Position numbers and translations under genes: made by a program. The notes beneath the pieces were generated by a model that had not been told where the DNA came from, made no database searches, and was given only the letters and a program-made list of their open reading frames with translations. From Stenomitos frigidus ULC18 (GTDB lineage: Bacteria; Cyanobacteriota; Cyanobacteriia; Leptolyngbyales; Leptolyngbyaceae), in contig NZ_PVWK01000084.1 in NCBI RefSeq assembly GCF_003003795.1, positions 124,001 to 188,000 on the forward strand: a stretch of DNA of 64,000 nucleotides. Reading direction: 5' to 3'. Shown here in pieces: positions 1 through 64,000 of this stretch. The first letter of the stretch is position 1. Each line of letters opens with the position of its first letter.

Positions 1-184
1 TGCAAGCCTGCTTGCAGCTGCTTTAGTCAAGGGTAAAGAGCTTTCTAGCAAACAAAGGACCCGTAGCGACAGGTTTGATCACAAGGTAAACGGCTAGAGG
101 GCATGACTCTGGCAAAACCTGCTGTACCCAACGGTAAATTTCTGCTTGTAATGCCAATTCCGTCTGAATCTGCACAGAACTGCA

Positions 185-284
185 GGTTGGGTTTCGTCAG
201 ACTCAACCCAACCAAGCGATTGCTAACGTAACGCCTCTGGCATACCTGCACTAGGGGTTTCACGCTGTTTAACCCAACCGACAC
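185..284 (-). repeat. GTTGGGTT-type dispersed repeat, copy 1
   Basis: On the minus strand the segment TGTCGGTTGGGTTAAACAGC followed by GTGAAACCC closely matches a second copy at 51016-51044 on the plus strand. Inverted GGTTGGGTT/AACCCAACC words occur within it. Both copies sit in intergenic DNA next to short open frames that do not look like genes. The family is not identified; this is a repeat by comparison within the window only. Confidence 0.55.
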
Positions 285-394
285 TGCATGATTCTATGCC
301 TCTTCAACAAGCATTGGTATAAAGCTCCTAACGGGTTGCCCAGCAATGAGTTCTCAGGATCGTGGATTAAATGAAATCGACAAATTATTTGCAG

Positions 395-423
395 GTAGGG
401 GCGCACGGCCCGTTTTCCCCTAC
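395..423. repeat. GTAGGGG/CCCCTAC hairpin repeat
   Basis: A 7-base perfect inverted repeat, GTAGGGG (395-401) and CCCCTAC (417-423), encloses a short GC-rich loop. A related hairpin with GTAGGGC/GCCCCTAC arms lies at 63684-63711. Small palindromes of this kind recur between cyanobacterial genes. No T-run follows, so a terminator role is doubtful. Confidence 0.4.
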
Positions 424-705
424 GGGAAATGTCAGAGTGATTAAATTCTTGTTCCTTAGTGACGAGCTATGAGAAAAGGGTGAGCGACTGAAGACTGAGG
501 GGTAACCACTGACCAAGCCTTTCACTATATCCCTCTGAAAAGCTAGATGACAGCGAGCCTGATTTCAAAGTAGAACTGGAATAACAGGCAATCCGCTGTA
601 AACTGGCAGCTAAAAGGGCTGTTTAGCATCGCCTGTGCTCTAAGTAGCACTCGTCGTCTTGGCAGCGGATTCTCTATGATGGAATTGATATAGGGGAAAG
701 AGTCC

Positions 706-1473
706 ATGATTGTTTGTCCGAATTGCAATCATCAAAATCCTGATGGCGCAGTTCAGTGTGAAGCCTGTTATACACCCTTACCTGCGACCATGAGCTGCCC
801 AAACTGTGGCACCACGGTTCAGGCAGATGCCAGTTTCTGTGGCCAGTGTGGCTATAACCTCCGCACTGCTGCCAGCAACCAACCTGCCGAAAGCGTGGTG
901 CATTCAGCAGCAGCACCGGAGGCTGTACCAGTTATGCCAGAATTGCTCCCGCTGGATCCACTTGTGCCGCCCGATCCGCTTGTTGCACCACCAATGGCGC
1001 TTCCTGACACCCCGGTTGCGCTTGAGGCTCCTGATCCGATGCCTGCGGCTTCCCCTATCCCCGTCATCAGCCAACCGTCTGCGAACGGGGAAGCTGTTGC
1101 TGTATCGCCGCCAGCACAGAGCAGCTCGACCACTCAACTGCAACAGCAAACGGCACGTCTCTTACATCTGCAAACCAGTGCTTCGTTAGAATTGCCGCAG
1201 AGTCTGACCGTTATTCACATTGGCAAACCTAACGATCGCATTCCCCCCGATATTGATGTGTCTGGCTTCCCCGACTCTGAAATTGTGTCTCGCATTCATG
1301 CTGATATCCGACTTGAAGGGGACGCTTACTACCTAGAGGATGTGGGTAGTTCTAACGGCACTTACATCAACAATGTGCCACTACCGATGGGTAACCGTCA
1401 CCGTCTACGGCAGGGCGATCGCATTGCTCTAGGCAAGGGCGACAAGGTAACATTTTTGTTCCAGCTTTCCTGA
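706..1473 (+). CDS. Zinc-ribbon and FHA domain protein
   Basis: Predicted cytosolic phosphothreonine-binding adaptor of 255 residues. The N-terminus carries two CxxC...CxxC zinc ribbons (CPNC..CEAC at about 4-21 and CPNC..CGQC at about 30-48). A Pro/Ala/Val-rich linker of roughly 100 residues follows. An FHA domain covers about 170-250, with a conserved SRIH phosphopeptide-binding strip and SSNGT turn. The usual GR of the first FHA strand is replaced by GK. The gene is followed 247 bases later by a second FHA gene in the same direction, so the pair probably belongs to one Ser/Thr phosphorylation pathway. Binding partners are unknown. The ATG start is preceded by a purine-rich AGGGGAAAGAG. Confidence 0.85.
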   Translation: MIVCPNCNHQNPDGAVQCEACYTPLPATMSCPNCGTTVQADASFCGQCGYNLRTAASNQPAESVVHSAAAPEAVPVMPELLPLDPLVPPDPLVAPPMALPDTPVALEAPDPMPAASPIPVISQPSANGEAVAVSPPAQSSSTTQLQQQTARLLHLQTSASLELPQSLTVIHIGKPNDRIPPDIDVSGFPDSEIVSRIHADIRLEGDAYYLEDVGSSNGTYINNVPLPMGNRHRLRQGDRIALGKGDKVTFLFQLS

Positions 1474-1720
1474 CGTTAGACGTGAGCTTTGTTGGCAAGG
1501 TGAAGTCAGCCCGTCACACTGACTCGTCACTGCGTAAGTTATGAGTACGATGTCTGTCTCATACGTTCCTTCAGATAGTCGTGTATCGTTAGAAAACTTG
1601 CCACGATCGATTACGAAAATTTTCGGTTCTACAGCAGCAAAAGCGGCGTAGGATGGAAGCACGTTTTCGGACGGTAGCAGTCTTTGCCACAAGTTATTAC
1701 TCAGACTTTATACCGCCAGT

Positions 1721-3133
1721 GTGATTACCCTCACCCTTTTGCATCCGATTCAGTCGATTCCGGTTCAAAGTTGGACCTTTGAACACGAATCTGTTATTCG
1801 AATTGGACGATCAACCGATAATCACGTTATTCTCTACAGCGCAGTCGTTTCTCGTCATCATGTCGAGCTGCGCGAAGTCGATTCGCGGTGGGAAGTTATC
1901 AGCTTAGGTGCAAACGGCACCTACGTAGACAGCAAGCGCATTACGCAGATGCCGATCGTGGACAGTCTTGTGATTCGGCTGGCGCGATCAGGCCCTAACA
2001 TTCAAATTCATGTGGGCTCTTTACCTCCTGACAGTGGTAAAGCATTACAGGGCGATCAAACCAGAGCGCAACGAGTGAAACCTAGTCTGAGCGACGTTCT
2101 ACCTGCTGATGTAGGCAGATCTGTGCAGCCAGGTGGCATGTCGCTCATTCCCAATCTGGAGATACCCGTAACCAAACAGCCAGAGGACGACTCATCGCCT
2201 CTCAATCATCCCTCTGGCGATCGTAGGCAGCAAGCCACTGACATGAGTGGTGTCAATGGGTTGCCTGCCGTGGTACCGCCTGCGGATCTGGTGAGCTGTA
2301 CGCATCCCCGCGCTCAAGGAAACGTGCTGTTTTGTCCAGACTGTGGTGAACCGCTGCAGGTAACGCAAACAGTGGGCGACTATCAGGTGGTTAAGACGGT
2401 TCGTCAAGACCCGGTTGGCATGACTCAGCTAGTCTGGCGCAACGGTCAGAGTTTAGTCTTAAGAACGGTCAATCCAGAATGGCAGCAGCCAGATATCTTA
2501 GAAGCTTTCACCCAGCAAGCAACGCAACTGCTGACGCTCGATCATCCAGGTTTACCTCATTTTGTTGATTTCTTTGTGAATGAAGGAAAGCCTCATCTGG
2601 TGCGGCGACGAGTTTATGGGCAAAGCTTTCAGCAACGGGTTGGCCGACAGGGACTCTTGACGCAAACCGAGGCGATCGCCACGATCGTGCAAGTCTGCGA
2701 CACACTGGACTATCTGCATCAACAGTCCCCAGCCTTGCTACATGAGGATCTGAGGCCTGAGAATTTGATCCAACAAACCGTCCCGGCTGGTAACATCACG
2801 CTGGTTGGGTTTGTTTCTCTCCGCTCATTCGTTGCCGAACGCTCCGAGCCGTCATTGTATATGGCTCCCGAACAAGCGCAGGGCCAAAAGACGGTTGCGG
2901 CAGATCTGTTCGCTCTCGGTCCGATCCTGGTTTTTCTGCTCACCGGTCAAGCGCCCGACGCATTCTATGCCCAACGAGAGCAAGGGTTTCGCTTTTATCC
3001 AGAGTATGTGCCTGGACTAGCAACGGAACTGGTGACGATCATCCGTCGATTGACTAGCCCCCAGCCAGAAGACCGTTACGCAACTGCGAAAGAAGTAGCG
3101 GATGCACTTTTGAGTGTGTCTATCACTGCATAA
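1721..3133 (+). CDS. FHA domain protein with degenerate Ser/Thr kinase domain
   Basis: 470 residues, GTG start. An N-terminal FHA domain (about 1-95) shows IGRS, SRHH and ANGTY, the phosphothreonine-pocket signature. A variable linker leads to a small zinc knuckle (CTHP...CPDC, about 190-212) and then a protein-kinase fold (about 218-468). The kinase looks catalytically dead. The beta-3 lysine is Arg (LVLRTV), the catalytic loop reads HEDLRPEN with Arg for Lys, and the metal-binding DFG is absent (VGFVS in its place). The APE motif (MAPEQ) and overall fold are retained. It therefore probably acts as a scaffold or allosteric partner that reads phosphoproteins. It lies downstream of another FHA gene and its stop is five bases from the convergent histidine-kinase gene. 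Confidence 0.85.
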   Translation: MITLTLLHPIQSIPVQSWTFEHESVIRIGRSTDNHVILYSAVVSRHHVELREVDSRWEVISLGANGTYVDSKRITQMPIVDSLVIRLARSGPNIQIHVGSLPPDSGKALQGDQTRAQRVKPSLSDVLPADVGRSVQPGGMSLIPNLEIPVTKQPEDDSSPLNHPSGDRRQQATDMSGVNGLPAVVPPADLVSCTHPRAQGNVLFCPDCGEPLQVTQTVGDYQVVKTVRQDPVGMTQLVWRNGQSLVLRTVNPEWQQPDILEAFTQQATQLLTLDHPGLPHFVDFFVNEGKPHLVRRRVYGQSFQQRVGRQGLLTQTEAIATIVQVCDTLDYLHQQSPALLHEDLRPENLIQQTVPAGNITLVGFVSLRSFVAERSEPSLYMAPEQAQGQKTVAADLFALGPILVFLLTGQAPDAFYAQREQGFRFYPEYVPGLATELVTIIRRLTSPQPEDRYATAKEVADALLSVSITA

Positions 3134-3137
3134 TCTA

Positions 3138-3956
3138 TCACTGCATAAAAGTAGCAAGGCTTTGACCATCGACGGTTGGCACGGTGAATGAAAAGCAGCT
3201 ACCTTCGCCATGCACGGATTCAAAGTAAAGCTTTCCGCCTTGATTTTCGACCAGCAGCTTGCAAAGAGAGAGCCCCAACCCAGTGCCCTTGATAGCGTGC
3301 CGATCGCGGTGCTGTACTCGGTAAAACCGCTCAAAGAGATGGGGTTGATCTGCTACAGGAATCCCTAAGCCATGATCACGGACCCAAATCGTTACCCAGC
3401 CAGCTTGCTGTACTGCGGCACCGATTTCGATCGGGGCACCGTTGGGAGAGTATTTAATCGCATTCGATATGAGATTGACCAACACCTGCGACAGTTGCCA
3501 GCGATCGCTCCAGATATGCGCTAGGTCGGGTTCAAACTGATGCGTTGCCTCAACGTCATGAAAGCCCATCATGACCTCTTCTACTAAGCTCTTTGCACAA
3601 AAGCCCACTGCCTGGGTCTTAAGCGCCCCCGTTTCCAAGTTACGCAGCGCCATTAAATCCTGCAGCAGTTGTCTTAAGCGATGCACTTGTTGGTGCACAA
3701 CATCCAAAAATTCTTGGCGGTGTTCTGCGCCCAAACTAGGTTCTGCTAGCAACGAAACAGAGCCACCCAATGCCGTTAATGGGGTTGCCAACTGGTGAGT
3801 CAGCAAGTGCATGAGTTGCGTTTGCTGAGCAATTTGCTCTTTAAGCGATTGGTTTTCTAAGAGCGCCTGCAGCAAGCGATCGTCTCCTGCTTCAGACACA
3901 ATGGTGGCTTGACTTGCTGGAGCAAGGGAGGGCTCGTTGTTTGGCAGCGAAGACAT
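3138..3956 (-). CDS. Sensor histidine kinase, no obvious sensor domain
   Basis: 272-residue two-component kinase. A short N-terminal segment (1-45), probably coiled coil, precedes the HisKA domain with phospho-acceptor His in LTHQLATPLTAL (about 52). The HATPase_c domain contains the N box (NLISNAIKYSPNG), G1 (RDHGLGIP), F box (LFERFYR) and G2 (GTGLGLSLCK) motifs, so it should be active. There is no membrane segment and no PAS, GAF or HAMP domain. The signal must come from a partner protein or from the N-terminal helix. No response regulator is adjacent, so it is an orphan kinase. It is convergent with the FHA/pseudokinase gene, which is a possible functional neighbour, though this is unproven. 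Confidence 0.88.
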   Translation of the reverse strand: MSSLPNNEPSLAPASQATIVSEAGDDRLLQALLENQSLKEQIAQQTQLMHLLTHQLATPLTALGGSVSLLAEPSLGAEHRQEFLDVVHQQVHRLRQLLQDLMALRNLETGALKTQAVGFCAKSLVEEVMMGFHDVEATHQFEPDLAHIWSDRWQLSQVLVNLISNAIKYSPNGAPIEIGAAVQQAGWVTIWVRDHGLGIPVADQPHLFERFYRVQHRDRHAIKGTGLGLSLCKLLVENQGGKLYFESVHGEGSCFSFTVPTVDGQSLATFMQ

Positions 3957-4387
3957 AGAGCAACTCTGAATGCAAGTGAGCAGTCGGTACGTTAATCAGC
4001 CGTTGTCAGCAAAGCATTAACCCTACCAACACCTTAACATTATGTTACAAATCTTGTTTGTATGCCTCTGTGCCTTTACGGTGGCGCTGGAGTATCACTT
4101 TAGCGGTCAGGTCAATCTTCTTGGTTTGAAGCCTTGATAGCGCTGTTCAACCGCACCGATTCAACGAAATTTAAAGAGTCTTCTAATACCCATCAGAATG
4201 CTCTGAAAAGGTGATTAAATGAACCCGGACATACCTCCTAGGTGAAGTCTTAATTTGGGTACAGGCTTAGCTTGAGTAAGGTCTTGGCTTGCCTAAGTGT
4301 CCTGATTAATTTGTCTGTGCAGCGTAAGTAGCAGTAATCAGTATCAATCATTTCGGCTCAGTCGATTGAGCCCTTAGGTATATCAAG
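3957..4387. other. Intergenic region before ppx, no gene seen
   Basis: 431 bases between the divergent histidine kinase and the Ppx/GppA gene. It should hold both promoters. I see no convincing small ORF, tRNA or terminator. AT-rich patches around 4030-4060 and 4180-4215 are possible promoter areas, but no box is clear enough to call. Confidence 0.4.
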
Positions 4388-6052
4388 ATGGTCAGCGCAG
4401 TTCCTAAGATTAAAAAGAAGTTGGTGAGCATCCCCGCGATGACAATGGCGCATGAACGCATTCTAGCTGCGATCGATGTGGGTACAAACTCCATCCACAT
4501 GGTTGTGGTTCGCATTCAGCCTGCGCTCCCTGCTTTCACAATTATTGCTAGAGAAAAGACGACGGTTCGGCTGGGCGATCGCAATCGGCAAAACGGCAAT
4601 CTCACCGACGAAGCAATGGAGCGGGCGATCGATACCCTCAAGCGCTGTCAAGAAATTGCCAAAAGCCTGAACGCTGAGCAGACGATCGCGGTGGCTACTA
4701 GCGCCACGCGGGAAGCCCCGAATGGACGTGATTTTTTGCAGCGCATCGAAGCAGAGGTAGGGCTGTGGATTAATCTGATTTCGGGTCCCGAAGAAGCCCG
4801 TCGTATCTACCTGGGTGTGCTGTCCGGGATGGAACTTAATGGTCAGCCCCACGTCATCATCGACATTGGTGGTGGCTCCACGGAATTAGTACTGGGTGAT
4901 GGGCATGAACCGCGCACCCTAAGCAGCACTAAAATCGGCGCTGTTCGTTTGACCGTTGAGCATATTACGACTGACCCCATCAGCAATGTCGAATTTCAGG
5001 CGCTTCAAGCCTACATTCGAGGGATGCTAGAGCGCCCAGTTGAAGAGCTGAAAGCCGGTCTGCAGCTAGGCGAAAAACCGCGTTTGGTCGGAACATCTGG
5101 CACGATCGAAACCTTAGCGATGATCCATGCGCGGGAAAAAACAGGCGCAGTGCCATCACCGCTGAATGGCTACGAGTTTAGCCTGAAAGATTTACGAGAA
5201 ACCGTGGCGTATCTTCGTCGCCTTTCGGTGGCAGGCCGAACGGAGATTCCTGGTGTTAACGATCGACGCGCCGAAATTATTCTGGCGGGAGCGCTCATTC
5301 TTCAGGAAGCGATGACGCTATTGGGTATGGAGTCGATCGTAATTTGTGAGCGATCGCTACGAGAAGGAGTCATTGTCGATTGGATGCTGACCCACGGTTT
5401 GATTGAAGATCGCCTGCGCTATCAAGGGTCTGTGCGCCAGCGTAGCGTGCTCGACACTGCGAACAAGTACCGAGTCAAGCTAGACTACAGCGAGCATGTG
5501 GCAACTTTTGCGCTCAGCCTGTTCGACCAAACTCAAGGTAGTCTGCACAATTGGGGCGAAGAAGAGCGCGAACTGCTATGGGCGGCCGCTATTTTGCACA
5601 ACTGCGGGCACCACGTGAGCCATTCCTCCCATCACAAGCACTCCTACTACCTGATCCGTCATAGCGATCTGCTGGGCTATACCGAAACTGAAATTGAAAC
5701 GATCGCCAACCTCGCCCGCTATCACCGCAAAAGCGCTCCCAAAAAGAAGCACGAAAGCTATCGCAGTCTGACCAGTAAGCGCCATCGACATGTTGTAGAT
5801 CAACTGAGCGCTCTACTGCGTTTGGCGGTTGCCCTCGATCGTCGCCAAATTGGTGCCGTTAAGCAAGTGGTTTGCGAAGTGCGTCCCCAATCCCAGGAAT
5901 TCAGGCTCCTCATTCAGCCAGCCAAGCCTGACGATGACTGCGCTCTAGAACTTTGGAGCCTCGACTACAAAAAAGCCAGCTTTGAAACCGAGTTTGGGCT
6001 CAAGCTAGTGCCTGTTTTGCAAACAGCCGCCGCTGCAGTTGTTGGTTGTTAG
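4388..6052 (+). CDS. ppx: Ppx/GppA family exopolyphosphatase
   Basis: 554-residue ASKHA-fold phosphatase that hydrolyses terminal phosphates of polyphosphate or pppGpp. The phosphate-1 loop AIDVGTNSIHM (about 28-38) and phosphate-2 loop IDIGGGSTELVLG (about 158-170) are intact, as is a GTSGT element. The C-terminal third is an HD-type helical domain with HNCGHHVSHSSHHKHS, seen in long-form Ppx proteins. Family members of about 500-550 residues are usual in cyanobacteria. The chosen ATG gives about 25 residues before the fold, and an internal ATG near residue 18 or 20 is also possible. Whether polyP or pppGpp is the main substrate cannot be told from sequence. The gene stands alone. Confidence 0.92.
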   Translation: MVSAVPKIKKKLVSIPAMTMAHERILAAIDVGTNSIHMVVVRIQPALPAFTIIAREKTTVRLGDRNRQNGNLTDEAMERAIDTLKRCQEIAKSLNAEQTIAVATSATREAPNGRDFLQRIEAEVGLWINLISGPEEARRIYLGVLSGMELNGQPHVIIDIGGGSTELVLGDGHEPRTLSSTKIGAVRLTVEHITTDPISNVEFQALQAYIRGMLERPVEELKAGLQLGEKPRLVGTSGTIETLAMIHAREKTGAVPSPLNGYEFSLKDLRETVAYLRRLSVAGRTEIPGVNDRRAEIILAGALILQEAMTLLGMESIVICERSLREGVIVDWMLTHGLIEDRLRYQGSVRQRSVLDTANKYRVKLDYSEHVATFALSLFDQTQGSLHNWGEEERELLWAAAILHNCGHHVSHSSHHKHSYYLIRHSDLLGYTETEIETIANLARYHRKSAPKKKHESYRSLTSKRHRHVVDQLSALLRLAVALDRRQIGAVKQVVCEVRPQSQEFRLLIQPAKPDDDCALELWSLDYKKASFETEFGLKLVPVLQTAAAAVVGC

Positions 6053-6073
6053 TTATTGATTGCGTCCGTCTCT

Positions 6074-6733
6074 TCAAGCAACTGCGACAAAAAGGTCATC
6101 GAAGCTCTTAGCGGGTGCATCGGCTTTCGCTACGATCTCGACAATCTTGTTGCGAGCAGAGGGTAAGAAAAGCGCTTCAACGCAGGTCTGCGCTACTTTC
6201 GTGCGGGGAATACTGCCCTCGAAGAGCGTATCAGCAGATGACATAACCACCGCATCGGCGTTATCTTCGTTTTTCAAGCCACCTGGACGGACGATCGTGT
6301 AAGTCAAACCGCTCTTTTGAAGGTACTCTTCAGCCTGCTTCTTCCAGACCAAAATCAGAAAGAAAAGATTTAAGGGATGAAATAATTGCGAGGTGCACAG
6401 AGACGAGACAAAAACAAAGTGCTCAATGCCGTGCGCTTTTGCCGCCTCAACCAAATTTTTGGTGCCTTCATAATCAACCTTATAGGGAGCTGTTGGGTCA
6501 AAGCCAGGTTTTGCGCCAGTGGCACAGAGTATGACCGTGCTGTCGCCCAGCACACTCGCTAAACGTTTGGTGTCTAAAACATCACCCTCAACTAGTTCTG
6601 CTTCGGGCGGCAAAACGGCTTGAGCTTTTGCCCGGTCACGGACCAGAGCACGCACGGGGATGCCTCGCTCTACAAGCTCCTTAACGATGCGTTGACCAGT
6701 TTGTCCTGTGGCTCCAGCTACAAACGCTTTCAT
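6074..6733 (-). CDS. Atypical short-chain dehydrogenase (NAD(P)-binding, SDR family)
   Basis: 219 residues from ATG 6733, which is preceded by AGGAG at a spacing of nine bases. A longer open frame to 6886 lacks such a site and adds no conserved sequence. The N-terminus has the Rossmann motif GATGQTG (about 7-13), typical of atypical/extended SDRs that bind NAD(P)H. The chain also contains FVSSLC and a YTIVRPGGL segment common in the NmrA/Ycf39-like group. The usual catalytic YxxxK is not clear, so it may be a redox sensor or chaperone rather than an oxidoreductase. It is convergent with ppx (21 bases apart). Substrate unknown. Confidence 0.85.
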   Translation of the reverse strand: MKAFVAGATGQTGQRIVKELVERGIPVRALVRDRAKAQAVLPPEAELVEGDVLDTKRLASVLGDSTVILCATGAKPGFDPTAPYKVDYEGTKNLVEAAKAHGIEHFVFVSSLCTSQLFHPLNLFFLILVWKKQAEEYLQKSGLTYTIVRPGGLKNEDNADAVVMSSADTLFEGSIPRTKVAQTCVEALFLPSARNKIVEIVAKADAPAKSFDDLFVAVA

Positions 6734-7182
6734 AATTCTGCTCCTGATTGTGTCTATGGACAAAGGGGTGGTTAGGATGGGCAATAGATGCCAGTTGGAT
6801 GGAAGAACATCACTAAAGCCAGTGCAACAGTTTGCAAAAGGCTCAAGCACCTGAACCCAAAGCTTCTGATGCTGCAAGGCAAGCATCTTTACCTAGACTT
6901 TATCGAATTCTCTATGCAAACAAACCTACCGTATGGATAGAGTCGTGATTTCGGATTGATTTGCAGCCTGCTTGTATAGTTGGTATGTTAATGAATGTTA
7001 AGTTGCCGCCTTCACTGGATGTAAGATATTGCAAGCAGTAGCCCTGAAGCCTTTGATTTGCAGTCGCTAATCTTTGTGGTAACAAATTACTGTTGCATGC
7101 GCTGATGTTGATTCCGCTGGTTTTGCAGAAATCCGTAAAACCTCGGTGAGGACGTGAAGAGCGAAAGAGGCACTATAGACCT
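6734..7182. other. Intergenic region, no gene seen
   Basis: 449 bases between the divergent SDR and DUF1997 genes. It must contain both promoters. No structured RNA, repeat or small conserved ORF is recognisable. Confidence 0.4.
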
Positions 7183-7983
7183 ATGCAACTAGCAACTAAC
7201 GTCGAGCCGTCTATCATGCAGTCACACTCCACTGAATCCCAATCGACTGAGCTTCCTGAAGGCTTGCTGCACACCGCGTCGGTCATTCCAGATATGAACT
7301 ACCTGATGACAGAGGACTCTGACCAAAATCTGCTTGAGCCGACTCAGTTTCGTAGCCATTTTGTAGACTGCATGGAAATGTCTGCAGATCTGCCTACGGT
7401 GGCTGCGTATCTCGATGCTCACTCAGTCTGGTTTCACAATTGCGCTCAGCCAATGGTCGTCGAGCCGCTAGGAGATAACGGCTATGCCTTGGTGATTGGC
7501 CGCTTTGGCTCGTATGGCTACCAGATTGAGCCAAAGATTGGTTTGCATCTGCTGCCCCAAGATCATGGCGTCTACCGCATTGAGACCATTGCTATCCCTG
7601 GATACGTGATGCCGGGTTACGACGTTGACTTTCGGGCTGCGATGACTCTGGTGGAAGCGGGTGCAGAGTCAGCTTCCAGTTTGCTCGATCGCCCTGGAAC
7701 ACCCTCCGCTAAAACGACGCGCGTAGAGTGGCAGTTAGATCTAACGGTATCGATTCAGTTTCCACGGTTTATTCACGCGCTGCCCAAAAGCCTAGTTCAA
7801 AACACAGGCGATCGGCTGCTGCGCCAAATTGTACGTCAGGTATCCAATCGCCTTACGCGCAAGGTCTTAGAAGATTTTCACCAAACCCACGGGTTGCCAC
7901 TCCCAAAACCTGCCAAACGCTGGTTTTTCCAAAAATCAGAAAGCGTTTTGGATGAGCCTTTGGGCGATGAGCCGACCGTTTAG
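7183..7983 (+). CDS. DUF1997 family protein
   Basis: 266 residues. After a variable N-terminus (about 1-55) comes the DUF1997 fold, recognised by FRSHFVDCMEM, a LDAHSVWFHNCAQPM segment and GRFGSYGYQIEPKIGLHLLP. This family is found in cyanobacteria and plastids and resembles a START/SRPBCC-like beta fold. A role linked to photosynthetic membranes is suggested by its distribution but no reaction is known. No signal peptide or membrane helix is seen, so it is probably cytosolic or peripheral. A later ATG at 7216 would shorten only the unconserved N-terminus. The gene is a single unit with no operon partner. Confidence 0.8.
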   Translation: MQLATNVEPSIMQSHSTESQSTELPEGLLHTASVIPDMNYLMTEDSDQNLLEPTQFRSHFVDCMEMSADLPTVAAYLDAHSVWFHNCAQPMVVEPLGDNGYALVIGRFGSYGYQIEPKIGLHLLPQDHGVYRIETIAIPGYVMPGYDVDFRAAMTLVEAGAESASSLLDRPGTPSAKTTRVEWQLDLTVSIQFPRFIHALPKSLVQNTGDRLLRQIVRQVSNRLTRKVLEDFHQTHGLPLPKPAKRWFFQKSESVLDEPLGDEPTV

Positions 7984-8095
7984 AAGTTGTTAGGCAGCGG
8001 TCAGCAATCAGCATTTAGCTCCGGATTAATTGCTAATCACTGATCGCGCTCAGCAAGGATGAGCTTTTTAAGGGAGCATTGAACTTCACTCGTAC

Positions 8096-9001
8096 CTAAT
8101 GCTCCTTCACGGTCAGCCGTTCAAAGCTGAGCCGCAGCAATGACAGACCGAGAATGATCAAAAACATCACCAGCCCGATCGTGCAGGCGTAGCTCATCTC
8201 CAGGTCTTGAAAGGCTTGCTCATAGACGTAATACACGATGGTCTTGGAACTGTTGCGCGGCCCTCCCTGAGTCATGATGTAGACCTCTTCGAAGACTTTC
8301 GTGGCCGAAATCGCCGAAATCACGGCAACCAGTAACAAATAGGGTTGCATGAGTGGGACGGTGATATCCCAATGCTTCTTGATGCCATCGGAACCATCGA
8401 TCGCGGCTGCTTCATACAAATCTTCTGGAATAGCCTGTAAGCCTGCCAGGTAGATCACCATGTAGTAGCCCAGGCCTTTCCAGACCGTGACGACCATCAC
8501 GCTAAAAATGGCCCAGCTAGGACTGGTCAGCCAGGGAATGCCACTGGTTGACAGATTTGCCAGCTTGAGGAGTTGATTCAGCAAACCGTTATCCGCGTAG
8601 AGCCACTTCCAGGCAATGCCAGCGACGACCATTGAAATAATGACTGGCGTGTAGTACGCCACCCGAAACCAGCGGATGCCACGTAGCTTTTGGTTAACCA
8701 GAATTGCCAATCCTAATGGTAGCGTCACCAAAATCGGCACGACACCGACCAAATAAAGCACCGTATTGCGAAAGGTTTCCCAGAAGACGCGATCGCTCCA
8801 CAGCCGCCGAAAATTCTTCAGCCCAATCCACACAGGCGGCTGCGTCAGGTCAAAGTCATAACGGGTAAAGCTCAGGTAAAACGCCTGTAGGGCTGGATAA
8901 AACACCGTCAGACTAAGGACAAGCAGAGCAGGCAACAAAAAAAGGTAAGGCGTAAGCCATTGTAGCAACAGGCTCCGATCCTTCAGCATCCATTTGGGCA
9001 T
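8096..9001 (-). CDS. ABC transporter permease, sugar type (MalF/UgpA/LacF-like)
   Basis: 301 residues with six predicted membrane helices. The cytoplasmic EAA loop is EAAAIDGSDGIKKHWDITVPLMQP-like (about 218-241), the coupling helix of MalF-family permeases. The N-terminal TPYLFLLPALLVLS helix and the AFYLSFTRYD segment are typical of carbohydrate or glycerol-phosphate importers. Such permeases work as heterodimers with a second permease, an MsmX/UgpC-like ATPase and a binding protein. None of these is adjacent, so they must be encoded elsewhere, as is common in cyanobacteria. Substrate cannot be inferred. Confidence 0.9.
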   Translation of the reverse strand: MPKWMLKDRSLLLQWLTPYLFLLPALLVLSLTVFYPALQAFYLSFTRYDFDLTQPPVWIGLKNFRRLWSDRVFWETFRNTVLYLVGVVPILVTLPLGLAILVNQKLRGIRWFRVAYYTPVIISMVVAGIAWKWLYADNGLLNQLLKLANLSTSGIPWLTSPSWAIFSVMVVTVWKGLGYYMVIYLAGLQAIPEDLYEAAAIDGSDGIKKHWDITVPLMQPYLLLVAVISAISATKVFEEVYIMTQGGPRNSSKTIVYYVYEQAFQDLEMSYACTIGLVMFLIILGLSLLRLSFERLTVKEH

Positions 9002-9086
9002 TTCAATGTGAGCGGCAAAACGATAAGCAGATCTAGCCCATCATAAAGGGAATGGGGAAGAGGGAGCGTTTTGAGTTTTGTAAGCA

Positions 9087-9152
9087 AACCTCGGAAGTTT
9101 TAGCCAAGCATTGAACCTCATGGCTAAACTCAACGCTCAAACCTCCGAGGTT
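9087..9152 (-). terminator. Nested inverted repeat, possible terminator
   Basis: Outer arms AACCTCGGA (9087-9095) and TCCGAGGTT (9144-9152) enclose inner arms GTTTTAGCCA (9097-9106) and TGGCTAAAC (9121-9129). The structure lies downstream of the minus-strand hydrolase gene and upstream of the sugar permease. The T-run on the minus strand is weak, so termination is plausible but unproven. Confidence 0.45.
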
Positions 9153-9213
9153 TTGGTTGCTCAAGTTCTAAGGCTTGAGTTGATTCTGATCCCTCTCACT
9201 TACCTTTAGCCCT

Positions 9214-9242
9214 CATCCGTCATCCCTTATCCGTCATCCCCT
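9214..9242. repeat. Heptamer-type tandem repeat
   Basis: ATCCGTC and ATCCCTT/ATCCCCT alternate with a period of seven bases (14-base double unit). It lies just downstream of the hydrolase stop codon. It belongs to the same class of seven-base tandem repeats found inside the nearby STAND gene and in the BMP transporter junctions. Confidence 0.6.
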
Positions 9243-9254
9243 CTGCCTTCCGCC

Positions 9255-9947
9255 CTAGACCAGTGCTTCCGAAGGTTTCCAGGCTTCTAGACCTTTGAGG
9301 ACTTCAGCGGCTGTGGCAGTCCAGCCGACGATGCCGCCTTGGGCACGCACCATTTCTAACGTTGATTGTTTAAATTCGGGGAAGTAGCTTTCGGTGCAGT
9401 CTTCGACCATGACGCATTCGTAGCCGCGATCGTTGGCTTCACGCATGGTTGTCTGCACACATACCTCAGTGGTGACACCAGTAATAAATAGATGGGTGAT
9501 GCCTTGTGCTTTCAGCATCGATTCCAGTTCAGTGGCATAGAAGGCTCCTTTTCCAGGCTTGTAAATCACCGTTTCGTTTGGCAGCGGAGCAAGTTCGGGA
9601 ATGATGCCATTGCCGGGTTCGCCCTTCACTAAAATGCGTCCCATTGGCCCTTCGCTACCGATCGTCAACTCACCTTTACCGCGCTTAATTTTAGAGGGTG
9701 GGCAATCGGAAAGATCAGGTTGATGACACTCGATCGTGTGAAAGATGGGTAGATCTAACGCGCGGAAGCCGTCGATCAGTTGCTTGAGCGTGGGGACGAT
9801 CGCTCGTAGTAAACCAACATTATTTCCCAAAATATCGCCAAAACCACCGAGTTCCATAAAGTCACGCTGCATGTCAATCACAATCAACGCTACATTCCCA
9901 GAAGCAGGCAATTCGTAATCGTAAGGTAGGGCAGAAATGGTAACCAT
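9255..9947 (-). CDS. Cysteine hydrolase, isochorismatase fold
   Basis: 230 residues. The family triad is present: Asp in [10 protein letters not shown] (about 24), Lys in [10 protein letters not shown] (about 128-132) and the nucleophile Cys in [10 protein letters not shown] (about 163), preceded by the cis-peptide GVT region. Members cleave C-N bonds in small amides such as biuret, ureidoacrylate, N-carbamoylsarcosine or nicotinamide. Length suits the biuret/ureidoacrylate amidohydrolase group. It lies 149 bases downstream of a BMP-type ABC transporter on the same strand, which suggests that it acts on an imported nitrogen compound; this is inference from context. No isochorismate pathway genes are nearby. 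The intervening DNA carries short tandem repeats, so co-transcription is uncertain. Confidence 0.85.
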
Positions 9948-9952
9948 AGGAT

Positions 9953-10088
9953 GAGGTTTGAGTTAAGAGGTTTGAGTTTTGAATTGAAGAATATATTCAG
10001 TGAGTTTTGTATGTTTTGGGTCAAAAGTTTGCAGCAAAAACTGATTGAGTTTCGCAACTAACTCAAAACTCAGCACTCAAAACTCATA
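9953..10088. repeat. AAACTCA/TGAGTTT-type short repeats
   Basis: The junction between hydrolase and ATPase genes is filled with GAGGTTTGAGTT at one end and ACTCAAAACTCA at the other, which together can form a long imperfect stem. The AAAACTC heptamer also occurs in tandem inside the STAND gene around 18860-18920. No coding sequence is seen. Confidence 0.6.
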
Positions 10089-10096
10089 ATTAGCGT

Positions 10097-11662
10097 CTAA
10101 TGTCCCGCCATGCTTTGACCGATCGCGGCAAAGTCTGCTTCTTCGATTTTGCTTTCGTAGGCAAACGTGCCGCCGCTGATGACGAAGATGCGATCGGAGA
10201 GTTTCAGCAGCTCATCCAGATCCTCACTAACCAGCAACACAGCAACACCACGGTTACGGGCTTCGAGAATTTGGCCGTGAATGTAGTCCACCATCGCAAA
10301 GTCCAGACCAAAGCAGGGATTGGCGGCAATCAGCAACTTAATGTGGTCTTCTGAAAGTTCGCGTGCCAGAACGGTTCTCTGAACGTTGCCTCCAGAGAGA
10401 TTGCCGACGGGCGTATCGGGCGATGGGGTTTTGATCTTGAACGAGCTAATGAGGCCCACTGCCATCTCGCGGATGGCTTTGAAGATCAACAGAATGCCTT
10501 TTGCCTGGGGTGGACGATCGAACGTCCGCAACGCCAAATTTTCAGCCACGCTCATGTGGGCGACACAGGCATTGCGAAGGGGTTCCTCTGGCAGAACAAA
10601 CACGCGATTTTTAAACATTTCGGCGCGGGTCATCGTGTAGACTTGACCATCGACTAGCACTTCACCAGCCGTCGCAGGGCGCTGACCGGCCAGTACTTCA
10701 ACCAGTTCGCGCTGTCCGTTGCCCGAAATGCCAGCAATGCCGACGACTTCGCCACTGTGCACCGTGAGATTAACACCACCTACGGCTTCCAAGCCGTTGT
10801 CTTTGTTGGCATGGATGTCTTTAATTTCCAGGACAGCTTTGGGTTCGCCGTGAAGCGTCTTCTCAACTTTCTGCGGCTCCCGCTTTTCGCCCATCATCAT
10901 CTCCGCCATTTCGGAGACGGTCATCTCTTTGACCCTGCCGTTACCCGCAAACTGACCTTTACGCAGTACCGTAATTTCGTCGGCGAAGGCAGTAATTTCG
11001 CGAAACTTGTGGCTGATCATCAACACGCTGAGCTTGCTATCCGTCACCTGCTCGCGAATTAAGCCCAGGACTTCATCAGCTTCCGCAGGTGTGAGCACAG
11101 ACGTGGGTTCGTCCAGAATCAGGATTTTGCTTTGCAGGTAGAGCTGCTTAAGGATTTCCAGTTTTTGCTTTTGTCCAGCCGCAAGTTGGGCGATCGTCAT
11201 ATCCAGAGGCACTTTGAAGGGTGCAGTCTCCATGAAAGCTGACAAATCTTCGAATTCTTTTTTCCAGTTAATGAGGTTGGTGTTGTCAAAGCGGGACAGC
11301 ACGAGGTTCTCTGCCACGGTCATCGCTGGGACGGAGGTAAAATGCTGATAAACCATCCCAATGCCATGTGTATGGGCATCGCGAGGGCTACCGATCGACT
11401 CTACCTGGCCATTAATCAGCACTTCACCAGACGTGGGCGTATAGAAGCCCATGATGCATTTGACCAGTGTGCTCTTACCAGCGCCATTTTCCCCCAGCAG
11501 GGCGTGAAAGGTGCCTGGTTTTAGCTTCAAAGAGACGTTTTCCAGAGCAGTGAAGGTGCCAAACCGCTTGGTCATATTGACCACTTCTAAATCGGGAGGG
11601 CCAAGTAACGCATGGGCATTATTGGTTGATTGGTGGGTTAAAGAGTCTGCAACTTCCGTCAT
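10097..11662 (-). CDS. BMP-family (nucleoside-type) ABC transporter ATPase, double NBD
   Basis: 521 residues with two nucleotide-binding domains, as in RbsA/MglA and the NupA/YufO group. NBD1 has Walker A GENGAGKST (about 57-65), the family-specific signature LAAGQKQKLEIL and Walker B ILILDEPTSVLT. NBD2 has the altered loop GISGNGQREL, signature LSGGNVQRT and a Walker B lacking the consensus Asp-Glu (LLIAANPCFG), so only NBD1 is likely to hydrolyse ATP, as is usual in this family. It energises the two permeases encoded immediately upstream. Order on the minus strand is binding protein, permease, permease, ATPase. Likely cargo is a nucleoside, purine base or related ureide. Confidence 0.93.
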   Translation of the reverse strand: MTEVADSLTHQSTNNAHALLGPPDLEVVNMTKRFGTFTALENVSLKLKPGTFHALLGENGAGKSTLVKCIMGFYTPTSGEVLINGQVESIGSPRDAHTHGIGMVYQHFTSVPAMTVAENLVLSRFDNTNLINWKKEFEDLSAFMETAPFKVPLDMTIAQLAAGQKQKLEILKQLYLQSKILILDEPTSVLTPAEADEVLGLIREQVTDSKLSVLMISHKFREITAFADEITVLRKGQFAGNGRVKEMTVSEMAEMMMGEKREPQKVEKTLHGEPKAVLEIKDIHANKDNGLEAVGGVNLTVHSGEVVGIAGISGNGQRELVEVLAGQRPATAGEVLVDGQVYTMTRAEMFKNRVFVLPEEPLRNACVAHMSVAENLALRTFDRPPQAKGILLIFKAIREMAVGLISSFKIKTPSPDTPVGNLSGGNVQRTVLARELSEDHIKLLIAANPCFGLDFAMVDYIHGQILEARNRGVAVLLVSEDLDELLKLSDRIFVISGGTFAYESKIEEADFAAIGQSMAGH

Positions 11663-11679
11663 GCTGCCTCCTGAGGGGA

Positions 11680-11856
11680 TTTTAGATTTTAGATGAGTGA
11701 TTTTAGATGGGCGATTCGGTTTTAAGCTGGCAAGGATGTCGTTGATTTCGGATTTCAGATTGAGCCTTGGGACGGGCTGCCATTGGCTGAATCAGTGCGT
11801 TGGGTCTAGCAATCCCCGATTCACTCTAAAATCCAAACTCTAAACTCTAAAATCTC
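11680..11856. repeat. TTTTAGA/TCTAAAA short repeats
   Basis: The 197-base junction between ATPase and permease holds clustered ATTTTAGAT words at one end and CTCTAAA/CTAAAATC words at the other, an imperfect inverted arrangement. The AAACTCTAAACTCTAAA stretch has a seven-base period. No ORF or clear terminator is present. Confidence 0.55.
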
Positions 11857-11859
11857 CGC

Positions 11860-12810
11860 TTAGCCGCTGATGGTTCCCAATGCGCCGGGTGCACCAGAAA
11901 GCGTTTTCTTGGGTGAGCACGTGATGATCATGATCAGTAACGTCAAAACATAGGGTGCCGCATTGAATAGATAGCGCCCTTGCTCAATACCAACCGATTG
12001 TAAAGCGGGACCAACCGCTTGAGCGCCACCAAAAAAGAGTGATGCCCACAAACACTGAATGGGGTTCCAACGGGCAAAAATCACTAGCGCAACCGCCATT
12101 AAGCCTTGACCGCTAGAAATGCTTTCAGACCAAAGACCGGGATAGTAAAGGGATAAGCATGCCCCCCCAATGCCTGCTAAGAAGCTACCTGCCACAATAC
12201 AGAGCATCCGTACTTTGGGAACGGACATGCCCATTGCCAGAGCGGCATCGGGACTGTCGCCAACGGCACGGATAAACAAACCCCAGCGGGTCGATTTGAA
12301 GAACCAGAACATGAGGGGCGCGATCGCCACACCTAAGATAAATAGCGGGCTAATCTTGAGTGCCGACTGCACAGCGGGAATCGAACTCCAGTTACCGAGG
12401 TCGATCGTGGGTAAGGGTGGTGCTTTGGGTTGAATGAATGGTTTGCCCAGGAAGAATGCAATACCACTGCCAAAAATAATCATGGCAATACCAACCGCAA
12501 TGTCATTGACCTTGGGCTGCTGCGACAGCCAAGCGTGGATAAAGCCCAATGCCATCCCTGCCACACCTGCCACCAGTACTCCAATCCAGGGAGAGATCGC
12601 CGGACCGACCTTATCTTGCAACAGGTACGATACTGCGTAGGCACTCATTGCTCCCGTCAGCAGCGTGCCTTCTAGTCCCAGATTGATCTTGCCGCTTTTT
12701 TCTGTCAGGCACTCACCCAAACTTACGAACAAAAAGGGTGCACTGCCGCGCAGCGTGCCAGCAAAAATCCCCAATACAACACCCCATGCGCCTAATGCTT
12801 CTGTTGCCAT
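11860..12810 (-). CDS. BMP-family ABC transporter permease (NupQ/YufQ-like)
   Basis: 316 residues, about eight to ten hydrophobic helices, BPD_transp_2 family. The N-terminal helix region with APFLFVSLGECLTEKSGKINLGLEGTLL is diagnostic for the second permease of nucleoside-type transporters: the GEclTEksGkiNLGlEG motif is its hallmark. It forms a heterodimer with the 380-residue permease encoded upstream. The two permease genes are separated by 102 bases containing a TTTAGCC/GGCTAAA inverted repeat. The ATG is the only start consistent with the family's N-terminus. Cargo most likely nucleoside or base, by family. Confidence 0.92.
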   Translation of the reverse strand: MATEALGAWGVVLGIFAGTLRGSAPFLFVSLGECLTEKSGKINLGLEGTLLTGAMSAYAVSYLLQDKVGPAISPWIGVLVAGVAGMALGFIHAWLSQQPKVNDIAVGIAMIIFGSGIAFFLGKPFIQPKAPPLPTIDLGNWSSIPAVQSALKISPLFILGVAIAPLMFWFFKSTRWGLFIRAVGDSPDAALAMGMSVPKVRMLCIVAGSFLAGIGGACLSLYYPGLWSESISSGQGLMAVALVIFARWNPIQCLWASLFFGGAQAVGPALQSVGIEQGRYLFNAAPYVLTLLIMIITCSPKKTLSGAPGALGTISG

Positions 12811-12837
12811 AACGTGCCTCTAAACAAGTGTGAATGG

Positions 12838-12905
12838 AAGAAAGGCTAAAGGATGAACGGTAAAGGCTAAAGAGAAATTTAGCCTTTAGCCCTTAGCCTT
12901 CATAC
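12838..12905. repeat. GGCTAAA/TTTAGCC inverted short repeats
   Basis: AGGCTAAAGG and AAAGGCTAAAG face TTTAGCCTTTAGCCCTTAGCC across a short spacer, giving a foldable structure between the two permease genes. The right arm has a TTTAGCC/CTTAGCC heptamer period. It may act as a processing or partial termination signal inside the operon, or simply be a dispersed repeat. Confidence 0.55.
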
Positions 12906-12912
12906 TTTCCTT

Positions 12913-14055
12913 CTAGACTGTTGCAGCGGTAACTGCCGACGGTGGTGGAGCTTTCAGCTCCGGCTCCTTAAAGATCTTCAAGCGTCCATAAAGAGACTCG
13001 CTGTACAGAACGACAATGAAGACGATGCCCTGAAACACCAGAACCGTGGCATCCGGCATGTTAAAGACACGTTGCAGTGCACCACCGCTGGCAATAATGC
13101 CACCGAGGAGAATGGCAACGAGAGCCGCCGCGAGAGGATTGTAGCGAGCAACGAAGGCAACCAGGATGCCTGCATAGCCATAGCCTGCAATGATCGATGC
13201 GTTTGCCTGACCTTGAACGGCAGCGACCTCAATCATGCCTGCTAGCCCGGCACACGAGCCTGCCAGGAAACAGATGATGATGGTGAGCTTTCCAACCGGC
13301 AGCCCCGCAATCCGAGCGGCTTTGATGTTGCCACCAGCGGTACGAGCCGCAAACCCAAAGGTGGTGTGCTGAATCAAGAAGTAGGCAATCACGCAGGCGA
13401 TAATGCCATAAATCAAGCCGTAGTGGATGCGAGTTGAGAAGATGTTCCCGATTTTATAGAGGTCTGGAATCGGGAAGCTAGACGGCTTGTTGAGCGATGA
13501 GGGGTCTTTCATCGGCCCTTCGACCAGATGATTCAAGAGGGCGATCGCGATGTAGTTCATCAGCAAGCTGCTAATGGTTTCATTAACGGCCCGATAATGA
13601 CGCAACGCTCCGACGATCGCAATCCATACTCCGCCGAACACAATGCCACCGAGCGCCATCCCAAGCTGCACAACGAATGGTGGCAGACCTAAAAGATTTT
13701 GCGCTTGCTCAGCTGACGGCAACAGCGTGCCGTAAGACAGGAAGAGGCCAAAGATGGTTGCGCCAATGCCGCCCATCACCAGGGCGCCCTCATTACCAAT
13801 GATCATCAGCCCTAGCCGTGCTGGGAGAGCTGTACAAAGGGCTGTGAGCATCAGTGGTGCGGCACGTAACAGGGTGCCCTGGAACGATCGCCAGTTGCCA
13901 AACGCAGACTTATAGATCGCCTCGTAGATAGCGAATGGATTTCTGCCGCAGATGGCACAGAAAACACCGAAAATGACCAACGCGACGATCAAGGCACCCA
14001 AAGGGATGCAAATTGCTTCAGCGGTCGATCGCCAGTTAGAACGACTTAGTGCCAT
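12913..14055 (-). CDS. BMP-family ABC transporter permease (NupP/YufP-like)
   Basis: 380 residues with about eight or nine membrane helices. Family landmarks include the FRGTLLRAAPLMLTAL-like start (here FQGTLLRAAP), FNIGNEG-type motif here as IIGNEGALVMGG, and a long central TRIHYGLIYG loop. It pairs with the 316-residue permease to form the membrane channel of a type II-like importer. The start lies three bases after the stop of the binding-protein gene, so the two are translationally close. The C-terminus ends in an Ala/Pro/Val-rich cytoplasmic tail. Function assigned from family and operon order. Confidence 0.92.
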   Translation of the reverse strand: MALSRSNWRSTAEAICIPLGALIVALVIFGVFCAICGRNPFAIYEAIYKSAFGNWRSFQGTLLRAAPLMLTALCTALPARLGLMIIGNEGALVMGGIGATIFGLFLSYGTLLPSAEQAQNLLGLPPFVVQLGMALGGIVFGGVWIAIVGALRHYRAVNETISSLLMNYIAIALLNHLVEGPMKDPSSLNKPSSFPIPDLYKIGNIFSTRIHYGLIYGIIACVIAYFLIQHTTFGFAARTAGGNIKAARIAGLPVGKLTIIICFLAGSCAGLAGMIEVAAVQGQANASIIAGYGYAGILVAFVARYNPLAAALVAILLGGIIASGGALQRVFNMPDATVLVFQGIVFIVVLYSESLYGRLKIFKEPELKAPPPSAVTAATV

Positions 14056-14058
14056 AGG

Positions 14059-15252
14059 TCAACTTACCTTCCCAATAACGCCTTCAGCCAGCCAGTTGAT
14101 TTGAGTCGGTGCAGCATCGGTCACTTTATAGGAAGTACCTGCCGGAATCTTCACCGCGCCCGTATTGTCTTTAATTGCCCCTTTGTAGACCACGACCGAA
14201 CCGTCGACAATCTTCGCTTTCGTCGCTTCATCATCTTTCTTAGCCGCTTCCGATACCGCTGGACCAAACGTTGCCAGGCTGATGTAATCTTCCTTGAGAC
14301 CACCAATGACCTGGTGCGGAATGCCACCGTTCATAAGGGTTTTGCCTGACTTGAGCAGCTCAACATATTTCTTGTGGATAGTTGCCCAGTTATACATGGT
14401 GCCAGTCAGGTAACCCTTGGGAGCTAATGCTGATTGATCGGAGTGGAGCCCACTCGAAAAGATGCCCCGTTTCTCAGCCGTTTCGATCACCACTTTGGGG
14501 CTGTCTACATGTACACCCACAACATCAACGCCTTGGTCTGCCAGAGAGTTGGTGGCTTCTGCCTCTTTGACTGGCAGTGACCAATCGCCGGTAAAGATCA
14601 CCTGCACCTTGAGGTCGGGCTTCACGCTGCGTGCACCCAGGATGAAGCTGTTGATATTACGCAAGACGGGGTTAATGGGTTTCGCGCCAACAAAGCCCAA
14701 CTTGCCAGTTTTGGTCGTTTGGGCGGCAATGCGTCCAGCAAGGTATTGCCCTTCGTCGATCAGTGCAAAGTAGCTGCCCACGTTCTTCGGTAAGCCTTCT
14801 TTCCAAAGCGTACCGGAGTGGAAAAATTGCACTTCTGGATAGTCTTTTGCAACGGCCAGAACATGTGGATCGAAGTAGCCAAAGGAGGTGGGAACAATGA
14901 CGGTTGCGCCATTCTGGTCAATCATGTTGCGCATGACTTCCTGAACTTCTTTGGTTTCAGGAACGCTCTCTTGCTCCACAATTTTGATGCCAGGGATCGC
15001 GGCGATCGCGGCTGCACCTTTTGCCTGTGCCTGGTTCCAGCCATAGTCGTCCTTGGGCGCGTTATAGATAAAGCCAATCACAATCGGCTTATCGGCAACG
15101 GGGCTGGCTGTACCACCACTACTGGCTTGGGTCTCAGGGGGGGCAGAAGAACAGCCCGTCCACAGCTTAGACGTTGCCCCAAAAGCAGCAGTTGCCATCA
15201 GACCCCGAATAATTTGTCGGCGGGGGATATATAGAGGTCTTCTCGTACTCAC
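14059..15252 (-). CDS. BMP-family substrate-binding lipoprotein
   Basis: 397 residues, GTG start at 15252 with AGGAG eight bases upstream. The N-terminus carries twin arginines (PRRQIIRG), a hydrophobic stretch and a WTGC lipidation-like box (about 34), so it is probably exported, possibly by Tat, and lipid-anchored. The mature part is a BMP (PnrA/Med-like) periplasmic-binding fold, with GFIYNAPKDDYGWNQAQAKG near the start, the nucleoside-binding Asp-rich loop and GLHSDQSALAPKGYLTG. PnrA-type proteins bind nucleosides or purines. It is first in a minus-strand unit with two permeases and the ATPase. Box position -3 is Trp instead of Leu, so lipidation is not certain. Confidence 0.93.
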   Translation of the reverse strand: MSTRRPLYIPRRQIIRGLMATAAFGATSKLWTGCSSAPPETQASSGGTASPVADKPIVIGFIYNAPKDDYGWNQAQAKGAAAIAAIPGIKIVEQESVPETKEVQEVMRNMIDQNGATVIVPTSFGYFDPHVLAVAKDYPEVQFFHSGTLWKEGLPKNVGSYFALIDEGQYLAGRIAAQTTKTGKLGFVGAKPINPVLRNINSFILGARSVKPDLKVQVIFTGDWSLPVKEAEATNSLADQGVDVVGVHVDSPKVVIETAEKRGIFSSGLHSDQSALAPKGYLTGTMYNWATIHKKYVELLKSGKTLMNGGIPHQVIGGLKEDYISLATFGPAVSEAAKKDDEATKAKIVDGSVVVYKGAIKDNTGAVKIPAGTSYKVTDAAPTQINWLAEGVIGKVS

Positions 15253-15775
15253 GTTCTAATTCTCCTGGGAAACAATTTAGCGGTAAAAACAGTGTGGGGT
15301 TGTGAAGCGAGGGCGTGACATCTGGGACTGCAACGGTCACTGCATGGGTCAGCGGCACTAAAGAGATGTCTGTCAGCCTATGAGAAAAAAAAAACTCAAA
15401 ATGTGCCAAATTTGACATTTAGCGGTTTCAGCAAGGTGCGCTAGAGGTACGTGTAAAGTTAGAAGAATGTCATGACTATGACAAAGCACCGGGTGAGAAG
15501 CTCATAGGATTGAGTAGTCAAAACTATCTGGGTTGTCAATCTAGATGGAGTTTCAGCTACTTTTATGAGCACTTTAGCAGTCGTAAGCACCTTTGCAAAC
15601 GAGCCGCGCCGGAACATTCAGAACCGCGTTATGGCGGATGCCTGTAGCCCCGACCATACAAACTACGAACCTGATGACGGTTGAGGCTTTAATGGTAGCC
15701 CTTCGAGCATAAGCTTCCCTAGTATGAGCCTTTTCACAACTGTTTACTTTTGTAGCGACTGCCTACCTTGTACCT
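15253..15775. other. Divergent promoter region, no gene seen
   Basis: 523 bases between the BMP operon and the STAND gene. It should contain both promoters. I find no exact NtcA box (GTA-N8-TAC). The nearest, at 15752-15766, has a nine-base spacer. An A-run occurs at 15379-15391. No ORF or RNA gene is supported. Confidence 0.45.
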
Positions 15776-18700
15776 ATGGATGCTGATGAAGCACTCAGAA
15801 TTGTTGAGCAAGCCTTAAGCGATGAATGCTTAGGACGGCTACAGGCGATCGTGTTTCGGCAGGCGTGGGAGGAACTGTCCTACCAGGAGATTGCCCGGCG
15901 ATCGGGTTACGAGGTTGGCTACATCAAACAAACCGGATCGCAGCTTTGGCAATCACTCTCAAAGGCGTTGGGCGAACGAGTGACGAAGGGAAACCTGCCG
16001 GCAGTACTGAAGCGATATGCGAGTCGGGGGGGAGTCGGGAGTCGGGAGTCGGGAGTCGGGAGTCGGGAAGGAAGGGCAGAGGGGGTAGGGGAGGCAATTC
16101 CAAACCCCGAACTCCGAACTCCGAACTCACACTCCACACCCCACACCCCTCACCAAGACTGGGGCGAAGCCAGCGATGTCTCGGTCTTTTACGGCCGCTT
16201 GAGTGAACTCACCACTCTGGAAACATGGGTGCTGCAGGACAAGTGCCGTCTGATTGGTTTGTTTGGGATGGGCGGCATTGGCAAAACATCGCTGTCTGTG
16301 CGGTTGGCAAAACAGCTTCAGGCCAATTTTGAGTACGTCATCTGGCGATCGCTCCGCAATGCACCACCGATTCGCAATCTGCTGAACGATCTCATTCAAT
16401 TTGTTGCCAATCAGCAGACGCAAGCGCTGCTGTCGGAGACAGACACGCTGGATCAGCAAATTTTGCGGTTATTGAACTATCTCCGTACCCATCGCTGCCT
16501 GCTGATTTTGGATAATGCCGAAACGATCATGCAACCCGGCGATCGCGATGGCAGCTATCAGCCCGGGTACGAGGGCTACGGTCAGCTCTTACGCTGTGTC
16601 GGTGAAACGCCGCACCAAAGCTGTCTGCTGATTACGAGTCGGGAAAAACCGAAAGGATTGGCTCCGAAAGAAGGTGATCGACTACCCGTGCGATCGCTTC
16701 AGCTTGCGGGTTTACCGCCTGCGGTGGGACGCGAACTCTTGAGCGTCAAAGGTACGTTCTCTGGTTCTGCTACAGAATGGCAAACGCTGGTCGATTATTA
16801 TGCGGGCAATCCACTAGCGCTCAAGATTGTGGCCACCGCGATCGCCGATTTTTTTGATGGTAGCTTAACGCAGTTTCTCAACTTTTCCCAGCAAGGCGGC
16901 TCTGTTTTTGGAGGCATTCGGGATTTGCTAGCACGCCAGATTGGTCGCCTGTCTAACCTGGAACAACAGGTGATGTTCTGGTTAGCCATCAATCGCGAAC
17001 CCACTCGGTTTGCCGAACTCCAGTCAGATTGCCTGCCACCTGTCTCTCCTGCCCACCTGCTCGAAACGTTGACTGCCCTTGAGCGACGCTCCCTGATTGA
17101 AAAGAACGGCAATCTCTTTACGCTGCAACCCGTCGTCATGGAATACATGATTGAGCAGTTGATTGATGGGGTTTGTCGAGAGATTGAGGGAGCGGGGAGT
17201 GGAGAGTGGGGAGTGGGGGATGGGAAATGGGAAGTCGAAGATCAACTCAACAGACAACACTCAAAGCTTTCTGGCATAGAGGTGCAGAGCGATACTCACA
17301 GCGCAAAACTCATCACTCATCACTCACACCTTCCCCTTACGCCTCTTCTTCGTTCCCACGCGCTCATTAAGGCTCAGGCGAAGGACTACGTTCGTGAATC
17401 GCAGATTCGCTTGCTGTTAAAGCCGATCGCCGATCGCCTGCTTTACACCAGCAGTCGTGCTACGTTAGATCATCACCTCATGCAGATGATCAACCGCTTG
17501 CGGGGACAACCGCCACACGTGATTGGCTACGTGGGTGGGAATGTGCTTAATCTGCTCTGCCAGCTTCAGATTGACCAGGAGAATGACGATCGTTTGCCCT
17601 TCGATCCGACAATGGGCACGGCTCCTCAAGCCGATCGGGTCACCTGCACCTTGCGCGATCGTGACTTTTCCTACCTCACCATTTGGCAAGCCTATCTCCA
17701 AAAAGTGAGTCTACATGGAACGAACTTTTCTCACTCAGATCTCAGTCGATCGGTGTTTACCGAAACCTTTAGTCAAATTCTCGCGGTTGCCTTTAGTCCG
17801 GATGGCAAACTGCTTGCAGCAAGTGATATTAGCTATGAAGTGCATCTTTGGCGGGTTGCAGATGGCAAAAAGCTCTTAACTTGCAAAGCCAAAGACGGTT
17901 GGGCGTGGTCGGTTGCCTTTAGCCCAGATAACCGCTTGTTTGCCAGCAGCGCCAACGGCACCATTCATCTTTGGGATGTGCAGACAGGCGACTGTGTGCG
18001 TACTCTAAAAGGCTATACAAGTCGCGTCTTTTCACTGGCGTTTAGCCCCACGGGCACTTACCTTGCTAGCGGTAACGAAGATCCCCATGTCCGAATCTGG
18101 AATGTCGCTACGGGTTCGCTAACAGCTGTCCTCTCAGATCACACAGACGAAGTCCACTCGGTTGCGTTTAGTCCTGACGGTGCTTTACTCGCCAGCGGCA
18201 GCTACGATCGCACCATCAAGCTTTGGGATGTGTCTCAGTTAGGGCAGACGCGGTCAGCAGCCTGCAGCCTGCAGCCAGCGGACCCCTTACCCTCTCACCC
18301 TCTCACCCTCTCACCTCACTTTACTCTCACTGGACATACCGACTGGGTCTGGTCGGTTAGCTTTAGTCCCAAAGGCAAAACGTTAGCCAGCAGCAGCAGC
18401 GATCGCACCATCAAGCTCTGGGACGTGCAAACACAGCGGTGCTACAAAACGTTGCTGGGTCACGCTGAGGCGGTTCGCTCCATTGCGTTTGCTGCCTCTA
18501 CTGGTAACTCAGATGGCGCTTGTCTCGTTAGTGGGAGCGACGATCGCACCGTCAGGCTATGGCATGACAACGGAGACTGCCTGCGCGTCTTGCAAGGTCA
18601 CACAAGTTGGATCTCCGCGGTAGCGTTCAGCCCTGATGGTTGCCTGGTGGCCAGTGGCAGTGAAGATCAGTCTATAAGACTATGGGATAGCAGTACCAAT

Positions 18701-20308
18701 CAATGTTTACGGTTACTCCAGGGCTACAATAGCGGCGTCTGGTCGATCGCCTTCAGCCCTGATGGCAAAACCTTGGTCAGCGGCGGACAAGATCGAGCTA
18801 TTCGCCTTTGGGGTGTCTCAGCACTCAGCCGTCAGCCGTCAGCCGTCACCCAAAACTCAAAACTCTCTAGCGTAGCGGCGCAAAGCGCTACTCAAAACTC
18901 AAAACTCAAAACTCAAAACTTACTCCCACCCCACACCCCATGCCCCACACCCTACACGCTCCCCGGTCACACCAGTTGGGTTTGGTCGGTTGCGTTTAGT
19001 CCGGATGGTCAAACGGTTGCCAGCGGCAGTGAAGATGGGACGGTTCGCCTGTGGGATGTGTCCACTTTGGGGAATCAGGAGTCAGCCGTCAGCCGTCAGC
19101 CGTCAGCCGTCAGTAGCCAGCAGTCGGCATCAACTCAAAACTCTCTAGCGCAGCGGCGCGTAAAGCCTTCGGCATACAAGAAACACACAGTGGCTCCTTC
19201 GGAGCTAGCGCTACTCAAAACTTCTCCTGTCTCACCCCTCACCCCTTCACCCCCTCACCCCCTCACCCTGACCGGACACACCCATGCAGTCTGGTCAGTT
19301 GCCTTTAGCCTGGATGGTCAAATCATTGCCAGCGGTAGCCTGGATGGTACGATTCGTCTCTGGCAGCAGACCTTTGATGATGAGCCGCAGGTTATCAAGG
19401 GGCATGAGGGTGGTGTCTGTGCCGTCGCCTTTGCACCCCGATCGCCCCTGCACCAGATCTTTGCCAGCGGTAGTCAAGATCAGACCGTTCGGCTTTGGGC
19501 ACTCACCACTCACGTTTTGCCGCTGAAGGATAGCTCAGAGCCATCTTCTATGGTCGCAGTACAGCACTTGAAGACGCTCAGGGGGCATGCTGATTGGATT
19601 CGATGCATTGCGTTTAGTCCAGACGGTAGTTTGCTGGCAAGCGGCAGTTCGGACGGTATGGTGATTTTATGGGAACCTGAGACGGGCGATCGGCTGCATA
19701 CCTTTCAGGCTCACTCTAGCCTGGTGCTGACTGTTGCCTTCAGTCCCAACGAGCCAGTGCTTGCCAGTAGCGGTGGAGACGGCATCATCAAGCTCTGGGA
19801 TCTTTCAGGCATGAAGAAACAAACGACAAACGGCACTCAAAACCTTTCCTGCCCCTCTTCTTCTCCTGCGTCCCTACCCCCCCTTGCTCCCCTCGTCTTC
19901 CCTCCACTCCTTCAGACCCTACACGGGCATCAAAACTGGGTACGCTTCCTTGCTTATAGTCCTGACGGGGCGTTGTTGGCGAGCTGCAGCCAGGATGGTA
20001 CCGTCAAGCTGTGGGACATATGTTCGCGCTCAGCGCATGCTCAGACGACTGGCAGCGCAAACAGCCTGCAAGGAAGACAGAGTGAGTTTATACCTGAAGC
20101 CATCGATGAGCGAGAAAGTCTCACCTCCGTTGGAGTATCGTCGTTTGACTGTCTGGAAACCTTGAGGGTACAACGACCGTATGAGAACGCTAATATCACA
20201 GGTGTGACAGGGTTGACAGCGGCTCAAAAAGGCACGCTGAAGCTACTGGGGGCGATCGAACAGGCTGCTGATGCTTCTATGCCAGGTACAACAGTCCCAC
20301 GCCAATGA
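15776..20308 (+). CDS. STAND NTPase (NB-ARC) with HTH-like N-terminus and 14 WD40 repeats
   Basis: 1510 residues. Residues 1-82 form an HTH-like domain resembling the vWA-MoxR-associated N-terminal module (LSYQEIARRSGYEVGYIKQT). A low-complexity linker encoded by tandem heptamers (about 84-128) follows. The NB-ARC NTPase has P-loop GMGGIGKTS (about 164-172), Walker B CLLILDNAE (about 241-249), a TSREK sensor segment and a winged-helix part to about 480. A short pentapeptide-like stretch (LHGTNFSHSDLSRSVF) precedes 14 WD40 repeats (about 665-1415), enough for two seven-bladed propellers. A tail of about 95 residues ends the protein. Several propeller loops are lengthened by in-frame repeat DNA. 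By family it is a ligand-triggered oligomerising switch; roles in stress or phage sensing are known for relatives but unproven here. No separate effector gene is adjacent. Confidence 0.92.
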   Translation: MDADEALRIVEQALSDECLGRLQAIVFRQAWEELSYQEIARRSGYEVGYIKQTGSQLWQSLSKALGERVTKGNLPAVLKRYASRGGVGSRESGVGSREGRAEGVGEAIPNPELRTPNSHSTPHTPHQDWGEASDVSVFYGRLSELTTLETWVLQDKCRLIGLFGMGGIGKTSLSVRLAKQLQANFEYVIWRSLRNAPPIRNLLNDLIQFVANQQTQALLSETDTLDQQILRLLNYLRTHRCLLILDNAETIMQPGDRDGSYQPGYEGYGQLLRCVGETPHQSCLLITSREKPKGLAPKEGDRLPVRSLQLAGLPPAVGRELLSVKGTFSGSATEWQTLVDYYAGNPLALKIVATAIADFFDGSLTQFLNFSQQGGSVFGGIRDLLARQIGRLSNLEQQVMFWLAINREPTRFAELQSDCLPPVSPAHLLETLTALERRSLIEKNGNLFTLQPVVMEYMIEQLIDGVCREIEGAGSGEWGVGDGKWEVEDQLNRQHSKLSGIEVQSDTHSAKLITHHSHLPLTPLLRSHALIKAQAKDYVRESQIRLLLKPIADRLLYTSSRATLDHHLMQMINRLRGQPPHVIGYVGGNVLNLLCQLQIDQENDDRLPFDPTMGTAPQADRVTCTLRDRDFSYLTIWQAYLQKVSLHGTNFSHSDLSRSVFTETFSQILAVAFSPDGKLLAASDISYEVHLWRVADGKKLLTCKAKDGWAWSVAFSPDNRLFASSANGTIHLWDVQTGDCVRTLKGYTSRVFSLAFSPTGTYLASGNEDPHVRIWNVATGSLTAVLSDHTDEVHSVAFSPDGALLASGSYDRTIKLWDVSQLGQTRSAACSLQPADPLPSHPLTLSPHFTLTGHTDWVWSVSFSPKGKTLASSSSDRTIKLWDVQTQRCYKTLLGHAEAVRSIAFAASTGNSDGACLVSGSDDRTVRLWHDNGDCLRVLQGHTSWISAVAFSPDGCLVASGSEDQSIRLWDSSTNQCLRLLQGYNSGVWSIAFSPDGKTLVSGGQDRAIRLWGVSALSRQPSAVTQNSKLSSVAAQSATQNSKLKTQNLLPPHTPCPTPYTLPGHTSWVWSVAFSPDGQTVASGSEDGTVRLWDVSTLGNQESAVSRQPSAVSSQQSASTQNSLAQRRVKPSAYKKHTVAPSELALLKTSPVSPLTPSPPHPLTLTGHTHAVWSVAFSLDGQIIASGSLDGTIRLWQQTFDDEPQVIKGHEGGVCAVAFAPRSPLHQIFASGSQDQTVRLWALTTHVLPLKDSSEPSSMVAVQHLKTLRGHADWIRCIAFSPDGSLLASGSSDGMVILWEPETGDRLHTFQAHSSLVLTVAFSPNEPVLASSGGDGIIKLWDLSGMKKQTTNGTQNLSCPSSSPASLPPLAPLVFPPLLQTLHGHQNWVRFLAYSPDGALLASCSQDGTVKLWDICSRSAHAQTTGSANSLQGRQSEFIPEAIDERESLTSVGVSSFDCLETLRVQRPYENANITGVTGLTAAQKGTLKLLGAIEQAADASMPGTTVPRQ
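16033..16067 (+). repeat. Five tandem AGTCGGG heptamers inside the STAND gene
   Basis: Five perfect AGTCGGG units with a preceding partial unit at 16021. They encode the GVGSRES-type linker. The unit length is not a multiple of three. In the frame reached by losing one unit a TAG lies at 16086-16088; in the frame reached by gaining one, the next stop is at 16204-16206. Both precede the P-loop codons near 16265. Confidence 0.9.
17188..17240 (+). repeat. G-rich GGGGAGTGG repeat inside the STAND gene
   Basis: Purine-rich near-tandem words (GGAGTGG, GGGAGTG, GGGATGG, GAAATGG) encode a Gly/Glu/Trp-rich insertion in the region between the NTPase module and the WD40 part. The insertion keeps the frame open. 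It resembles intergenic repeat DNA in composition rather than the flanking gene. Confidence 0.65.
18236..18325 (+). repeat. CAGCCTG and CCCTCTCA tandem repeats between WD repeats 4 and 5
   Basis: AGCCTGC units (period seven) are followed by three CCCTCTCA units (period eight). They add about 25 residues (Ala/Ser/Pro/Leu-rich) to the loop joining WD repeat 4 to repeat 5, without breaking the frame. Confidence 0.75.
18823..18955 (+). repeat. TCAGCCG and AAAACTC heptamer arrays between WD repeats 8 and 9
   Basis: About three TCAGCCG units and four AAAACTC units flank an inverted AGCG/CGCT-containing segment, followed by CCACACC words. The insert encodes roughly 40 Ser/Gln/Thr-rich residues. AAAACTC is the same unit seen between the hydrolase and ATPase genes near 10.06 kb. 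Confidence 0.8.
19075..19260 (+). repeat. TCAGCCG-type and CACCCC repeats between WD repeats 9 and 10
   Basis: Three or four GTCAGCC units, a CAGCAGT variant, a CTCTAGCGCAGCGGCG segment similar to the one at about 18866, and a CCCCTCACC run encode about 60 residues of low complexity in a single propeller loop. This is the longest of the coding repeat inserts. Confidence 0.8.
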
Positions 20309-20366
20309 TCCTGTAGGATTTGATCTAGGGTTTTGCAGAACAAAAGGTTGCTCATAACGAACAAAA

Positions 20367-21332
20367 ATGAACCGAAGACTTTTGACGGCTATTGTGACAA
20401 CTGTGCTGTGCTTGACGACTTTTATGCTGGTGATCGTTCGCGATCGACTGGTCGCAGCGCAAGGGGTAGAGACGCTCACACAACCGACAATGGCACCGCT
20501 AGTAAAGCCTGCAGTGTCTTCACCCGGTTTGGCCTCTAATGCCTGTGCTGTACAGCCTGACAAAGGCAGCGTTAAGATGCGTCAAAAAGCAATGCTGGAG
20601 CGGCGTGCCAGATTGCTTTCCAGTGGTTCTGTGTCTCTCTCACGCTTTCGGCAAGAGCTAGATGTTGCGTCTCAAAGCGCTGAAGGTGGTGCAAAAGCGA
20701 CGACAGACTATGTGCCCAGAGAAGAAATGGCGCTGATTGATCCGACCAACTATGGCGATCGCTTTCTCAACGATATCAATGGTAATCCTGCCAATTTGGA
20801 GCCGTTAGTCGTTTTACACGAAACCGTTGGTTCTGCGAGCAGCGCCATCAACCTCTTCAAAGCATTTCATCTCAATGATGACGATCAGGTGAGCTATCAC
20901 ACTCTGGTCAAGCGGAATGGTACGGTTGTTTATCTGGTGCCACCGGATAAGAGGGCGTTTGGCGCAGGCAATTCTTCTTTTGTGGGCGTCAATGGTCTTG
21001 AAGCGGTGAGAACCAGTTCTGCCTTGTCAGCCTCAGTGAATAACTTTGCTTACCACATTTCCCTCGAAACGCCCTACGATGGCAATCACAACGGTTACAC
21101 CCACAGTGGCTACACGCAAGCCCAGTATCAGTCGCTTGCCTGGTTGGTCGCTAACACAGGCGTTGCTGAAGGACGCATCACCACACACAAAGGGGTCGAT
21201 CGCTCTCGATCGCGCATTGATCCACGCAGCTTTAGTGACAAGACATTTTTTGCACTACTGAGAGCACAGCCTAAAACCACTACCATTGCTATTCGCTGCA
21301 CCGATCCTTCGCTTCTACCCACTCAGCCGTAG
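20367..21332 (+). CDS. Secreted N-acetylmuramoyl-L-alanine amidase (Amidase_2/PGRP fold)
   Basis: 321 residues. An N-terminal hydrophobic segment (LLTAIVTTVLCLTTFMLVIV, about 4-23) acts as signal peptide or anchor, so the enzyme is periplasmic. The Amidase_2 domain (about 145-305) shows zinc-ligand candidates in VVLHETVG, SYHTLV and TTHKGVD, followed by RSRIDP, which matches the family's GH.D..P/K.DPG region only loosely. It would cleave the amide bond between MurNAc and L-Ala in peptidoglycan, in remodelling or recycling. It starts 58 bases after the STAND gene in the same direction; a functional link to it is not indicated by sequence. Confidence 0.87.
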   Translation: MNRRLLTAIVTTVLCLTTFMLVIVRDRLVAAQGVETLTQPTMAPLVKPAVSSPGLASNACAVQPDKGSVKMRQKAMLERRARLLSSGSVSLSRFRQELDVASQSAEGGAKATTDYVPREEMALIDPTNYGDRFLNDINGNPANLEPLVVLHETVGSASSAINLFKAFHLNDDDQVSYHTLVKRNGTVVYLVPPDKRAFGAGNSSFVGVNGLEAVRTSSALSASVNNFAYHISLETPYDGNHNGYTHSGYTQAQYQSLAWLVANTGVAEGRITTHKGVDRSRSRIDPRSFSDKTFFALLRAQPKTTTIAIRCTDPSLLPTQP

Positions 21333-21434
21333 TTGAAGGCTGATGACGTCGATGCAGCGTCTCGTATCCAACGGGGCTGTTGATTTTTGCTAGCGGAATT
21401 TTTGCATCAAGACTCGAATCGCTCAAATTTGATC

Positions 21435-21923
21435 ATGGAAACACATCTGCTGAGAAAAATTCCTGCCCAGCCGCTCAGCCCAGAAGCGTTCCGTCCGTTT
21501 GGGCAGGTGATTGTCGCCTCTGATGACCACACGCCCTTTGGTGGGGCTGATGCCCAATTACAGCTTCAAAACGGCATCCCTCGCTTTTACATCATGCGGT
21601 TGCATCAGCGTGGACGTAAATTTCATCAAATTACGCGTCATCAACGTTGTACTCAATGCCTAGGTTCTTTAGGTGGCAAAGAATGGCTGCTTGGTGTGGC
21701 GCCGCCCGATGCCACAGCACTCACCGCCTGGGAACAGATTGTGGTCTTTTGCATTCCAGGCAATTGCTTTATTAAGCTAGAGGTGGGCACCTGGCATGCT
21801 GGGCCCTACTTCGACGATAGTTGTATAGATTTCTATAACCTTGAACTGAGCGATACCAACCTGGTTGATTACGATACGTGCAATTTGTTGGAACACTACG
21901 GTGTCGAGTTCGAGATTGTTTGA
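21435..21923 (+). CDS. allA: Ureidoglycolate lyase (AllA family)
   Basis: 162 residues from ATG 21435; an upstream TTG at 21387 would add residues not typical of the family. AllA is a cupin enzyme that splits (S)-ureidoglycolate into glyoxylate and urea in allantoin degradation. Recognisable are the N-terminal PLSPEAFRPFGQVI, the cupin core RFYIMRLHQRGRKFHQITRHQRCTQC-like strand pair, and the C-terminal GTWHAGP with the FYNLELSDTNLVDYDTC end. No allantoinase or allantoicase gene is in the window. The BMP transporter and amidohydrolase at 9-15 kb could feed the same nitrogen pathway, but lie 6 kb away on the other strand. Confidence 0.85.
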   Translation: METHLLRKIPAQPLSPEAFRPFGQVIVASDDHTPFGGADAQLQLQNGIPRFYIMRLHQRGRKFHQITRHQRCTQCLGSLGGKEWLLGVAPPDATALTAWEQIVVFCIPGNCFIKLEVGTWHAGPYFDDSCIDFYNLELSDTNLVDYDTCNLLEHYGVEFEIV

Positions 21924-21945
21924 TGGCAATTGATCAGCAGTCAAT

Positions 21946-22302
21946 TTACGATCGCGCGGTCACTCGAACACCATGAGCCTCCACAGCTGTAGCACCGCTG
22001 ACACTGGCTGCGACAGCAGCAAATTGGTGTAGCAAGCAAGCTTTAGGAACACGACCTGTAAAGACAACGACACGTCCACGCTGAACAACGGTTAACTGCT
22101 CCAGTGCTTGGGGTGGAAAAGCTTGACGCAGGGCACGATCGACTCGCTTTGCTAAGCCACGGTGGTCATACTCTCCATTCAGTCCAACTCGCTCTGGTGG
22201 TAATAAACGGAAAAACGAAGGTGGCTCCGTAGACATTGCCTTGGCTTCTCGATCATCAATCGAACCACTTGTAAAACTGGGAGAATGCACCAACGGATCC
22301 AC
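21946..22302 (-). CDS. Small protein with BON-like domain
   Basis: 118 residues, GTG start at 22302 with a strong AAAGGAGGAG site seven bases upstream. The C-terminal half (about 48-112) has the pattern of a BON domain: an amphipathic helix (LAKRVDRALRQAF), a strand/turn LTVVQRGRVVVFTGRVP, a second helix and AVEAHGVRV. BON domains bind lipid or large ligands and are usually periplasmic, but there is no signal peptide here. It is convergent with allA. The domain call is from pattern only. Confidence 0.6.
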   Translation of the reverse strand: MDPLVHSPSFTSGSIDDREAKAMSTEPPSFFRLLPPERVGLNGEYDHRGLAKRVDRALRQAFPPQALEQLTVVQRGRVVVFTGRVPKACLLHQFAAVAASVSGATAVEAHGVRVTARS

Positions 22303-22508
22303 AGCTACTCCTCCTTTGTATTGCTCTAGTCAATAAGCTCTGGTCAGTAAAAGGTTTACTGAAGAACGCTTTTATGGCTCTGTGCTGCTAGAGCGTGAAG
22401 TAATTTCTGCTGACTGTACAAAAAAGATAAATGCGAAGGCATCTTGCTCTAGATAGATCTTCGAGCTACAGAACATTTGCTCCTAATATCACTGAGCAGT
22501 GTGGCATT

Positions 22509-22539
22509 AAAAAAGCCCAGCAACTTGCTAGGCCTTTTT
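22509..22539 (-). terminator. Intrinsic terminator after petG (bidirectional form)
   Basis: AAAAAAGCCCAGCAA and TTGCTAGGCCTTTTT form a stem with single mismatches around a one-base loop centre. It has A/T runs on both sides, so it works in either direction. It lies about 45 bases beyond the petG stop on the minus strand. Confidence 0.75.
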
Positions 22540-22581
22540 CGCTCTAATGGGCTTTTCCAATGGTGAGAACGGTTTAAAGTC

Positions 22582-22695
22582 CTAAAGACCGAGCTGATTA
22601 CCACGTTTGTACTGCAAATAGGCAGCAACGAAGAGCCCAGCTAAAGTGATCGGAATGAGCCCAAGCACGATGCCTGAAAGAAGTGGTTCTACCAA
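22582..22695 (-). CDS. petG: Cytochrome b6f complex subunit V (PetG)
   Basis: 37-residue single-helix membrane protein needed for assembly and stability of the cytochrome b6f complex. The sequence [20 protein letters not shown] then [17 protein letters not shown] is a full-length PetG. Translation begins at TTG 22695, decided by AAAGGAGAT six bases upstream and by the invariant [12 protein letters not shown]-terminus. No ATG or GTG is available in frame nearby. It is too short for most ORF callers. It is transcribed away from the CytM-like gene 332 bases off, and a clear terminator follows. Confidence 0.96.
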
Positions 22696-23027
22696 GTTAA
22701 ATCTCCTTTTGAGTCAGCAACTCTGACGTAGACAATACGTTCTATCATCATGGTACTAGGTTCAACGACAAAACGCAGCCAGTGATAGGGTTTGGCAGGG
22801 AGAGAGGCACTTAGAGCGTCAATGCTTGAGACGATAGGGTACCTCTGCGTACAGCCAAAGAGCCGTTTACCAAGATGGCTGACATAGTTCCATTCATTTC
22901 ACTCTATGCCTCTCACAAAGCCTGAGAGAATTGCAAAGTTATCTAAAGAGGCTTTAAAGTAGGGAGGTGATCAGATCGAGGCTTTCGACCTGATGACTTC
23001 TGTTCTAGGCGCTTTTTTGCACAGCTT
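22696..23027. other. Divergent promoter region of petG and cytM-like gene
   Basis: 332 bases without an ORF. It must hold promoters for both photosynthetic/respiratory genes. I cannot identify specific boxes with confidence. Confidence 0.4.
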
Positions 23028-23402
23028 TTGGATAACCAGTTTCTCAATAACGAAAGTTCAATTCAGCGGATTGCTTTGACGGTTCTAGCAGTCCTCTTTG
23101 TGGCGCTCTTAGCTGTTTTAGGGATCTATCAGTTGAGCGCCTCCTCACCCTACGTGCGCGATGTGATTGCACTCGAAGGTGACTCAGTGCAGGGGCATGC
23201 AATTTTTCTGATGAACTGTGCTGGCTGTCATGGGACGGAAGCGGATGGACGGGTTGGACCGAGTCTACGAGATGTTTCTAACCGAAAATCTAGAGTCAGC
23301 ATTATCCATCAAGTGATCAGTGGCAAAACACCTCCAATGCCTCAGTTTCAGCCAACTCCTCAAGAAATGGCGGACTTGCTTAGCTACTTAAATAGTCTTT
23401 AA
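23028..23402 (+). CDS. cytM: Membrane-anchored c-type cytochrome, CytM-like
   Basis: 124 residues with one uncleaved N-terminal hydrophobic helix (IALTVLAVLFVALLAVLGIY, about 15-34) and a single haem c domain. The haem motif is CAGCH (about 67-71) and the distal ligand is Met in PPMPQFQP. Length and layout fit cytochrome M, a low-potential cyanobacterial c-type cytochrome implicated in respiratory or stress electron flow. It differs from soluble cytochrome c6 by its anchor. The start is TTG 23028; no clear Shine-Dalgarno is visible and the N-terminus is therefore the least certain part. A generic c550-like class I cytochrome is the alternative. Confidence 0.78.
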   Translation: MDNQFLNNESSIQRIALTVLAVLFVALLAVLGIYQLSASSPYVRDVIALEGDSVQGHAIFLMNCAGCHGTEADGRVGPSLRDVSNRKSRVSIIHQVISGKTPPMPQFQPTPQEMADLLSYLNSL

Positions 23403-23792
23403 TCAATTAGACAAAACAAGACCTTTGGCTCTAGCTGAACGGCGCAAGGGGTTGTCAGGACTTGTTAAAAGCTCAATTCATACTTTGGGGAGCGATCAGC
23501 TGAATCTTACTGAGCGGCAAACCTTAGCTGGCAGTCATTCGTAGCCCAATCTACACTCATCGCCGATCGCGTTATCGCGATCTCGTTTTACGGTGCTTAG
23601 GTGTACTGCTCTCATTGCTTAATCATTCTACATAAACAGTGCGGCAGGGGGAGCTCGCTATTGGGTGCCTGCTGAATTTAGTACTCCGCATGCTTATATT
23701 TCCTCTGGCAGGATCATCAGCATCACGGTAGAGTCAATAGAAAGTGATTTCGCCCTTTAAACGGGGCGAGTTTACCGCTAGCTGTGGATGTA
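23403..23792. other. Intergenic region, no gene seen
   Basis: 390 bases between the CytM-like gene and the receptor kinase. It has no supported ORF, and no terminator with a T-run is obvious. Only unassigned promoter sequence is expected. Confidence 0.4.
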
Positions 23793-26153
23793 ATGCTGGG
23801 CGAACTCATCGGTGCGCGCTACAAAATTATCAACGTCTTGGGAGCAGGAGGTTTTGGTCATACCTATATTGCTGAAGATACGCAGCGTCCTGGGAACCCA
23901 CGCTGTGTGCTGAAACATCTTACGTTCGCCAGCCCTAATGCAGCAGTGCTTCAGCAGGTGCGGCGACTTTTTCACCAAGAGGCAGAGGCTTTAGAGCGGT
24001 TAGGTCGGCACGACCAGATTCCGCAATTGCTGGCATATTTTGAAGAGAATCAAGAGTTTTATCTGGTACAGGAATTTGTGGAGGGTCATCCGCTCAGTGA
24101 CGAACTCACTGAAGGTGTTCACTTTTCTGAGCAGCAGGTGATTGCGTTGTTAGACGATATCTTGAGTGTTTTGGAGTTTGTCCATGCTCAAGGAGTCATT
24201 CATCGAGACATCAAGCCCGAAAATTTGATTCGTCGCGATCGCGATGGCAAATTTGTCCTGATCGACTTCGGTGCGGTAAAAACCTTGGGCAACACGATCG
24301 CTGAAGCAACAGGCGAGACTAGCTTGAGCATCCCGATTTACACCTCTGGGTACGGTGCTAGTGAGCAATGTTTGGGTAGACCGCAGTTTAGTAGCGACCT
24401 CTACTCACTGGGCATGGTTGCCATCCAGACATTGACGGGGATGCGTCCCTCTCAACTGCCGCAAGACTTCAATACGTCTGAGATTGTTTGGCGAGACCAG
24501 GCGCAGGTGAGTGAGTCGCTGGCAGCATTTCTAGAAAGAATGATCTGCTACCACTACATCCACCGCTATCAGTCCGCGTTAGAGGCGAGGCAAGCGCTAC
24601 AGCAGGTTGGTAGTGGTGGAGCACCCGCTACTCTCAGTACGGCTAATTTTCTCGGTCGTACGGCAGCAAGCCCTCTCACTATCACCCCGCCACTCCAGAC
24701 CCGGTTTCAAGGAGAACGCTCAGAGCACCGCCCAGTTAGCCATCGGTTCAACGTGACTAAAGCGCTGGCGATCACAGGCGGCGTGGTCATTGCGGCGTTT
24801 GGTCTGACTGCCCTGATGCGTGGTTCATCGCTTTCTAAATGGGTGCCGTTGGCATCGCATGAGCCTGTATCGAATTCAGTGCGGAACGCAACCAACGATC
24901 GTATCAGCGCGGGCGAAAAGCTGCTGAGCCAATGGCAGGTCAACCCCAAAAAGCAAGAAGGCGTTGAGCGGTTTGCTGCTGGAGAATATACGAAGGCAGT
25001 TGTGGCTCTGGAGTCAGCACGTCAGAGCAGTCAGGGTGATCCTGAAACCTTGATCTACCTCAACAACGCACGTATTGGTGCTGAAACGTCCTACAAAATC
25101 GCGGTTGCTGTCCCCTTGGGCGATACCTTTGGGTCGGCGCTCGAAATTTTGAGAGGGGTTGCCAAGGCTCAGGATGACCTGAATCGGGGTGGTGGCATTA
25201 ACGGCATTCGTTTGAAGGTTGTGATTGCTAACGATGACAACAAGCTTGATACGGCTCAACAGTTAGCAACCCTCTTGGCCAGCCAACCAGAGATTTTAGG
25301 CGTGGTTGGGCATGGTATTAGCGACACAACATTGTCTGCTGCCGCTGTTTACCAGGCGAATCAGCTGGTGATGGTGTCACCGCTTAGTTCGGCCGTGCAG
25401 TTATCCAACTTCGGTAGCTATATCTTCCGTACCATGCCGAGCGATCGCCTGACTGCTAAGGCACTGAGTAACTACATGCTGAATAACCTGAAGAAGCGCA
25501 AGGTGGTTATCTTCTTCAATGCTGCTAGTGCTTATAGCATGTCGCTTAAAACCGAGTTCAAGAATGCTCTGTTCTACAACGGCGTAGAATTGATGAGCGA
25601 GTTCGACTTCTCTCGTCCCGATTTTGATGCGGCTGATAGCGTTGAAACGGCGATCGCAAAAGGTGCAGAAGTGATCATGCTGGCACCAGACAGCACCGTT
25701 TCTGATCAGGCGATCCAGATTGTGCAACTCAACCGCCGTCGTCTTAAGGTGCTGGCTGGCGACAGTATCTCAACCGCGAAGGTACTCAAGGTCGCTGGTC
25801 AGGATGCGACAGGGCTGGTCGTAGCTGTTCCTGCTGATGTCACTCGATCGCCCTTCCAGCAGCAGTCAAAGCAACTTTGGGGGCAACAAGCCTCAATCAA
25901 TTGGCGCACTGCTCTGGCCTATGACGCAACTCAGGCTCTAGTAACAGCCATGCGTAGCGATCCTAGCCGTGCGGGCGTCAGAAGAGTGCTCTCGCAACCC
26001 ACGTTTACGGCAACAGGTGCAACTGAACCAATCCACTTTCTACCGTCAGGCGATCGCCAAAGCCACATTCTCCTGATGACAATCGGTTCAGTCACTGCTG
26101 GTAGCCGTACAGTCTACGAGTTTAAGCTATTGTCTGGAAAGTCTGGAAAGTAA
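23793..26153 (+). CDS. Ser/Thr kinase fused to periplasmic-binding (LivJ-type) sensor
   Basis: 786 residues from ATG 23793 (a GTG lies three codons upstream; family members begin MLG). The cytosolic kinase domain (about 10-270) is complete: glycine loop GAGGFGHTY, Lys in CVLKHL, HRDIKPENL and DFGAVK. One membrane helix (about 327-345, ITGGVVIAAFGLTALM) follows a variable linker. A short TPR-like segment (about 390-425) leads to a Peripla_BP_6/ANF-type ligand-binding domain (about 435-775), with VAVPLGDTFG and GVVGHGISDTT as in branched-chain amino-acid binding proteins. It should therefore sense an extracytoplasmic small molecule and phosphorylate targets inside. Ligand and targets are unknown. 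Confidence 0.92.
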   Translation: MLGELIGARYKIINVLGAGGFGHTYIAEDTQRPGNPRCVLKHLTFASPNAAVLQQVRRLFHQEAEALERLGRHDQIPQLLAYFEENQEFYLVQEFVEGHPLSDELTEGVHFSEQQVIALLDDILSVLEFVHAQGVIHRDIKPENLIRRDRDGKFVLIDFGAVKTLGNTIAEATGETSLSIPIYTSGYGASEQCLGRPQFSSDLYSLGMVAIQTLTGMRPSQLPQDFNTSEIVWRDQAQVSESLAAFLERMICYHYIHRYQSALEARQALQQVGSGGAPATLSTANFLGRTAASPLTITPPLQTRFQGERSEHRPVSHRFNVTKALAITGGVVIAAFGLTALMRGSSLSKWVPLASHEPVSNSVRNATNDRISAGEKLLSQWQVNPKKQEGVERFAAGEYTKAVVALESARQSSQGDPETLIYLNNARIGAETSYKIAVAVPLGDTFGSALEILRGVAKAQDDLNRGGGINGIRLKVVIANDDNKLDTAQQLATLLASQPEILGVVGHGISDTTLSAAAVYQANQLVMVSPLSSAVQLSNFGSYIFRTMPSDRLTAKALSNYMLNNLKKRKVVIFFNAASAYSMSLKTEFKNALFYNGVELMSEFDFSRPDFDAADSVETAIAKGAEVIMLAPDSTVSDQAIQIVQLNRRRLKVLAGDSISTAKVLKVAGQDATGLVVAVPADVTRSPFQQQSKQLWGQQASINWRTALAYDATQALVTAMRSDPSRAGVRRVLSQPTFTATGATEPIHFLPSGDRQSHILLMTIGSVTAGSRTVYEFKLLSGKSGK

Positions 26154-26233
26154 GCCTTCGGCAAGCAGAGTAAAAAGAGCGACTTCGTTCATGCCAAAGC
26201 GACGTAGGTCCAGACCATGAACTCTATCGTGAG

Positions 26234-26623
26234 CTATTTTGTGGGTGTTGCTGTCGCTGAAGGCGTTGCGGGTACGGCTGGGGCACCCTTCAAACGCTGT
26301 TGCTGCGCTGCCCGAAAATCAGCCGTTGCTGAATCAAGATTCTCTGTTTGCTGGTTGTAAAAGTCTTCGTTGCTGAGAGAACCTGCCTGCATGGCTCGGT
26401 GCACCAAATCCATCACACCACCAGCCTGATCGTTGCCTCGACTCGAAAAGGGATCTCGGTTTTGCTGATCTTGGAAAATTTGCTGGGGTTGAGCCACATT
26501 TGCTTGTTGCGCTGACGCTGAGTGAGAAAAGCTAGCTATCAGCCCGATCGCTGCCACAAAGCCCAGCGTGACTCTGGCTGGGTGACATGCAAGCAGCGTT
26601 GAAACTTTTGTTGTTCTAGCCAT
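26234..26623 (-). CDS. Secreted protein of unknown function
   Basis: 129 residues from ATG 26623, which has AAAGGA six bases upstream; a 13-codon longer frame has no such site. A signal peptide is clear (LGFVAAIGLIASFSHSASAQQ, cleavage about 38). The mature part is Gln/Asp/Asn-rich with DPFSSRGND and a helical segment GVMDLVHRAMQAGSLSNEDF, ending in a Pro/Ala/Thr-rich tail. I recognise no domain. It is convergent with the receptor kinase whose sensor is also periplasmic, which may be coincidental. Confidence 0.75.
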   Translation of the reverse strand: MARTTKVSTLLACHPARVTLGFVAAIGLIASFSHSASAQQANVAQPQQIFQDQQNRDPFSSRGNDQAGGVMDLVHRAMQAGSLSNEDFYNQQTENLDSATADFRAAQQQRLKGAPAVPATPSATATPTK

Positions 26624-26778
26624 AAAACGTCCTTTACCTGAAATAGTTACCTGAGAACTCACTGCATCAGTCTCTTAATAAGACGCCGTACAGCAGCAGA
26701 ATGCTCCCTAACCCCAAAGATATTTTAGCATCAACCCAAAAAGCATTCCTGCGTGTGCTCTTCACCTCTACCAAGACG

Positions 26779-27654
26779 TTAAGCCAATGTTCGACGCAGC
26801 TTTGGCTGAATAATAAGCAACGCCACTACGTCAAAGCTGAGTAGCAATAGCAGGGCGGCCCCCAGTGTGACAGAACCCCAAGGTGCCTGCATGACGATAC
26901 TGCTTAACGACCAGTCACTATGCAGGTAAACATAGCGGATGGGTTCGATCGCGTAGCTCAAGGGATTGAGCGTTGCCACCCACTGCAGCCAGAGCGGCAT
27001 AAATGACAGGGGAACCAATGCAGTGCTGGCAAACAGTAACGGCAGGTTCGTGACAAAAATAACTGCAATAAGCTCGATGTGACCGGGCAGAGAGAAGGAA
27101 AGCCCTAAGCTCAAGGCGGTAACGCCCAACACCAGCAGCAACACGATCAGGCCAACCAAACCTAACCCCAGCGTATTTGGCAAACCTGCTCCCAGCAGGG
27201 CACTCATGGTGACGATCGCCACTGTCTGAATGAAGCTCAGCGTGGTGATAAAAATGGCGGATGCCACGACGATCGAAAAGCGAGATGCCAATGGCGCTAC
27301 CAGCAGCCGATTAAGGAAACCAAACTCGCGATCAAACATCACTGGTAGCCCCGCATTGAGAGCACCACCAAACGCCGTGAAGACGATTACGCCTGCACCC
27401 AGAAACTGTCCGTAGGTAACATCTGTCCCAAAGAGACCCTGTGGCGCATTTTGGAACAGCGCTCCGAACAATACCAGCCACATGATCGGCTGAATAATAC
27501 CTGCAATCAGGGTCGATGGACGACGTTGGAGCTGAATGAAGAGACGACGGGTCAGCGCCCCAGTCTCCTGCAGAAAATCACTCAACGCTGAGTTGGGTTG
27601 AATTTCAGTGCGTTTGTTCAGTTCAGTTTTAGATGGTGTAAACGTTGTGCTCAT
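26779..27654 (-). CDS. ABC-2 type exporter permease (DrrB-like)
   Basis: 291 residues with six membrane helices of the ABC2_membrane family, including the GQFLGAGVIVFTAFGGALN and LLFASTALVPLSFMPLWLQ conserved segments (the latter is the ABC-2 signature region). It forms the membrane half of an exporter with the ATPase encoded 158 bases upstream on the same strand. This DrrAB-like pair lies just downstream of ctaB, so a link to haem or oxidase biogenesis is possible, but the substrate is unknown. Confidence 0.9.
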   Translation of the reverse strand: MSTTFTPSKTELNKRTEIQPNSALSDFLQETGALTRRLFIQLQRRPSTLIAGIIQPIMWLVLFGALFQNAPQGLFGTDVTYGQFLGAGVIVFTAFGGALNAGLPVMFDREFGFLNRLLVAPLASRFSIVVASAIFITTLSFIQTVAIVTMSALLGAGLPNTLGLGLVGLIVLLLVLGVTALSLGLSFSLPGHIELIAVIFVTNLPLLFASTALVPLSFMPLWLQWVATLNPLSYAIEPIRYVYLHSDWSLSSIVMQAPWGSVTLGAALLLLLSFDVVALLIIQPKLRRTLA

Positions 27655-27812
27655 AAGTTGAACCTTGAAAGTGAGGTTGGCACTAAGGGCTGCATACTAA
27701 GCAGTGAAATTAAATCCAGGGATTATGCAGGGACGGTTTCCCAACGGTGTCGCGCGGCTGGCGGCCATACTGTTAAAGCCGCTCTCCGGTTGCATTGGTT
27801 CACCCGTCTCCA

Positions 27813-28832
27813 TTAGCGCATACTCTGCTTCCGCTCTGCTTTCGGATCGCGACTGCCAGTGGCTGCAATTTCGGCGTCCAGTAAAGTGCGCCCAGTCGCT
27901 GCCAAGTAAACATCATCCAGGCTGGGACGGGACTGAGCAATACCAAAGGTGGGTAAGCCAGCCGTTTGCAGGGCTTGCTGGATCGCAGCAAGGGCGTCGC
28001 TCTGAGGGTGAACAACCAGGTTCAGCGAATTACCCTGAGCGCTGTTGATGATAATTTCTTGAACGGATGGCAACGACTGAAGCAGTACTTTTGCTTGTTC
28101 CGCTTCTTCAAGCGGCGAGAATTCACGGATCCGAAGCGTAATTCGATCGCCCCCGACATCGTCTTTGAGCGCTGAGGGCTTGCCCGTTGCAATCACCGTA
28201 CCCTGGTCAATAATGGCAACACGATCGGCAAGTGCATCCACTTCCTCAAGATAATGGCTGGTGATTAGAACAGTCGTACCGTCTGCCCGCAACCCACGAA
28301 GAAAATTCCAAACAGCCAGCCGACTTTCGATATCAAGCCCAACGGTCGGCTCATCCAGAACCAGTACCTGAGGCTGATGGAGTAAGCCCGCCGCCAAATC
28401 TAACCGCTTCTTCAACCCACCTGAATAAGTGCCAGTCTTTTGATCGGCGTAACGTTCTAAGTCCAGCAATTTGAGAACCAGTGCGATACGTTCTTTAGCG
28501 ATCGCGCGAGGAAGGTGGTAAAGCGCTGCCTGAAGTTGAAGCAGTTCGCGTCCTGTCAACACCGGGTCTAAAGCCACTTCCTGAGCAATGTAGCCTAAGT
28601 ATTGTCGAGCCAGGCGAGGCTGATCAATGACAGAGATACCGCAGATTTCCACTCTGCCAGAGTCAGGTTCAGCCAACGTACATAGGCAGCGTAGAGTGGT
28701 TGTTTTACCCGCACCGTTGGGACCCAAGAGACCAAAGATTTCTCCTGGCTCAACCTGAAGCGAGACACCTTTCACAGCTTCTACAGAGCCATAACACTTC
28801 TTCAGGTTTTCAATCAACACCGCAGGAGCCAT
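27813..28832 (-). CDS. ABC exporter ATPase (DrrA-like)
   Basis: 339 residues. Walker A GPNGAGKTT (about 37-45), Q-loop, signature YSGGLKKRLD and Walker B VLVLDEPTVGLD are intact. The C-terminal region of about 100 residues, including RPSLDDVYLAATGRTL, is the DrrA-type extension that follows the NBD. A GGGGGGAG stretch precedes the ATG. Together with the downstream permease it makes an exporter; each subunit presumably dimerises. Gene order ctaA-ctaB-ATPase-permease on one strand suggests a shared transcript, though 273 bases separate it from ctaB. Confidence 0.92.
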   Translation of the reverse strand: MAPAVLIENLKKCYGSVEAVKGVSLQVEPGEIFGLLGPNGAGKTTTLRCLCTLAEPDSGRVEICGISVIDQPRLARQYLGYIAQEVALDPVLTGRELLQLQAALYHLPRAIAKERIALVLKLLDLERYADQKTGTYSGGLKKRLDLAAGLLHQPQVLVLDEPTVGLDIESRLAVWNFLRGLRADGTTVLITSHYLEEVDALADRVAIIDQGTVIATGKPSALKDDVGGDRITLRIREFSPLEEAEQAKVLLQSLPSVQEIIINSAQGNSLNLVVHPQSDALAAIQQALQTAGLPTFGIAQSRPSLDDVYLAATGRTLLDAEIAATGSRDPKAERKQSMR

Positions 28833-28959
28833 ATACTACTCCCCCCAAGCTATACAAATCTCAACATACCCTCATCTTATCGTAGTTGAAGCCATCGCGA
28901 ACTTGTGTAGAGAGATGCGATCAAAGCACTGCGATCGTGTCTTGATCAACGGTTCAATC

Positions 28960-29010
28960 CCCGTAGAAACATTTCATGGCATATGTCTACGGGAGGAAAC
29001 TTGAGTTTCC
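28960..29010 (-). other. Two adjacent hairpins between ctaB and the ABC ATPase
   Basis: CCCGTAGA (28960-28967) pairs with TCTACGGG (28986-28993), and GGAAAC-TTGA-GTTTCC (28995-29010) forms a second perfect stem with a four-base loop. Neither is followed by a long T-run on the minus strand, so processing or mRNA stabilisation is as likely as termination. Confidence 0.45.
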
Positions 29011-29105
29011 TAAGGTCTGAGGGCGTTAGCTTCACATCCTTCCAGCGTTGAGCGACAGTGGAAAGACGGTAACGGTTTGCTTGAAGATCGTCCAGGCTGT
29101 CACGC

Positions 29106-30083
29106 CTAAGCTTGGAACGAACTGATGAAAGTCTGTACGTTTGCAGCAACAACATCGGTAACGTGGTGAGTGATGGGCAAACTATCGAGTCCCATACCCG
29201 CACAGAGGAACATAAGGTACAGAATGGAATACTTGAAGACCGATCGCGCAACGGTTAAATCTGACGGTGTTTGCAGCAGCTGCCATGCCTTTTGCACGAA
29301 AACGCCTCCCAGCAGCAAGGCAATACCAGCATAGACAGCACCCATCACATGTAATGGGTAAACCAGCAGCAGGGTGACAGGTATCAATGCCAGCGTGTAA
29401 TAAAAAATTTGGCGGGCAGTTGGCTCATTGCCAACGACCACAGGCAACATGGGCACACCGACTTTGGCATAATCGTCCCGAATCAAGACTGCCAGCGCCC
29501 AAAAGTGGGGTGGTGTCCAAAGAAAGATAATGGCAAACAGTACCCACGCTGCCCAGCTTAAATCACCCGTCACCGCAGCCCAGCCAACCAGCGGCGGAAT
29601 TGCACCAGCAGCGCCCCCGATGACAATGTTGAGCGTGCTGTGCCGCTTCAACCAATGGGTATAGATCAGCACGTAGAAGACGATGCCGGACATGGCTAGG
29701 CAAGCGCTTAAAAGATTGGCAAAAACAGCCAGCAGCGTGAACGAAAGCGTTGCAAGGGTAATGGCAAAAATCAGCGCATCACGCGGCTGTATCCGTCCTG
29801 ACGGCAGGGGACGATGACGAGTCCGCTCCATGATGTAATCGATATCGCGATCGTAGAAGCAATTGATGGTATTGGCAGCACCAGCAGCGCAAGCACCGCT
29901 AAACAATGTCACCAGCAAAAGGACAGGACTCACCTCGCCATTGGCTGCAATCCACATGCCGCCAGCCGTTGTAATCAGCAGTAGTAAAATGATGCGAGGT
30001 TTGGTGAGCTGGTAATAGCTTTGAATGACCTGTAAAACGTTTTCGTGTTGGCGGGAGATACCAGTTAAGAGAGTTTCTTGCAT
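29106..30083 (-). CDS. ctaB: Protohaem IX farnesyltransferase (haem O synthase)
   Basis: 325 residues from ATG 30083, which has AGGAAAGAG upstream; 13 extra codons are possible but unlike the family. It farnesylates haem B to haem O in the membrane. The UbiA-family Asp-rich motifs are present: [21 protein letters not shown] (first, about 84-104) and an [14 protein letters not shown] second motif (about 222). Nine hydrophobic helices are expected. It follows ctaA on the same strand (166 bases), giving the two-step haem A pathway that serves the oxidase encoded by ctaCDE divergently. Confidence 0.95.
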
Positions 30084-30249
30084 TCGCTCTTTCCTAAAAG
30101 AAGACAGACCTTTAAAAAACAAACCGGCACTGGAGTTGTAACTTTGGAGGAGCGATCGCTGGAAGCTGTTCAGCTGCGAGACTTAACTAAACCTCGTTTG
30201 CTTGGCCGTACGCCATCAGCTTGATGTCATCGAACTCGATTGGCAGCGG

Positions 30250-31245
30250 TCAAGCAGGTTGACCGTTTGCGCGATCACCAGGAAAGCTACTAGTCGCCGC
30301 CGACTGTACAGCTGCAGAGAATGGTTCGACTGATTCATCAACCGTTGCGGGGGAGCCATCACGCAGTGCCAGTACAGTAAATGCTACTAACGCTCCTAGC
30401 AAAGCTGCGCCGATCGCCTGATGCGACACCGTTAGCGGTTCCACTTGTAGCCTTAGCTTGAACGTCGCCACTCCCAAAAGAATCTGAAGCATTATTAGAC
30501 CACTGGCGATGCTTGCTAACCTTCGCAAGGTGGGGTGTAGGGCTGGAGTCCGCCACGCCAAAATCACTAGCGCCAGCGTTGCCAGCGTGGGTGGTACGAC
30601 ACCCGCAACATGGCTATGCATCACCAGGCAAAGTCCAGAATCGTTAAGGCATTGATGTAACGCCCATTGGGAGGCAACTAGCGCACCGAGAATACTTTGT
30701 ACATAGACTAAAACTGCTGCTAGAAGCCCGACCCAGGGAAGCTTTTCAGCCGTCCCTATGCCTTTGTGAGGCATCAGAGCAACCCCGATCGCCAGTAGCG
30801 TCACAAAAAATAGTAGCGCTGTCCCCAGGTGTGCGGTGACGATATCAAAGCGGAGCAATTCAGTCACGGTGAGCGCACCGAGAAGACCTTGAACCACAAC
30901 GAGAACTAAAGCAAACGTGGTTGCCCAGGGTGTCCAGCGAGGCAGTGAGCGACGGTACCACCACGCAGTAGCAGCGAGGGCGATCGCGAAGAAGCCCATC
31001 GATGATGCCGTTAAGCGGTGAAACAACTCTAGAAAAACCTGGAAATTCATTTGCTGTCGGGGCACCAATTCACCATAGCAGAGGGGCCAATCGGGGCAGG
31101 CAAGACCCGCGTTCATCACACGGGTAGCGCTACCCAACGCCATGAGAAACAGCGTTTCTGCAGCCATTGCGAAAGCAAAGCGACTCACTCGCGATCGAGG
31201 GCGAGATGATTCAGCAGGGGATTGATGGAAGATAGCATCAGCCAT
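30250..31245 (-). CDS. ctaA: Haem A synthase (CtaA/COX15)
   Basis: 331 residues, eight hydrophobic helices. It oxidises the C8 methyl of haem O to a formyl group, yielding haem A. Family hallmarks are GSATRVMNAGLACPDWPLCYG in the first periplasmic loop, with its Cys pair (ACPDWPLC), and conserved His in LELFHRLTAS, IVTAHLGTAL and the later MHSHVAG and TVSHQAIGA helices, which ligate haem. It is the first gene of the minus-strand ctaA-ctaB unit and is divergent from the oxidase operon with a 549-base spacer. Confidence 0.95.
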   Translation of the reverse strand: MADAIFHQSPAESSRPRSRVSRFAFAMAAETLFLMALGSATRVMNAGLACPDWPLCYGELVPRQQMNFQVFLELFHRLTASSMGFFAIALAATAWWYRRSLPRWTPWATTFALVLVVVQGLLGALTVTELLRFDIVTAHLGTALLFFVTLLAIGVALMPHKGIGTAEKLPWVGLLAAVLVYVQSILGALVASQWALHQCLNDSGLCLVMHSHVAGVVPPTLATLALVILAWRTPALHPTLRRLASIASGLIMLQILLGVATFKLRLQVEPLTVSHQAIGAALLGALVAFTVLALRDGSPATVDESVEPFSAAVQSAATSSFPGDRANGQPA

Positions 31246-31794
31246 CGGCTTATCCTTAAACTCACAAAATTAAAAAACTCACAAAATTAAACGTGGCGAA
31301 GCGAAATTCAGGAGTAATCATGTACTCCAAACCTAGCACTACATTTCTGAAAGCGGGTTTTGTCACACTCACAACGCTTACGCTTCACGTACTTGTTATC
31401 ACTTTAATGACGTGGTTGCATTTGTCCCCGCCCCTTTGGAATTTCTTCGGATTATGCAGTTTTTGCAGTATCACGTTTTGCAAAAAGGAGCTTAAGGCTT
31501 GGATGGCACCCTAGAGTGTGCCTAGATCGACGCAGGCCGCAATCGTGAATTGCGCCTCTAGCGCGCTTTACTGAAGAGTGAGTCGCTGACCAACAGCGAT
31601 CCTGAAGAAATCTATAAGGATAATCAATAATCGCTCCGTTTCTGAGACCACTGCCTTACCTTGTAGGTAGGACAAATCTGAGGATCGCATAGAGAACGCG
31701 CTGCACCTTCCAACGTTTGATTCTCCTCAAGATTCATTCTGTTGCTCTGCGTCGTGTCTCTAAACGATCGACATTGTTTAGACGGACTTGTATT
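31246..31794. other. Long divergent promoter region ctaA/ctaC
   Basis: 549 bases. A 73-codon frame at 31293-31514 with one hydrophobic stretch has no homologue I recognise and no good ribosome-binding site, so I do not call it. The first 26 codons of the longer ctaC frame (31717-31794) also lie here and are judged non-coding. The region should contain two promoters and a long ctaC leader. Confidence 0.45.
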
Positions 31795-32898
31795 GTGAAT
31801 ATCCCAAGCTCTATTACCACGATGCTAGCTGGCATTCTGCTGACCCTGATTAGCGTCTGGGTTGGTCAAAACCACGGTTTGATGCCTGTCGAAGCGTCCG
31901 AAGCAGCACCTCTGATTGACGGGCTGTTTGACACAATGATGATGATCGGTACTGGTCTGTTTTTGCTTGTTACAGGCGTTATTTTTGTGGCGGTGTTTAA
32001 GTTCCGCCGTCAACCTGGTGATGAGACAGATGGGTCGCCTGTTCATGGCAACATTCCTCTAGAGATTCTTTGGACATCGATTCCGGCGGTGATCGTCCTG
32101 GGTCTGGCAATCTATAGCTTCGAGGTTTACAGCCAGATCGGCGGCTTAAATCCAATGGAACACTCAGTCGCGCATGGGCAGCCAACACATCAGATGGCAA
32201 ACATGCCTGGTGCGGCGATCGCCGCACCACTCCCGGCCAGTCAAGATGAAGGAATGCCAAACCTGTTAGCGGAGGCGTCGTCAGATGCCAACCCCCAGGC
32301 TGAAGGAGCCATTCCTGGTGGAGTAATTCAAAAAGAAGGTGGCTCTGAAACATCAATCACTCCCGGTGTGGGCTCAATGCCTGGGAAGGAAAACCCGTCG
32401 AAAGAATTTGTGATTCAGGCAAATGGCTTACAGTATGCCTGGATTTTTACCTATCCTGATAGTGGCGTTGTTGCCGGCGAACTCCATGTTCCGGTTGGGC
32501 GCGAAGTGCTGCTGGACATCTCTGCAAGCGATGTTTTGCATGCGTTTTGGGTACCTGAATTTCGGTTAAAGCAGGATGCAGTCCCTGGTCAGCCTACTGA
32601 ACTCCGGTTTACGCCCAATCGAATCGGTGAATATCCCGTCATTTGTGCTGAACTCTGTGGTCCCTATCACGGTGCCATGCGCACAAAAGTGATTGCGGAG
32701 TCACCTGCCGATTTTGCTGCCTGGGTTCAAGAACAGAAAGTCGCTAGTGCGAATGGGCTGGAACAGACGATCGCGGTCAACCCTACTGATCAAGCGCCGG
32801 ATGAGTTTCTGGCTCCTTACGCCGATCGCTTGGGTGTCCGTCCTGAACTGCTGCATCAACTGCACTCTGCTTCTGCCCATGTCTCTTCTGCAAGCTAG
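31795..32898 (+). CDS. ctaC: Cytochrome c oxidase subunit II
   Basis: 367 residues from GTG 31795. Its N-terminus (MNIPSSITTMLAG) matches cyanobacterial CtaC, whereas the 26 codons before it do not. Two membrane helices anchor the subunit, the second at about 48-70. The periplasmic cupredoxin domain binds the dinuclear CuA centre through ICAELCGPYHGAM plus an upstream His (VLHAFWVPEF). It accepts electrons from cytochrome c6 or plastocyanin. Between helix 2 and the CuA domain lies an unusually long Gly/Pro/Ala/Met-rich linker of about 85 residues. It begins a ctaC-ctaD-ctaE operon. Confidence 0.95.
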   Translation: MNIPSSITTMLAGILLTLISVWVGQNHGLMPVEASEAAPLIDGLFDTMMMIGTGLFLLVTGVIFVAVFKFRRQPGDETDGSPVHGNIPLEILWTSIPAVIVLGLAIYSFEVYSQIGGLNPMEHSVAHGQPTHQMANMPGAAIAAPLPASQDEGMPNLLAEASSDANPQAEGAIPGGVIQKEGGSETSITPGVGSMPGKENPSKEFVIQANGLQYAWIFTYPDSGVVAGELHVPVGREVLLDISASDVLHAFWVPEFRLKQDAVPGQPTELRFTPNRIGEYPVICAELCGPYHGAMRTKVIAESPADFAAWVQEQKVASANGLEQTIAVNPTDQAPDEFLAPYADRLGVRPELLHQLHSASAHVSSAS

Positions 32899-32972
32899 CC
32901 CTCGATCGAGATGCTAGTGCGCTTACCTGTAAAAGCAATGAGCGATGAGCTGATCGCAATGGATTTACTCTT

Positions 32973-34718
32973 ATGACCCAAGCACAGCTACAAGAAACTG
33001 CCAACCTTCCCGCTCATGGTTCCGAACCAACCGGGACTCATTGGCGGACTTACTTTAGCTTCAGTACAGACCACAAGGTAATTGGGATTCAATACCTGGT
33101 GACGACGTTTGTTTTCTACCTGATCGGTGGCGCTTTGGCGACTGCTGTCCGCACCGAATTAGCGACGCCTGAAGTAGACTTTGTGAGCCGAGAGGTCTAC
33201 AACAGCCTGTTCACGGTGCATGCCACGGTGATGATTTTTCTGTGGATTGTGCCGGGCACCACGGGCGGTTTTGGCAACTATTTGGTGCCTCTTTTGATCG
33301 GAGCGCGGGACATGGCGTTTCCCAGGCTGAATGCCCTTGCCTTTTGGATGATTCCGCCAGCGGGCATTCTGTTACTTTGCAGCTTCTTTGTTGGGGCTCC
33401 TGGTGCTGGCTGGACATCCTATCCGCCCCTCAGTTTGGTAACAGACCAGGCAGGTGAAGCGATCTGGATTCTGAGTGTCTTGATCCTTGGCACATCATCG
33501 ATTCTGGCAGCGATTAATTTCATCGCTACCATTTTCAAGATGCGGGTAGCAGGCATGGGCTTCAACCAGATGCCGTTGTTTTGCTGGGCAATGTTGGCAA
33601 CATCCGCGCTGGCACTGATCGCGACTCCTGTGCTTGCCGGAGCGCTAATTTTGTTGGCATTTGACTTGCTGATCGGTACAGCCTTCTTTAACCCAACGGG
33701 TGGTGGGAATCCAATCGTCTACCAGCATATGTTCTGGTTTTACTCCCACCCAGCGGTTTACATCATGATCCTGCCGGTGTTTGGCATGATCTCTGAGATT
33801 TTGCCGGTGCATGCCCGTAAACCGATTTTTGGCTATAAAGCGATCGCGTACTCCAGTCTAGCCATCTGCTTCTTGGGGCTGATTGTTTGGGCACATCACA
33901 TGTTTACCAGCGGTACGCCACCCTGGCTGCGGATGTTTTTCATGATCACAACAATGGTGATCGCAGTGCCAACGGGGATCAAAGTGTTTAGTTGGCTAGC
34001 AACAATTTGGGGCGGCAAACTGCGTCTAAACAGTGCCATGCTGTTTGCGCTTGGGTTTCTATCGATGTTTGTGATTGGTGGCATTAGCGGCGTGATGGTT
34101 GCCGCCGTGCCGTTTGACATCCATGTGCACGATACTTACTTCATCGTGGCGCACATCCACTACGTCTTGTTTGGTGGCAGTGTCTTTGGTATCTACGCTG
34201 GATTTTACCACTGGTTCCCTAAGATGACTGGCCGGATGCTAAACGAAACCTGGGGACAGGTGCACTTTTGGCTGAACCTGATTGGCTTCAATCTGGCCTT
34301 CTTGCCAATGCACAAATTAGGTCTAGAGGGCATGAATCGCCGGATCGCCGAATACGAACCCAGATTTGCTTTCCTCAACCTCATTTGCACGATCGGTGCT
34401 TATATCCTTGCCGTTTCGACGCTACCCTTTATTGTGAACGTCATCTGGAGTTGGATGTATGGACCTAAAGCCGGAGACAATCCGTGGAAAGGGTTAACGC
34501 TGGAATGGATGACCAGTTCGCCGCCGCCAGTCGAAAACTTTGAAGCTGATCCAGTGTTGGCAACGGGGCCATACGACTATGGCTTTGGCGATCGCGCCAC
34601 ACCTGTGGATGTTCCGTTTTCGGATGCTCAAGATCCGGCTCTTGCTGCGGGTCCCAATTCAGTGCTGAGAGCCGATCCCGACCCGGCTGTAGCAGTGTCG
34701 CCTGATGATCGATCGTAG
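32973..34718 (+). CDS. ctaD: Cytochrome c oxidase subunit I
   Basis: 581 residues, twelve core membrane helices carrying haem a and the haem a3-CuB centre. Visible are the haem a ligand region (LFTVHATVMIF), CuB motif FWFYSHPAVYIMILP with the cross-linked His-Tyr candidate, the CuB His pair in WAHHMFT and the haem ligands in DTYFIVAHIHYVLFGG. The YSHPAVY form, lacking the Glu of HPEVY enzymes, is the A2-type signature. An Asp/Pro/Ala-rich tail of about 60 residues follows the last helix. It lies between ctaC and ctaE in one operon. Terminal oxidase of the thylakoid or plasma membrane. Confidence 0.97.
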   Translation: MTQAQLQETANLPAHGSEPTGTHWRTYFSFSTDHKVIGIQYLVTTFVFYLIGGALATAVRTELATPEVDFVSREVYNSLFTVHATVMIFLWIVPGTTGGFGNYLVPLLIGARDMAFPRLNALAFWMIPPAGILLLCSFFVGAPGAGWTSYPPLSLVTDQAGEAIWILSVLILGTSSILAAINFIATIFKMRVAGMGFNQMPLFCWAMLATSALALIATPVLAGALILLAFDLLIGTAFFNPTGGGNPIVYQHMFWFYSHPAVYIMILPVFGMISEILPVHARKPIFGYKAIAYSSLAICFLGLIVWAHHMFTSGTPPWLRMFFMITTMVIAVPTGIKVFSWLATIWGGKLRLNSAMLFALGFLSMFVIGGISGVMVAAVPFDIHVHDTYFIVAHIHYVLFGGSVFGIYAGFYHWFPKMTGRMLNETWGQVHFWLNLIGFNLAFLPMHKLGLEGMNRRIAEYEPRFAFLNLICTIGAYILAVSTLPFIVNVIWSWMYGPKAGDNPWKGLTLEWMTSSPPPVENFEADPVLATGPYDYGFGDRATPVDVPFSDAQDPALAAGPNSVLRADPDPAVAVSPDDRS

Positions 34719-34796
34719 TCATGAGTCAATGAGCCTTTAGTTTGGCTCACAGACTAATGGCTAACGGCTAGAAACTAAAACCCAATACCTTTTATC

Positions 34797-35417
34797 ATGA
34801 CAGGCTCCACCCTCGATTCCACTAAAACGGTTCTGAATCATCACCATACCGAGGTTGTCGCTCATCACGCTGAGCACCACGATTATCGGCTCTTCGGCAT
34901 CACTATTTTTTTGATTGCAGAAGCGATGATCTTTTTGGGGCTTTTTACAGCCTATTTGACATTCCGTTCGGTTGCGCCAAGTTGGCCTCCTGAAGGGACC
35001 CCAAGGTTAGAGCTACTGCTGCCAGGACTCAACACGATTATTTTGATTTCTAGTAGTTTCGTCATCCACAATGCGGATACGGCGATTAAAAAGAATGACG
35101 TGAAGGGTTTGCAGAAGTGGTTCGCGCTCACAGCGGCGATGGGAGCAATCTTTTTAGCCGGTCAGCTTTATGAGTATTTCCATCTAGAGTTTGGACTGAA
35201 GACCAATTTATTTGCCAGTACGTTCTATGTTCTGACTGGCTTTCATGGACTACATGTGGCGTTTGGACTGGTTCTGATTTTGGCAGTGCTGTGGCGATCG
35301 CTCAGACAAGGACATTACAGCAACGAGAAACACTTTGGTGTCGAAGCAGCTGAAATTTACTGGCATTTTGTTGATGTTGTTTGGATTTTCCTCTTTTTAT
35401 TGCTCTACATTCTTTGA
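34797..35417 (+). CDS. ctaE: Cytochrome c oxidase subunit III
   Basis: 206 residues, five membrane helices, the short bacterial form of subunit III. Landmarks are LFLIAEAMIFLGLFTAYLTF-like helix (here FGITIFLIAEAMIF), FYVLTGFHGLHVAFGL with conserved Glu/His positions, and the C-terminal YWHFVDVVWIFLF motif. It stabilises subunit I and its proton uptake. Preceding ctaD stop is 78 bases away. The operon ends in a strong bidirectional terminator just beyond the stop. Confidence 0.95.
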   Translation: MTGSTLDSTKTVLNHHHTEVVAHHAEHHDYRLFGITIFLIAEAMIFLGLFTAYLTFRSVAPSWPPEGTPRLELLLPGLNTIILISSSFVIHNADTAIKKNDVKGLQKWFALTAAMGAIFLAGQLYEYFHLEFGLKTNLFASTFYVLTGFHGLHVAFGLVLILAVLWRSLRQGHYSNEKHFGVEAAEIYWHFVDVVWIFLFLLLYIL

Positions 35418-35451
35418 GCGATCGAGATTAGAAGCCCTTAACTGAAAACAG

Positions 35452-35481
35452 AAAAAGGGGACGTTAGAACGTCCCCTTTTT
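35452..35481. terminator. Bidirectional terminator between ctaE and rplL
   Basis: A perfect 14-base inverted repeat (AAAAAGGGGACGTT / AACGTCCCCTTTTT) with a two-base loop. A and T runs flank the GC core, so it can stop transcription from both the oxidase operon and the convergent ribosomal operon. Confidence 0.9.
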
Positions 35482-35522
35482 GATGTGAAGTTTTAACTTC
35501 AAGGTCAAGTGATTGGCTTCGA

Positions 35523-35912
35523 CTACTTGATCGAAACTTTAGCGCCAGCTTCTTCCAACTGCTTTTTAGCATCTTCAGCATCGCTCTTAGCAACGCCTTC
35601 TTTAACGGCCTTCGGTGCGGCTTCCACCAGATCTTTCGCTTCTTTCAGACCCAGACCAGTCAAAGTCCGTACGACTTTCAGAATCGAGATCTTCTTGTCA
35701 GCAGGAACTTCTTCTAGTACGAGATCAAATTCAGTCTGTTCTTCGGCTTCTTCAACTGGAGCAGCAGCACCAGGAGCCGCCATCATCATGCCGCCGACAG
35801 GAGCCGCTGCGCTAACGCCAAAGGCCTCCTCAATTTGCGTGACTAGTTCCGACGCTTCCAACAGCGTCAGTGTTTTTAACTTCTCCAAAATTTCATCGGT
35901 TGTTGCAGACAT
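35523..35912 (-). CDS. rplL: 50S ribosomal protein L7/L12
   Basis: 129 residues. N-terminal dimerisation domain (about 1-35), Ala/Gly/Pro/Met-rich hinge (about 36-60) and C-terminal factor-binding domain with [21 protein letters not shown]. It forms the stalk that recruits translation GTPases, attached through L10. AGGAG precedes the ATG. Last gene of the minus-strand ribosomal cluster, 97 bases after rplJ. Confidence 0.98.
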
Positions 35913-36009
35913 TGTGTCATCTCCTGAGTTGTTAGTTGTGGATTGTCAGTGATTGGCCGTTAGCGTTTAGTTTCTAGCATTGAACTAAAACTAACCATTA
36001 GAAGCGGGT

Positions 36010-36543
36010 TCAAGCGGCTTCTTTGTCCTTGTCGGCAACTGCCTGAATGGCGCGTGCCAACGACGTCGGCACTTGGTTGATTCCGACTGCCAATTTGGTT
36101 GCGACGCCGTTGATCGCTCCGGCGATTTGCGCAATAAGCTGTTCTTTCGATGGAAGGTCGGCGATCGCTTTAACATCGGCTTCAGTCAATGCACGCCCTT
36201 CCATGACGCCACCGCGAAGTTCTGTCTTCTTGGTTGCCTTCTGGAAATCTTGGTACGCTTTCAGCGCCCCGCCAACATCATCTTTGATGAGCAAAAACGC
36301 ATTTGACTCTGACAGCAACGTTGTCATTGGTTCCCACGTTGCATCACCTTCGACGGCAATCCGCATCAGTGTATTTTTAGTCACTTTACAGGTTGCACCG
36401 GTTGGCAAAAGCCGCTTCCGCAAGTCTGTAATTTCTGCAACTGTTAGCCCCTGGTAATTAATCACCACGGCTAGCTGGGACGAGCTCAACGATTCTTTGA
36501 GCTCAGCGACAATTGCTTTTTTACCCTCGTATGTTCTACCCAT
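36010..36543 (-). CDS. rplJ: 50S ribosomal protein L10
   Basis: 177 residues from ATG 36543, chosen because GGAGGTGAG precedes it and [17 protein letters not shown] is the usual N-terminus; 13 further in-frame codons upstream would overlap that site. L10 anchors the L7/L12 stalk to 23S rRNA and in many bacteria represses its own operon by binding the leader. It is preceded by a 331-base leader with an attenuator-like hairpin and followed by rplL. Confidence 0.97.
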
Positions 36544-36874
36544 GTGTCTCACCTCCTTTATCTGGGTGTTGGTGTCATTCAACGTTGCGTATCAGTCTTA
36601 AAAAACAAAGCCAGATCAAAAAACCCCGGTTAAAAAGCCGGGGTTGCGCCGTATCCTCATGTCATGTTGAACGGAGCAACATTGACATTAGAAAATACAA
36701 AACGAAAACCTAAGCAGGGAATTAAGCGTTAAGCACCTGCTGTCTCTGGCTTTGCTATTCAGTTGTTGACTGCAAATAGTAACGTCTAGTCAGCTTACTC
36801 TTGATTACTGTTTAACGGAGAGTCGACTGTTAATTAACCTCTAGTTTAACAACTAACAGTCAACAGCGAGAGCT
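36544..36874 (-). promoter_or_regulatory. rplJ leader region
   Basis: 331 bases between the rplA stop and the rplJ start. In bacteria this interval usually holds the L10 autoregulatory leader, to which L10-(L12)4 binds through a kink-turn. I see the attenuator-like stem (36618-36645) but cannot confirm the kink-turn by eye. It could alternatively hold a separate rplJ promoter after termination of the rplK-rplA transcript. Confidence 0.5.
36618..36645 (-). terminator. Terminator/attenuator before rplJ
   Basis: On the minus strand, AACCCCGG (36638-36645) pairs with CCGGGGTT (36622-36629) across an eight-base loop. A run of six T follows. This is a canonical intrinsic terminator placed about 75 bases before the rplJ ATG, inside the leader. 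Confidence 0.8.
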
Positions 36875-37588
36875 TTATGCCGCGTCTCCAAATTTCAAGT
36901 CACGGAGCAAGCTGATATCAACTTCGATGGAAGGACCCATTGTAGACGCAACGTAAACGCTACGCCAGTAGCGACCCTTCGCACCAGAGGGTCGGTTCCG
37001 ATCGATGGTTTCCTGCAATGCCTTCAAATTGACCAGCAAGTCTTCAGTCGGAAAAGCAGCTTTGCCAAACATCACGTGAACGATGCCTGTTTTGTCTGCT
37101 CGAAACTCTAATTTTCCTGCTTTAAATTCGGCGATCGCTTGGGGTAAATCAAAGGTAACTGTACCACCTTTAGGCGATGGCATCAAACCACGGGGACCCA
37201 AAAGCTTACCCAGCTTTGCCACCTGGGGCATCATGTCTGGCGTCGCAATCAACAGGTCAAAGTCAATCGCTCCTTTCTGAATCTCGGCAATGAGCTCTTC
37301 CGAGCCAGCCAAATCAGCGCCTGCATTGCTTGCCTCAGTGACTTTCTCACCACGAGCAATCACCGCAACGCGAACGGTTTGCCCTGTACCCTTTGGGAGA
37401 GCGACAGTTGTTCGCAGCTGTTGGTCAGCGTATTTTGGATCGATCCCCAAGCGGATGTGCGCTTCTGCTGACTCGGAGAATTTAGCCGTTGCCGTCTCTT
37501 TGAGCAGATTTAGCGCTTCCAGAGGTTCGTAAGCACGCTCCTCGACTTTCTTTTGAAGTTCTTGCAGTCTTCGAGATACTTTCGCCAT
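36875..37588 (-). CDS. rplA: 50S ribosomal protein L1
   Basis: 237 residues, normal length. Binds 23S rRNA at the L1 stalk and can act as a translational repressor of the rplK-rplA mRNA. Contains the conserved [12 protein letters not shown] region (about 140-151) and [20 protein letters not shown] lies ahead of the ATG. Third of the nusG-rplK-rplA series, 129 bases after rplK. Confidence 0.98.
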
Positions 37589-37717
37589 TAAGATTCTCCT
37601 GGGGTACTAACGAAGCGTTGCCTCTCCCCCACTATTGGTTTACACGTTGGAACATTTTAGATGAGAGCAAACAAAGGTGGGATCTCAATTTGAGGTTCCA
37701 GGCTTTGCTACTTCAGA

Positions 37718-38143
37718 CTATTCTTTGACAGTAACACCCATGTTACGGGCAGTACCTTCAACAATCCGCATTGCTGCTTCGATATCATTTGCATTGAGGT
37801 CAGGCAATTTAGCCTGAGCAATTTCCTGAAGTTGAGAGCGAGTGATGGAACCCACTTTCTTGCGATTTGCTTCGCCAGACCCACGCTCAATCCCGGCAGC
37901 CTTGGCAATTAGCTTTGACGCAGGAGGGGTCTTGAGAATAAACGTAAAACTGCGGTCTTCGTAAACTGAGATTTCAACCGGCACGACCATCCCTGCCTGA
38001 TCAGCGGTTCTACCATTATATTCTTTGCAGAACATCATGATGTTGACCCCATGCTGACCCAACGCGGGACCAATTGGAGGTGCTGGGTTTGCTTTCCCAG
38101 CGGTGATTGCCAATTTAATGACTGCAACAACTTTCTTTGCCAT
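37718..38143 (-). CDS. rplK: 50S ribosomal protein L11
   Basis: 141 residues, full length. N-terminal domain includes the [16 protein letters not shown]-type motif (here [14 protein letters not shown]) that contacts the GTPase-associated centre; the C-terminal domain binds 23S rRNA ([18 protein letters not shown]-like). Needed for stringent-factor activation where present. The start is eight bases beyond the nusG stop. Confidence 0.98.
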
Positions 38144-38151
38144 TGACTCTA

Positions 38152-38793
38152 CTAGCTCTCTTTCTGAATCTGATTAAACTCCAATTCCACTGGTGTGTCT
38201 CGCCCAAAGATGGAAAGCAGTGCTTTTAGCTTACTGCGTTCAGGACTAACCTCAATGACCTCACCTTCAAAGTCCTTAAAGGGACCAGAAAGCACCAGGA
38301 TTTTGTCTCCAGGAGCCATATCGATCTTGACTACAGGTTCCTGCTCTTGAGCTTGCTTGAAAATACGCTCAACTTCAGCGTTACCCAATGGCAGGGGCTT
38401 CACATGCCCTCGTCCACGACCGTACCGCCGTTTCTGCTCAGCACCGACGAAATTGATCACATTGGGTGTGTTTTTGACAACCTGCCAGGTGTCATCATCC
38501 ATGAGCATATTGACAAGCACGTAGCCGGGGAAGACTTTCTCTTCTGTATTTTGGCGACTGCCATCTTTACGTAGCTTGATCGCAGGGGTTTGAGGAATTT
38601 CGATCTGAAAGATGCGATTGGCAACATCCAACGTTTCGATGCGCTGCTCCAGGTTTGCTTTAACGCGTTTCTCGCAGCCAGAAGCAACCTGAACGGCATA
38701 CCAACGACCACCTTGAGAGGGCGCTTCGTCAGAAGCATCATCAGTGTCGATTTGTGCCAAGTTTTGTTGAAATTCGTCTGCTGCAAAAGTCAT
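38152..38793 (-). CDS. nusG: Transcription antitermination factor NusG
   Basis: 213 residues from ATG 38793, whose ATGA overlaps the secE stop; an eight-codon longer frame is unlikely. The NGN domain (about 30-140, with [15 protein letters not shown] and FPGYVLV) binds RNA polymerase, and the KOW domain (about 155-213, [18 protein letters not shown]) contacts ribosomal S10 or Rho. It couples transcription and translation. The four-base overlap indicates translational coupling to secE. Confidence 0.97.
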
Positions 38794-39014
38794 CCAAACA
38801 CCTGCTTGGCTCCCCAAGCGAAGAAATTGTCAATGAGATAAATTAGAGTTGCAGAAAGGATCACCATCAAGATGACAGCAATAGACTCGCTGATCAGCTG
38901 CTGGCGGCTAGGCCAAACAACCTTGTCAAGCTCGTCCTTTGTTTCTTGCAGAAATGCTGAAATCGCGAATCCTGATTTCGCTTCCTGCACCTCAACTTCG
39001 TCCTTTTTTGCCAC
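38790..39014 (-). CDS. secE: Preprotein translocase subunit SecE
   Basis: 74 residues from GTG 39014, preceded by GAGAGGAAGAGG. The frame is open further upstream but that part is not conserved. The single C-terminal membrane helix (ESIAVILMVILSATLIYLIDNFF) follows the family motif ELDKVVWPSRQQL. It clamps SecY in the translocon of plasma and thylakoid membranes. First protein gene of the secE-nusG-rplK-rplA unit; the stop overlaps the nusG start. Confidence 0.95.
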   Translation of the reverse strand: MAKKDEVEVQEAKSGFAISAFLQETKDELDKVVWPSRQQLISESIAVILMVILSATLIYLIDNFFAWGAKQVFG

Positions 39015-39275
39015 GGCCTCTTCCTCTCTCTTACAGTGCAGGTTTGACCATACCACCTTACTTCCAACTAAGTCTGCGATTGCACCAGACTGGAAAGGCG
39101 GCAATCGTACCACTAATGTAACCCAGTTTAGCGACTGGTTCGCGCCAATGAAATTGCTCTACGTCGGAAGCCTCTCGGGAAGCTCTTATAGAGCAACATC
39201 GCAACGATTACTAGAATCACATAGAAATGTTGCCGATACTATCCCTTTTTGACGGCGATCATGCTACTGAATGAG

Positions 39276-39348
39276 CGCGCCCTGGAGGACTTGAACCCCC
39301 GACATCAGGTTTTGGAGACCTGCGTTCTACCAACTGAACTAAGAGCGC
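39276..39348 (-). tRNA. tRNA-Trp (CCA anticodon)
   Basis: 73-base cloverleaf on the minus strand. Acceptor GCGCTCT pairs with AGGGCGC (one G-U), with discriminator G. The anticodon stem-loop CAGGT-CTCCAAA-ACCTG carries CCA, and the T-arm has GGTTCAAGTC. The 3' CCA is not encoded. Location between rplS and secE is a common cyanobacterial arrangement. Confidence 0.97.
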
Positions 39349-39477
39349 TCGTACTCAAGCTTTTGCATCAACACCTTTAGTCTATCAGTTCGGCTGTGCG
39401 TTCTTAGTTGCTAGCTGTTAAACAGTTGGTTGTGACATAAACTCGCTGCCAACAACTAACAACTAAGGGCTAGCAGC

Positions 39478-39843
39478 TTATTGAAGGGGTCGATCGAACC
39501 GCTGCTTGAGGCGAGTTGCCTTACCAATACGATCGCGGAGGTAGTAAAGCTTGGCACGGCGGACTTTAGCCCTACGTAGCACTTTGATGCTGTCGATGCG
39601 AGGAGAGTGAATCAGGAAGACCCGTTCTACGCCCACGCCCTGAAAGGTTTTGCGAACCGTGATGTTTTGATTGATACCGGCTCCGCGACGAGCGATGATA
39701 ACCCCTTCATAGGGCTGTGTCCGCTCTTTGCCGCCTTCTTGAATGATGACGCCAACTTTAACGGTGTCGCCAATGTAGAGAGTCGGTAAATTTGACTTCA
39801 TTTGCTCCGCTTCAATGGAGCGGATTATTTCTTGGGCGTGCAT
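39478..39843 (-). CDS. rplS: 50S ribosomal protein L19
   Basis: 121 residues, full length. Located at the 30S-50S interface. Contains the conserved FPGDTVKV-type strand (here [10 protein letters not shown]), the [25 protein letters not shown]-like core (split here by natural variation) and [15 protein letters not shown]. It begins the minus-strand cluster, 129 bases before the tRNA-Trp gene. Confidence 0.97.
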
Positions 39844-40212
39844 AGATTTGGTGAAAACTCACAGCCTACAATCATAGACCATAAGAATTGTTTAAGTCTA
39901 GAGGCCTGACCAAATTGGTCTGGTTACCGAAGCTGCACCAAACCAGACGCTGCTTTCTAGAATGGCTGGAATAAATTTTTGAGGTCTATAAAACGCTATA
40001 AAGGCGCTTTATGGCTAAATGATTGCTGCCGCCGCCTTATAAATCCCCCCGTGGAGGATTGAATTCTTAGCTGTGTTTGTTAGAGAGTAATTTATTAGAT
40101 TACGTTGCCTGTGTGACGGACGGCGTCTGCTGACCAGGCTACTTTACTCTTTGCAGTGCTTCAGTAATCTTTGCGGTGCTTCAATTTTTCTACTAATTAA
40201 GAGGAGATTGTT
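39844..40212. other. Divergent region rplS/cbiM with direct repeats
   Basis: 369 bases. No ORF. Two 20-base direct repeats sit at 40148-40187, 25 bases before the cbiM start, and GAGGAGA at 40201-40207 is the ribosome-binding site. CTGACCAAATTGGTC around 39906-39920 is a short imperfect palindrome. I found no cobalamin-riboswitch box. Confidence 0.5.
40148..40187 (+). repeat. Two 20-base direct repeats before cbiM
   Basis: TCTTTGCAGTGCTTCAGTAA is followed directly by TCTTTGCGGTGCTTCAATTT; 16 of 20 positions agree, including TCTTTGC-GTGCTTCA. Their position between the presumed promoter and the ribosome-binding site makes them a candidate binding site for a metal-responsive regulator, or simply a leader duplication. 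Confidence 0.7.
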
Positions 40213-40971
40213 TTGATTACAGTTGAGGCTGCTGTGCCTTATCTCTCATCTATCCAGCTGTGGCGATGGGTAATGCCTTCTCAGTTGGCAATGCACATTC
40301 CAGATGGGTTTCTTAGCTTGCCCATCAGCTTGATCACCTGGGTGGTGGCGATTGCCTTGATTGCGGTGTCGCTGAAGCGCGTGGAATCTGAATATAAGGA
40401 TCGAACGGTGCCCTTGATGGGTGTTTGTGCTGCGTTCATTTTTGCTGCACAGATGATTAATTTTCCCATTCCAGGTGGAACGTCGGGTCATCTGTTGGGC
40501 GGTACGCTAGCAGGTGTTCTCTTGGGGCCGTGGGCAGGATCGCTCGTTATGGCGGTCGTGTTTATCGTGCAAGGGGCTTTGTTTCAGGATGGTGGGTTGA
40601 CCGTTTTAGGGGCAAATGTTTTTAACATGGGGCTCATCGGCACTTTTGGCGGTTACTACCTGTATCGATCAATTCGCTTTGTGCTGGGACGCAATGCACT
40701 CAGAGGCACACTTATTGGTGTCGCGATCGCCGCCTGGGTGAGTGTCGTTTTCGCCTCTATGATTTGCGCGATCGAGCTCGCCTTATCTGGAACAGTGCCA
40801 TTAGCAGTAGCTCTGACGGCGATGACCTCCTGGCATATCTTGATTGGCATTGGTGAGGCAATCATTTCTGTGACCACCATCAGTTTTATTTGGCGATCGC
40901 GTCCTGACCTACTCTACGATCCGCCACGCAAAACACGATCATTGGCCTCAGAACCGCTCGTACCGCGTTAA
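40213..40971 (+). CDS. cbiM: ECF Ni/Co transporter, substrate-binding S component (CbiM/NikM)
   Basis: 252 residues from TTG 40213, which has GAGGAGA six bases upstream. About seven membrane helices. The metal-site motif MHIPDGFL lies at residues 27-34, and the second His is in GGTSGHLLGG. In CbiM/NikM the metal is bound by the N-terminal Met-His segment, so either 26 residues are removed or translation really starts at ATG 40291. Cargo is Ni2+ or Co2+; neither urease, hydrogenase nor cobalamin genes are in the window to decide. First of four genes with a PDGLE protein, cbiQ and cbiO. Confidence 0.92.
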   Translation: MITVEAAVPYLSSIQLWRWVMPSQLAMHIPDGFLSLPISLITWVVAIALIAVSLKRVESEYKDRTVPLMGVCAAFIFAAQMINFPIPGGTSGHLLGGTLAGVLLGPWAGSLVMAVVFIVQGALFQDGGLTVLGANVFNMGLIGTFGGYYLYRSIRFVLGRNALRGTLIGVAIAAWVSVVFASMICAIELALSGTVPLAVALTAMTSWHILIGIGEAIISVTTISFIWRSRPDLLYDPPRKTRSLASEPLVPR

Positions 40972-41023
40972 TTGACCTGCTAGATATTGACCTGCTAGAT
41001 GCTCACATTCAAAGATTGTCGCT

Positions 41024-41380
41024 ATGAATAACCGTCTTTATCAGCAGCGCAATCGCGCTCTTATGGTTACTGGTCTGGGTATTGCGCTGCTGATTGCAAT
41101 TTTTCTATCGCCGTTTGCAAGTAAATATCCAGACGGCTTGGATCGGGTGTCTGAAGATCTTAAGTTTGGCGAGAAAGAGTTGACAGACAAGCCTGCTCAC
41201 AAACTGCCTTTTTACGCTATTTTTGACGAGTACGCTGTTAGAAATGTGCCTGAGCAGATTGCTACACCGCTTGCGGGTTTGGCAGGAACGTTGGTGACGT
41301 TTGGGCTTGCCTGGGGAGCGGGTAAGCTACTGGTACGTAGACCTGGTGTGCCCCCTGAAGATTCAGTTTCGGACAAATAA
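41024..41380 (+). CDS. PDGLE-domain protein (CbiN/NikN-like accessory subunit)
   Basis: 118 residues with two membrane helices (about 12-30 and 83-103). The extracytoplasmic loop between them has the PDGLDRV variant of the PDGLE motif (about 36-42). Such small proteins assist CbiM in metal loading, as separate CbiN/NikN or fused domains. It stands between cbiM and cbiQ with short spacers, so it is part of the same transporter operon. Confidence 0.87.
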   Translation: MNNRLYQQRNRALMVTGLGIALLIAIFLSPFASKYPDGLDRVSEDLKFGEKELTDKPAHKLPFYAIFDEYAVRNVPEQIATPLAGLAGTLVTFGLAWGAGKLLVRRPGVPPEDSVSDK

Positions 41381-41412
41381 TTTTCTACTGTTGGTGCTTT
41401 TTTACCTAAAGG

Positions 41413-42204
41413 ATGGCATGGATGTTACTACACATTGGTGCCTTTCATCTTGATGTTGACAGTAAGCAGGCATCACCCTGGCACCACCTTGTTCCTAAGA
41501 CTCGCGTTTTGTGTACGCTGCTCCTGCTGTTTGCGATCGCGCTGACGCCAAACGGTCGTTGGTGGACTTGGACAATCTATGCGATTGGTGTTGGGGCGAT
41601 CGTCTTGTTAAGCCGCGCCACCCTATCAGTTTTGTTCAAACGGGTCGTGGTTGAATCAGTTTTTATCAGCGTTGTTTTGCTGGGCACTCTCTTTCGTGGC
41701 GGTGGCGTGGTGCTATGGCATTGGGGTTGGTTACAGATTACAACAGAGGGGCTCTGGGTTCTGGGTAGCGTGACGATTAAAGCGTTGCTCTCGCTCTTGC
41801 TAGCTAATGTTTTGGTCTTGACGACTTCTGTTCCAGAATTGCTCCACGCGCTAACTGTGTTGCGCATGCCACCGCTATTGGTGGCAATTTTGGCTTCAAT
41901 GTATCGTTACATTGCTGTTTTGATCAGTGAGTTTCAATCGATGCAGCGAGCGGCACTGTCTCGCAATTTGATGGGTAGTCAGCACTGGCAGCGACTGGTC
42001 ATTGGCAATATGTTTGGGTCGTTGTTTATCCGTACTCTTGAACGAGGCGAGCGCGTGCATCAAGCGATGTTATCTCGTGGCTATGAGGGCTTGCCGCCTG
42101 TAACGGTCTCGAAGTCTGGCAATCGGCGTGATGTTATTGCTTTAACCCTCACGGCTGTCTTAACGGTGCTTGGACAAGGTATTTATCTCTTTTCAATCGT
42201 TTAG
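41413..42204 (+). CDS. cbiQ: ECF transporter transmembrane T component (CbiQ)
   Basis: 263 residues, five to six hydrophobic helices, CbiQ/EcfT family. The two coupling Ala-Arg-Gly type motifs are represented by MQRAALSRNL (about 177) and HQAMLSRGYEG (about 216), which contact the ATPase. It links the S component to the energising ATPase. The N-terminal MLLHIGAFHLDVDS portion is typical of the Ni/Co subgroup. It ends 12 bases before cbiO. Confidence 0.92.
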   Translation: MAWMLLHIGAFHLDVDSKQASPWHHLVPKTRVLCTLLLLFAIALTPNGRWWTWTIYAIGVGAIVLLSRATLSVLFKRVVVESVFISVVLLGTLFRGGGVVLWHWGWLQITTEGLWVLGSVTIKALLSLLLANVLVLTTSVPELLHALTVLRMPPLLVAILASMYRYIAVLISEFQSMQRAALSRNLMGSQHWQRLVIGNMFGSLFIRTLERGERVHQAMLSRGYEGLPPVTVSKSGNRRDVIALTLTAVLTVLGQGIYLFSIV

Positions 42205-42216
42205 TCTGCGGCCTTC

Positions 42217-42987
42217 ATGCACCATAATCCCATTGATATTCGCAACCTGAACTATGAGTACCCTGACGGTACGCAGGCATTGAAAGCGATCAATCTCTCA
42301 ATTAAGGCCACTGAACGAGTCGCTCTTGTAGGGGCAAATGGGTCTGGTAAATCGACGTTGCTGCTGCACTTTAATGGTCTTCTGATTCCCCAAACGGGAT
42401 CGATCGTGGTCGGTGAATTAACAATGGAACCTCAAAATTTGAAAGCCATTCGTAACTTTGTCGGGCTGGTTTTTCAGAACCCAGATGATCAGTTGTTTAT
42501 GCCAACGGTTTGGGAGGACGTGACGTTTGGGCCGCTCAATCAGGGTGTCAAGGGGCATGAGTTGGAACATCGTGCAGCAGCGGCAATGAAAGCTGTTTGC
42601 TTAGATCCAAGTCACTATGGACCTCGGAACGCTAATAACCTATCGGGTGGGGAGAAGAAGCGAGTGGCGATCGCGGGTGTGCTCGCGATGCAGCCCCAAG
42701 TACTGATCCTTGATGAACCCTCTGCTCAACTCGATCCCCGCTGTCGCCGCGAGTTAATTCATCTACTCGATAGCCTGCCTTTAACACAGCTGATTGCGAC
42801 GCATGATTTAGATCTGGCGCTGGAGTTGTGCGATCGCACCGTTGTGCTCAGTGAAGGCAGTATTGTTTTTGATGGTCCTACCGAGCGTATTCTTGGTGAC
42901 TCTCAGCTATTAGAAAGACATGCGTTGGAACTACCATTAAGCTATAGCCGTCCTTACTGCCAGCTTGATCACGCGCCAGCAGTTTAG
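42217..42987 (+). CDS. cbiO: ECF transporter ATPase (CbiO)
   Basis: 256 residues. Walker A GANGSGKST (about 39-47), Q-loop VFQNPDDQLF typical of ECF/CbiO ATPases, signature LSGGEKKRVAIAG, Walker B VLILDEPSAQLDP and switch His in IATHDLDLAL are all intact. It hydrolyses ATP as a homodimer to drive uptake of Ni2+ or Co2+. Last gene of the operon; 231 bases separate it from the next gene. Confidence 0.95.
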   Translation: MHHNPIDIRNLNYEYPDGTQALKAINLSIKATERVALVGANGSGKSTLLLHFNGLLIPQTGSIVVGELTMEPQNLKAIRNFVGLVFQNPDDQLFMPTVWEDVTFGPLNQGVKGHELEHRAAAAMKAVCLDPSHYGPRNANNLSGGEKKRVAIAGVLAMQPQVLILDEPSAQLDPRCRRELIHLLDSLPLTQLIATHDLDLALELCDRTVVLSEGSIVFDGPTERILGDSQLLERHALELPLSYSRPYCQLDHAPAV

Positions 42988-43218
42988 ATAAAGTGATTGG
43001 TTGTTAGTGGTCGGTGGCTGGACACAGAAGCGAGTTGCTTAGTGTTCGCTCACGAAAAAATGCTTATACACTAGGCCAACTGTCACTAGCAGCTTCTAGT
43101 GAGCCTTACATCGCTGTCACCTGACTGCAATGGCGGATGGATTAGATTGAGAGTAGGCAAGTTAGTCGCTTCGCTGCACTTGCTACCATAAGTTTTTCAG
43201 AGTATTGTCCGCACACTT

Positions 43219-46089
43219 ATGCCTCTTCCTACACTCCTCCGTCGCTACGGTCTTCCTAGCCTGCTGTTTGGTCTTTGCTTCGGTCTAGTTTTGCTGTCGG
43301 GCATGCCTGTCATGAGTCAGACGGCGATCCCCAGCAATGTTGCTGCTCAAACCAAACTGACGCCGAAACCACAGCCAACCGCGAAACTGCCCTCGGACGC
43401 GTTGGCTGCCACTGTCCGCAAAACGGTCTTAGAGAATGGGTTGACTGTTTTGATTAAAGAAGTCAATACCGCTCCAGTCGTCACGGTACAGGTTTGGTAT
43501 CGTGTTGGGTCACGCAATGAAACTCCTGGTATCAGTGGTATTGCTCACCAGTTAGAGCATTTGATGTTTAAGGGTACGAAGGAGCGTCCGATTCAGTTTG
43601 GGCGCTTTTTCAGTGCATTGGGTAGTGAATCCAACGCTTTTACGAGTTACGACGAAACTGCTTACTTCGGTACCGTTGAGCAAGATAAGTTGAAGGCACT
43701 GCTGGTGCTGGAAGCAGACCGGATGACCAATGCGCTGATTGACGAACAGCAGTTAAACAGTGAAAAACGAGTGGTGATTTCGGAACTGCAGGGGTATGAA
43801 AATAATCCCAGCTACCGCTTAGGACGATCGGTGATGAAGGCGGCCTTTCCGAATCTCCCCTACGGACTGCCTGTTGGTGGCACGAAGGCAGATGTCCAGA
43901 AGTTTACCGTGAAGCAAGTGCGAGACTACTACCGCAAGTTCTACAGGCCGGATAATGCAACGCTGGTCATTGTGGGTAGTTTTAAGACTGATCAAACCCT
44001 GGCAGCAGTGAAGGAAACGTTTGGCAAGGTACCTAAAGGCGCAGGGGCAGTACCTGGCTCGAAGCCATCAAAGCCATCGTTAGCCGCTAAACAGCCAGCA
44101 GCCCTACAACCAGCCGCCCCACAGCCAGCAGTCGGTGCAACCAAAAAACCGATCGTGTTAAAAGAGCCGGGCAGCGCTGCACTACTCAACGAAGTGTATC
44201 CCTTACCCCCGATTGGGAATCCTGATGTACCAGCGTTGCAGATTATGGACTACATCCTGACAGGGGGGCGTAGCTCACGCCTCTATCAGGCACTTGTGGA
44301 GTCTGGTTTAGCAAGCGATGCAGGTGGCTATGCCGCCAATCTCATTGGTGCTGGATGGTATGAATTTTCTGTGACGGCGGCTCCGGGCAAGGAACTATCG
44401 CAGATTGATACGGTGCTCCAGAAAACGCTTGCTGATCTACGCGACCAAAGTGTCACCCAAGAAGAATTGGATCGCGCCAAAACGCAGTTCAAAGCGTCGA
44501 TCGCGCTGCGAAATCGGGATATCACCAGTCAGGCACAGCAGTTGGGTGATGATCAAACCTCTACAGGTGACTACCAATTTAGCGATCGTCTGCAAGCTGC
44601 GATCGCGACCGTCACACCTGCAGATGTCCAACGTGTAGCGAAAACCTACCTCACGCCTGCGAACCGTACGGTTGGTTTCTTTGAACCGACTCAACTAAAC
44701 GGCAAACCAGGTACTAGCAGCAACTTCTCACAGACGGCGGAAAACTTCAGCCCCGGTGCGCCAGTTGACCCCGCAGAAGTAGCGAAATATCTGCCGAAAA
44801 CGACGGCTAGCGACAAAAAAGGAACGCAAGCATTGCCCGAAAAGCTGAATTTAGCGAATGGACTGAGCGTGTTGCTGCTGCCCGATCGCAGTACGCCCAC
44901 CCTTACTCTCAGCGGGTACGTCAAAGCGGGTACAGCCTTTGATAAAGCAGGCACGGCGGGATTGGCAAGCTTGACGGCTGCAAACTTGATGAATGGCACC
45001 AAGACAAACGATGCGCTGGCGATCGCCAAAAGGCTCGAAAACCGGGGCGCTAGTTTGAGTTTCAGCGCCAATCGAGAGGGTGTGGCGATCGGTGGTAATG
45101 CTCTGGCAGCCGATCTACCAACGCTGGTACGAGTGTTGGGCGCTGTCTTGCAGAACGCTAGTTTCCCAGACGACGAATTGGGACTGAGCCGTCAACGAGC
45201 ACTGAGTAGCCTCAAGTTAGAACTCGACAATCCTGCTCGACTAGCGCGGCGTGTTTTCCAGCAGACCATCTATCCAGAAAATCATCCCTTCCACACCTTT
45301 CCGACCGAAGCCAGCCTGAAGCAGATTACTCGTGACAATGTAGTGCAGTTTTACCAGCAGCACTATCATCCCGATAGCACCGTGTTATCTCTGGTCGGTG
45401 ATTTTGACTCCAGTCAGGTACGAGCGCTGCTGAACCAGGAACTTGGTTCCTGGCAAGACCCAACCCAAGACGCGACGCTTGCATTCCCAAAAGTGCCCTT
45501 GCCTCAAACAGTGACGCGCGTGAATCCTGTCTTGCCTGGTAAGACACAATCCATTACCTATATTGGCTACAACGGGATTGATCGCAAAGATCCTCGCTAC
45601 TATGCAGCGCTTGTCATGAACCAAATTTTGGGTGGTGATACGCTGTCTAGTCGTTTAGGTACCGAAATTCGCGATCGCCAAGGGCTCACTTACGGCATTT
45701 ATAGTACCTTTCAAGCAGGCATTACCTCTGGTCCTTTTCTCATCACGATGCAGACCGCTCCTGAGGATGCAGACAAAGCGATCGCCAGCACACTCAGCCT
45801 TTTGAAGCAATTCCGTGAAAAAGGCGTGACCGAAGTTGAAGTCACCGCTGCGAAACGATCGCTCACCAGCAGTTATCCAGTGGAGCTTGCCGATCCCGAC
45901 AGCCTTGCCAGCACGATTTTGATGGATGCTGTGTACGGATTGGGTACCAATGAGATTCGCGAATACACCGACAAGCTCAATGCGGTCACTCTGGCACAAG
46001 TCAACCAGGCAATTCAGAGCCTGCTCTATGCTGACCGCGTTGTTGTCGTTACGGCTGGACCCGGCAAGGCAGCAGCATCTCAAAAGTAG
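43219..46089 (+). CDS. M16 family zinc metallopeptidase, fused two-lobe form
   Basis: 956 residues with N-terminal hydrophobic signal (about 10-35), so exported. Lobe 1 (about 65-510) has the inverted zinc motif HxxEH as HQLEH (110-114) with the downstream Glu region (NSEKRVVISELQGYENNPS). Lobe 2 (about 540-950) has the M16 fold but no HxxEH; the aligned segment reads GLASLTAANLMNGT, so it is structural, as in M16B/M16C chamber halves. Inter-lobe and intra-lobe Ala/Pro-rich linkers are visible (about 280-310). It should degrade short peptides in the periplasm. It may fold as a single-chain pseudo-dimer. Confidence 0.92.
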   Translation: MPLPTLLRRYGLPSLLFGLCFGLVLLSGMPVMSQTAIPSNVAAQTKLTPKPQPTAKLPSDALAATVRKTVLENGLTVLIKEVNTAPVVTVQVWYRVGSRNETPGISGIAHQLEHLMFKGTKERPIQFGRFFSALGSESNAFTSYDETAYFGTVEQDKLKALLVLEADRMTNALIDEQQLNSEKRVVISELQGYENNPSYRLGRSVMKAAFPNLPYGLPVGGTKADVQKFTVKQVRDYYRKFYRPDNATLVIVGSFKTDQTLAAVKETFGKVPKGAGAVPGSKPSKPSLAAKQPAALQPAAPQPAVGATKKPIVLKEPGSAALLNEVYPLPPIGNPDVPALQIMDYILTGGRSSRLYQALVESGLASDAGGYAANLIGAGWYEFSVTAAPGKELSQIDTVLQKTLADLRDQSVTQEELDRAKTQFKASIALRNRDITSQAQQLGDDQTSTGDYQFSDRLQAAIATVTPADVQRVAKTYLTPANRTVGFFEPTQLNGKPGTSSNFSQTAENFSPGAPVDPAEVAKYLPKTTASDKKGTQALPEKLNLANGLSVLLLPDRSTPTLTLSGYVKAGTAFDKAGTAGLASLTAANLMNGTKTNDALAIAKRLENRGASLSFSANREGVAIGGNALAADLPTLVRVLGAVLQNASFPDDELGLSRQRALSSLKLELDNPARLARRVFQQTIYPENHPFHTFPTEASLKQITRDNVVQFYQQHYHPDSTVLSLVGDFDSSQVRALLNQELGSWQDPTQDATLAFPKVPLPQTVTRVNPVLPGKTQSITYIGYNGIDRKDPRYYAALVMNQILGGDTLSSRLGTEIRDRQGLTYGIYSTFQAGITSGPFLITMQTAPEDADKAIASTLSLLKQFREKGVTEVEVTAAKRSLTSSYPVELADPDSLASTILMDAVYGLGTNEIREYTDKLNAVTLAQVNQAIQSLLYADRVVVVTAGPGKAAASQK

Positions 46090-46135
46090 GCAGCAGGTGA
46101 GGCATAGTGCCGTCTTACTAAATGCTTTAGACCGC

Positions 46136-46185
46136 CTATAGCTGCTGTAATAAGTTGCTCAGTCACCTTTTTACAGCAGCTATAG
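46136..46185. repeat. Perfect 15-base inverted repeat after the M16 peptidase gene
   Basis: CTATAGCTGCTGTAA (46136-46150) and TTACAGCAGCTATAG (46171-46185) are exact reverse complements separated by 20 bases with a TTTTT at the 3' side of the loop. It may be a terminator-like hairpin for the peptidase gene, or a small mobile palindrome. Confidence 0.8.
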
Positions 46186-46264
46186 AATAAGAATACGTTC
46201 GACAAGTGATCGAATTTCTACAGCATAATTTGCTAGGTTAGAAATTAATTCGCTTCGCAAGCTG

Positions 46265-46738
46265 ATGAGGCAATTCATACGTTATCTCTTAGGTCTATTC
46301 ATTTTAGGGTGGCTTTTATGGAGCTTACCCGTCTTTGCTGTGCCGCTAACGCCCCCTATTGGGGATATGACAAAGCAGACAGCGATTGAAATTAATGTCA
46401 GTTTGGGGAGTGCCGCAAACGCATTAAAATTTATCCCTAACAGCCTAGAGTTTTCTCCTGGCAAGCGTTACAAGCTAGTGTTGAGCAATCCTAGCAGCCA
46501 GAAGCACTACTTCACCGCTAAAGACTTTGCCGATAGCATCTGGTCACAGAAAGTAGATGCGGGCAAGGTGGAAGTAAAGGGCGCCATTCACGAACTGGAG
46601 CTAAAACCCGGTGCTCAAGCCGAATGGGTCTTTGTTCCCATTAAACCAGGCACGTATCCCCTCCGTTGTGTGATTCCCGGCCACGCTGAGGCGGGAATGA
46701 CGGGAACGCTCATTGTCCGATCGAACGTAGGGACATAG
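46265..46738 (+). CDS. Cupredoxin (plastocyanin/azurin-like copper protein)
   Basis: 157 residues with a signal peptide or anchor (YLLGLFILGWLLWSLPVFA, about 6-24). The type 1 copper ligands are visible: His in SSQKHYF (about 78) and the C-terminal cluster CVIPGHAEAGM (Cys about 138, His about 143, Met about 148). The protein is larger than plastocyanin and lacks its typical patches, so its electron partner is unknown. It lies alone between the M16 peptidase and map. Photosynthetic plastocyanin itself is less likely. Confidence 0.85.
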   Translation: MRQFIRYLLGLFILGWLLWSLPVFAVPLTPPIGDMTKQTAIEINVSLGSAANALKFIPNSLEFSPGKRYKLVLSNPSSQKHYFTAKDFADSIWSQKVDAGKVEVKGAIHELELKPGAQAEWVFVPIKPGTYPLRCVIPGHAEAGMTGTLIVRSNVGT

Positions 46739-46930
46739 CCATGCTAGTCGCCCTATGGAACTGTCACGATCGCGCTATCTAGTGGAACTAAATCAGCACC
46801 AACTAGACTGACAATTTGAGTTACCTTAAAAGAGGTCAGCCACATAGACTTTGGTGCACTGACCGCAAACAACGCTTTATTTTCACCTCCTAATCCGATT
46901 CGTTTTGCCTGCACATTCTGTTGCGATCGC

Positions 46931-47755
46931 ATGAATATTTTTAGCCAACTGCTCAACCAACCTGCTCTGCCCTCGCCCAACAAACAGCGCCGCGGCATTG
47001 AGCTCAAATCGCCTCGTGAAGTCGATATCATGCGAGAGGCTGCCCACATTGTTGCCACGGTGCTGAAAGAAATCTCAGAGCTGGTTGAACCTGGCATGAC
47101 GACGGCTGATCTGGATGCTCATGCCGAAAAGCGTATTCGTGAAATGGGTGCCACTCCTAGCTTTAAGGGCTATCACGGCTTCCCCGCTTCGATTTGCTCG
47201 TCGATCAATAACGAAGTGGTACACGGCATTCCCAGTCGCAAGAAAGTAATTCGCACTGGCGATGTGCTGAAGGTCGATACAGGTGCTTACTACCAGGGCT
47301 TCCACGGCGATTCTTGCATCACCATTGCAGTGGGTGACGTTACTCCTGCTGCGGCAACTTTGATTCGTGTGGCTGAAGAGGCGCTTTACAAAGGCATTGA
47401 GCAGGTAAAAGCGGGGGCTCATTTGCTGGATCTGGCAGGCGCGATCGAAGATCATGTCAAGGCAAATGGCTTTACAGTTGTGGAAGATTTTACCGGGCAC
47501 GGGGTCGGCCGCAATCTCCACGAAGAGCCTTCGGTGTTTAACTTCCGCACTCACAGCATGCCTAATGTCAAGTTGCGTGCAGGCATGACGTTAGCGATCG
47601 AACCGATTCTCAACGCTGGGTCACGCTTTACGCGCACCCTTGCCGATCGCTGGACAGCGGTAACGGTTGATAACTCCCTCTCTGCCCAATTTGAGCACAC
47701 TGTTTTAGTGACCGACGACGGGTACGAGATTTTGACCGATCGCACACACGTTTAA
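46931..47755 (+). CDS. map: Methionine aminopeptidase type I
   Basis: 274 residues. Removes N-terminal Met from nascent proteins, using two divalent metals. Ligands are visible: Asp in [15 protein letters not shown] (both Asp), His in [12 protein letters not shown], Glu in LAIEP and Glu in FEHTVLVT. The N-terminal 30 residues precede the fold ([15 protein letters not shown]). The gene begins right after a GCGATCGC word and lacks a clear Shine-Dalgarno. Standalone housekeeping gene, convergent with a conserved hypothetical. Confidence 0.97.
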
Positions 47756-47775
47756 GACCTGTGATGTGCAATGGT

Positions 47776-48501
47776 TTATGGGTCTAACCAGCGCCAGTTG
47801 GGTCGATTCCAGTCATATACTCCCTGAATCTCGTATTCAGTGCCGTCTTCGAAGCGGATGATGCAGCTGATCTCACTGCTGCCTGAACCTTTAGCCTTGT
47901 CTACACCTTCGCTCGCATTTTCAGTGGAGGCTGGGTCAATCCCACTAGCCTCCAGCGCTGGGTTGACACTGACCACTGTACAGGGAAACCATTCTCGACT
48001 ACACGGTCCCGTTTCTTGGACCCACTCCCACAACCCATTGGTGACCTCAATGCGATCGCCCACTTTCAGCCGCGGTCCATCATCGTTCTCTAAATCGATA
48101 TAGTCTGCAAGATGTAACGGCGTAATTTGCTCGACCCATTGAATCCCGTAGCGCTCCCGGATGAACTGCACTGCTCCAGAGCTTCTACCGCTCAACCAAT
48201 CATTTAGCAGTGTGATCTTCCAGGGTTGGTTCTGGCGTTCTTGTAATTCCACAAAAGCTAGAAACGTCTGCCGTTCTTCAGGCGTTAACTGCTCTAGAGG
48301 ATTGCTTAAGCCTAATTCAGCGTTTCCGACAGCGGCCTTAAAACTACGATCGTGACCTAGTTTGCCATTCTGCTCAAACTGCATCGCGGCCCGTACCGCT
48401 TGAAGCAAGATTTGCTTTTGGCGATCACTCAGCGGATGTAAAGCGGCTTCACATTGCTTAAATGCCGCGGTTAGAGCTGCTTCGATCTCAGAGTGAGTCA
48501 T
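47776..48501 (-). CDS. Conserved hypothetical protein
   Basis: 241 residues, cytosolic (no signal or helix). The N-terminal half is helical (AALTAAFKQCEAALHPLSDRQ at the start) with an aromatic WKITLLNDWLSGR segment. The C-terminal half is beta-rich: a KVGDRIEVTNGLWEWVQETG strand pair and an ISCIIRFEDGTEYEIQGVYDW element, separated by an acidic/Ser-rich loop. The arrangement is reminiscent of an SH3-like barrel but I cannot name a family. Convergent with map. Confidence 0.7.
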   Translation of the reverse strand: MTHSEIEAALTAAFKQCEAALHPLSDRQKQILLQAVRAAMQFEQNGKLGHDRSFKAAVGNAELGLSNPLEQLTPEERQTFLAFVELQERQNQPWKITLLNDWLSGRSSGAVQFIRERYGIQWVEQITPLHLADYIDLENDDGPRLKVGDRIEVTNGLWEWVQETGPCSREWFPCTVVSVNPALEASGIDPASTENASEGVDKAKGSGSSEISCIIRFEDGTEYEIQGVYDWNRPNWRWLDP

Positions 48502-48732
48502 GCACTAGGTGTCAAGTCGTAGACGAAATCAGGCTAGAGGATGTCTAGTTGTGGTAAGTAAGAAGGTTAATCGATCGTAGCGATCGTTAACTGAAAATTA
48601 ATTTCTTATTATGACAAAACTTTCAAAAAGCATCCTCCAGCTTATTTATTCTCAATTCGGGCTAAGCTGAGTCATGACTTCTGAGCGCTGCAACGAAGTC
48701 ATGCGCCCACTGCTTCTAGCGACTCACACTTT

Positions 48733-49167
48733 ATGCCTTTCCGAGCGTTTGCCACGATTCTTGCTACAGGGTTGCTGTGGCTTCTCACGACCTGGAGTAC
48801 TCCACCTGCTCTGGCACTGACTCAAATTAGACTGTTTGACCTTTCTTATCACGACTGCCCGGCCGAACTCGTAGATGAGCCTGTCAGAAGCGGGGTTGCC
48901 AGCATTTTCCCTCACTGCTTTATCGTGACTGGTAAAACTGAAAACAAATCTGGCAAGCCTGTCGTCAACGCGGATATTTTTGGCCGTATCTACGATGCCA
49001 ACAATGATTCCGTTATGCAAAACCGCACTCGTCTGGGTGCAATTGACGAAGTTCCACCAGGGCTTGGCACCTTTGAGCTAAGAATTTCAGTTCCAGCTAG
49101 CCAGCCAACGCCACTCAAGCTAGAACAATTCAAAGCAGCAGGTTTTACTGGCATGGTGCGCCGTTAG
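48733..49167 (+). CDS. Secreted hypothetical protein
   Basis: 144 residues with a signal peptide (FATILATGLLWLLTTWSTPPALA, cleavage about 29). The mature part contains two Cys (HDCPAE and FPHCFIV) that could form a disulphide, and beta-strand patterns (CFIVTGKTENKSGKPVVNADIFG) like an immunoglobulin-like fold with a transthyretin/DUF-type appearance. I recognise no named family. It is followed directly by a long terminator hairpin, so it is a single transcription unit. Confidence 0.75.
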   Translation: MPFRAFATILATGLLWLLTTWSTPPALALTQIRLFDLSYHDCPAELVDEPVRSGVASIFPHCFIVTGKTENKSGKPVVNADIFGRIYDANNDSVMQNRTRLGAIDEVPPGLGTFELRISVPASQPTPLKLEQFKAAGFTGMVRR

Positions 49168-49177
49168 AAAGTAGATC

Positions 49178-49232
49178 AGAAATCAAAAAACTGCCCCACA
49201 ATAGTGTTTTGTAGGGCAGTTTTTTGATTTCT
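49178..49232. terminator. Strong bidirectional terminator
   Basis: AGAAATCAAAAAACTGCCC with ACAA, and TTTGT with GGGCAGTTTTTTGATTTCT, form a stem of more than 20 pairs with one bulge around a TAGTG loop. It lies 11 bases after the secreted-hypothetical stop and 57 bases from the convergent YggT gene, serving both. Confidence 0.92.
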
Positions 49233-49288
49233 AAGCAAAAGAAAGTAATGCTTGTTCAGTCGCTAGATCCGCCGAGTACCTTCAGCAC

Positions 49289-49594
49289 TTACATTGGCAA
49301 GCCTGACTGCATACCTGCAAGCAACTGAGCAACAGAGGGCAAAATGGCAGACTGAACCACCTGTAAAAGAAGCAGTGCCAGGATAGGAGAAAAGTCGAGG
49401 CCACCCAGGGGCGGGATGATCGATCGAAAAACGTTGAGGTATGGGTCGGTTAACTGACTTAGAATGGAGAACGGCGGGTCAAACCAGTTGATGTTGGGAA
49501 ACCAGCTCAAGAGAATCCGAATGAATAGCAGAGCAGTATAAATATTAATGAACGTTACGATTGTTTGAAACAGAAGAGGAATCAGAGAACTCAT
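49289..49594 (-). CDS. YggT family membrane protein (Ycf19-like)
   Basis: 101 residues, two hydrophobic segments (about 8-30 and 68-90) separated by the conserved WFPNINWFDPPFSILSQLTD and DPYLNVFRSIIPPLGGLDFSPI, which define the YggT/Ycf19 family. Members affect membrane organisation, cell division or chloroplast nucleoid distribution in different organisms; the molecular role is unknown. GGAAGCAA is upstream of the ATG. Confidence 0.9.
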   Translation of the reverse strand: MSSLIPLLFQTIVTFINIYTALLFIRILLSWFPNINWFDPPFSILSQLTDPYLNVFRSIIPPLGGLDFSPILALLLLQVVQSAILPSVAQLLAGMQSGLPM

Positions 49595-49724
49595 AGGGGT
49601 GTTGCTTCCTTACACGACGAAGTTCATTGGTACCTGGACTTAATCTAACGAATATTAGCAGCGCTTGAATCAGCCAAATAGAGTTTATCACCTCAAATTA
49701 GATCGGCTGCTACGAGTAGTGAGG

Positions 49725-50063
49725 TTATGGTTCTCTAACGATCGATCGCCCACCTGACTCAGCCCCATTCACCCCGCCAAGCTGCTGGCGCACGTCATCA
49801 ATGGCATCGTTGAGCTGGGCAATTTTATCCTCCAGGCTGCGGCGAGCGCCTTCCATATCAGCCTGTCCATTCGAAGCTTTCAGCGATCGCCGCTTCGGTT
49901 TGTTACTCAAGCGTGGGTCTGCCTGACTGGCATTTAGCAGTGGCTCCTCAGACTGCGGGTTCAGCACTCTAGACGCAACGACCGCACCTAAAACACCGCC
50001 AACGATGCCGCCAAAAACTGCACCCACTAAGAATCCGCCTGAAAAATTGTCTCGCTGACTCAT
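49725..50063 (-). CDS. Conserved membrane protein with glycine-zipper helix
   Basis: 112 residues. A glycine-zipper helix (GGFLVGAVFGGIVGGVLGAVV, about 9-29) resembles YtxH-type anchors. A basic/Ser-rich linker and a C-terminal coiled-coil-like helix (about 68-96, RRSLEDKIAQLNDAIDDVRQQL) follow. The orientation is probably with the coiled coil in the cytosol. It lies between the YggT gene and upp on the same strand. Function unknown. Confidence 0.78.
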   Translation of the reverse strand: MSQRDNFSGGFLVGAVFGGIVGGVLGAVVASRVLNPQSEEPLLNASQADPRLSNKPKRRSLKASNGQADMEGARRSLEDKIAQLNDAIDDVRQQLGGVNGAESGGRSIVREP

Positions 50064-50177
50064 CGCTGATCAAAATCCCAATTGCATCGTTGAAATCAAC
50101 TGTTGCTCTGTTATCTCTAGCATAACCGTTGTCACATTGAACTGCCTGGACGACCATTAAGGCTTTAGGTTAGCACC

Positions 50178-50828
50178 TCACGTGCCAAATGTGCGATCGC
50201 CCGCGTCACCCAGTCCTGGAACAATAAAGCCCTTTTCGTTCAAGCCTTCGTCGATCGCTGCAGCGTAGATGTTGAGACTAGGATAAGCAGCACTCAGCTT
50301 TTGCAACGCGGTTGGTGCCACAACCACTGAGATAATGCGTACTAGCGCCGGATCAACTCCCCGCTGTGTCAATTCTGCCATAGCTGCGATGCTAGTGCCG
50401 CCAGTGGCGAGCATGGGTTCTGTAATTAAAACGCGCGTCTGGGGATCAAACTTTGCTGGCAACTTGTTGAGATAACAGCTTGGCTCCAGGGTCTCTTCGT
50501 TTCTCACAAAACCAATATGGTAAATCGACGCCAGTGGCAGCAATGCTTGAGCCCCGTCGAGCAGCGCTAACCCTGCACGTAAAATTGGCATCACTACCAC
50601 TGGAACCGTTGGATCGATAAAGGTCGCCGGGCTGGGCGCTAGAGGCGTATCAATGGTTGTTTCCTGAATGGGCAGCCAGTCGCGAATAGCCTCATAGGTC
50701 AGCCAGCGACCCAACTCGGTCATGGCGCTGCGAAAGAGCGTTGACGGTGTCGAGGCGTCACGGGCTACAGCTAGCCAATGTTGGATGAGCGGATGCGGCG
50801 GGACGTAGACGCGCAGTTGAAGAGTCAT
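50178..50828 (-). CDS. upp: Uracil phosphoribosyltransferase
   Basis: 216 residues. Converts uracil and PRPP to UMP (pyrimidine salvage). The PRPP-binding loop is VLITEPMLATGGTS (about 133-146) and the uracil-binding C-terminus GFIVPGLGDAGDRTFGT is conserved. A mid-chain PILRAGLALLDGAQ matches the family's PIlRAGl signature. Length is normal. Its substrate could in principle come from nucleoside uptake such as the BMP transporter at 10-15 kb. No pyrimidine operon neighbours. Confidence 0.95.
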   Translation of the reverse strand: MTLQLRVYVPPHPLIQHWLAVARDASTPSTLFRSAMTELGRWLTYEAIRDWLPIQETTIDTPLAPSPATFIDPTVPVVVMPILRAGLALLDGAQALLPLASIYHIGFVRNEETLEPSCYLNKLPAKFDPQTRVLITEPMLATGGTSIAAMAELTQRGVDPALVRIISVVVAPTALQKLSAAYPSLNIYAAAIDEGLNEKGFIVPGLGDAGDRTFGT

Positions 50829-51015
50829 AACGTTGAGAAGAACAAAGAAGGGAAGAGACTAGTCTCAGAGGGCGTAAGTCTGACCCATCATACTCTCTTA
50901 ATACACCTTAGTTTGTTCGCCTCAGGACTTCCTGTGATACCCAATTGTGTCATTGCCCGGAGGCTCTTACCGTCGATCGCACTCCCCCTCTCCTGGTTGA
51001 CTGACAGATCTTTTT

Positions 51016-51095
51016 TGTCGGCTGGGTTGAACAGCGTAAAACCCAACGCTGGCTTTAATTTGTTGGACTACGCTAACGCTAACCCAACTTACGAG
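51016..51095 (+). repeat. GTTGGGTT-type dispersed repeat, copy 2
   Basis: TGTCGGCTGGGTTGAACAGC and GTAAAACCCAAC match the minus-strand repeat at 185-284 with few changes. AACCCAAC occurs again around 51073-51082. No gene is associated. Confidence 0.55.
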
Positions 51096-51177
51096 GTTGC
51101 AGGGTTGCAGAAGTTTTATCAGTCAACCAGCCGCTTCTTACAGCCTGAAAGCACAACTGCGTAAACGGCAGATTATA

Positions 51178-51205
51178 TTGACAGTATTCTCAATAGGGCT
51201 AGTCT
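51178..51205 (+). promoter_or_regulatory. Candidate promoter for an orphan small transcript
   Basis: TTGACA at 51178-51183 is a perfect -35 element. TAGTCT at 51200-51205, with a 16-base spacer, is a weak -10 (TA...T conserved). It precedes a hairpin and an intrinsic terminator with no plus-strand gene between. Confidence 0.5.
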
Positions 51206-51211
51206 TATTTT

Positions 51212-51280
51212 TAGTGTTCTCCTCTCTGAAGGATTCAGTAGGGGCTTGGTCAGCAGCAAAAGACTAAGCCTCTTTTTTTT
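51212..51280 (+). ncRNA. Candidate small RNA with two stem-loops
   Basis: A transcript of about 70 bases from the promoter above would contain a CU-rich single strand (TTCTCCTCT, 51218-51226), a small hairpin CTGAA-GGA-TTCAG (51226-51238) and a 12-pair terminator stem (51240-51251 with 51262-51273) followed by eight T. There is no ORF. The layout recalls short cyanobacterial sRNAs, but the Yfr1 ACUCCUCACAC core is absent, so it would be a different RNA. Termination of an unseen longer transcript is the alternative. Confidence 0.5.
51240..51280 (+). terminator. Orphan intrinsic terminator
   Basis: Twelve-base-pair stem (two G-U pairs), a ten-base loop and a T8 tail on the plus strand. No plus-strand protein gene ends upstream for over a kilobase, which is why it is linked to the small-RNA candidate. 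Confidence 0.88.
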
Positions 51281-51410
51281 GTTGCTGCCATCACTGTGAC
51301 TGCTTCACCCCTTCTTGATGACAAACTATCTACTGTCGGTTGACCGCTGAAAGCCCTTTGGGCGCATTAACTCCGATAAACTGTTAGAAGACTTGTTCAT
51401 CGTGGGTTTC

Positions 51411-52955
51411 ATGGCTTTATCTTCTCCATCGGCTTCTGAGCGATCGTCTCTACTGTCATCTGCCACCGAGTTTGACGCGATCGTGGTTGGTTCAGGCATT
51501 GGCGGATTAGTCACTGCTACCCAATTAGCGTTAAAGGGAGCCAGTGTGCTGGTGCTAGAGCGCTACCTGATACCTGGCGGTAGTGCTGGCTATTTTGAGC
51601 GAGAAGGGTATCGATTTGATGTTGGAGCATCGATGATTTTTGGGTTTGGGCAGCAAGGCACCACTAATCTCCTTACTCGTGCTCTGCAAGCAGTCAACGT
51701 GAGCCTGGAGACCATTCCTGATCCTGTGCAGATTCATTACCACTTACCCGATGATCTAGAGCTGAAAGTGCATCGGAACTATGAGAACTTCTTGCAAGAA
51801 CTGATTGCTTGTTTTCCCCATGAAGCGGTAGGTATTCGCCGGTTTTACGATGAGTGCTGGCGCGTTTTTAAGTGCTTGAACGTGATGGAGTTGCTCTCGC
51901 TAGAAGAACCACGCTATCTTGCACGCGTCTTCTTTCAGCATCCGTTTGCTTGTCTAGGGTTAGTCAAGTATTTACCTCAAAACGCTGGCGACATTGCTCG
52001 ACGCTATATTAGCGACCCAGTCTTGCTGCAGTTTATTGATATAGAGTGCTACTGCTGGTCGGTGGTGCCTGCCGATCGCACCCCAATGATCAATGCAGGG
52101 ATGGTCTTTAGCGATCGACACTACGGTGGCATTAATTACCCAAAAGGTGGCGTGGGTCAAATCGCCCAAAAGCTGGTTGAAGGTCTAGAAAAATGTGGTG
52201 GGCAGATTCAGTACAAGGCCAGAGTCACTAAAATCCTGCAAAAAAACGGGCGTGCTATCGGCGTAGAGTTGGCATCTGGCAAGAGTTACTATGCCAAACG
52301 GATCATCTCCAACGCGACTCGCTGGGACACGTTCGAGAAACTGATTCCACCCACACAAATGCCAGCGGCCGAACACAGATGGCAGCGCCGTTATCAGAAA
52401 TCTCCCAGTTTCCTCAGTCTCCACCTGGGTGTTAAGGCCGAAGCACTGCCTCTAAGAACAGAATGCCACCACATTTTGCTAGAAGACTGGGAGCGCATGG
52501 AAGCTGCTGAGGGCACCATTTTTGTCTCCATCCCCACCTTGCTCGATCCGTCGCTGGCTCCTCCGGGACGTCACATTATCCATACCTTTACACCCAGTTG
52601 GATAGAGGCCTGGCAGCATCTCTCGCCCAGCGAGTACAAAGCCCGCAAAGCAGCAGCAGCGGCTCACCTGATGCAGCGACTAGAGCGCCTCTTTCCGAAT
52701 CTTGCCGCTTCTGTGGACTATCAGGAAATTGGCACCCCACGCACTCACCGACGCTTTTTAGGACGCGATGATGGCACTTACGGACCGATCCCTCGACGCA
52801 AATTAGCAGGCCTACTAGGCATGCCCTTTAATCGCACAGCAGTTTCTGGGCTTTATTGCGTCGGGGATAGTACGTTCCCAGGGCAGGGGCTTAATGCTGT
52901 TGCTTTTTCTGGTTTTGCCTGTGCCCATCGTGTGGCAACCGATTTAGGCTTGTAA
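51411..52955 (+). CDS. crtH: Carotenoid (prolycopene) isomerase, CrtH type
   Basis: 514 residues from ATG 51411; a TTG six codons earlier is possible. FAD/NAD-dependent enzyme that converts poly-cis to all-trans lycopene. The N-terminal dinucleotide motif [16 protein letters not shown] is followed by [21 protein letters not shown]-like sequence, and the C-terminal FAD motif [21 protein letters not shown] is diagnostic of CrtI/CrtISO-type oxidoreductases. The central region and length (about 510) fit CrtH better than CrtI desaturase. No other carotenoid gene is near. Confidence 0.9.
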
Positions 52956-52998
52956 CGCTGTTCTAATGCTATAGAGGATGCTATAGAGGGAATCGGTC

Positions 52999-53202
52999 TT
53001 AATCAACCACCCGTAATCGACCTGCCCGCAACCGTTCAAAGATTCGGTTGATCAACTCTTGCTCAGTGGGGCTAATGGTCTTTTGAGAGAGTAGTGCGGA
53101 CATGAACTGCTGCTGGTCTTTGCGGCTAATCCTGCCGCAGGCGGTAATTCGATTCACCATCTGTTCGATGTCAGGACAGTGTAGATGAAGATCTTTTGTC
53201 AT
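52999..53202 (-). CDS. Small conserved-looking hypothetical protein
   Basis: 67 residues from ATG 53202; four extra codons are open upstream from 53214. It is helical: IEQMVNRITACGRISRKDQQ, then QFMSALLSQKTISPTEQELI, then NRIFERLRAGRLRVVD. The pattern of charged helix-turn-helix segments with no membrane part suggests a small regulatory or accessory protein. I know of similar short cyanobacterial proteins without function. It is convergent with crtH, 43 bases away. Confidence 0.7.
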   Translation of the reverse strand: MTKDLHLHCPDIEQMVNRITACGRISRKDQQQFMSALLSQKTISPTEQELINRIFERLRAGRLRVVD

Positions 53203-53552
53203 TGATGCACCCAAAACAATCGCACATTGAGTTTACCAAAACTCCACCTTTTCTTAAACACAACTTTAAAGCATAATTTTGCGATCGCGATCCGACTACA
53301 ACCGTGATTCAGATCACAGTGCTGTAAGGTTCAGTAACTCAAGTCGATTATTTCTGATCAATGTAAATAGTAAGCTTTTCTTTTTATCGTTGAATAGTGT
53401 AATTTACCGGCTTCGGTTTTTTGCTTTTACGGAAAATCTTTTTATCACTTTGCTGAGGACATACAAGAAGGTTTAGATACCAGCATCATCAGACTTTGTT
53501 TGCTCGCGATTTTGCAGTAACGATGACTGAAGGCTCTACAGAACAGTCGTCT

Positions 53553-53566
53553 GTATCGTATACTAC
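53553..53566. promoter_or_regulatory. Candidate NtcA-binding site
   Basis: GTA-TCGTATAC-TAC fits the NtcA consensus GTA-N8-TAC exactly. A TATTAT -10-like box follows 17 bases later, shorter than the 22-24 typical of class II NtcA promoters. The nearest downstream plus-strand gene is the nitrogenase-associated family member at 53889. Chance matches are expected several times in a window of this size. Confidence 0.35.
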
Positions 53567-53810
53567 GGTTTCTTTATTGCTTGTATTATGCAGCTAAATG
53601 CGATCGTGTGTCATCAGAATAAGTACAACCTCAAGGCAGCTCCCGCACTAAAAATTTTCTTCTCTTTTTCACTTTAAATCGCCAAAACTAGGGCTTGATT
53701 TTTACAAGTGAGGATGAGAAATTCATTAGAAATTTATCAGGATTCTCGCAAATCTAGCCTTAGCTTTACGGAAAAAATGATCCTGATTTGTATCTTGTAG
53801 AGAGGAACAA

Positions 53811-53859
53811 TCAATTAGTTACAGCATCAAAGCACATAAGTGCCTGAGTAACTGATTGA
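53811..53859 (+). promoter_or_regulatory. Stem-loop in the leader of the nitrogenase-associated gene
   Basis: TCAATTAGTTAC (53811-53822) pairs with GTAACTGATTGA (53848-53859), 11 Watson-Crick pairs of 12 with one G-T. An inner GCAC/GTGC stem lies at 53832-53843. It ends 29 bases before the ATG and just before the ribosome-binding site (AGGGGGT), so it could affect translation. Confidence 0.6.
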
Positions 53860-53888
53860 GACCATACAGACAATAGGGGGTTAACACC

Positions 53889-54200
53889 ATGTCTGATTTA
53901 GACCTAGCGTTTCATGCCAGTTTGCACCCTGAAAAAACATCCGACACTCTTCGCCTTAACGTGTTGCAGCCAGTCCGCCAGTGGCTGGATCGGTTCCCTG
54001 TAAGCAATCCAGCACTAGCCCGGCTTCTCTACAAGCTTATTCCTGGTCAGTGCCCCTTTGAGCGTGATGTTGTTGTCTTCGGTCGCAAACTTGCCCATAT
54101 TCCTCCCCTCTGCAAACTCAACCCACTTTACGATCAGCTCGTGGGACTTCGCTTTCGCTCCATGTGCTATCTGGTTGATGTGTGCGGGGAGACCCTTTAG
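53889..54200 (+). CDS. Mo-dependent nitrogenase-associated C-terminal domain protein (PF06967-like)
   Basis: 103 residues. The segment from about 20 to 100, with VRQWLDRFPVSNPALARLLY, LIPGQCPFERDV and KIPPLCKLNPLYDQLVGLRFR-like sequence, matches the small cyanobacterial family named for its link to Mo-dependent nitrogenase. The name comes from co-occurrence; a reaction has not been assigned. Three conserved Cys (GQCPFE, PLCKLNP, SMCYLVDVCGE) could bind metal. No nif genes are in the window, and the family is also found in non-fixing strains. Has a strong AGGGGG site ahead of the ATG. Confidence 0.85.
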   Translation: MSDLDLAFHASLHPEKTSDTLRLNVLQPVRQWLDRFPVSNPALARLLYKLIPGQCPFERDVVVFGRKLAHIPPLCKLNPLYDQLVGLRFRSMCYLVDVCGETL

Positions 54201-54249
54201 AGGATAGGGGCTAGGGAACCGAAAAAGTGACTCAAAACGTCCCTTCCTA

Positions 54250-55326
54250 TCACACAGGCAAAGCGGTGAGCTGAATTTCGATTTGAGCAGCATCCAGAGC
54301 GCGACCAATGAAAACAAGACGGGTTTGTTTTAGTTCTTCAGGCTGCCAGGGGCGATCGTAGAACTGATCAAAGCGTTTACCCACGCCCTGCATCACCAGA
54401 CGCATTGGCTTCTGCGGCACGGCAACAAAGCCTTTAATCCGATAGATTTCCTGCTCCTGCACCAGGGTTTCTAGCTGTTGCCTCAATAATGTGGGATCAA
54501 ATGCGCGATCGAGCACCAGATGAACAGAGGTAATTTCATCATCGTGATCGTGGTCTTCTTCCTCATCATGGTGGCTCGACCGGGAGCTTAAATGATCTTC
54601 AACGGCAGCTTGAAAGCCGAGCAGAAGATTGGGGTCAAGTTGCCCATGCTGGCTAGAGACAATTTTGACGCCTTTAGGAAGCTCTTGTCGCACGAGTTGC
54701 TCAACCTGACCCTGAGTTTGGGCATCCACTAGATCGGCTTTGTTGAGGATGACCAGATCAGCGCAGGCAAGCTGATCTTCAAACAGTTCCTGAATAGGAG
54801 TTTCGTGATCTAGACTGGGATCGGCCTGACGTTGGGCTTCTAGCGCTTGTAGATCAGTCGCGATCGTGCCTGTAGAAACAGCTTCGCAATCAACCACCGT
54901 GATCACACCGTCTACCGTGACCGCATGAGAAATTTCGTGCCAACGAAACGCTTTCACTAAAGGTTTGGGGAGTGCCAGCCCTGAGGTCTCAATCAGAATA
55001 CAATCCAGGCTCTCTCTACGTTTGAGTAGCTCTAACATAACAGGGAGAAATTCTTCCTGTACGGTACAGCAGAGACACCCATTGGTCAGTTCGACAATAT
55101 TGGATGGACTAATGGTGAGTGCGGTTGCTAATTCGTCGGTCGAGGTGTCGTCATCGCAAACCTGGCACGATCGCAGCAAATCGCCATCGATGCCCAGTTC
55201 GCCAAACTCGTTGACCAGCACAGCGATCCGTCTGCCCTGGTTGTTTTGCAGGAGATGGCGAATGAGCGTTGTTTTGCCGCTACCGAGAAAGCCTGTGATA
55301 ATCGTTACGGGAATTTTTGCTGCCAT
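54250..55326 (-). CDS. CobW/COG0523 family metallochaperone GTPase
   Basis: 358 residues. P-loop GFLGSGKTTL (about 12-21), the metal-binding GCLCC motif (CxCC, about 83-87), a switch EFGELGIDG and G4 motif NKADLVD are all present. A His/Asp-rich loop (HHDEEEDHDHDDE, about 246-258) precedes the C-terminal CobW_C domain. The family inserts Zn2+, Co2+ or other metals into target proteins. The His loop suggests zinc, but Co cannot be excluded. The gene is convergent with the nitrogenase-associated gene and follows ho1 on the same strand after a hairpin. Confidence 0.93.
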   Translation of the reverse strand: MAAKIPVTIITGFLGSGKTTLIRHLLQNNQGRRIAVLVNEFGELGIDGDLLRSCQVCDDDTSTDELATALTISPSNIVELTNGCLCCTVQEEFLPVMLELLKRRESLDCILIETSGLALPKPLVKAFRWHEISHAVTVDGVITVVDCEAVSTGTIATDLQALEAQRQADPSLDHETPIQELFEDQLACADLVILNKADLVDAQTQGQVEQLVRQELPKGVKIVSSQHGQLDPNLLLGFQAAVEDHLSSRSSHHDEEEDHDHDDEITSVHLVLDRAFDPTLLRQQLETLVQEQEIYRIKGFVAVPQKPMRLVMQGVGKRFDQFYDRPWQPEELKQTRLVFIGRALDAAQIEIQLTALPV

Positions 55327-55339
55327 GTATAGAGTTTTG

Positions 55340-55381
55340 AGTTTTAAGTTTCAGCCTTCAGCCTTCAGCCCTCTGCCTTCA
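55340..55381. repeat. TTTGAGT and TCAGCCT short tandem repeats
   Basis: TTTTGAGTTTTAAG followed by three TCAGCCT-type heptamers (CAGCCTTCAGCCTTCAGCCC). The unit is one base from the TCAGCCG of the STAND gene. It is a short intergenic repeat with no gene. Confidence 0.6.
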
Positions 55382-55387
55382 AATGGT

Positions 55388-55435
55388 GAATCCTGGGGAC
55401 TTGATAGGGTTTTGACTACCAAGCCCCCAGGATTC
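55388..55435 (-). terminator. Long hairpin downstream of ho1
   Basis: GAATCCTGGGG-A-CTTG (55388-55403) pairs with CAAG-CCCCCAGGATTC (55420-55435), about 15 pairs with one bulge. No T-run follows on the minus strand. It probably ends or stabilises the ho1 transcript. Confidence 0.55.
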
Positions 55436-55478
55436 GAGGGAAGACGTTAGAGCTGGAAGAGTGTGTCGGCGGTGGGCA

Positions 55479-56195
55479 TTAGTCAGCGGTTGCTAGTTCA
55501 GTACTTCCACGAGTACGACGGCGTGTGAGGGTGTTAAACAGCATGGCACCGATCGCTTTGATCAGGTTGCCTTCTAGTTCCTGGAACAGCTTCATGTTCA
55601 TACCAAAGGCAGCATTCGCTTCGTCCACAATGCGATCAGCGGTTGCATCATCGATCGGGAGAGCATTCATAGCTTCACGATAGTTGGCTTTGAATAGCTT
55701 CTCGTCGGGAATGTTGTGAAATTCGTAGAACGCTGTTCCATTCCCCTCTGAAAGGTTCATGCCCCGTTGTGCGATGCCTTTCAGAATTTGACCACCCGAG
55801 AGGTCACCCAGATAACGGGTGTAAGAATGGGCAATCAGCAATTCAGGAGCCTCCTTTGAGATCTCCCGAATGCGCTGTACGTAGGCTTCAGCTGCTGGGG
55901 AAGGTGCTACTTGCTCACGCCAATTGCTGCCGAAGTAATAGTACAGATCCTGCTCCAAGGCCGCTTTGCGGTTCAGCTCTGGAAAGCAAATTTTGGCAAG
56001 CAATGGATGCTGCTGATGCTGCTCCATTTCTTCTTCCATCGCTGAATAAACGAAGTAAAGGTTGGATACAAGCTTGCGATAGGAGGTTTTCTCAACGACT
56101 CCCTTTAAAAAACATTTCACGAAACCAACATTCTCAGCCATTGAGTGCGACTTTTTGGTGCCCTCACGTAGCTTTGCTGCTAAATTACTGCTCAT
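55479..56195 (-). CDS. ho1: Heme oxygenase (ferredoxin-dependent)
   Basis: 238 residues. Opens haem to biliverdin IX-alpha, CO and Fe2+, the first step to phycobilins. The proximal haem ligand is His in KKSHSMAENVGF (about 17), and the distal-helix signature LGDLSGGQILKGIAQRG (about 130-146) is complete. Length matches HO1 proteins. The ATG at 56195 gives the family N-terminus SSNLAAKLREGTKKSH. No other bilin gene is adjacent. Electron donor is ferredoxin by family. Confidence 0.97.
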   Translation of the reverse strand: MSSNLAAKLREGTKKSHSMAENVGFVKCFLKGVVEKTSYRKLVSNLYFVYSAMEEEMEQHQQHPLLAKICFPELNRKAALEQDLYYYFGSNWREQVAPSPAAEAYVQRIREISKEAPELLIAHSYTRYLGDLSGGQILKGIAQRGMNLSEGNGTAFYEFHNIPDEKLFKANYREAMNALPIDDATADRIVDEANAAFGMNMKLFQELEGNLIKAIGAMLFNTLTRRRTRGSTELATAD

Positions 56196-56498
56196 GCTAA
56201 ATCTTCTAAATCTAACGTTGACTCGATGGTGGACGATGCGCCGATCGGTAAGCGCGATTTAACCTCTTCAATAAGCCACCCAATTGTTACGGTAGACTGA
56301 TTTGATGAGAGTTTTTATTAAAAAATCTAAAGCAAATCGCTACTGTGTAAGCGTTCCCGAACGAAAAAGATAAGGATCGCAAACGCTTTACGAGTGCAAA
56401 TGCGTCGCGAACGATACACTTCCACATCAAGTCTATGTTACTGACAAAATGTAACCGTCGCCACGATCTCGCCGAATCAGCGTACCTAACCGCAATTG
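56196..56498. other. Intergenic region upstream of ho1
   Basis: 303 bases between the ho1 start and the ndhM stop, both on the minus strand. It should hold the ho1 promoter. No ORF, RNA gene or clear terminator for ndhM is seen. Confidence 0.4.
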
Positions 56499-56840
56499 CT
56501 AGCTTTCAGCGGGCACCACACGTGGTAAGCCCATGCTGTAATTGAGCGCACGGCTATTGAGATTGTAAGAAATGTCGCCTTTTTGCAGAAGCGATCGCAC
56601 GAAATGCTCTAAATCAGAGCCAATGCGACGAAGGTTATAGTCGGTCAAGTCGGCTCCACCATAGGCTTCTACTAACTCATCAAACTTTCGGTACACCTTC
56701 TGTACAGACTCTTCGCTCCAGTTGAATTCATTGTCTGGGTCGATATCGAGCGTTAACACGCTGTCACTGGGTACGAGCTCATTCTTTTCGACGACAGCCG
56801 TAAAAATATGGATGTGTCGGGTGGTGGATTTTAACAGCAT
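56499..56840 (-). CDS. ndhM: NAD(P)H-quinone oxidoreductase subunit M
   Basis: 113 residues from ATG 56840, which has GCGGAGT upstream. The frame stays open for 100 codons more, but only this start gives the family N-terminus [13 protein letters not shown]. NdhM is a peripheral subunit of the cyanobacterial/plastid NDH-1 complex used in cyclic electron flow, respiration and CO2 uptake. Conserved are [29 protein letters not shown] and NYSMGLPRV. Stand-alone gene as in many cyanobacteria. Confidence 0.97.
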
Positions 56841-57433
56841 GGCGTAAACTCCGCTGGACTGGTTACTGGGCAAAGCTCTGCTCTTCATTGTAAAGGGCGA
56901 TTTCACCTTTTGCTCAGTTGTTTTTTGCAGTGAAAAGCGGTGCCGAGCTAGAAGGACAATAAGCGGCAGTCTGTCAATACTGACACAATAAACTTCTTGC
57001 CGCTTGGAGTCAGATAACTTTGCTATTGTGCAAAGTGGAGTGCGAAGGGGCGCCGTAGCCAGTGTTGAACTGACGGCAAAAACCGTGCCAAACGACTGCA
57101 ATCGTATTCGTCGATGCTTCGCTAGACCACAAGACACCATAGGCTAAGACTACAATTATCCAATGCTTTGTGCTATCTACTGGCTCACTCCACGATCGGT
57201 ATCGATGCTGGTGAGCGTTGTCTGCCCATTTTGCCGAGTTTCAGTTCATCAGTAAGAAAACTGGCAAAATTAAGTAAGACTTTCAACGGCGACTACAGAA
57301 GGGCTGTTTTAGCTGTCTGCATTGACTGCACGTCTTTCTTGAGAGTCCTTAACTTTCTTGAGAGTACTAAAACAGTAACCCTATAAGAGAGTCCTTGCTG
57401 GCAGATCACCTCAACATTCTCCGGTGTTTACGT
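56841..57433. other. Divergent region ndhM/coaE, no gene seen
   Basis: 593 bases. The open minus-strand frame extending ndhM upstream and a 72-codon plus-strand frame at 57168 have no resemblance to known proteins. A CTTTCTTGAGAGTCCTTAA / CTTTCTTGAGAGTACTAAA direct repeat occurs at about 57332-57371. Promoters for both genes must lie here. Confidence 0.45.
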
Positions 57434-58087
57434 ATGAACATTCGCAACCAAGTCGAGCCATTTCAACGCCTCATTGGTCTCACAGGTGGCATTGGGATGG
57501 GCAAAACGACCGTTTCGAACTACTTGGCGACCGTTCACAAACTGCCCGTTTTGGATGCTGATGTTTACGCCAGAGAAGCGGTTGAGCCAGGTTTGCCGGT
57601 GCTGGTAGAGATTGCTGAACGTTATGGGGCCGGTGTACTGTTGCCGGATGGGACGCTGGATCGTCATCGGTTGGGCGACATTATTTTTAGCAGTCCGCCA
57701 GAGCGGTTGTGGTTGGAACAACAGATTCATCCTCATGTGCGCGATCGTCTGATCGAAGCCATGCACGCTTTGTCGAGGCAAGAGCCGTCGCCATCCATTG
57801 TTGTGCTAGTGATTCCGCTGCTGTTTGAAGCACGCATGACTGATCTCGTGACTGAAACTTGGGTGGTGCGCTGTCCCGAAGCGCAACAGATGGAACGGTT
57901 GATTGCGCGCGATCACCTTAGCCTACAGCAAGCCCGCGCTCGTATTGACAGTCAGATGTCGATTCAAAAGAAGGCTGCTCATGCTGATCTGGTGCTGGAC
58001 AATGCATCAACGCTAGAACATCTCTTTCGGCAAGTGGACGCTGGGTTGTTAAAGCAGCCCATTCACTTAACCGCACCGCGTGGGTAA
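57434..58087 (+). CDS. coaE: Dephospho-CoA kinase
   Basis: 217 residues from ATG 57434; the frame has an earlier ATG at 57395 but the family begins near LIGLTGGIGMGKTT. It phosphorylates dephospho-CoA in the last step of CoA synthesis. P-loop GGIGMGKTT (about 19-27), VLDADVYAREAV, the HP.V (IHPHVRDRL) motif and a DLVLDN adenosine-site segment are present. The lid (ARDHLSLQQARARIDSQMS) is normal. Downstream is a YbjN-like gene in the same direction. Confidence 0.95.
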   Translation: MNIRNQVEPFQRLIGLTGGIGMGKTTVSNYLATVHKLPVLDADVYAREAVEPGLPVLVEIAERYGAGVLLPDGTLDRHRLGDIIFSSPPERLWLEQQIHPHVRDRLIEAMHALSRQEPSPSIVVLVIPLLFEARMTDLVTETWVVRCPEAQQMERLIARDHLSLQQARARIDSQMSIQKKAAHADLVLDNASTLEHLFRQVDAGLLKQPIHLTAPRG

Positions 58088-58299
58088 GTGATGGCCTTAG
58101 CGTTAAGTCTGAAAGGGTGCGATCGTTTGTTACTGCCATCAATCCATTGCAGCATGACAACGGATTCTGCTTTGGGTTGACTTTAGACGATAATTGGTTG
58201 GAGACAAGCCGTAAGGTTTTTCATCCTTCGTTTTTTAATGTTCACAACCAGTCACCTGAAGCACATGAAGGCGTTGGGGGTTTTTATCGAGACTTTTAT

Positions 58300-58884
58300 A
58301 TGGGCGCGACGCTGCAACAAATCGCTGGCTATCTGGATAACAAAGGGTGGAAGTATAAGCTTGACGAAGACGAATGCCGTATTCTCACAGGCGTTTATGC
58401 CGAAAACATTCAAGAATTTCTCATTGTCATCCAGCTTGATGAAGATGGTGAATTTTTTGAGCTCTTCGCACCACGCGTTCTTTCTGGGGTGAATAATCAT
58501 CCTCACAAAGCAGCCATTCTCCAAACAATGCTTTGTATCTCCTGGGAAACCAAAATGCTGCAATGGGAGTACGATCCGTCGGACGGTGAAATTCGCGCCA
58601 TCATTGAGTTTCCTCTAGAAGATTCCACGCTGACCGAGCGGCAGTTCAATCGCTGTTTGTTTAGCCTGGTTGAGCTGGTGGATGAAATTGCGTTGCCTCG
58701 TTTGCAAACGGTTATGGAAACAGGTGAAGACCCTGGTGATGTCACGGAGGGAGAACGACTGCTGCTGAAGCTACAGGAAGAATCTCCCGGGCTGCTAGAT
58801 GTACTCGAACGAGCGATGGAAGCCCGCAAGCGACGGGGCAGGTTGCCCTCAGAGAGCGAAGATCCTCCAGAGAGTAAAGGTTAG
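58300..58884 (+). CDS. YbjN-like conserved protein
   Basis: 194 residues from ATG 58300. A longer frame from 58117 is open but the extra 61 codons look non-coding. The fold resembles YbjN/type III secretion chaperone-like proteins: TLQQIAGYLDNKGWKYKLDE, LIVIQLDEDGEFFELFAPRVL and MLCISWETKMLQWEYDPSDG. The C-terminal tail after LTERQFNRCLFSLVELVDE is charged and probably disordered. Such proteins are widespread in cyanobacteria without a known role, possibly as a chaperone or regulator. No neighbours in an operon except coaE 213 bases upstream. Confidence 0.82.
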   Translation: MGATLQQIAGYLDNKGWKYKLDEDECRILTGVYAENIQEFLIVIQLDEDGEFFELFAPRVLSGVNNHPHKAAILQTMLCISWETKMLQWEYDPSDGEIRAIIEFPLEDSTLTERQFNRCLFSLVELVDEIALPRLQTVMETGEDPGDVTEGERLLLKLQEESPGLLDVLERAMEARKRRGRLPSESEDPPESKG

Positions 58885-58905
58885 TCAAGAGGATTAGCCT
58901 GCTGC

Positions 58906-58970
58906 AGAAACCGGGTTTCTCAACGAGAAGCTGATTGCAAATTCAAGCCGCGCCCCAAAACCCGGTTTCT
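58906..58970. terminator. Convergent inverted repeat before tldD stop
   Basis: AGAAACCGGGTTT (58906-58918) and AAACCCGGTTTCT (58958-58970) are exact complements over 13 bases with a 39-base loop. TTTT follows on the plus strand. It lies between the convergent YbjN-like and tldD genes and may stop both transcripts. Each arm is also itself nearly palindromic (AGAAACCGGGTTTCT). Confidence 0.65.
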
Positions 58971-58980
58971 TTTAAAGTCG

Positions 58981-60384
58981 TTAGTCTTCAACAGCTTCCC
59001 CACCCACGACGACATTACGAATTCTCAAGCTGGGGCCGCCACAGCCAACCGGTAAGCCGCTTTGGCCACCTTTGCCGCAGCCGCCGGATTCGTCCCAGAA
59101 AAAATCGTCGCCGATCGCCTCAATATCTCCCAGTGTTTTAAAAGCATTGCCTGATAAAGTGACATCTCTAACAGGCTCAGCGATTGCACCATTGCGAATC
59201 ATCCAGGCTTCCCCAGCGGTGAACGTAAACATTTCGCCATTGGTCATGCCGCCTAGCCAATTGCGGGCGTAGACGCCTTCTTGAATGCCGTTGCATAGAT
59301 CGGCAACAGGAGTTTTACCCCGTTCGATCCAGGTGTTGGTCATACGGACGATCGGTGGATAGTGGTAATTAAGGCAACGAGCATTGCCAGTAGCGGCTTC
59401 ACCCAACTTGCCTGCAGTTTCACGAGAATGAAGCCGTCCGACTAGCACGCCATCCTTAATGAGTTGCGTCGTAGTGGCTGGGGTGCCTTCATCGTCATAA
59501 AAGTAACTGCCACGATGACCAGCGGGAGACGCACCGTCAAAGATTTGCAAATCAGCAGAGCCAAACTGCCGTCCGATGCTCATCACTTCCATCAAGTCCG
59601 GGTTCTCGTAGGTCATGTCGGCTTCAGAAAGGTGCCCAAACGATTCGTGCACAAATAGCCCGGTGAGAATGGGGTCAATCACAACCGTATAGGTGTTGCC
59701 TCGTACGGGCGGTAGTGCCAGTGAATCGACTGCTCGTTGCGCCGCATGGCGAACTTGAGCATCCAAGCCCAAGAGATCTTCATACGCCTTGCGAGAACCT
59801 GTCGTTTCGCGTCCAGTCTGAACCGTTTCACCGTTGCGCGCGGTGGCAGCAAACCGCATTTCCATGTCAACCCACGATTGCTCTAATAATGTGCCTTCAG
59901 ACGTGGCGAGAATAACGTGCTGAGCACTATCGCCGTAACGGACAGAAACGGTTGCAATTTGGGGGCTGATGCTGCGGAGAATCTCGCTGTAGTGTTGGCA
60001 AAGCGCTTTTTTTTGTATCAGAGGGATTTGGCGGGGATCGGTGCCTGTGAGAGGGAGGATACAGGTATCTTGAATGGGCGTGATTGGTGCTAGCAGCGTT
60101 TCGTCATCGCCAACGAGATGGGCTGCCGCGATCGCCTCTTCAATGCGATCGCTCAGCGTGGAGAGTTGGTTAAAGCTGGCAAACCCCCAGCCCCCTTTGT
60201 GGCAGGCTCTCACCTGCCCTCCGATCGCAATCCCTTCTGTCAATGTTTCAATTTTTTCGCCCCGCAGGAGAATATCGGCTCCTTCGGCTGCTTCCAGGCG
60301 TACTGCCAGGTAGTCTACGCGAGTGCGATAGCGCGTCATGAGGTCAGCAAGCAAGTCCTTCAGATGAGCGGGCAAGGTAGCCAT
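58981..60384 (-). CDS. tldD: TldD/PmbA family metalloprotease, TldD type
   Basis: 467 residues. The zinc motif HExxxH appears as HESFGHLSEAD (about 248-258), which distinguishes active TldD from the PmbA partner. The N-terminal domain is that of the family (ALRTVRGENI-type replaced here by LLRGEKIETLTEGIAIGGQVR) and the C-terminal sector has the conserved RNWLGGMTNGEMFTFT-type and CGKGGQ segments. TldD-PmbA heterodimers cleave peptides such as modified natural-product precursors. The PmbA gene is not in the window. Confidence 0.93.
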   Translation of the reverse strand: MATLPAHLKDLLADLMTRYRTRVDYLAVRLEAAEGADILLRGEKIETLTEGIAIGGQVRACHKGGWGFASFNQLSTLSDRIEEAIAAAHLVGDDETLLAPITPIQDTCILPLTGTDPRQIPLIQKKALCQHYSEILRSISPQIATVSVRYGDSAQHVILATSEGTLLEQSWVDMEMRFAATARNGETVQTGRETTGSRKAYEDLLGLDAQVRHAAQRAVDSLALPPVRGNTYTVVIDPILTGLFVHESFGHLSEADMTYENPDLMEVMSIGRQFGSADLQIFDGASPAGHRGSYFYDDEGTPATTTQLIKDGVLVGRLHSRETAGKLGEAATGNARCLNYHYPPIVRMTNTWIERGKTPVADLCNGIQEGVYARNWLGGMTNGEMFTFTAGEAWMIRNGAIAEPVRDVTLSGNAFKTLGDIEAIGDDFFWDESGGCGKGGQSGLPVGCGGPSLRIRNVVVGGEAVED

Positions 60385-60626
60385 ATCAAAGCATTGTTAA
60401 GAATCACCTCCTTTATTCTGCAGTGAATTGCGAGGGTTGGCAGCGCTGACTGCAATTTGCCGTAGTGGTTAAAATCTTAAGATTTAGGCGATTTGCTGTT
60501 ACCTTTATGCCGAAAGTTGAGAATTATGGAGTATTAATGAACTAATGATTGCGGTAATGTTGGCCAACTAGCAGCAAAAACCGTAGTGCTAGGTGTGACG
60601 GCGGCGGCGAGTGAGGTTGGAAATTC

Positions 60627-62771
60627 ATGGTTTATACAGATGGTGTTCACCATCCATCGCTAGTGGAACTAGCGCGGGCGGGCAATTTTCAGGCGATCGC
60701 ACACTGGCTTAACTCGGTGCTCATGCCCCACGGCATGCGCGCGTCTGTGGGTGGCATTCGTCCAGGGTGTTTGAAGGTACTGGTCGAATTTGCTCTATCG
60801 CCAGAGCAACATGAACTATCTGATCCGTGGCGCAGTCAACTGATTCGTTTGATCTGTCACCGCATCTGGAAGCTCAATTCTGCCCAAATTGAGGGCGTGC
60901 GGATTGCTGGCAAACTGGCGCATGAAAAAGCAGTGCTCTGGGAACAGGGTGTACGGGTTGTTTCACCCGCGCGTCGTGCCAGAAAACAGCGATCGCAGCA
61001 GCTTCGTACTGAGCTTCGTCAAGCAGCGCAACAGCGATCGCAGATGAAGACCATGCGATCAATGCTGATTAGCGGTCCACCCATTTTTGCCTTTGTCTTT
61101 GGCTGCGTTTTAGGGCTTTCTAAGGCGCCTTCTCAAGAGACCAACGCGATCGCCTCTTCCTCACTCCCCAAAGCAACCCCTAGTCCGAACCCAGCCGTTC
61201 GTCCTGACACCGTTCAGACTGCGCTAGAAACGGTGCCTGTGACCAAGCACGATCGTGTACCCGACCCCAACGACCCTACCGTCACTTTGATGTTTGCGGG
61301 TGATGTCACGCTGTCTGATCACTTTGCTGATGCGATCGGGCAAGACTACGAGCGCACCTTTGCCAACATGGATGAGTACCGCAAGGCAGACGTGGGTATG
61401 GTCAACCTGGAAAATCCCTTGACGAGGGCAACGATTCCGTTACCCGATAAAAAGTTCAACTTCAAAGCCGATCCAGACTCAGTGAAAGCGCTCACCAGCG
61501 GCGGTATCAGCTTAGTGAATTTAGCCAACAACCATGCTATGGATTACCAGGAACCTGGACTGTTAGAGACGCTAGAAACACTTAAAAACGCTGGCGTTGA
61601 GCACGTTGGTGCAGGGCGAGATGTCAAAGAAGCGCGTCGACCCGAAATCATTGACGTAAAGGGCCAGCGGGTCGCCTACTTTGGCTATTACGGCGCTGAC
61701 TTTGAAAGCGCTAACGAAAATCGAGCAGGCACTAACTACGCCGACGAGCAGAGCATTGCAGAGGATATCAAGGCCGTTCGCAGTCAGGTGGACTGGGTGA
61801 TTGTGAACTATCACTGGGGGGAAGAACTGGCGACCCACCCAGCCGATTGGCAGGTAAATTTAGCGCACTTCACAATCGACCAGGGCGCTGATGTTGTCGT
61901 GGGGCATCATCCCCATGTGTTACAAGGTGCAGAAATCTATAAAGGCCGCCCGATCGCCTACTCAATGGGTAACTTTATTTTTGGCGGCAATCCGCGCAGT
62001 GACTACGATACCGCTGTCTTGAAAGTGGCGCTGAAAGACAAGCAGATGAAGGTTGAATTTGTCCCAGTGGAAGTGCGGGGCTACCAGCCGAAAGTGGCCA
62101 GTGAGCGTAGTGCCGAGATCCTGAATCACCTTGCGGATCTTTCCAGTGGTTTTCAGCAGCCGTTGCGATCGCCGATTGCCTTAGAGGCTCGTCCATCCGT
62201 GCCTGCAACGACTGCCGTCACACCAACCGAGCAGCCAGTACAGCCCACTGGCGCGATCGCCTCGCCGGAAGCGCCTGCAACGTCAACGCCTACAGAGACA
62301 GTGGCTCCATCTCCCAGCCCTAATGAGAGCGTGCAGCCAACGCCGCTTCAAAAGGAAAAGCAGCCTGGGTTCGCCAATCCTAGCGATTCGTTTATTACCT
62401 CGCCAAACCGCACGCCGCTTGACTCGATGCAGCCTGGGGCAAATGGTTTTCAGGGGGCAACCCCATCGTCTGACTCAATGGTGCCTGCAACGGAGCCTGC
62501 TCAGCCCAACGCGCCTGCGTCTGAAGCAGAGCCAGACCACGCCTCGTTACCGCAAAAGAAGTTGTTGAGCTTTGTGCCCTCCACGCAGCGCCGCACCGTG
62601 GCAGCAAGCCCAGCCTCTCATTCACACTCTGTGCCTCAGCCGCATCCGACGCCAGCGCCGCAAAAGCAAACGTCTGCTGCTGAAAAGCACCGCAATGATT
62701 GGGTTGCTTCAGAACACGTGGGCGCTGAACTGATTCCAGATGTGTCATTATTGGCAGCGATGGCATGGTGA
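60627..62771 (+). CDS. CapA/PgsA-like metallophosphoesterase, membrane-anchored
   Basis: 714 residues. The N-terminal cytosolic domain (about 1-130) is conserved in cyanobacteria. A membrane helix (about 148-168) follows, and the CapA domain (about 215-460) carries GDVTLSDHF, VNLENPL, NLANNHAMDY, NYHWGEEL, GHHPHVLQG and YSMGNFIF. This fold matches CapA of poly-gamma-glutamate synthesis and calcineurin-like metal enzymes, but the actual substrate is unknown. The last 200 residues are Pro/Ser/Thr/Gln-rich and probably disordered, possibly within the cell wall. No CapB/CapC gene is near, so PGA production is doubtful. Confidence 0.87.
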   Translation: MVYTDGVHHPSLVELARAGNFQAIAHWLNSVLMPHGMRASVGGIRPGCLKVLVEFALSPEQHELSDPWRSQLIRLICHRIWKLNSAQIEGVRIAGKLAHEKAVLWEQGVRVVSPARRARKQRSQQLRTELRQAAQQRSQMKTMRSMLISGPPIFAFVFGCVLGLSKAPSQETNAIASSSLPKATPSPNPAVRPDTVQTALETVPVTKHDRVPDPNDPTVTLMFAGDVTLSDHFADAIGQDYERTFANMDEYRKADVGMVNLENPLTRATIPLPDKKFNFKADPDSVKALTSGGISLVNLANNHAMDYQEPGLLETLETLKNAGVEHVGAGRDVKEARRPEIIDVKGQRVAYFGYYGADFESANENRAGTNYADEQSIAEDIKAVRSQVDWVIVNYHWGEELATHPADWQVNLAHFTIDQGADVVVGHHPHVLQGAEIYKGRPIAYSMGNFIFGGNPRSDYDTAVLKVALKDKQMKVEFVPVEVRGYQPKVASERSAEILNHLADLSSGFQQPLRSPIALEARPSVPATTAVTPTEQPVQPTGAIASPEAPATSTPTETVAPSPSPNESVQPTPLQKEKQPGFANPSDSFITSPNRTPLDSMQPGANGFQGATPSSDSMVPATEPAQPNAPASEAEPDHASLPQKKLLSFVPSTQRRTVAASPASHSHSVPQPHPTPAPQKQTSAAEKHRNDWVASEHVGAELIPDVSLLAAMAW

Positions 62772-62780
62772 GGTAAGCGG

Positions 62781-63650
62781 ATGTTTGCGATCGCGGTTGA
62801 ACAAGGTCAATACAAGACCTATACGCTCTCTGACTCAGCGACGAAAACATCGCTAGAGGTGATCCCAGAGCGAGGCGGTATCGTGGCGCGCTGGCGAGTG
62901 CAAGGGCAGGATATTTTTTATCTGGATGAAGCCCGTCTGACCGACCCAGCGTTGACCGTACGGGGCGGCATTCCCATCCTGTTTCCCCTTTGCGGCAATC
63001 TGCCGGACAACACCTATACGCATCATGGGCAACCTTACACGCTCAAGCAGCATGGCTTTGCCCGTGAACTGCCCTGGACAGTGGTTGATCAGTCGGTGGG
63101 CGATCGCGCCAGTCTTTCCCTTTCATTAACCAGCAATGACCGGACTCATGCCGTTTATCCCTTTGACTTTGAGCTGACCTTTACTTACACGCTGGACGGC
63201 AATCAGCTCATTGCCCATCAACGCTATACCAATCACTCGGATGAACCCATGCCGTTCAGTGCTGGCTTCCATCCCTACTTTCAAGTTTTAGACAAGACGC
63301 AGCTAGAGGTTGATATCCCTGCCGATCGCCTACTAGACCAGCCGACCAAGAGCGAACATCCTTTCAGCGGTAAGTTTGACTTTGAGCAAGACGAAATCGA
63401 CGTTGCCTTCACGAACCTGTCTCGCCAATCTGCAAGCATTACCGATCGCGCCCAAGGTCTCCGCCTGACCTTGACCCAAAGCGACGAGTTCTCGATCATT
63501 GTTTTCTGGACGGTCAAAGGCAAACCGTTCTATTGCCTGGAACCCTGGACAGCAGGGCGTAATGCCATGAATACGGGCGATCGGCTAATTCACTTAGGCC
63601 CAGGAGCCAGTATGGAGACTACTTTTACCTTGACGGCAGAGTTCATTTAA
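62781..63650 (+). CDS. Aldose 1-epimerase / hexose-6-phosphate mutarotase family
   Basis: 289 residues. Galactose-mutarotase beta-sandwich. Catalytic residues are suggested by the His in RYTNHSDEPMPFSAGFHPYF (about 150-169) and a Glu in the FYCLEPWTAGRNA segment near residue 253. LKQHGFARELPW is the family's conserved substrate-binding strand. It catalyses alpha/beta anomer exchange of sugars or sugar phosphates. It begins nine bases after the CapA-like gene, so the two are likely co-transcribed. Confidence 0.9.
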   Translation: MFAIAVEQGQYKTYTLSDSATKTSLEVIPERGGIVARWRVQGQDIFYLDEARLTDPALTVRGGIPILFPLCGNLPDNTYTHHGQPYTLKQHGFARELPWTVVDQSVGDRASLSLSLTSNDRTHAVYPFDFELTFTYTLDGNQLIAHQRYTNHSDEPMPFSAGFHPYFQVLDKTQLEVDIPADRLLDQPTKSEHPFSGKFDFEQDEIDVAFTNLSRQSASITDRAQGLRLTLTQSDEFSIIVFWTVKGKPFYCLEPWTAGRNAMNTGDRLIHLGPGASMETTFTLTAEFI

Positions 63651-63683
63651 AGGTTCTTAGGCATTTTCGGATTAAATACCAAT

Positions 63684-63711
63684 GTAGGGCATGGCAGTGT
63701 CATGCCCCTAC
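63684..63711. repeat. GTAGGGC-type hairpin
   Basis: GTAGGGCATG and CATGCCCCTAC form a hairpin around a GCAGTGT loop with one extra C. It lies between the convergent epimerase and HAD genes. It is related to the GTAGGGG hairpin at 395-423. Confidence 0.55.
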
Positions 63712-63729
63712 CAGACTTGGTAACTAAAA

Positions 63730-64000
63730 CTAAAGGCTGTTAACGGTTACTCCCAATAATTGCCAAAGCTCGGGGGCAGAAAAGTCGGCAACAACCAGCG
63801 TGGCTCCTAGCGAGTACAGTGCTTGAGGATAGTGAGTAGACGCAATGCCAACGGTAAGAATGCCTGCGCCGACAGCTGATCGTAGGCCAGAGGGTGAATC
63901 CTCGAACGCGATCGCCTGCTGAGGAGAGAGTCCAAACTGCTTCAAGGCATGAGTATAGGGAGCGGGATCAGGCTTACCGATGCCAAGCACGTCTGAGATG
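63730..64000 (-). CDS. HAD hydrolase, beta-phosphoglucomutase-like (partial, 5' end outside)
   Basis: Only the C-terminal 90 codons are in the window; the reading frame continues past the right edge. HAD motif III (Lys in GKPDPAPY) and motif IV (FEDSPSGLRSAVGAG, with the metal-binding Asp) identify the HAD-IA phosphatase/phosphomutase group. The N-terminal DxDxT motif is not seen. Substrate cannot be determined. It is convergent with the aldose epimerase gene, which also handles sugars. Confidence 0.85.
   Translation of the reverse strand, partial: ISDVLGIGKPDPAPYTHALKQFGLSPQQAIAFEDSPSGLRSAVGAGILTVGIASTHYPQALYSLGATLVVADFSAPELWQLLGVTVNSL

Follow-up and report, generated by a model that had tools for sequence, protein, structure and literature searches.

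We identified a predicted 68-nt RNA on the plus strand of the window (the whole stretch of DNA analysed, 64,000 nucleotides, taken from a cyanobacterial assembly of 167 contigs that totals 6.98 Mb and belongs to the same class as Synechocystis salina), and this RNA is very probably an orthologue of IsaR1, the small RNA (sRNA) repressed by Fur, made in iron starvation and pairing with the mRNAs of iron proteins. IsaR1 is a known RNA that reduces the production of iron-rich proteins at iron shortage. An earlier note on this DNA had proposed that a trans-acting sRNA, about 70 bases long, is encoded upstream of the gene for carotenoid isomerase. This proposal held, as the predicted length is 68 nt, the RNA is conserved and complementary to candidate targets, and its neighbour matches TIGR02730. 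The labels 'orphan' and 'new' in the same note had to be given up: many cyanobacteria carry the RNA, members of Synechocystis among them, and in length, operator and best predicted targets it agrees with what is published for IsaR1. It almost certainly belongs to an established family rather than representing a novel type of RNA, despite the lack of a match in Rfam 15.

Anatomy of the locus and its Fur-type operator

The locus comprises the following elements.

50178–50828, minus strand: upp, uracil phosphoribosyltransferase, divergent upstream neighbour (TIGR01091, 231 bits; cut-off 208)
51176–51195, plus strand: operator TATTGACAGTATTCTCAATA resembling a Fur box, whose inverted repeat TATTGA-N8-TCAATA overlaps the −35 element
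51178–51183, plus strand: −35 element TTGACA, read from the sequence
51200–51205, plus strand: weak −10 element TAGTCT, 16-base spacer, 3/6 match to TATAAT
51213–51280, plus strand: transcript of the putative IsaR1, 68 nt, both ends predicted
51214–51234, plus strand: CU-rich 5′ core GTGTTCTCCTCTCTGAAGGAT, proposed target-pairing region (alignment and duplex predictions)
51220–51223/51230–51233, plus strand: small hairpin of 4 pairs inside the core (fold)
51240–51280, plus strand: intrinsic terminator, 12-pair stem 51240–51251/51262–51273 with a 10-base loop (fold)
51273–51280, plus strand: T8 of the terminator, read from the sequence
51411–52955, plus strand: crtH, carotenoid isomerase, downstream neighbour in the same orientation (TIGR02730 carot_isom, 945 bits; cut-off 587)

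The perfect TTGACA described in the earlier note was confirmed, and its description of the −10 element as weak was correct, since the best candidate at a 16-base spacer scored only three of six positions. The CU-rich strand, which reads AGTGTTCTCCTCTCTGAAGGATTCAGTAG from 51213, the small stem-loop and the 12-pair terminator with T8 were all located on the plus strand, as that note had described them. The core GTGTTCTCCTCTCTGAAGGAT occurred once in the window even when three mismatches were allowed, and none of 100 shuffles contained it. A promoter scan of the window gave no site at this locus, and the 12-pair terminator with its 10-base loop was absent from the list of a generic terminator scan with a loop limit of 8. 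The folding of the single sequence was ordinary (z −1.56; 13 of 200 shuffles equal or better), and the signal beyond chance is that of conservation and covariation, not of single-sequence folding. In the fold of a longer strand, an alternative hairpin GCAGCAAAA...TTTTGTTGCTGC (51253–51288) encloses the terminator, and a pairing resembling it was discernible by eye in one related locus (L004).

The statement that no plus-strand gene ends at the site also stood, in that no credible one was found. Two plus-strand frames lie near it, a TTG frame of 56 codons that spans it and one of 128 codons that stops at 51164. Both match relatives in short pieces only, which for the longer one lie chiefly where it runs antisense to the beginning of upp, and no NCBIfam family matched the 128-codon frame.

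The operator dyad TATTGACAGTATTCTCAATA was the sole match in the window and was found in none of 100 shuffles. Its right half ATTCTCAATA is identical to the core of the FurA box consensus of Anabaena, given as AAATAAATTCTCAATAAAT in PMC4005646. This apparent Fur-type operator, which spans the −35 element, had been overlooked in the earlier note. For comparison, the upstream regions of related loci (L001/L002–L070 and L266–L291, identical ones merged) were assembled into 75 distinct regions; five loci lacking the searched core were left out (L056, L058, L063, L066 and L287), of which L056, L058 and L066 have an upstream TTGACA and the weak homologue L063 has none. The sequence TTGANA was present 33–38 bases 5′ of the core in all 75 regions, and 74 of them yielded the upstream consensus GTTGACAnnnATTCTCAATAA. 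The half-sites of the window operator are one base closer than in this consensus, and for this reason a weight matrix built from the relatives missed the window's own operator, a result that counts against a fully standard operator in the window. With respect to the −10 element, 55 of the 75 promoters match the consensus at five of six positions, 14 at four and six at three; the same-genus relatives L002 and L017 likewise have a 3/6 element. The window promoter is of the same kind as those of the relatives, but less canonical. The operator sequence is of the type expected for IsaR1, and Fur would be predicted to bind it.

Conservation and covariation in cyanobacteria

BLAST with positions 51150–51300 detected the RNA in 29 of 58 related genomes, and in an alignment of 20 sequences 18 columns are invariant, of which 17 belong to the 5′ core. 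The earlier note had suggested a covariation search in related genomes; this search gave a conserved core and a terminator stem in which the letters change and the pairs are kept, with seven of the nine consensus pairs changed on both sides. For the whole structure, none of 500 shuffles reached any of five covariation measures and slid versions scored far lower, the covariation being counted on the same alignment that yielded the structure. The small upstream hairpin is conserved, without covariation.

A covariance model was built from the 20 sequences, the window sequence among them. In the window's own genome it detected a single copy, at 71.4 bits (E 4.7e-20), and among 38 chosen relatives it matched 31 at E ≤ 0.1, and in 24 the E value was 1.1e-13 or lower. 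Under strict filters, a match at E ≤ 0.01 was obtained for 100 of 386 genomes from across the phylum (74 at 1e-10 or better), and 41 of 61 members of a family other than the window's gave one at E ≤ 0.1. Within this family the model, under the same filters, matched none of the seven genomes of one genus (g104) and none of the five of another (g178), which range from 4 to 11 Mb, and lineage-specific loss is possible in these two genera. All five genomes of the Synechocystis genus, including Synechocystis salina LEGE 00031, were matched at E ≤ 0.1, and TTGACA was present 5′ of the RNA in all four loci read (L051–L054); in none of the five does the match fall on the position published for IsaR1 of strain 6803 (start 3164320). 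Second matches, mostly weak, were observed in some genomes (G009, G153, G011 and others); the two strong matches of G009 (E 3e-17 and 3e-13) could be paralogues.

Neither the window RNA nor its counterparts in five related loci matched any family of Rfam 15, and a scan of the window at gathering scores returned only a tRNA and a ribosomal protein L10 leader. The latter (RF00557) lies at 36608–36767 on the minus strand, with 48.4 bits against a cut-off of 44. Below threshold there were two matches, snoZ168 and mir-1288, and an identity with either was rejected. The core as a printed sequence was not found in the literature searched. Yfr1 is a short, CU-rich cyanobacterial sRNA of 65 nt; the window RNA gave no match to it at the gathering score, and its core presumably differs from that of the window RNA.

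Predicted pairing with mRNAs of iron proteins

To score the pairing potential of the RNA, duplex energy and the cost of target opening were computed for its first 29 bases against positions −100 to +40 of each gene. The background consisted of 338 genes of the same genome (the window plus 400 kb), and the start regions of five published targets, sodB, petA, sufB, petF and acnB, were taken by family search. Because start codons were assigned automatically and the RNA's own structure was not charged, the scores are a ranking and not physical energies. The sodB gene was whichever of two superoxide dismutase genes is without an N-terminal extension, and its product is probably of the iron type; petF was the best of five ferredoxin matches in the genome, and the only one scored.

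The strongest pairing was predicted for sodB (−18.7 kcal/mol), which surpassed all 338 background genes and was equalled by none of 1000 shuffled RNAs. It was followed by petA (−14.6 kcal/mol; four background genes, or 1.2%, and 13 shuffled RNAs as good) and, more weakly, by sufB (−12.2 kcal/mol; 17 background genes, or 5.0%, and 131 shuffled RNAs as good). The values for petF and acnB, −10.6 kcal/mol each, were unexceptional, with 47 background genes as good in both cases and 121 and 270 shuffled RNAs, respectively. The second superoxide dismutase gene of the genome was at background (111 of 338 as good). Two of 100,000 randomly drawn sets of five genes, and none of 1000 shuffled RNAs, equalled the summed score of the five, and the gene-by-gene counts with shuffled RNAs indicate that it depends mainly on sodB and petA. 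Against a harsher background, in which every ATG in the first 70 codons was considered, the genes as good out of 311 numbered none for sodB, four for petA, 21 for sufB and 59 each for petF and acnB, and 5 of 100,000 sets matched the sum.

The same start regions were scored in other genomes of the window's family and in G040. Among 30 genomes searched, 19 each were scored for sufB, sodB and petA, 15 for acnB, and 13 of 19 for petF; some genomes were scored with the window RNA in place of their own, and all ranks refer to the background of the window's own genome. In the 12 genomes scored with their own RNA, a sodB site of the form GAGAGAAGAACACA or similar, immediately 5′ of the ATG, was within 0.6% of background in ten, and a petA site within the first codons was found in eight. 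The sequence GAGAACAC is present 5′ of sufB in 10 of the 12, the best-scoring site being elsewhere in three of these. The petF site TGAGAGGACCACTG, which 47 of the 338 background genes equal or surpass, is unaltered in 8 of the 13 genomes for which petF was scored and differs by a single change in two others. For acnB, no site stood out among the genomes paired with their own RNA. In G008, G009, G011 and G012, the small hairpin has CTCTAGAGG in place of CTCTGAAGG, and the sufB start region carries CTCTAG in G008 and G011, and not in G009 and G012; this may hint at a joint change of RNA hairpin and sufB site in G008 and G011.

Relation to IsaR1 and alternative readings

IsaR1 was described as a 68-nt RNA conserved in cyanobacteria (PMC6202907), with a Fur site upstream of it in Synechocystis 6803/6714 (PMC12282138), and as the strongest intergenic transcript induced by iron depletion in strain 6714 (PMC5386190). 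The targets assigned to it include Fed1, sufBCDS, sodB, petABDC1 and acnB, among others (PMC8136909); hemA, chlN, petJ and ggpS are further published targets. NC-181, an iron-induced sRNA of ~70 nt for which distant cyanobacteria may have homologues and whose predicted targets include sodB (PMC3516471), we infer to be IsaR1. The RNA of the window resembles IsaR1 of Synechocystis PCC 6803 in its predicted length of 68 nt, ending in a Rho-independent terminator, in a Fur-type operator over the promoter, in its presence in Synechocystis and its wide distribution among cyanobacteria, and in its predicted pairing with the start regions of sodB, petA and sufB. As judged from the DNA, length, operator, genus and distribution all appear to agree with the published RNA. 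Differences were also noted: the pairing of the window RNA with petF and acnB is not individually significant; the promoter has the degenerate −10 element and the closer half-sites described above, unlike the consensus of relatives; and the Synechocystis genus has CTCTTCTC in the core where the window has CTCCTCTCTG, while Synechocystis salina and G069 share AAGGATTCAGTAG after the core with the window RNA.

As an alternative, the RNA could be a 5′ leader or attenuator of crtH, mostly terminated and read through under some condition to express the isomerase. This would accord with the alternative hairpin around the terminator and with the neighbourhood of 66 related loci (one per genome, not all matches), where crtH follows downstream and co-oriented in 52 cases, or 53 with L010, a truncated locus whose core the automated count had misplaced and for which separate reading puts crtH downstream. 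The median distance from the core to the crtH start is 180.5 bases, and upp is upstream and divergent in 54 of the 66; together, these counts indicate that the order upp–isaR1–crtH is widespread. However, 12 of the 66 loci have ~1.5 kb of downstream sequence with no crtH and the model still matches the RNA there, and the distance to crtH varies from 43 to 694 bases, indicating that the RNA is independent of crtH. The 5′ core, moreover, complements the start regions of other genes and not that of crtH (neither crtH nor upp is a predicted target). We consider a crtH leader very unlikely, and as the main role it was rejected on the basis of the crtH-less loci. In the Synechocystis genus, crtH adjoins the RNA in four of five genomes and upp in none. 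Sucrose-phosphate synthase lies ~40 kb from the RNA in G127 and >1 Mb from it in G429, with only sub-cut-off matches in G069; in Synechocystis 6803 we take sll0033 to be crtH and sll0045 to lie near 3.14 Mb, neither of which carries weight in the assignment.

A new sRNA family, unrelated to IsaR1 and sharing its length, operator and targets by chance, would fit the lack of an Rfam match and the indirect link to the founding IsaR1 sequence of strain 6803, which runs through the Synechocystis genus. Such a family is nonetheless highly improbable, since all five genomes of that genus have the RNA and the four loci read have TTGACA 5′ of it, since its length and best predicted targets fit IsaR1, and since the passage of PMC12282138 that deals with Fur sites of Synechocystis 6803/6714 names a single sRNA, IsaR1. 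That the site is instead a small-protein gene is scarcely conceivable. An open frame does exist in the window, starting with GTG at 51214 and running for 17 codons into the terminator stem, but in relatives the frame differs in length and sequence, most often (22 of 75) having five codons because the number of bases right after the core varies, and the terminator covaries as a structure. A coding gene through the RNA was rejected, as the frames are not conserved in relatives.

Under the preferred reading as IsaR1, Fe-loaded Fur (FurA) would occupy the operator over the −35 element when iron is sufficient and block transcription. When iron is short, Fur would leave, and RNA polymerase would start near 51213 and stop after U8 near 51280, so that the derepressed promoter would yield the 68-nt RNA. 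Its CU-rich 5′ end would then pair with the ribosome-binding site or the first codons of mRNAs for iron-rich proteins, with sodB as the best candidate, followed by petA and sufB, and petF less certain; the pairing would block translation or promote decay, and iron would be spared. RyhB, PrrF and NrrF of other bacteria are iron-starvation sRNAs that lower the synthesis of iron proteins, with sodB as a shared target; we note the shared logic only and claim no sequence relation. RyhB is named in PMC3516471, and PrrF and NrrF are named in PMC5386190 and PMC3516471. An extended scheme, which we regard as very unlikely, is that the switch of IsaR1 has changed in this lineage, through decay of the −10 element and a one-base approach of the Fur half-sites, so that the RNA may need an activator or respond to a second signal, and that read-through of the terminator within the conserved order upp–isaR1–crtH may couple iron starvation to carotenoid isomerization, giving the locus a role both in trans and in cis.

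The covariance model separates genomes with the RNA from those without it, so that sequence searches can test the suggestion, put forward in PMC12090762, that an sRNA of this sort may be missing from the marine cyanobacterium Trichodesmium IMS101. The absence from Rfam, the degenerate promoter and the lineages apparently without the RNA (g104 and g178) remain of interest. For the genome studied here, the analysis locates what is very probably a conserved iron-sparing regulator that annotation of RNA families with Rfam 15 would miss.
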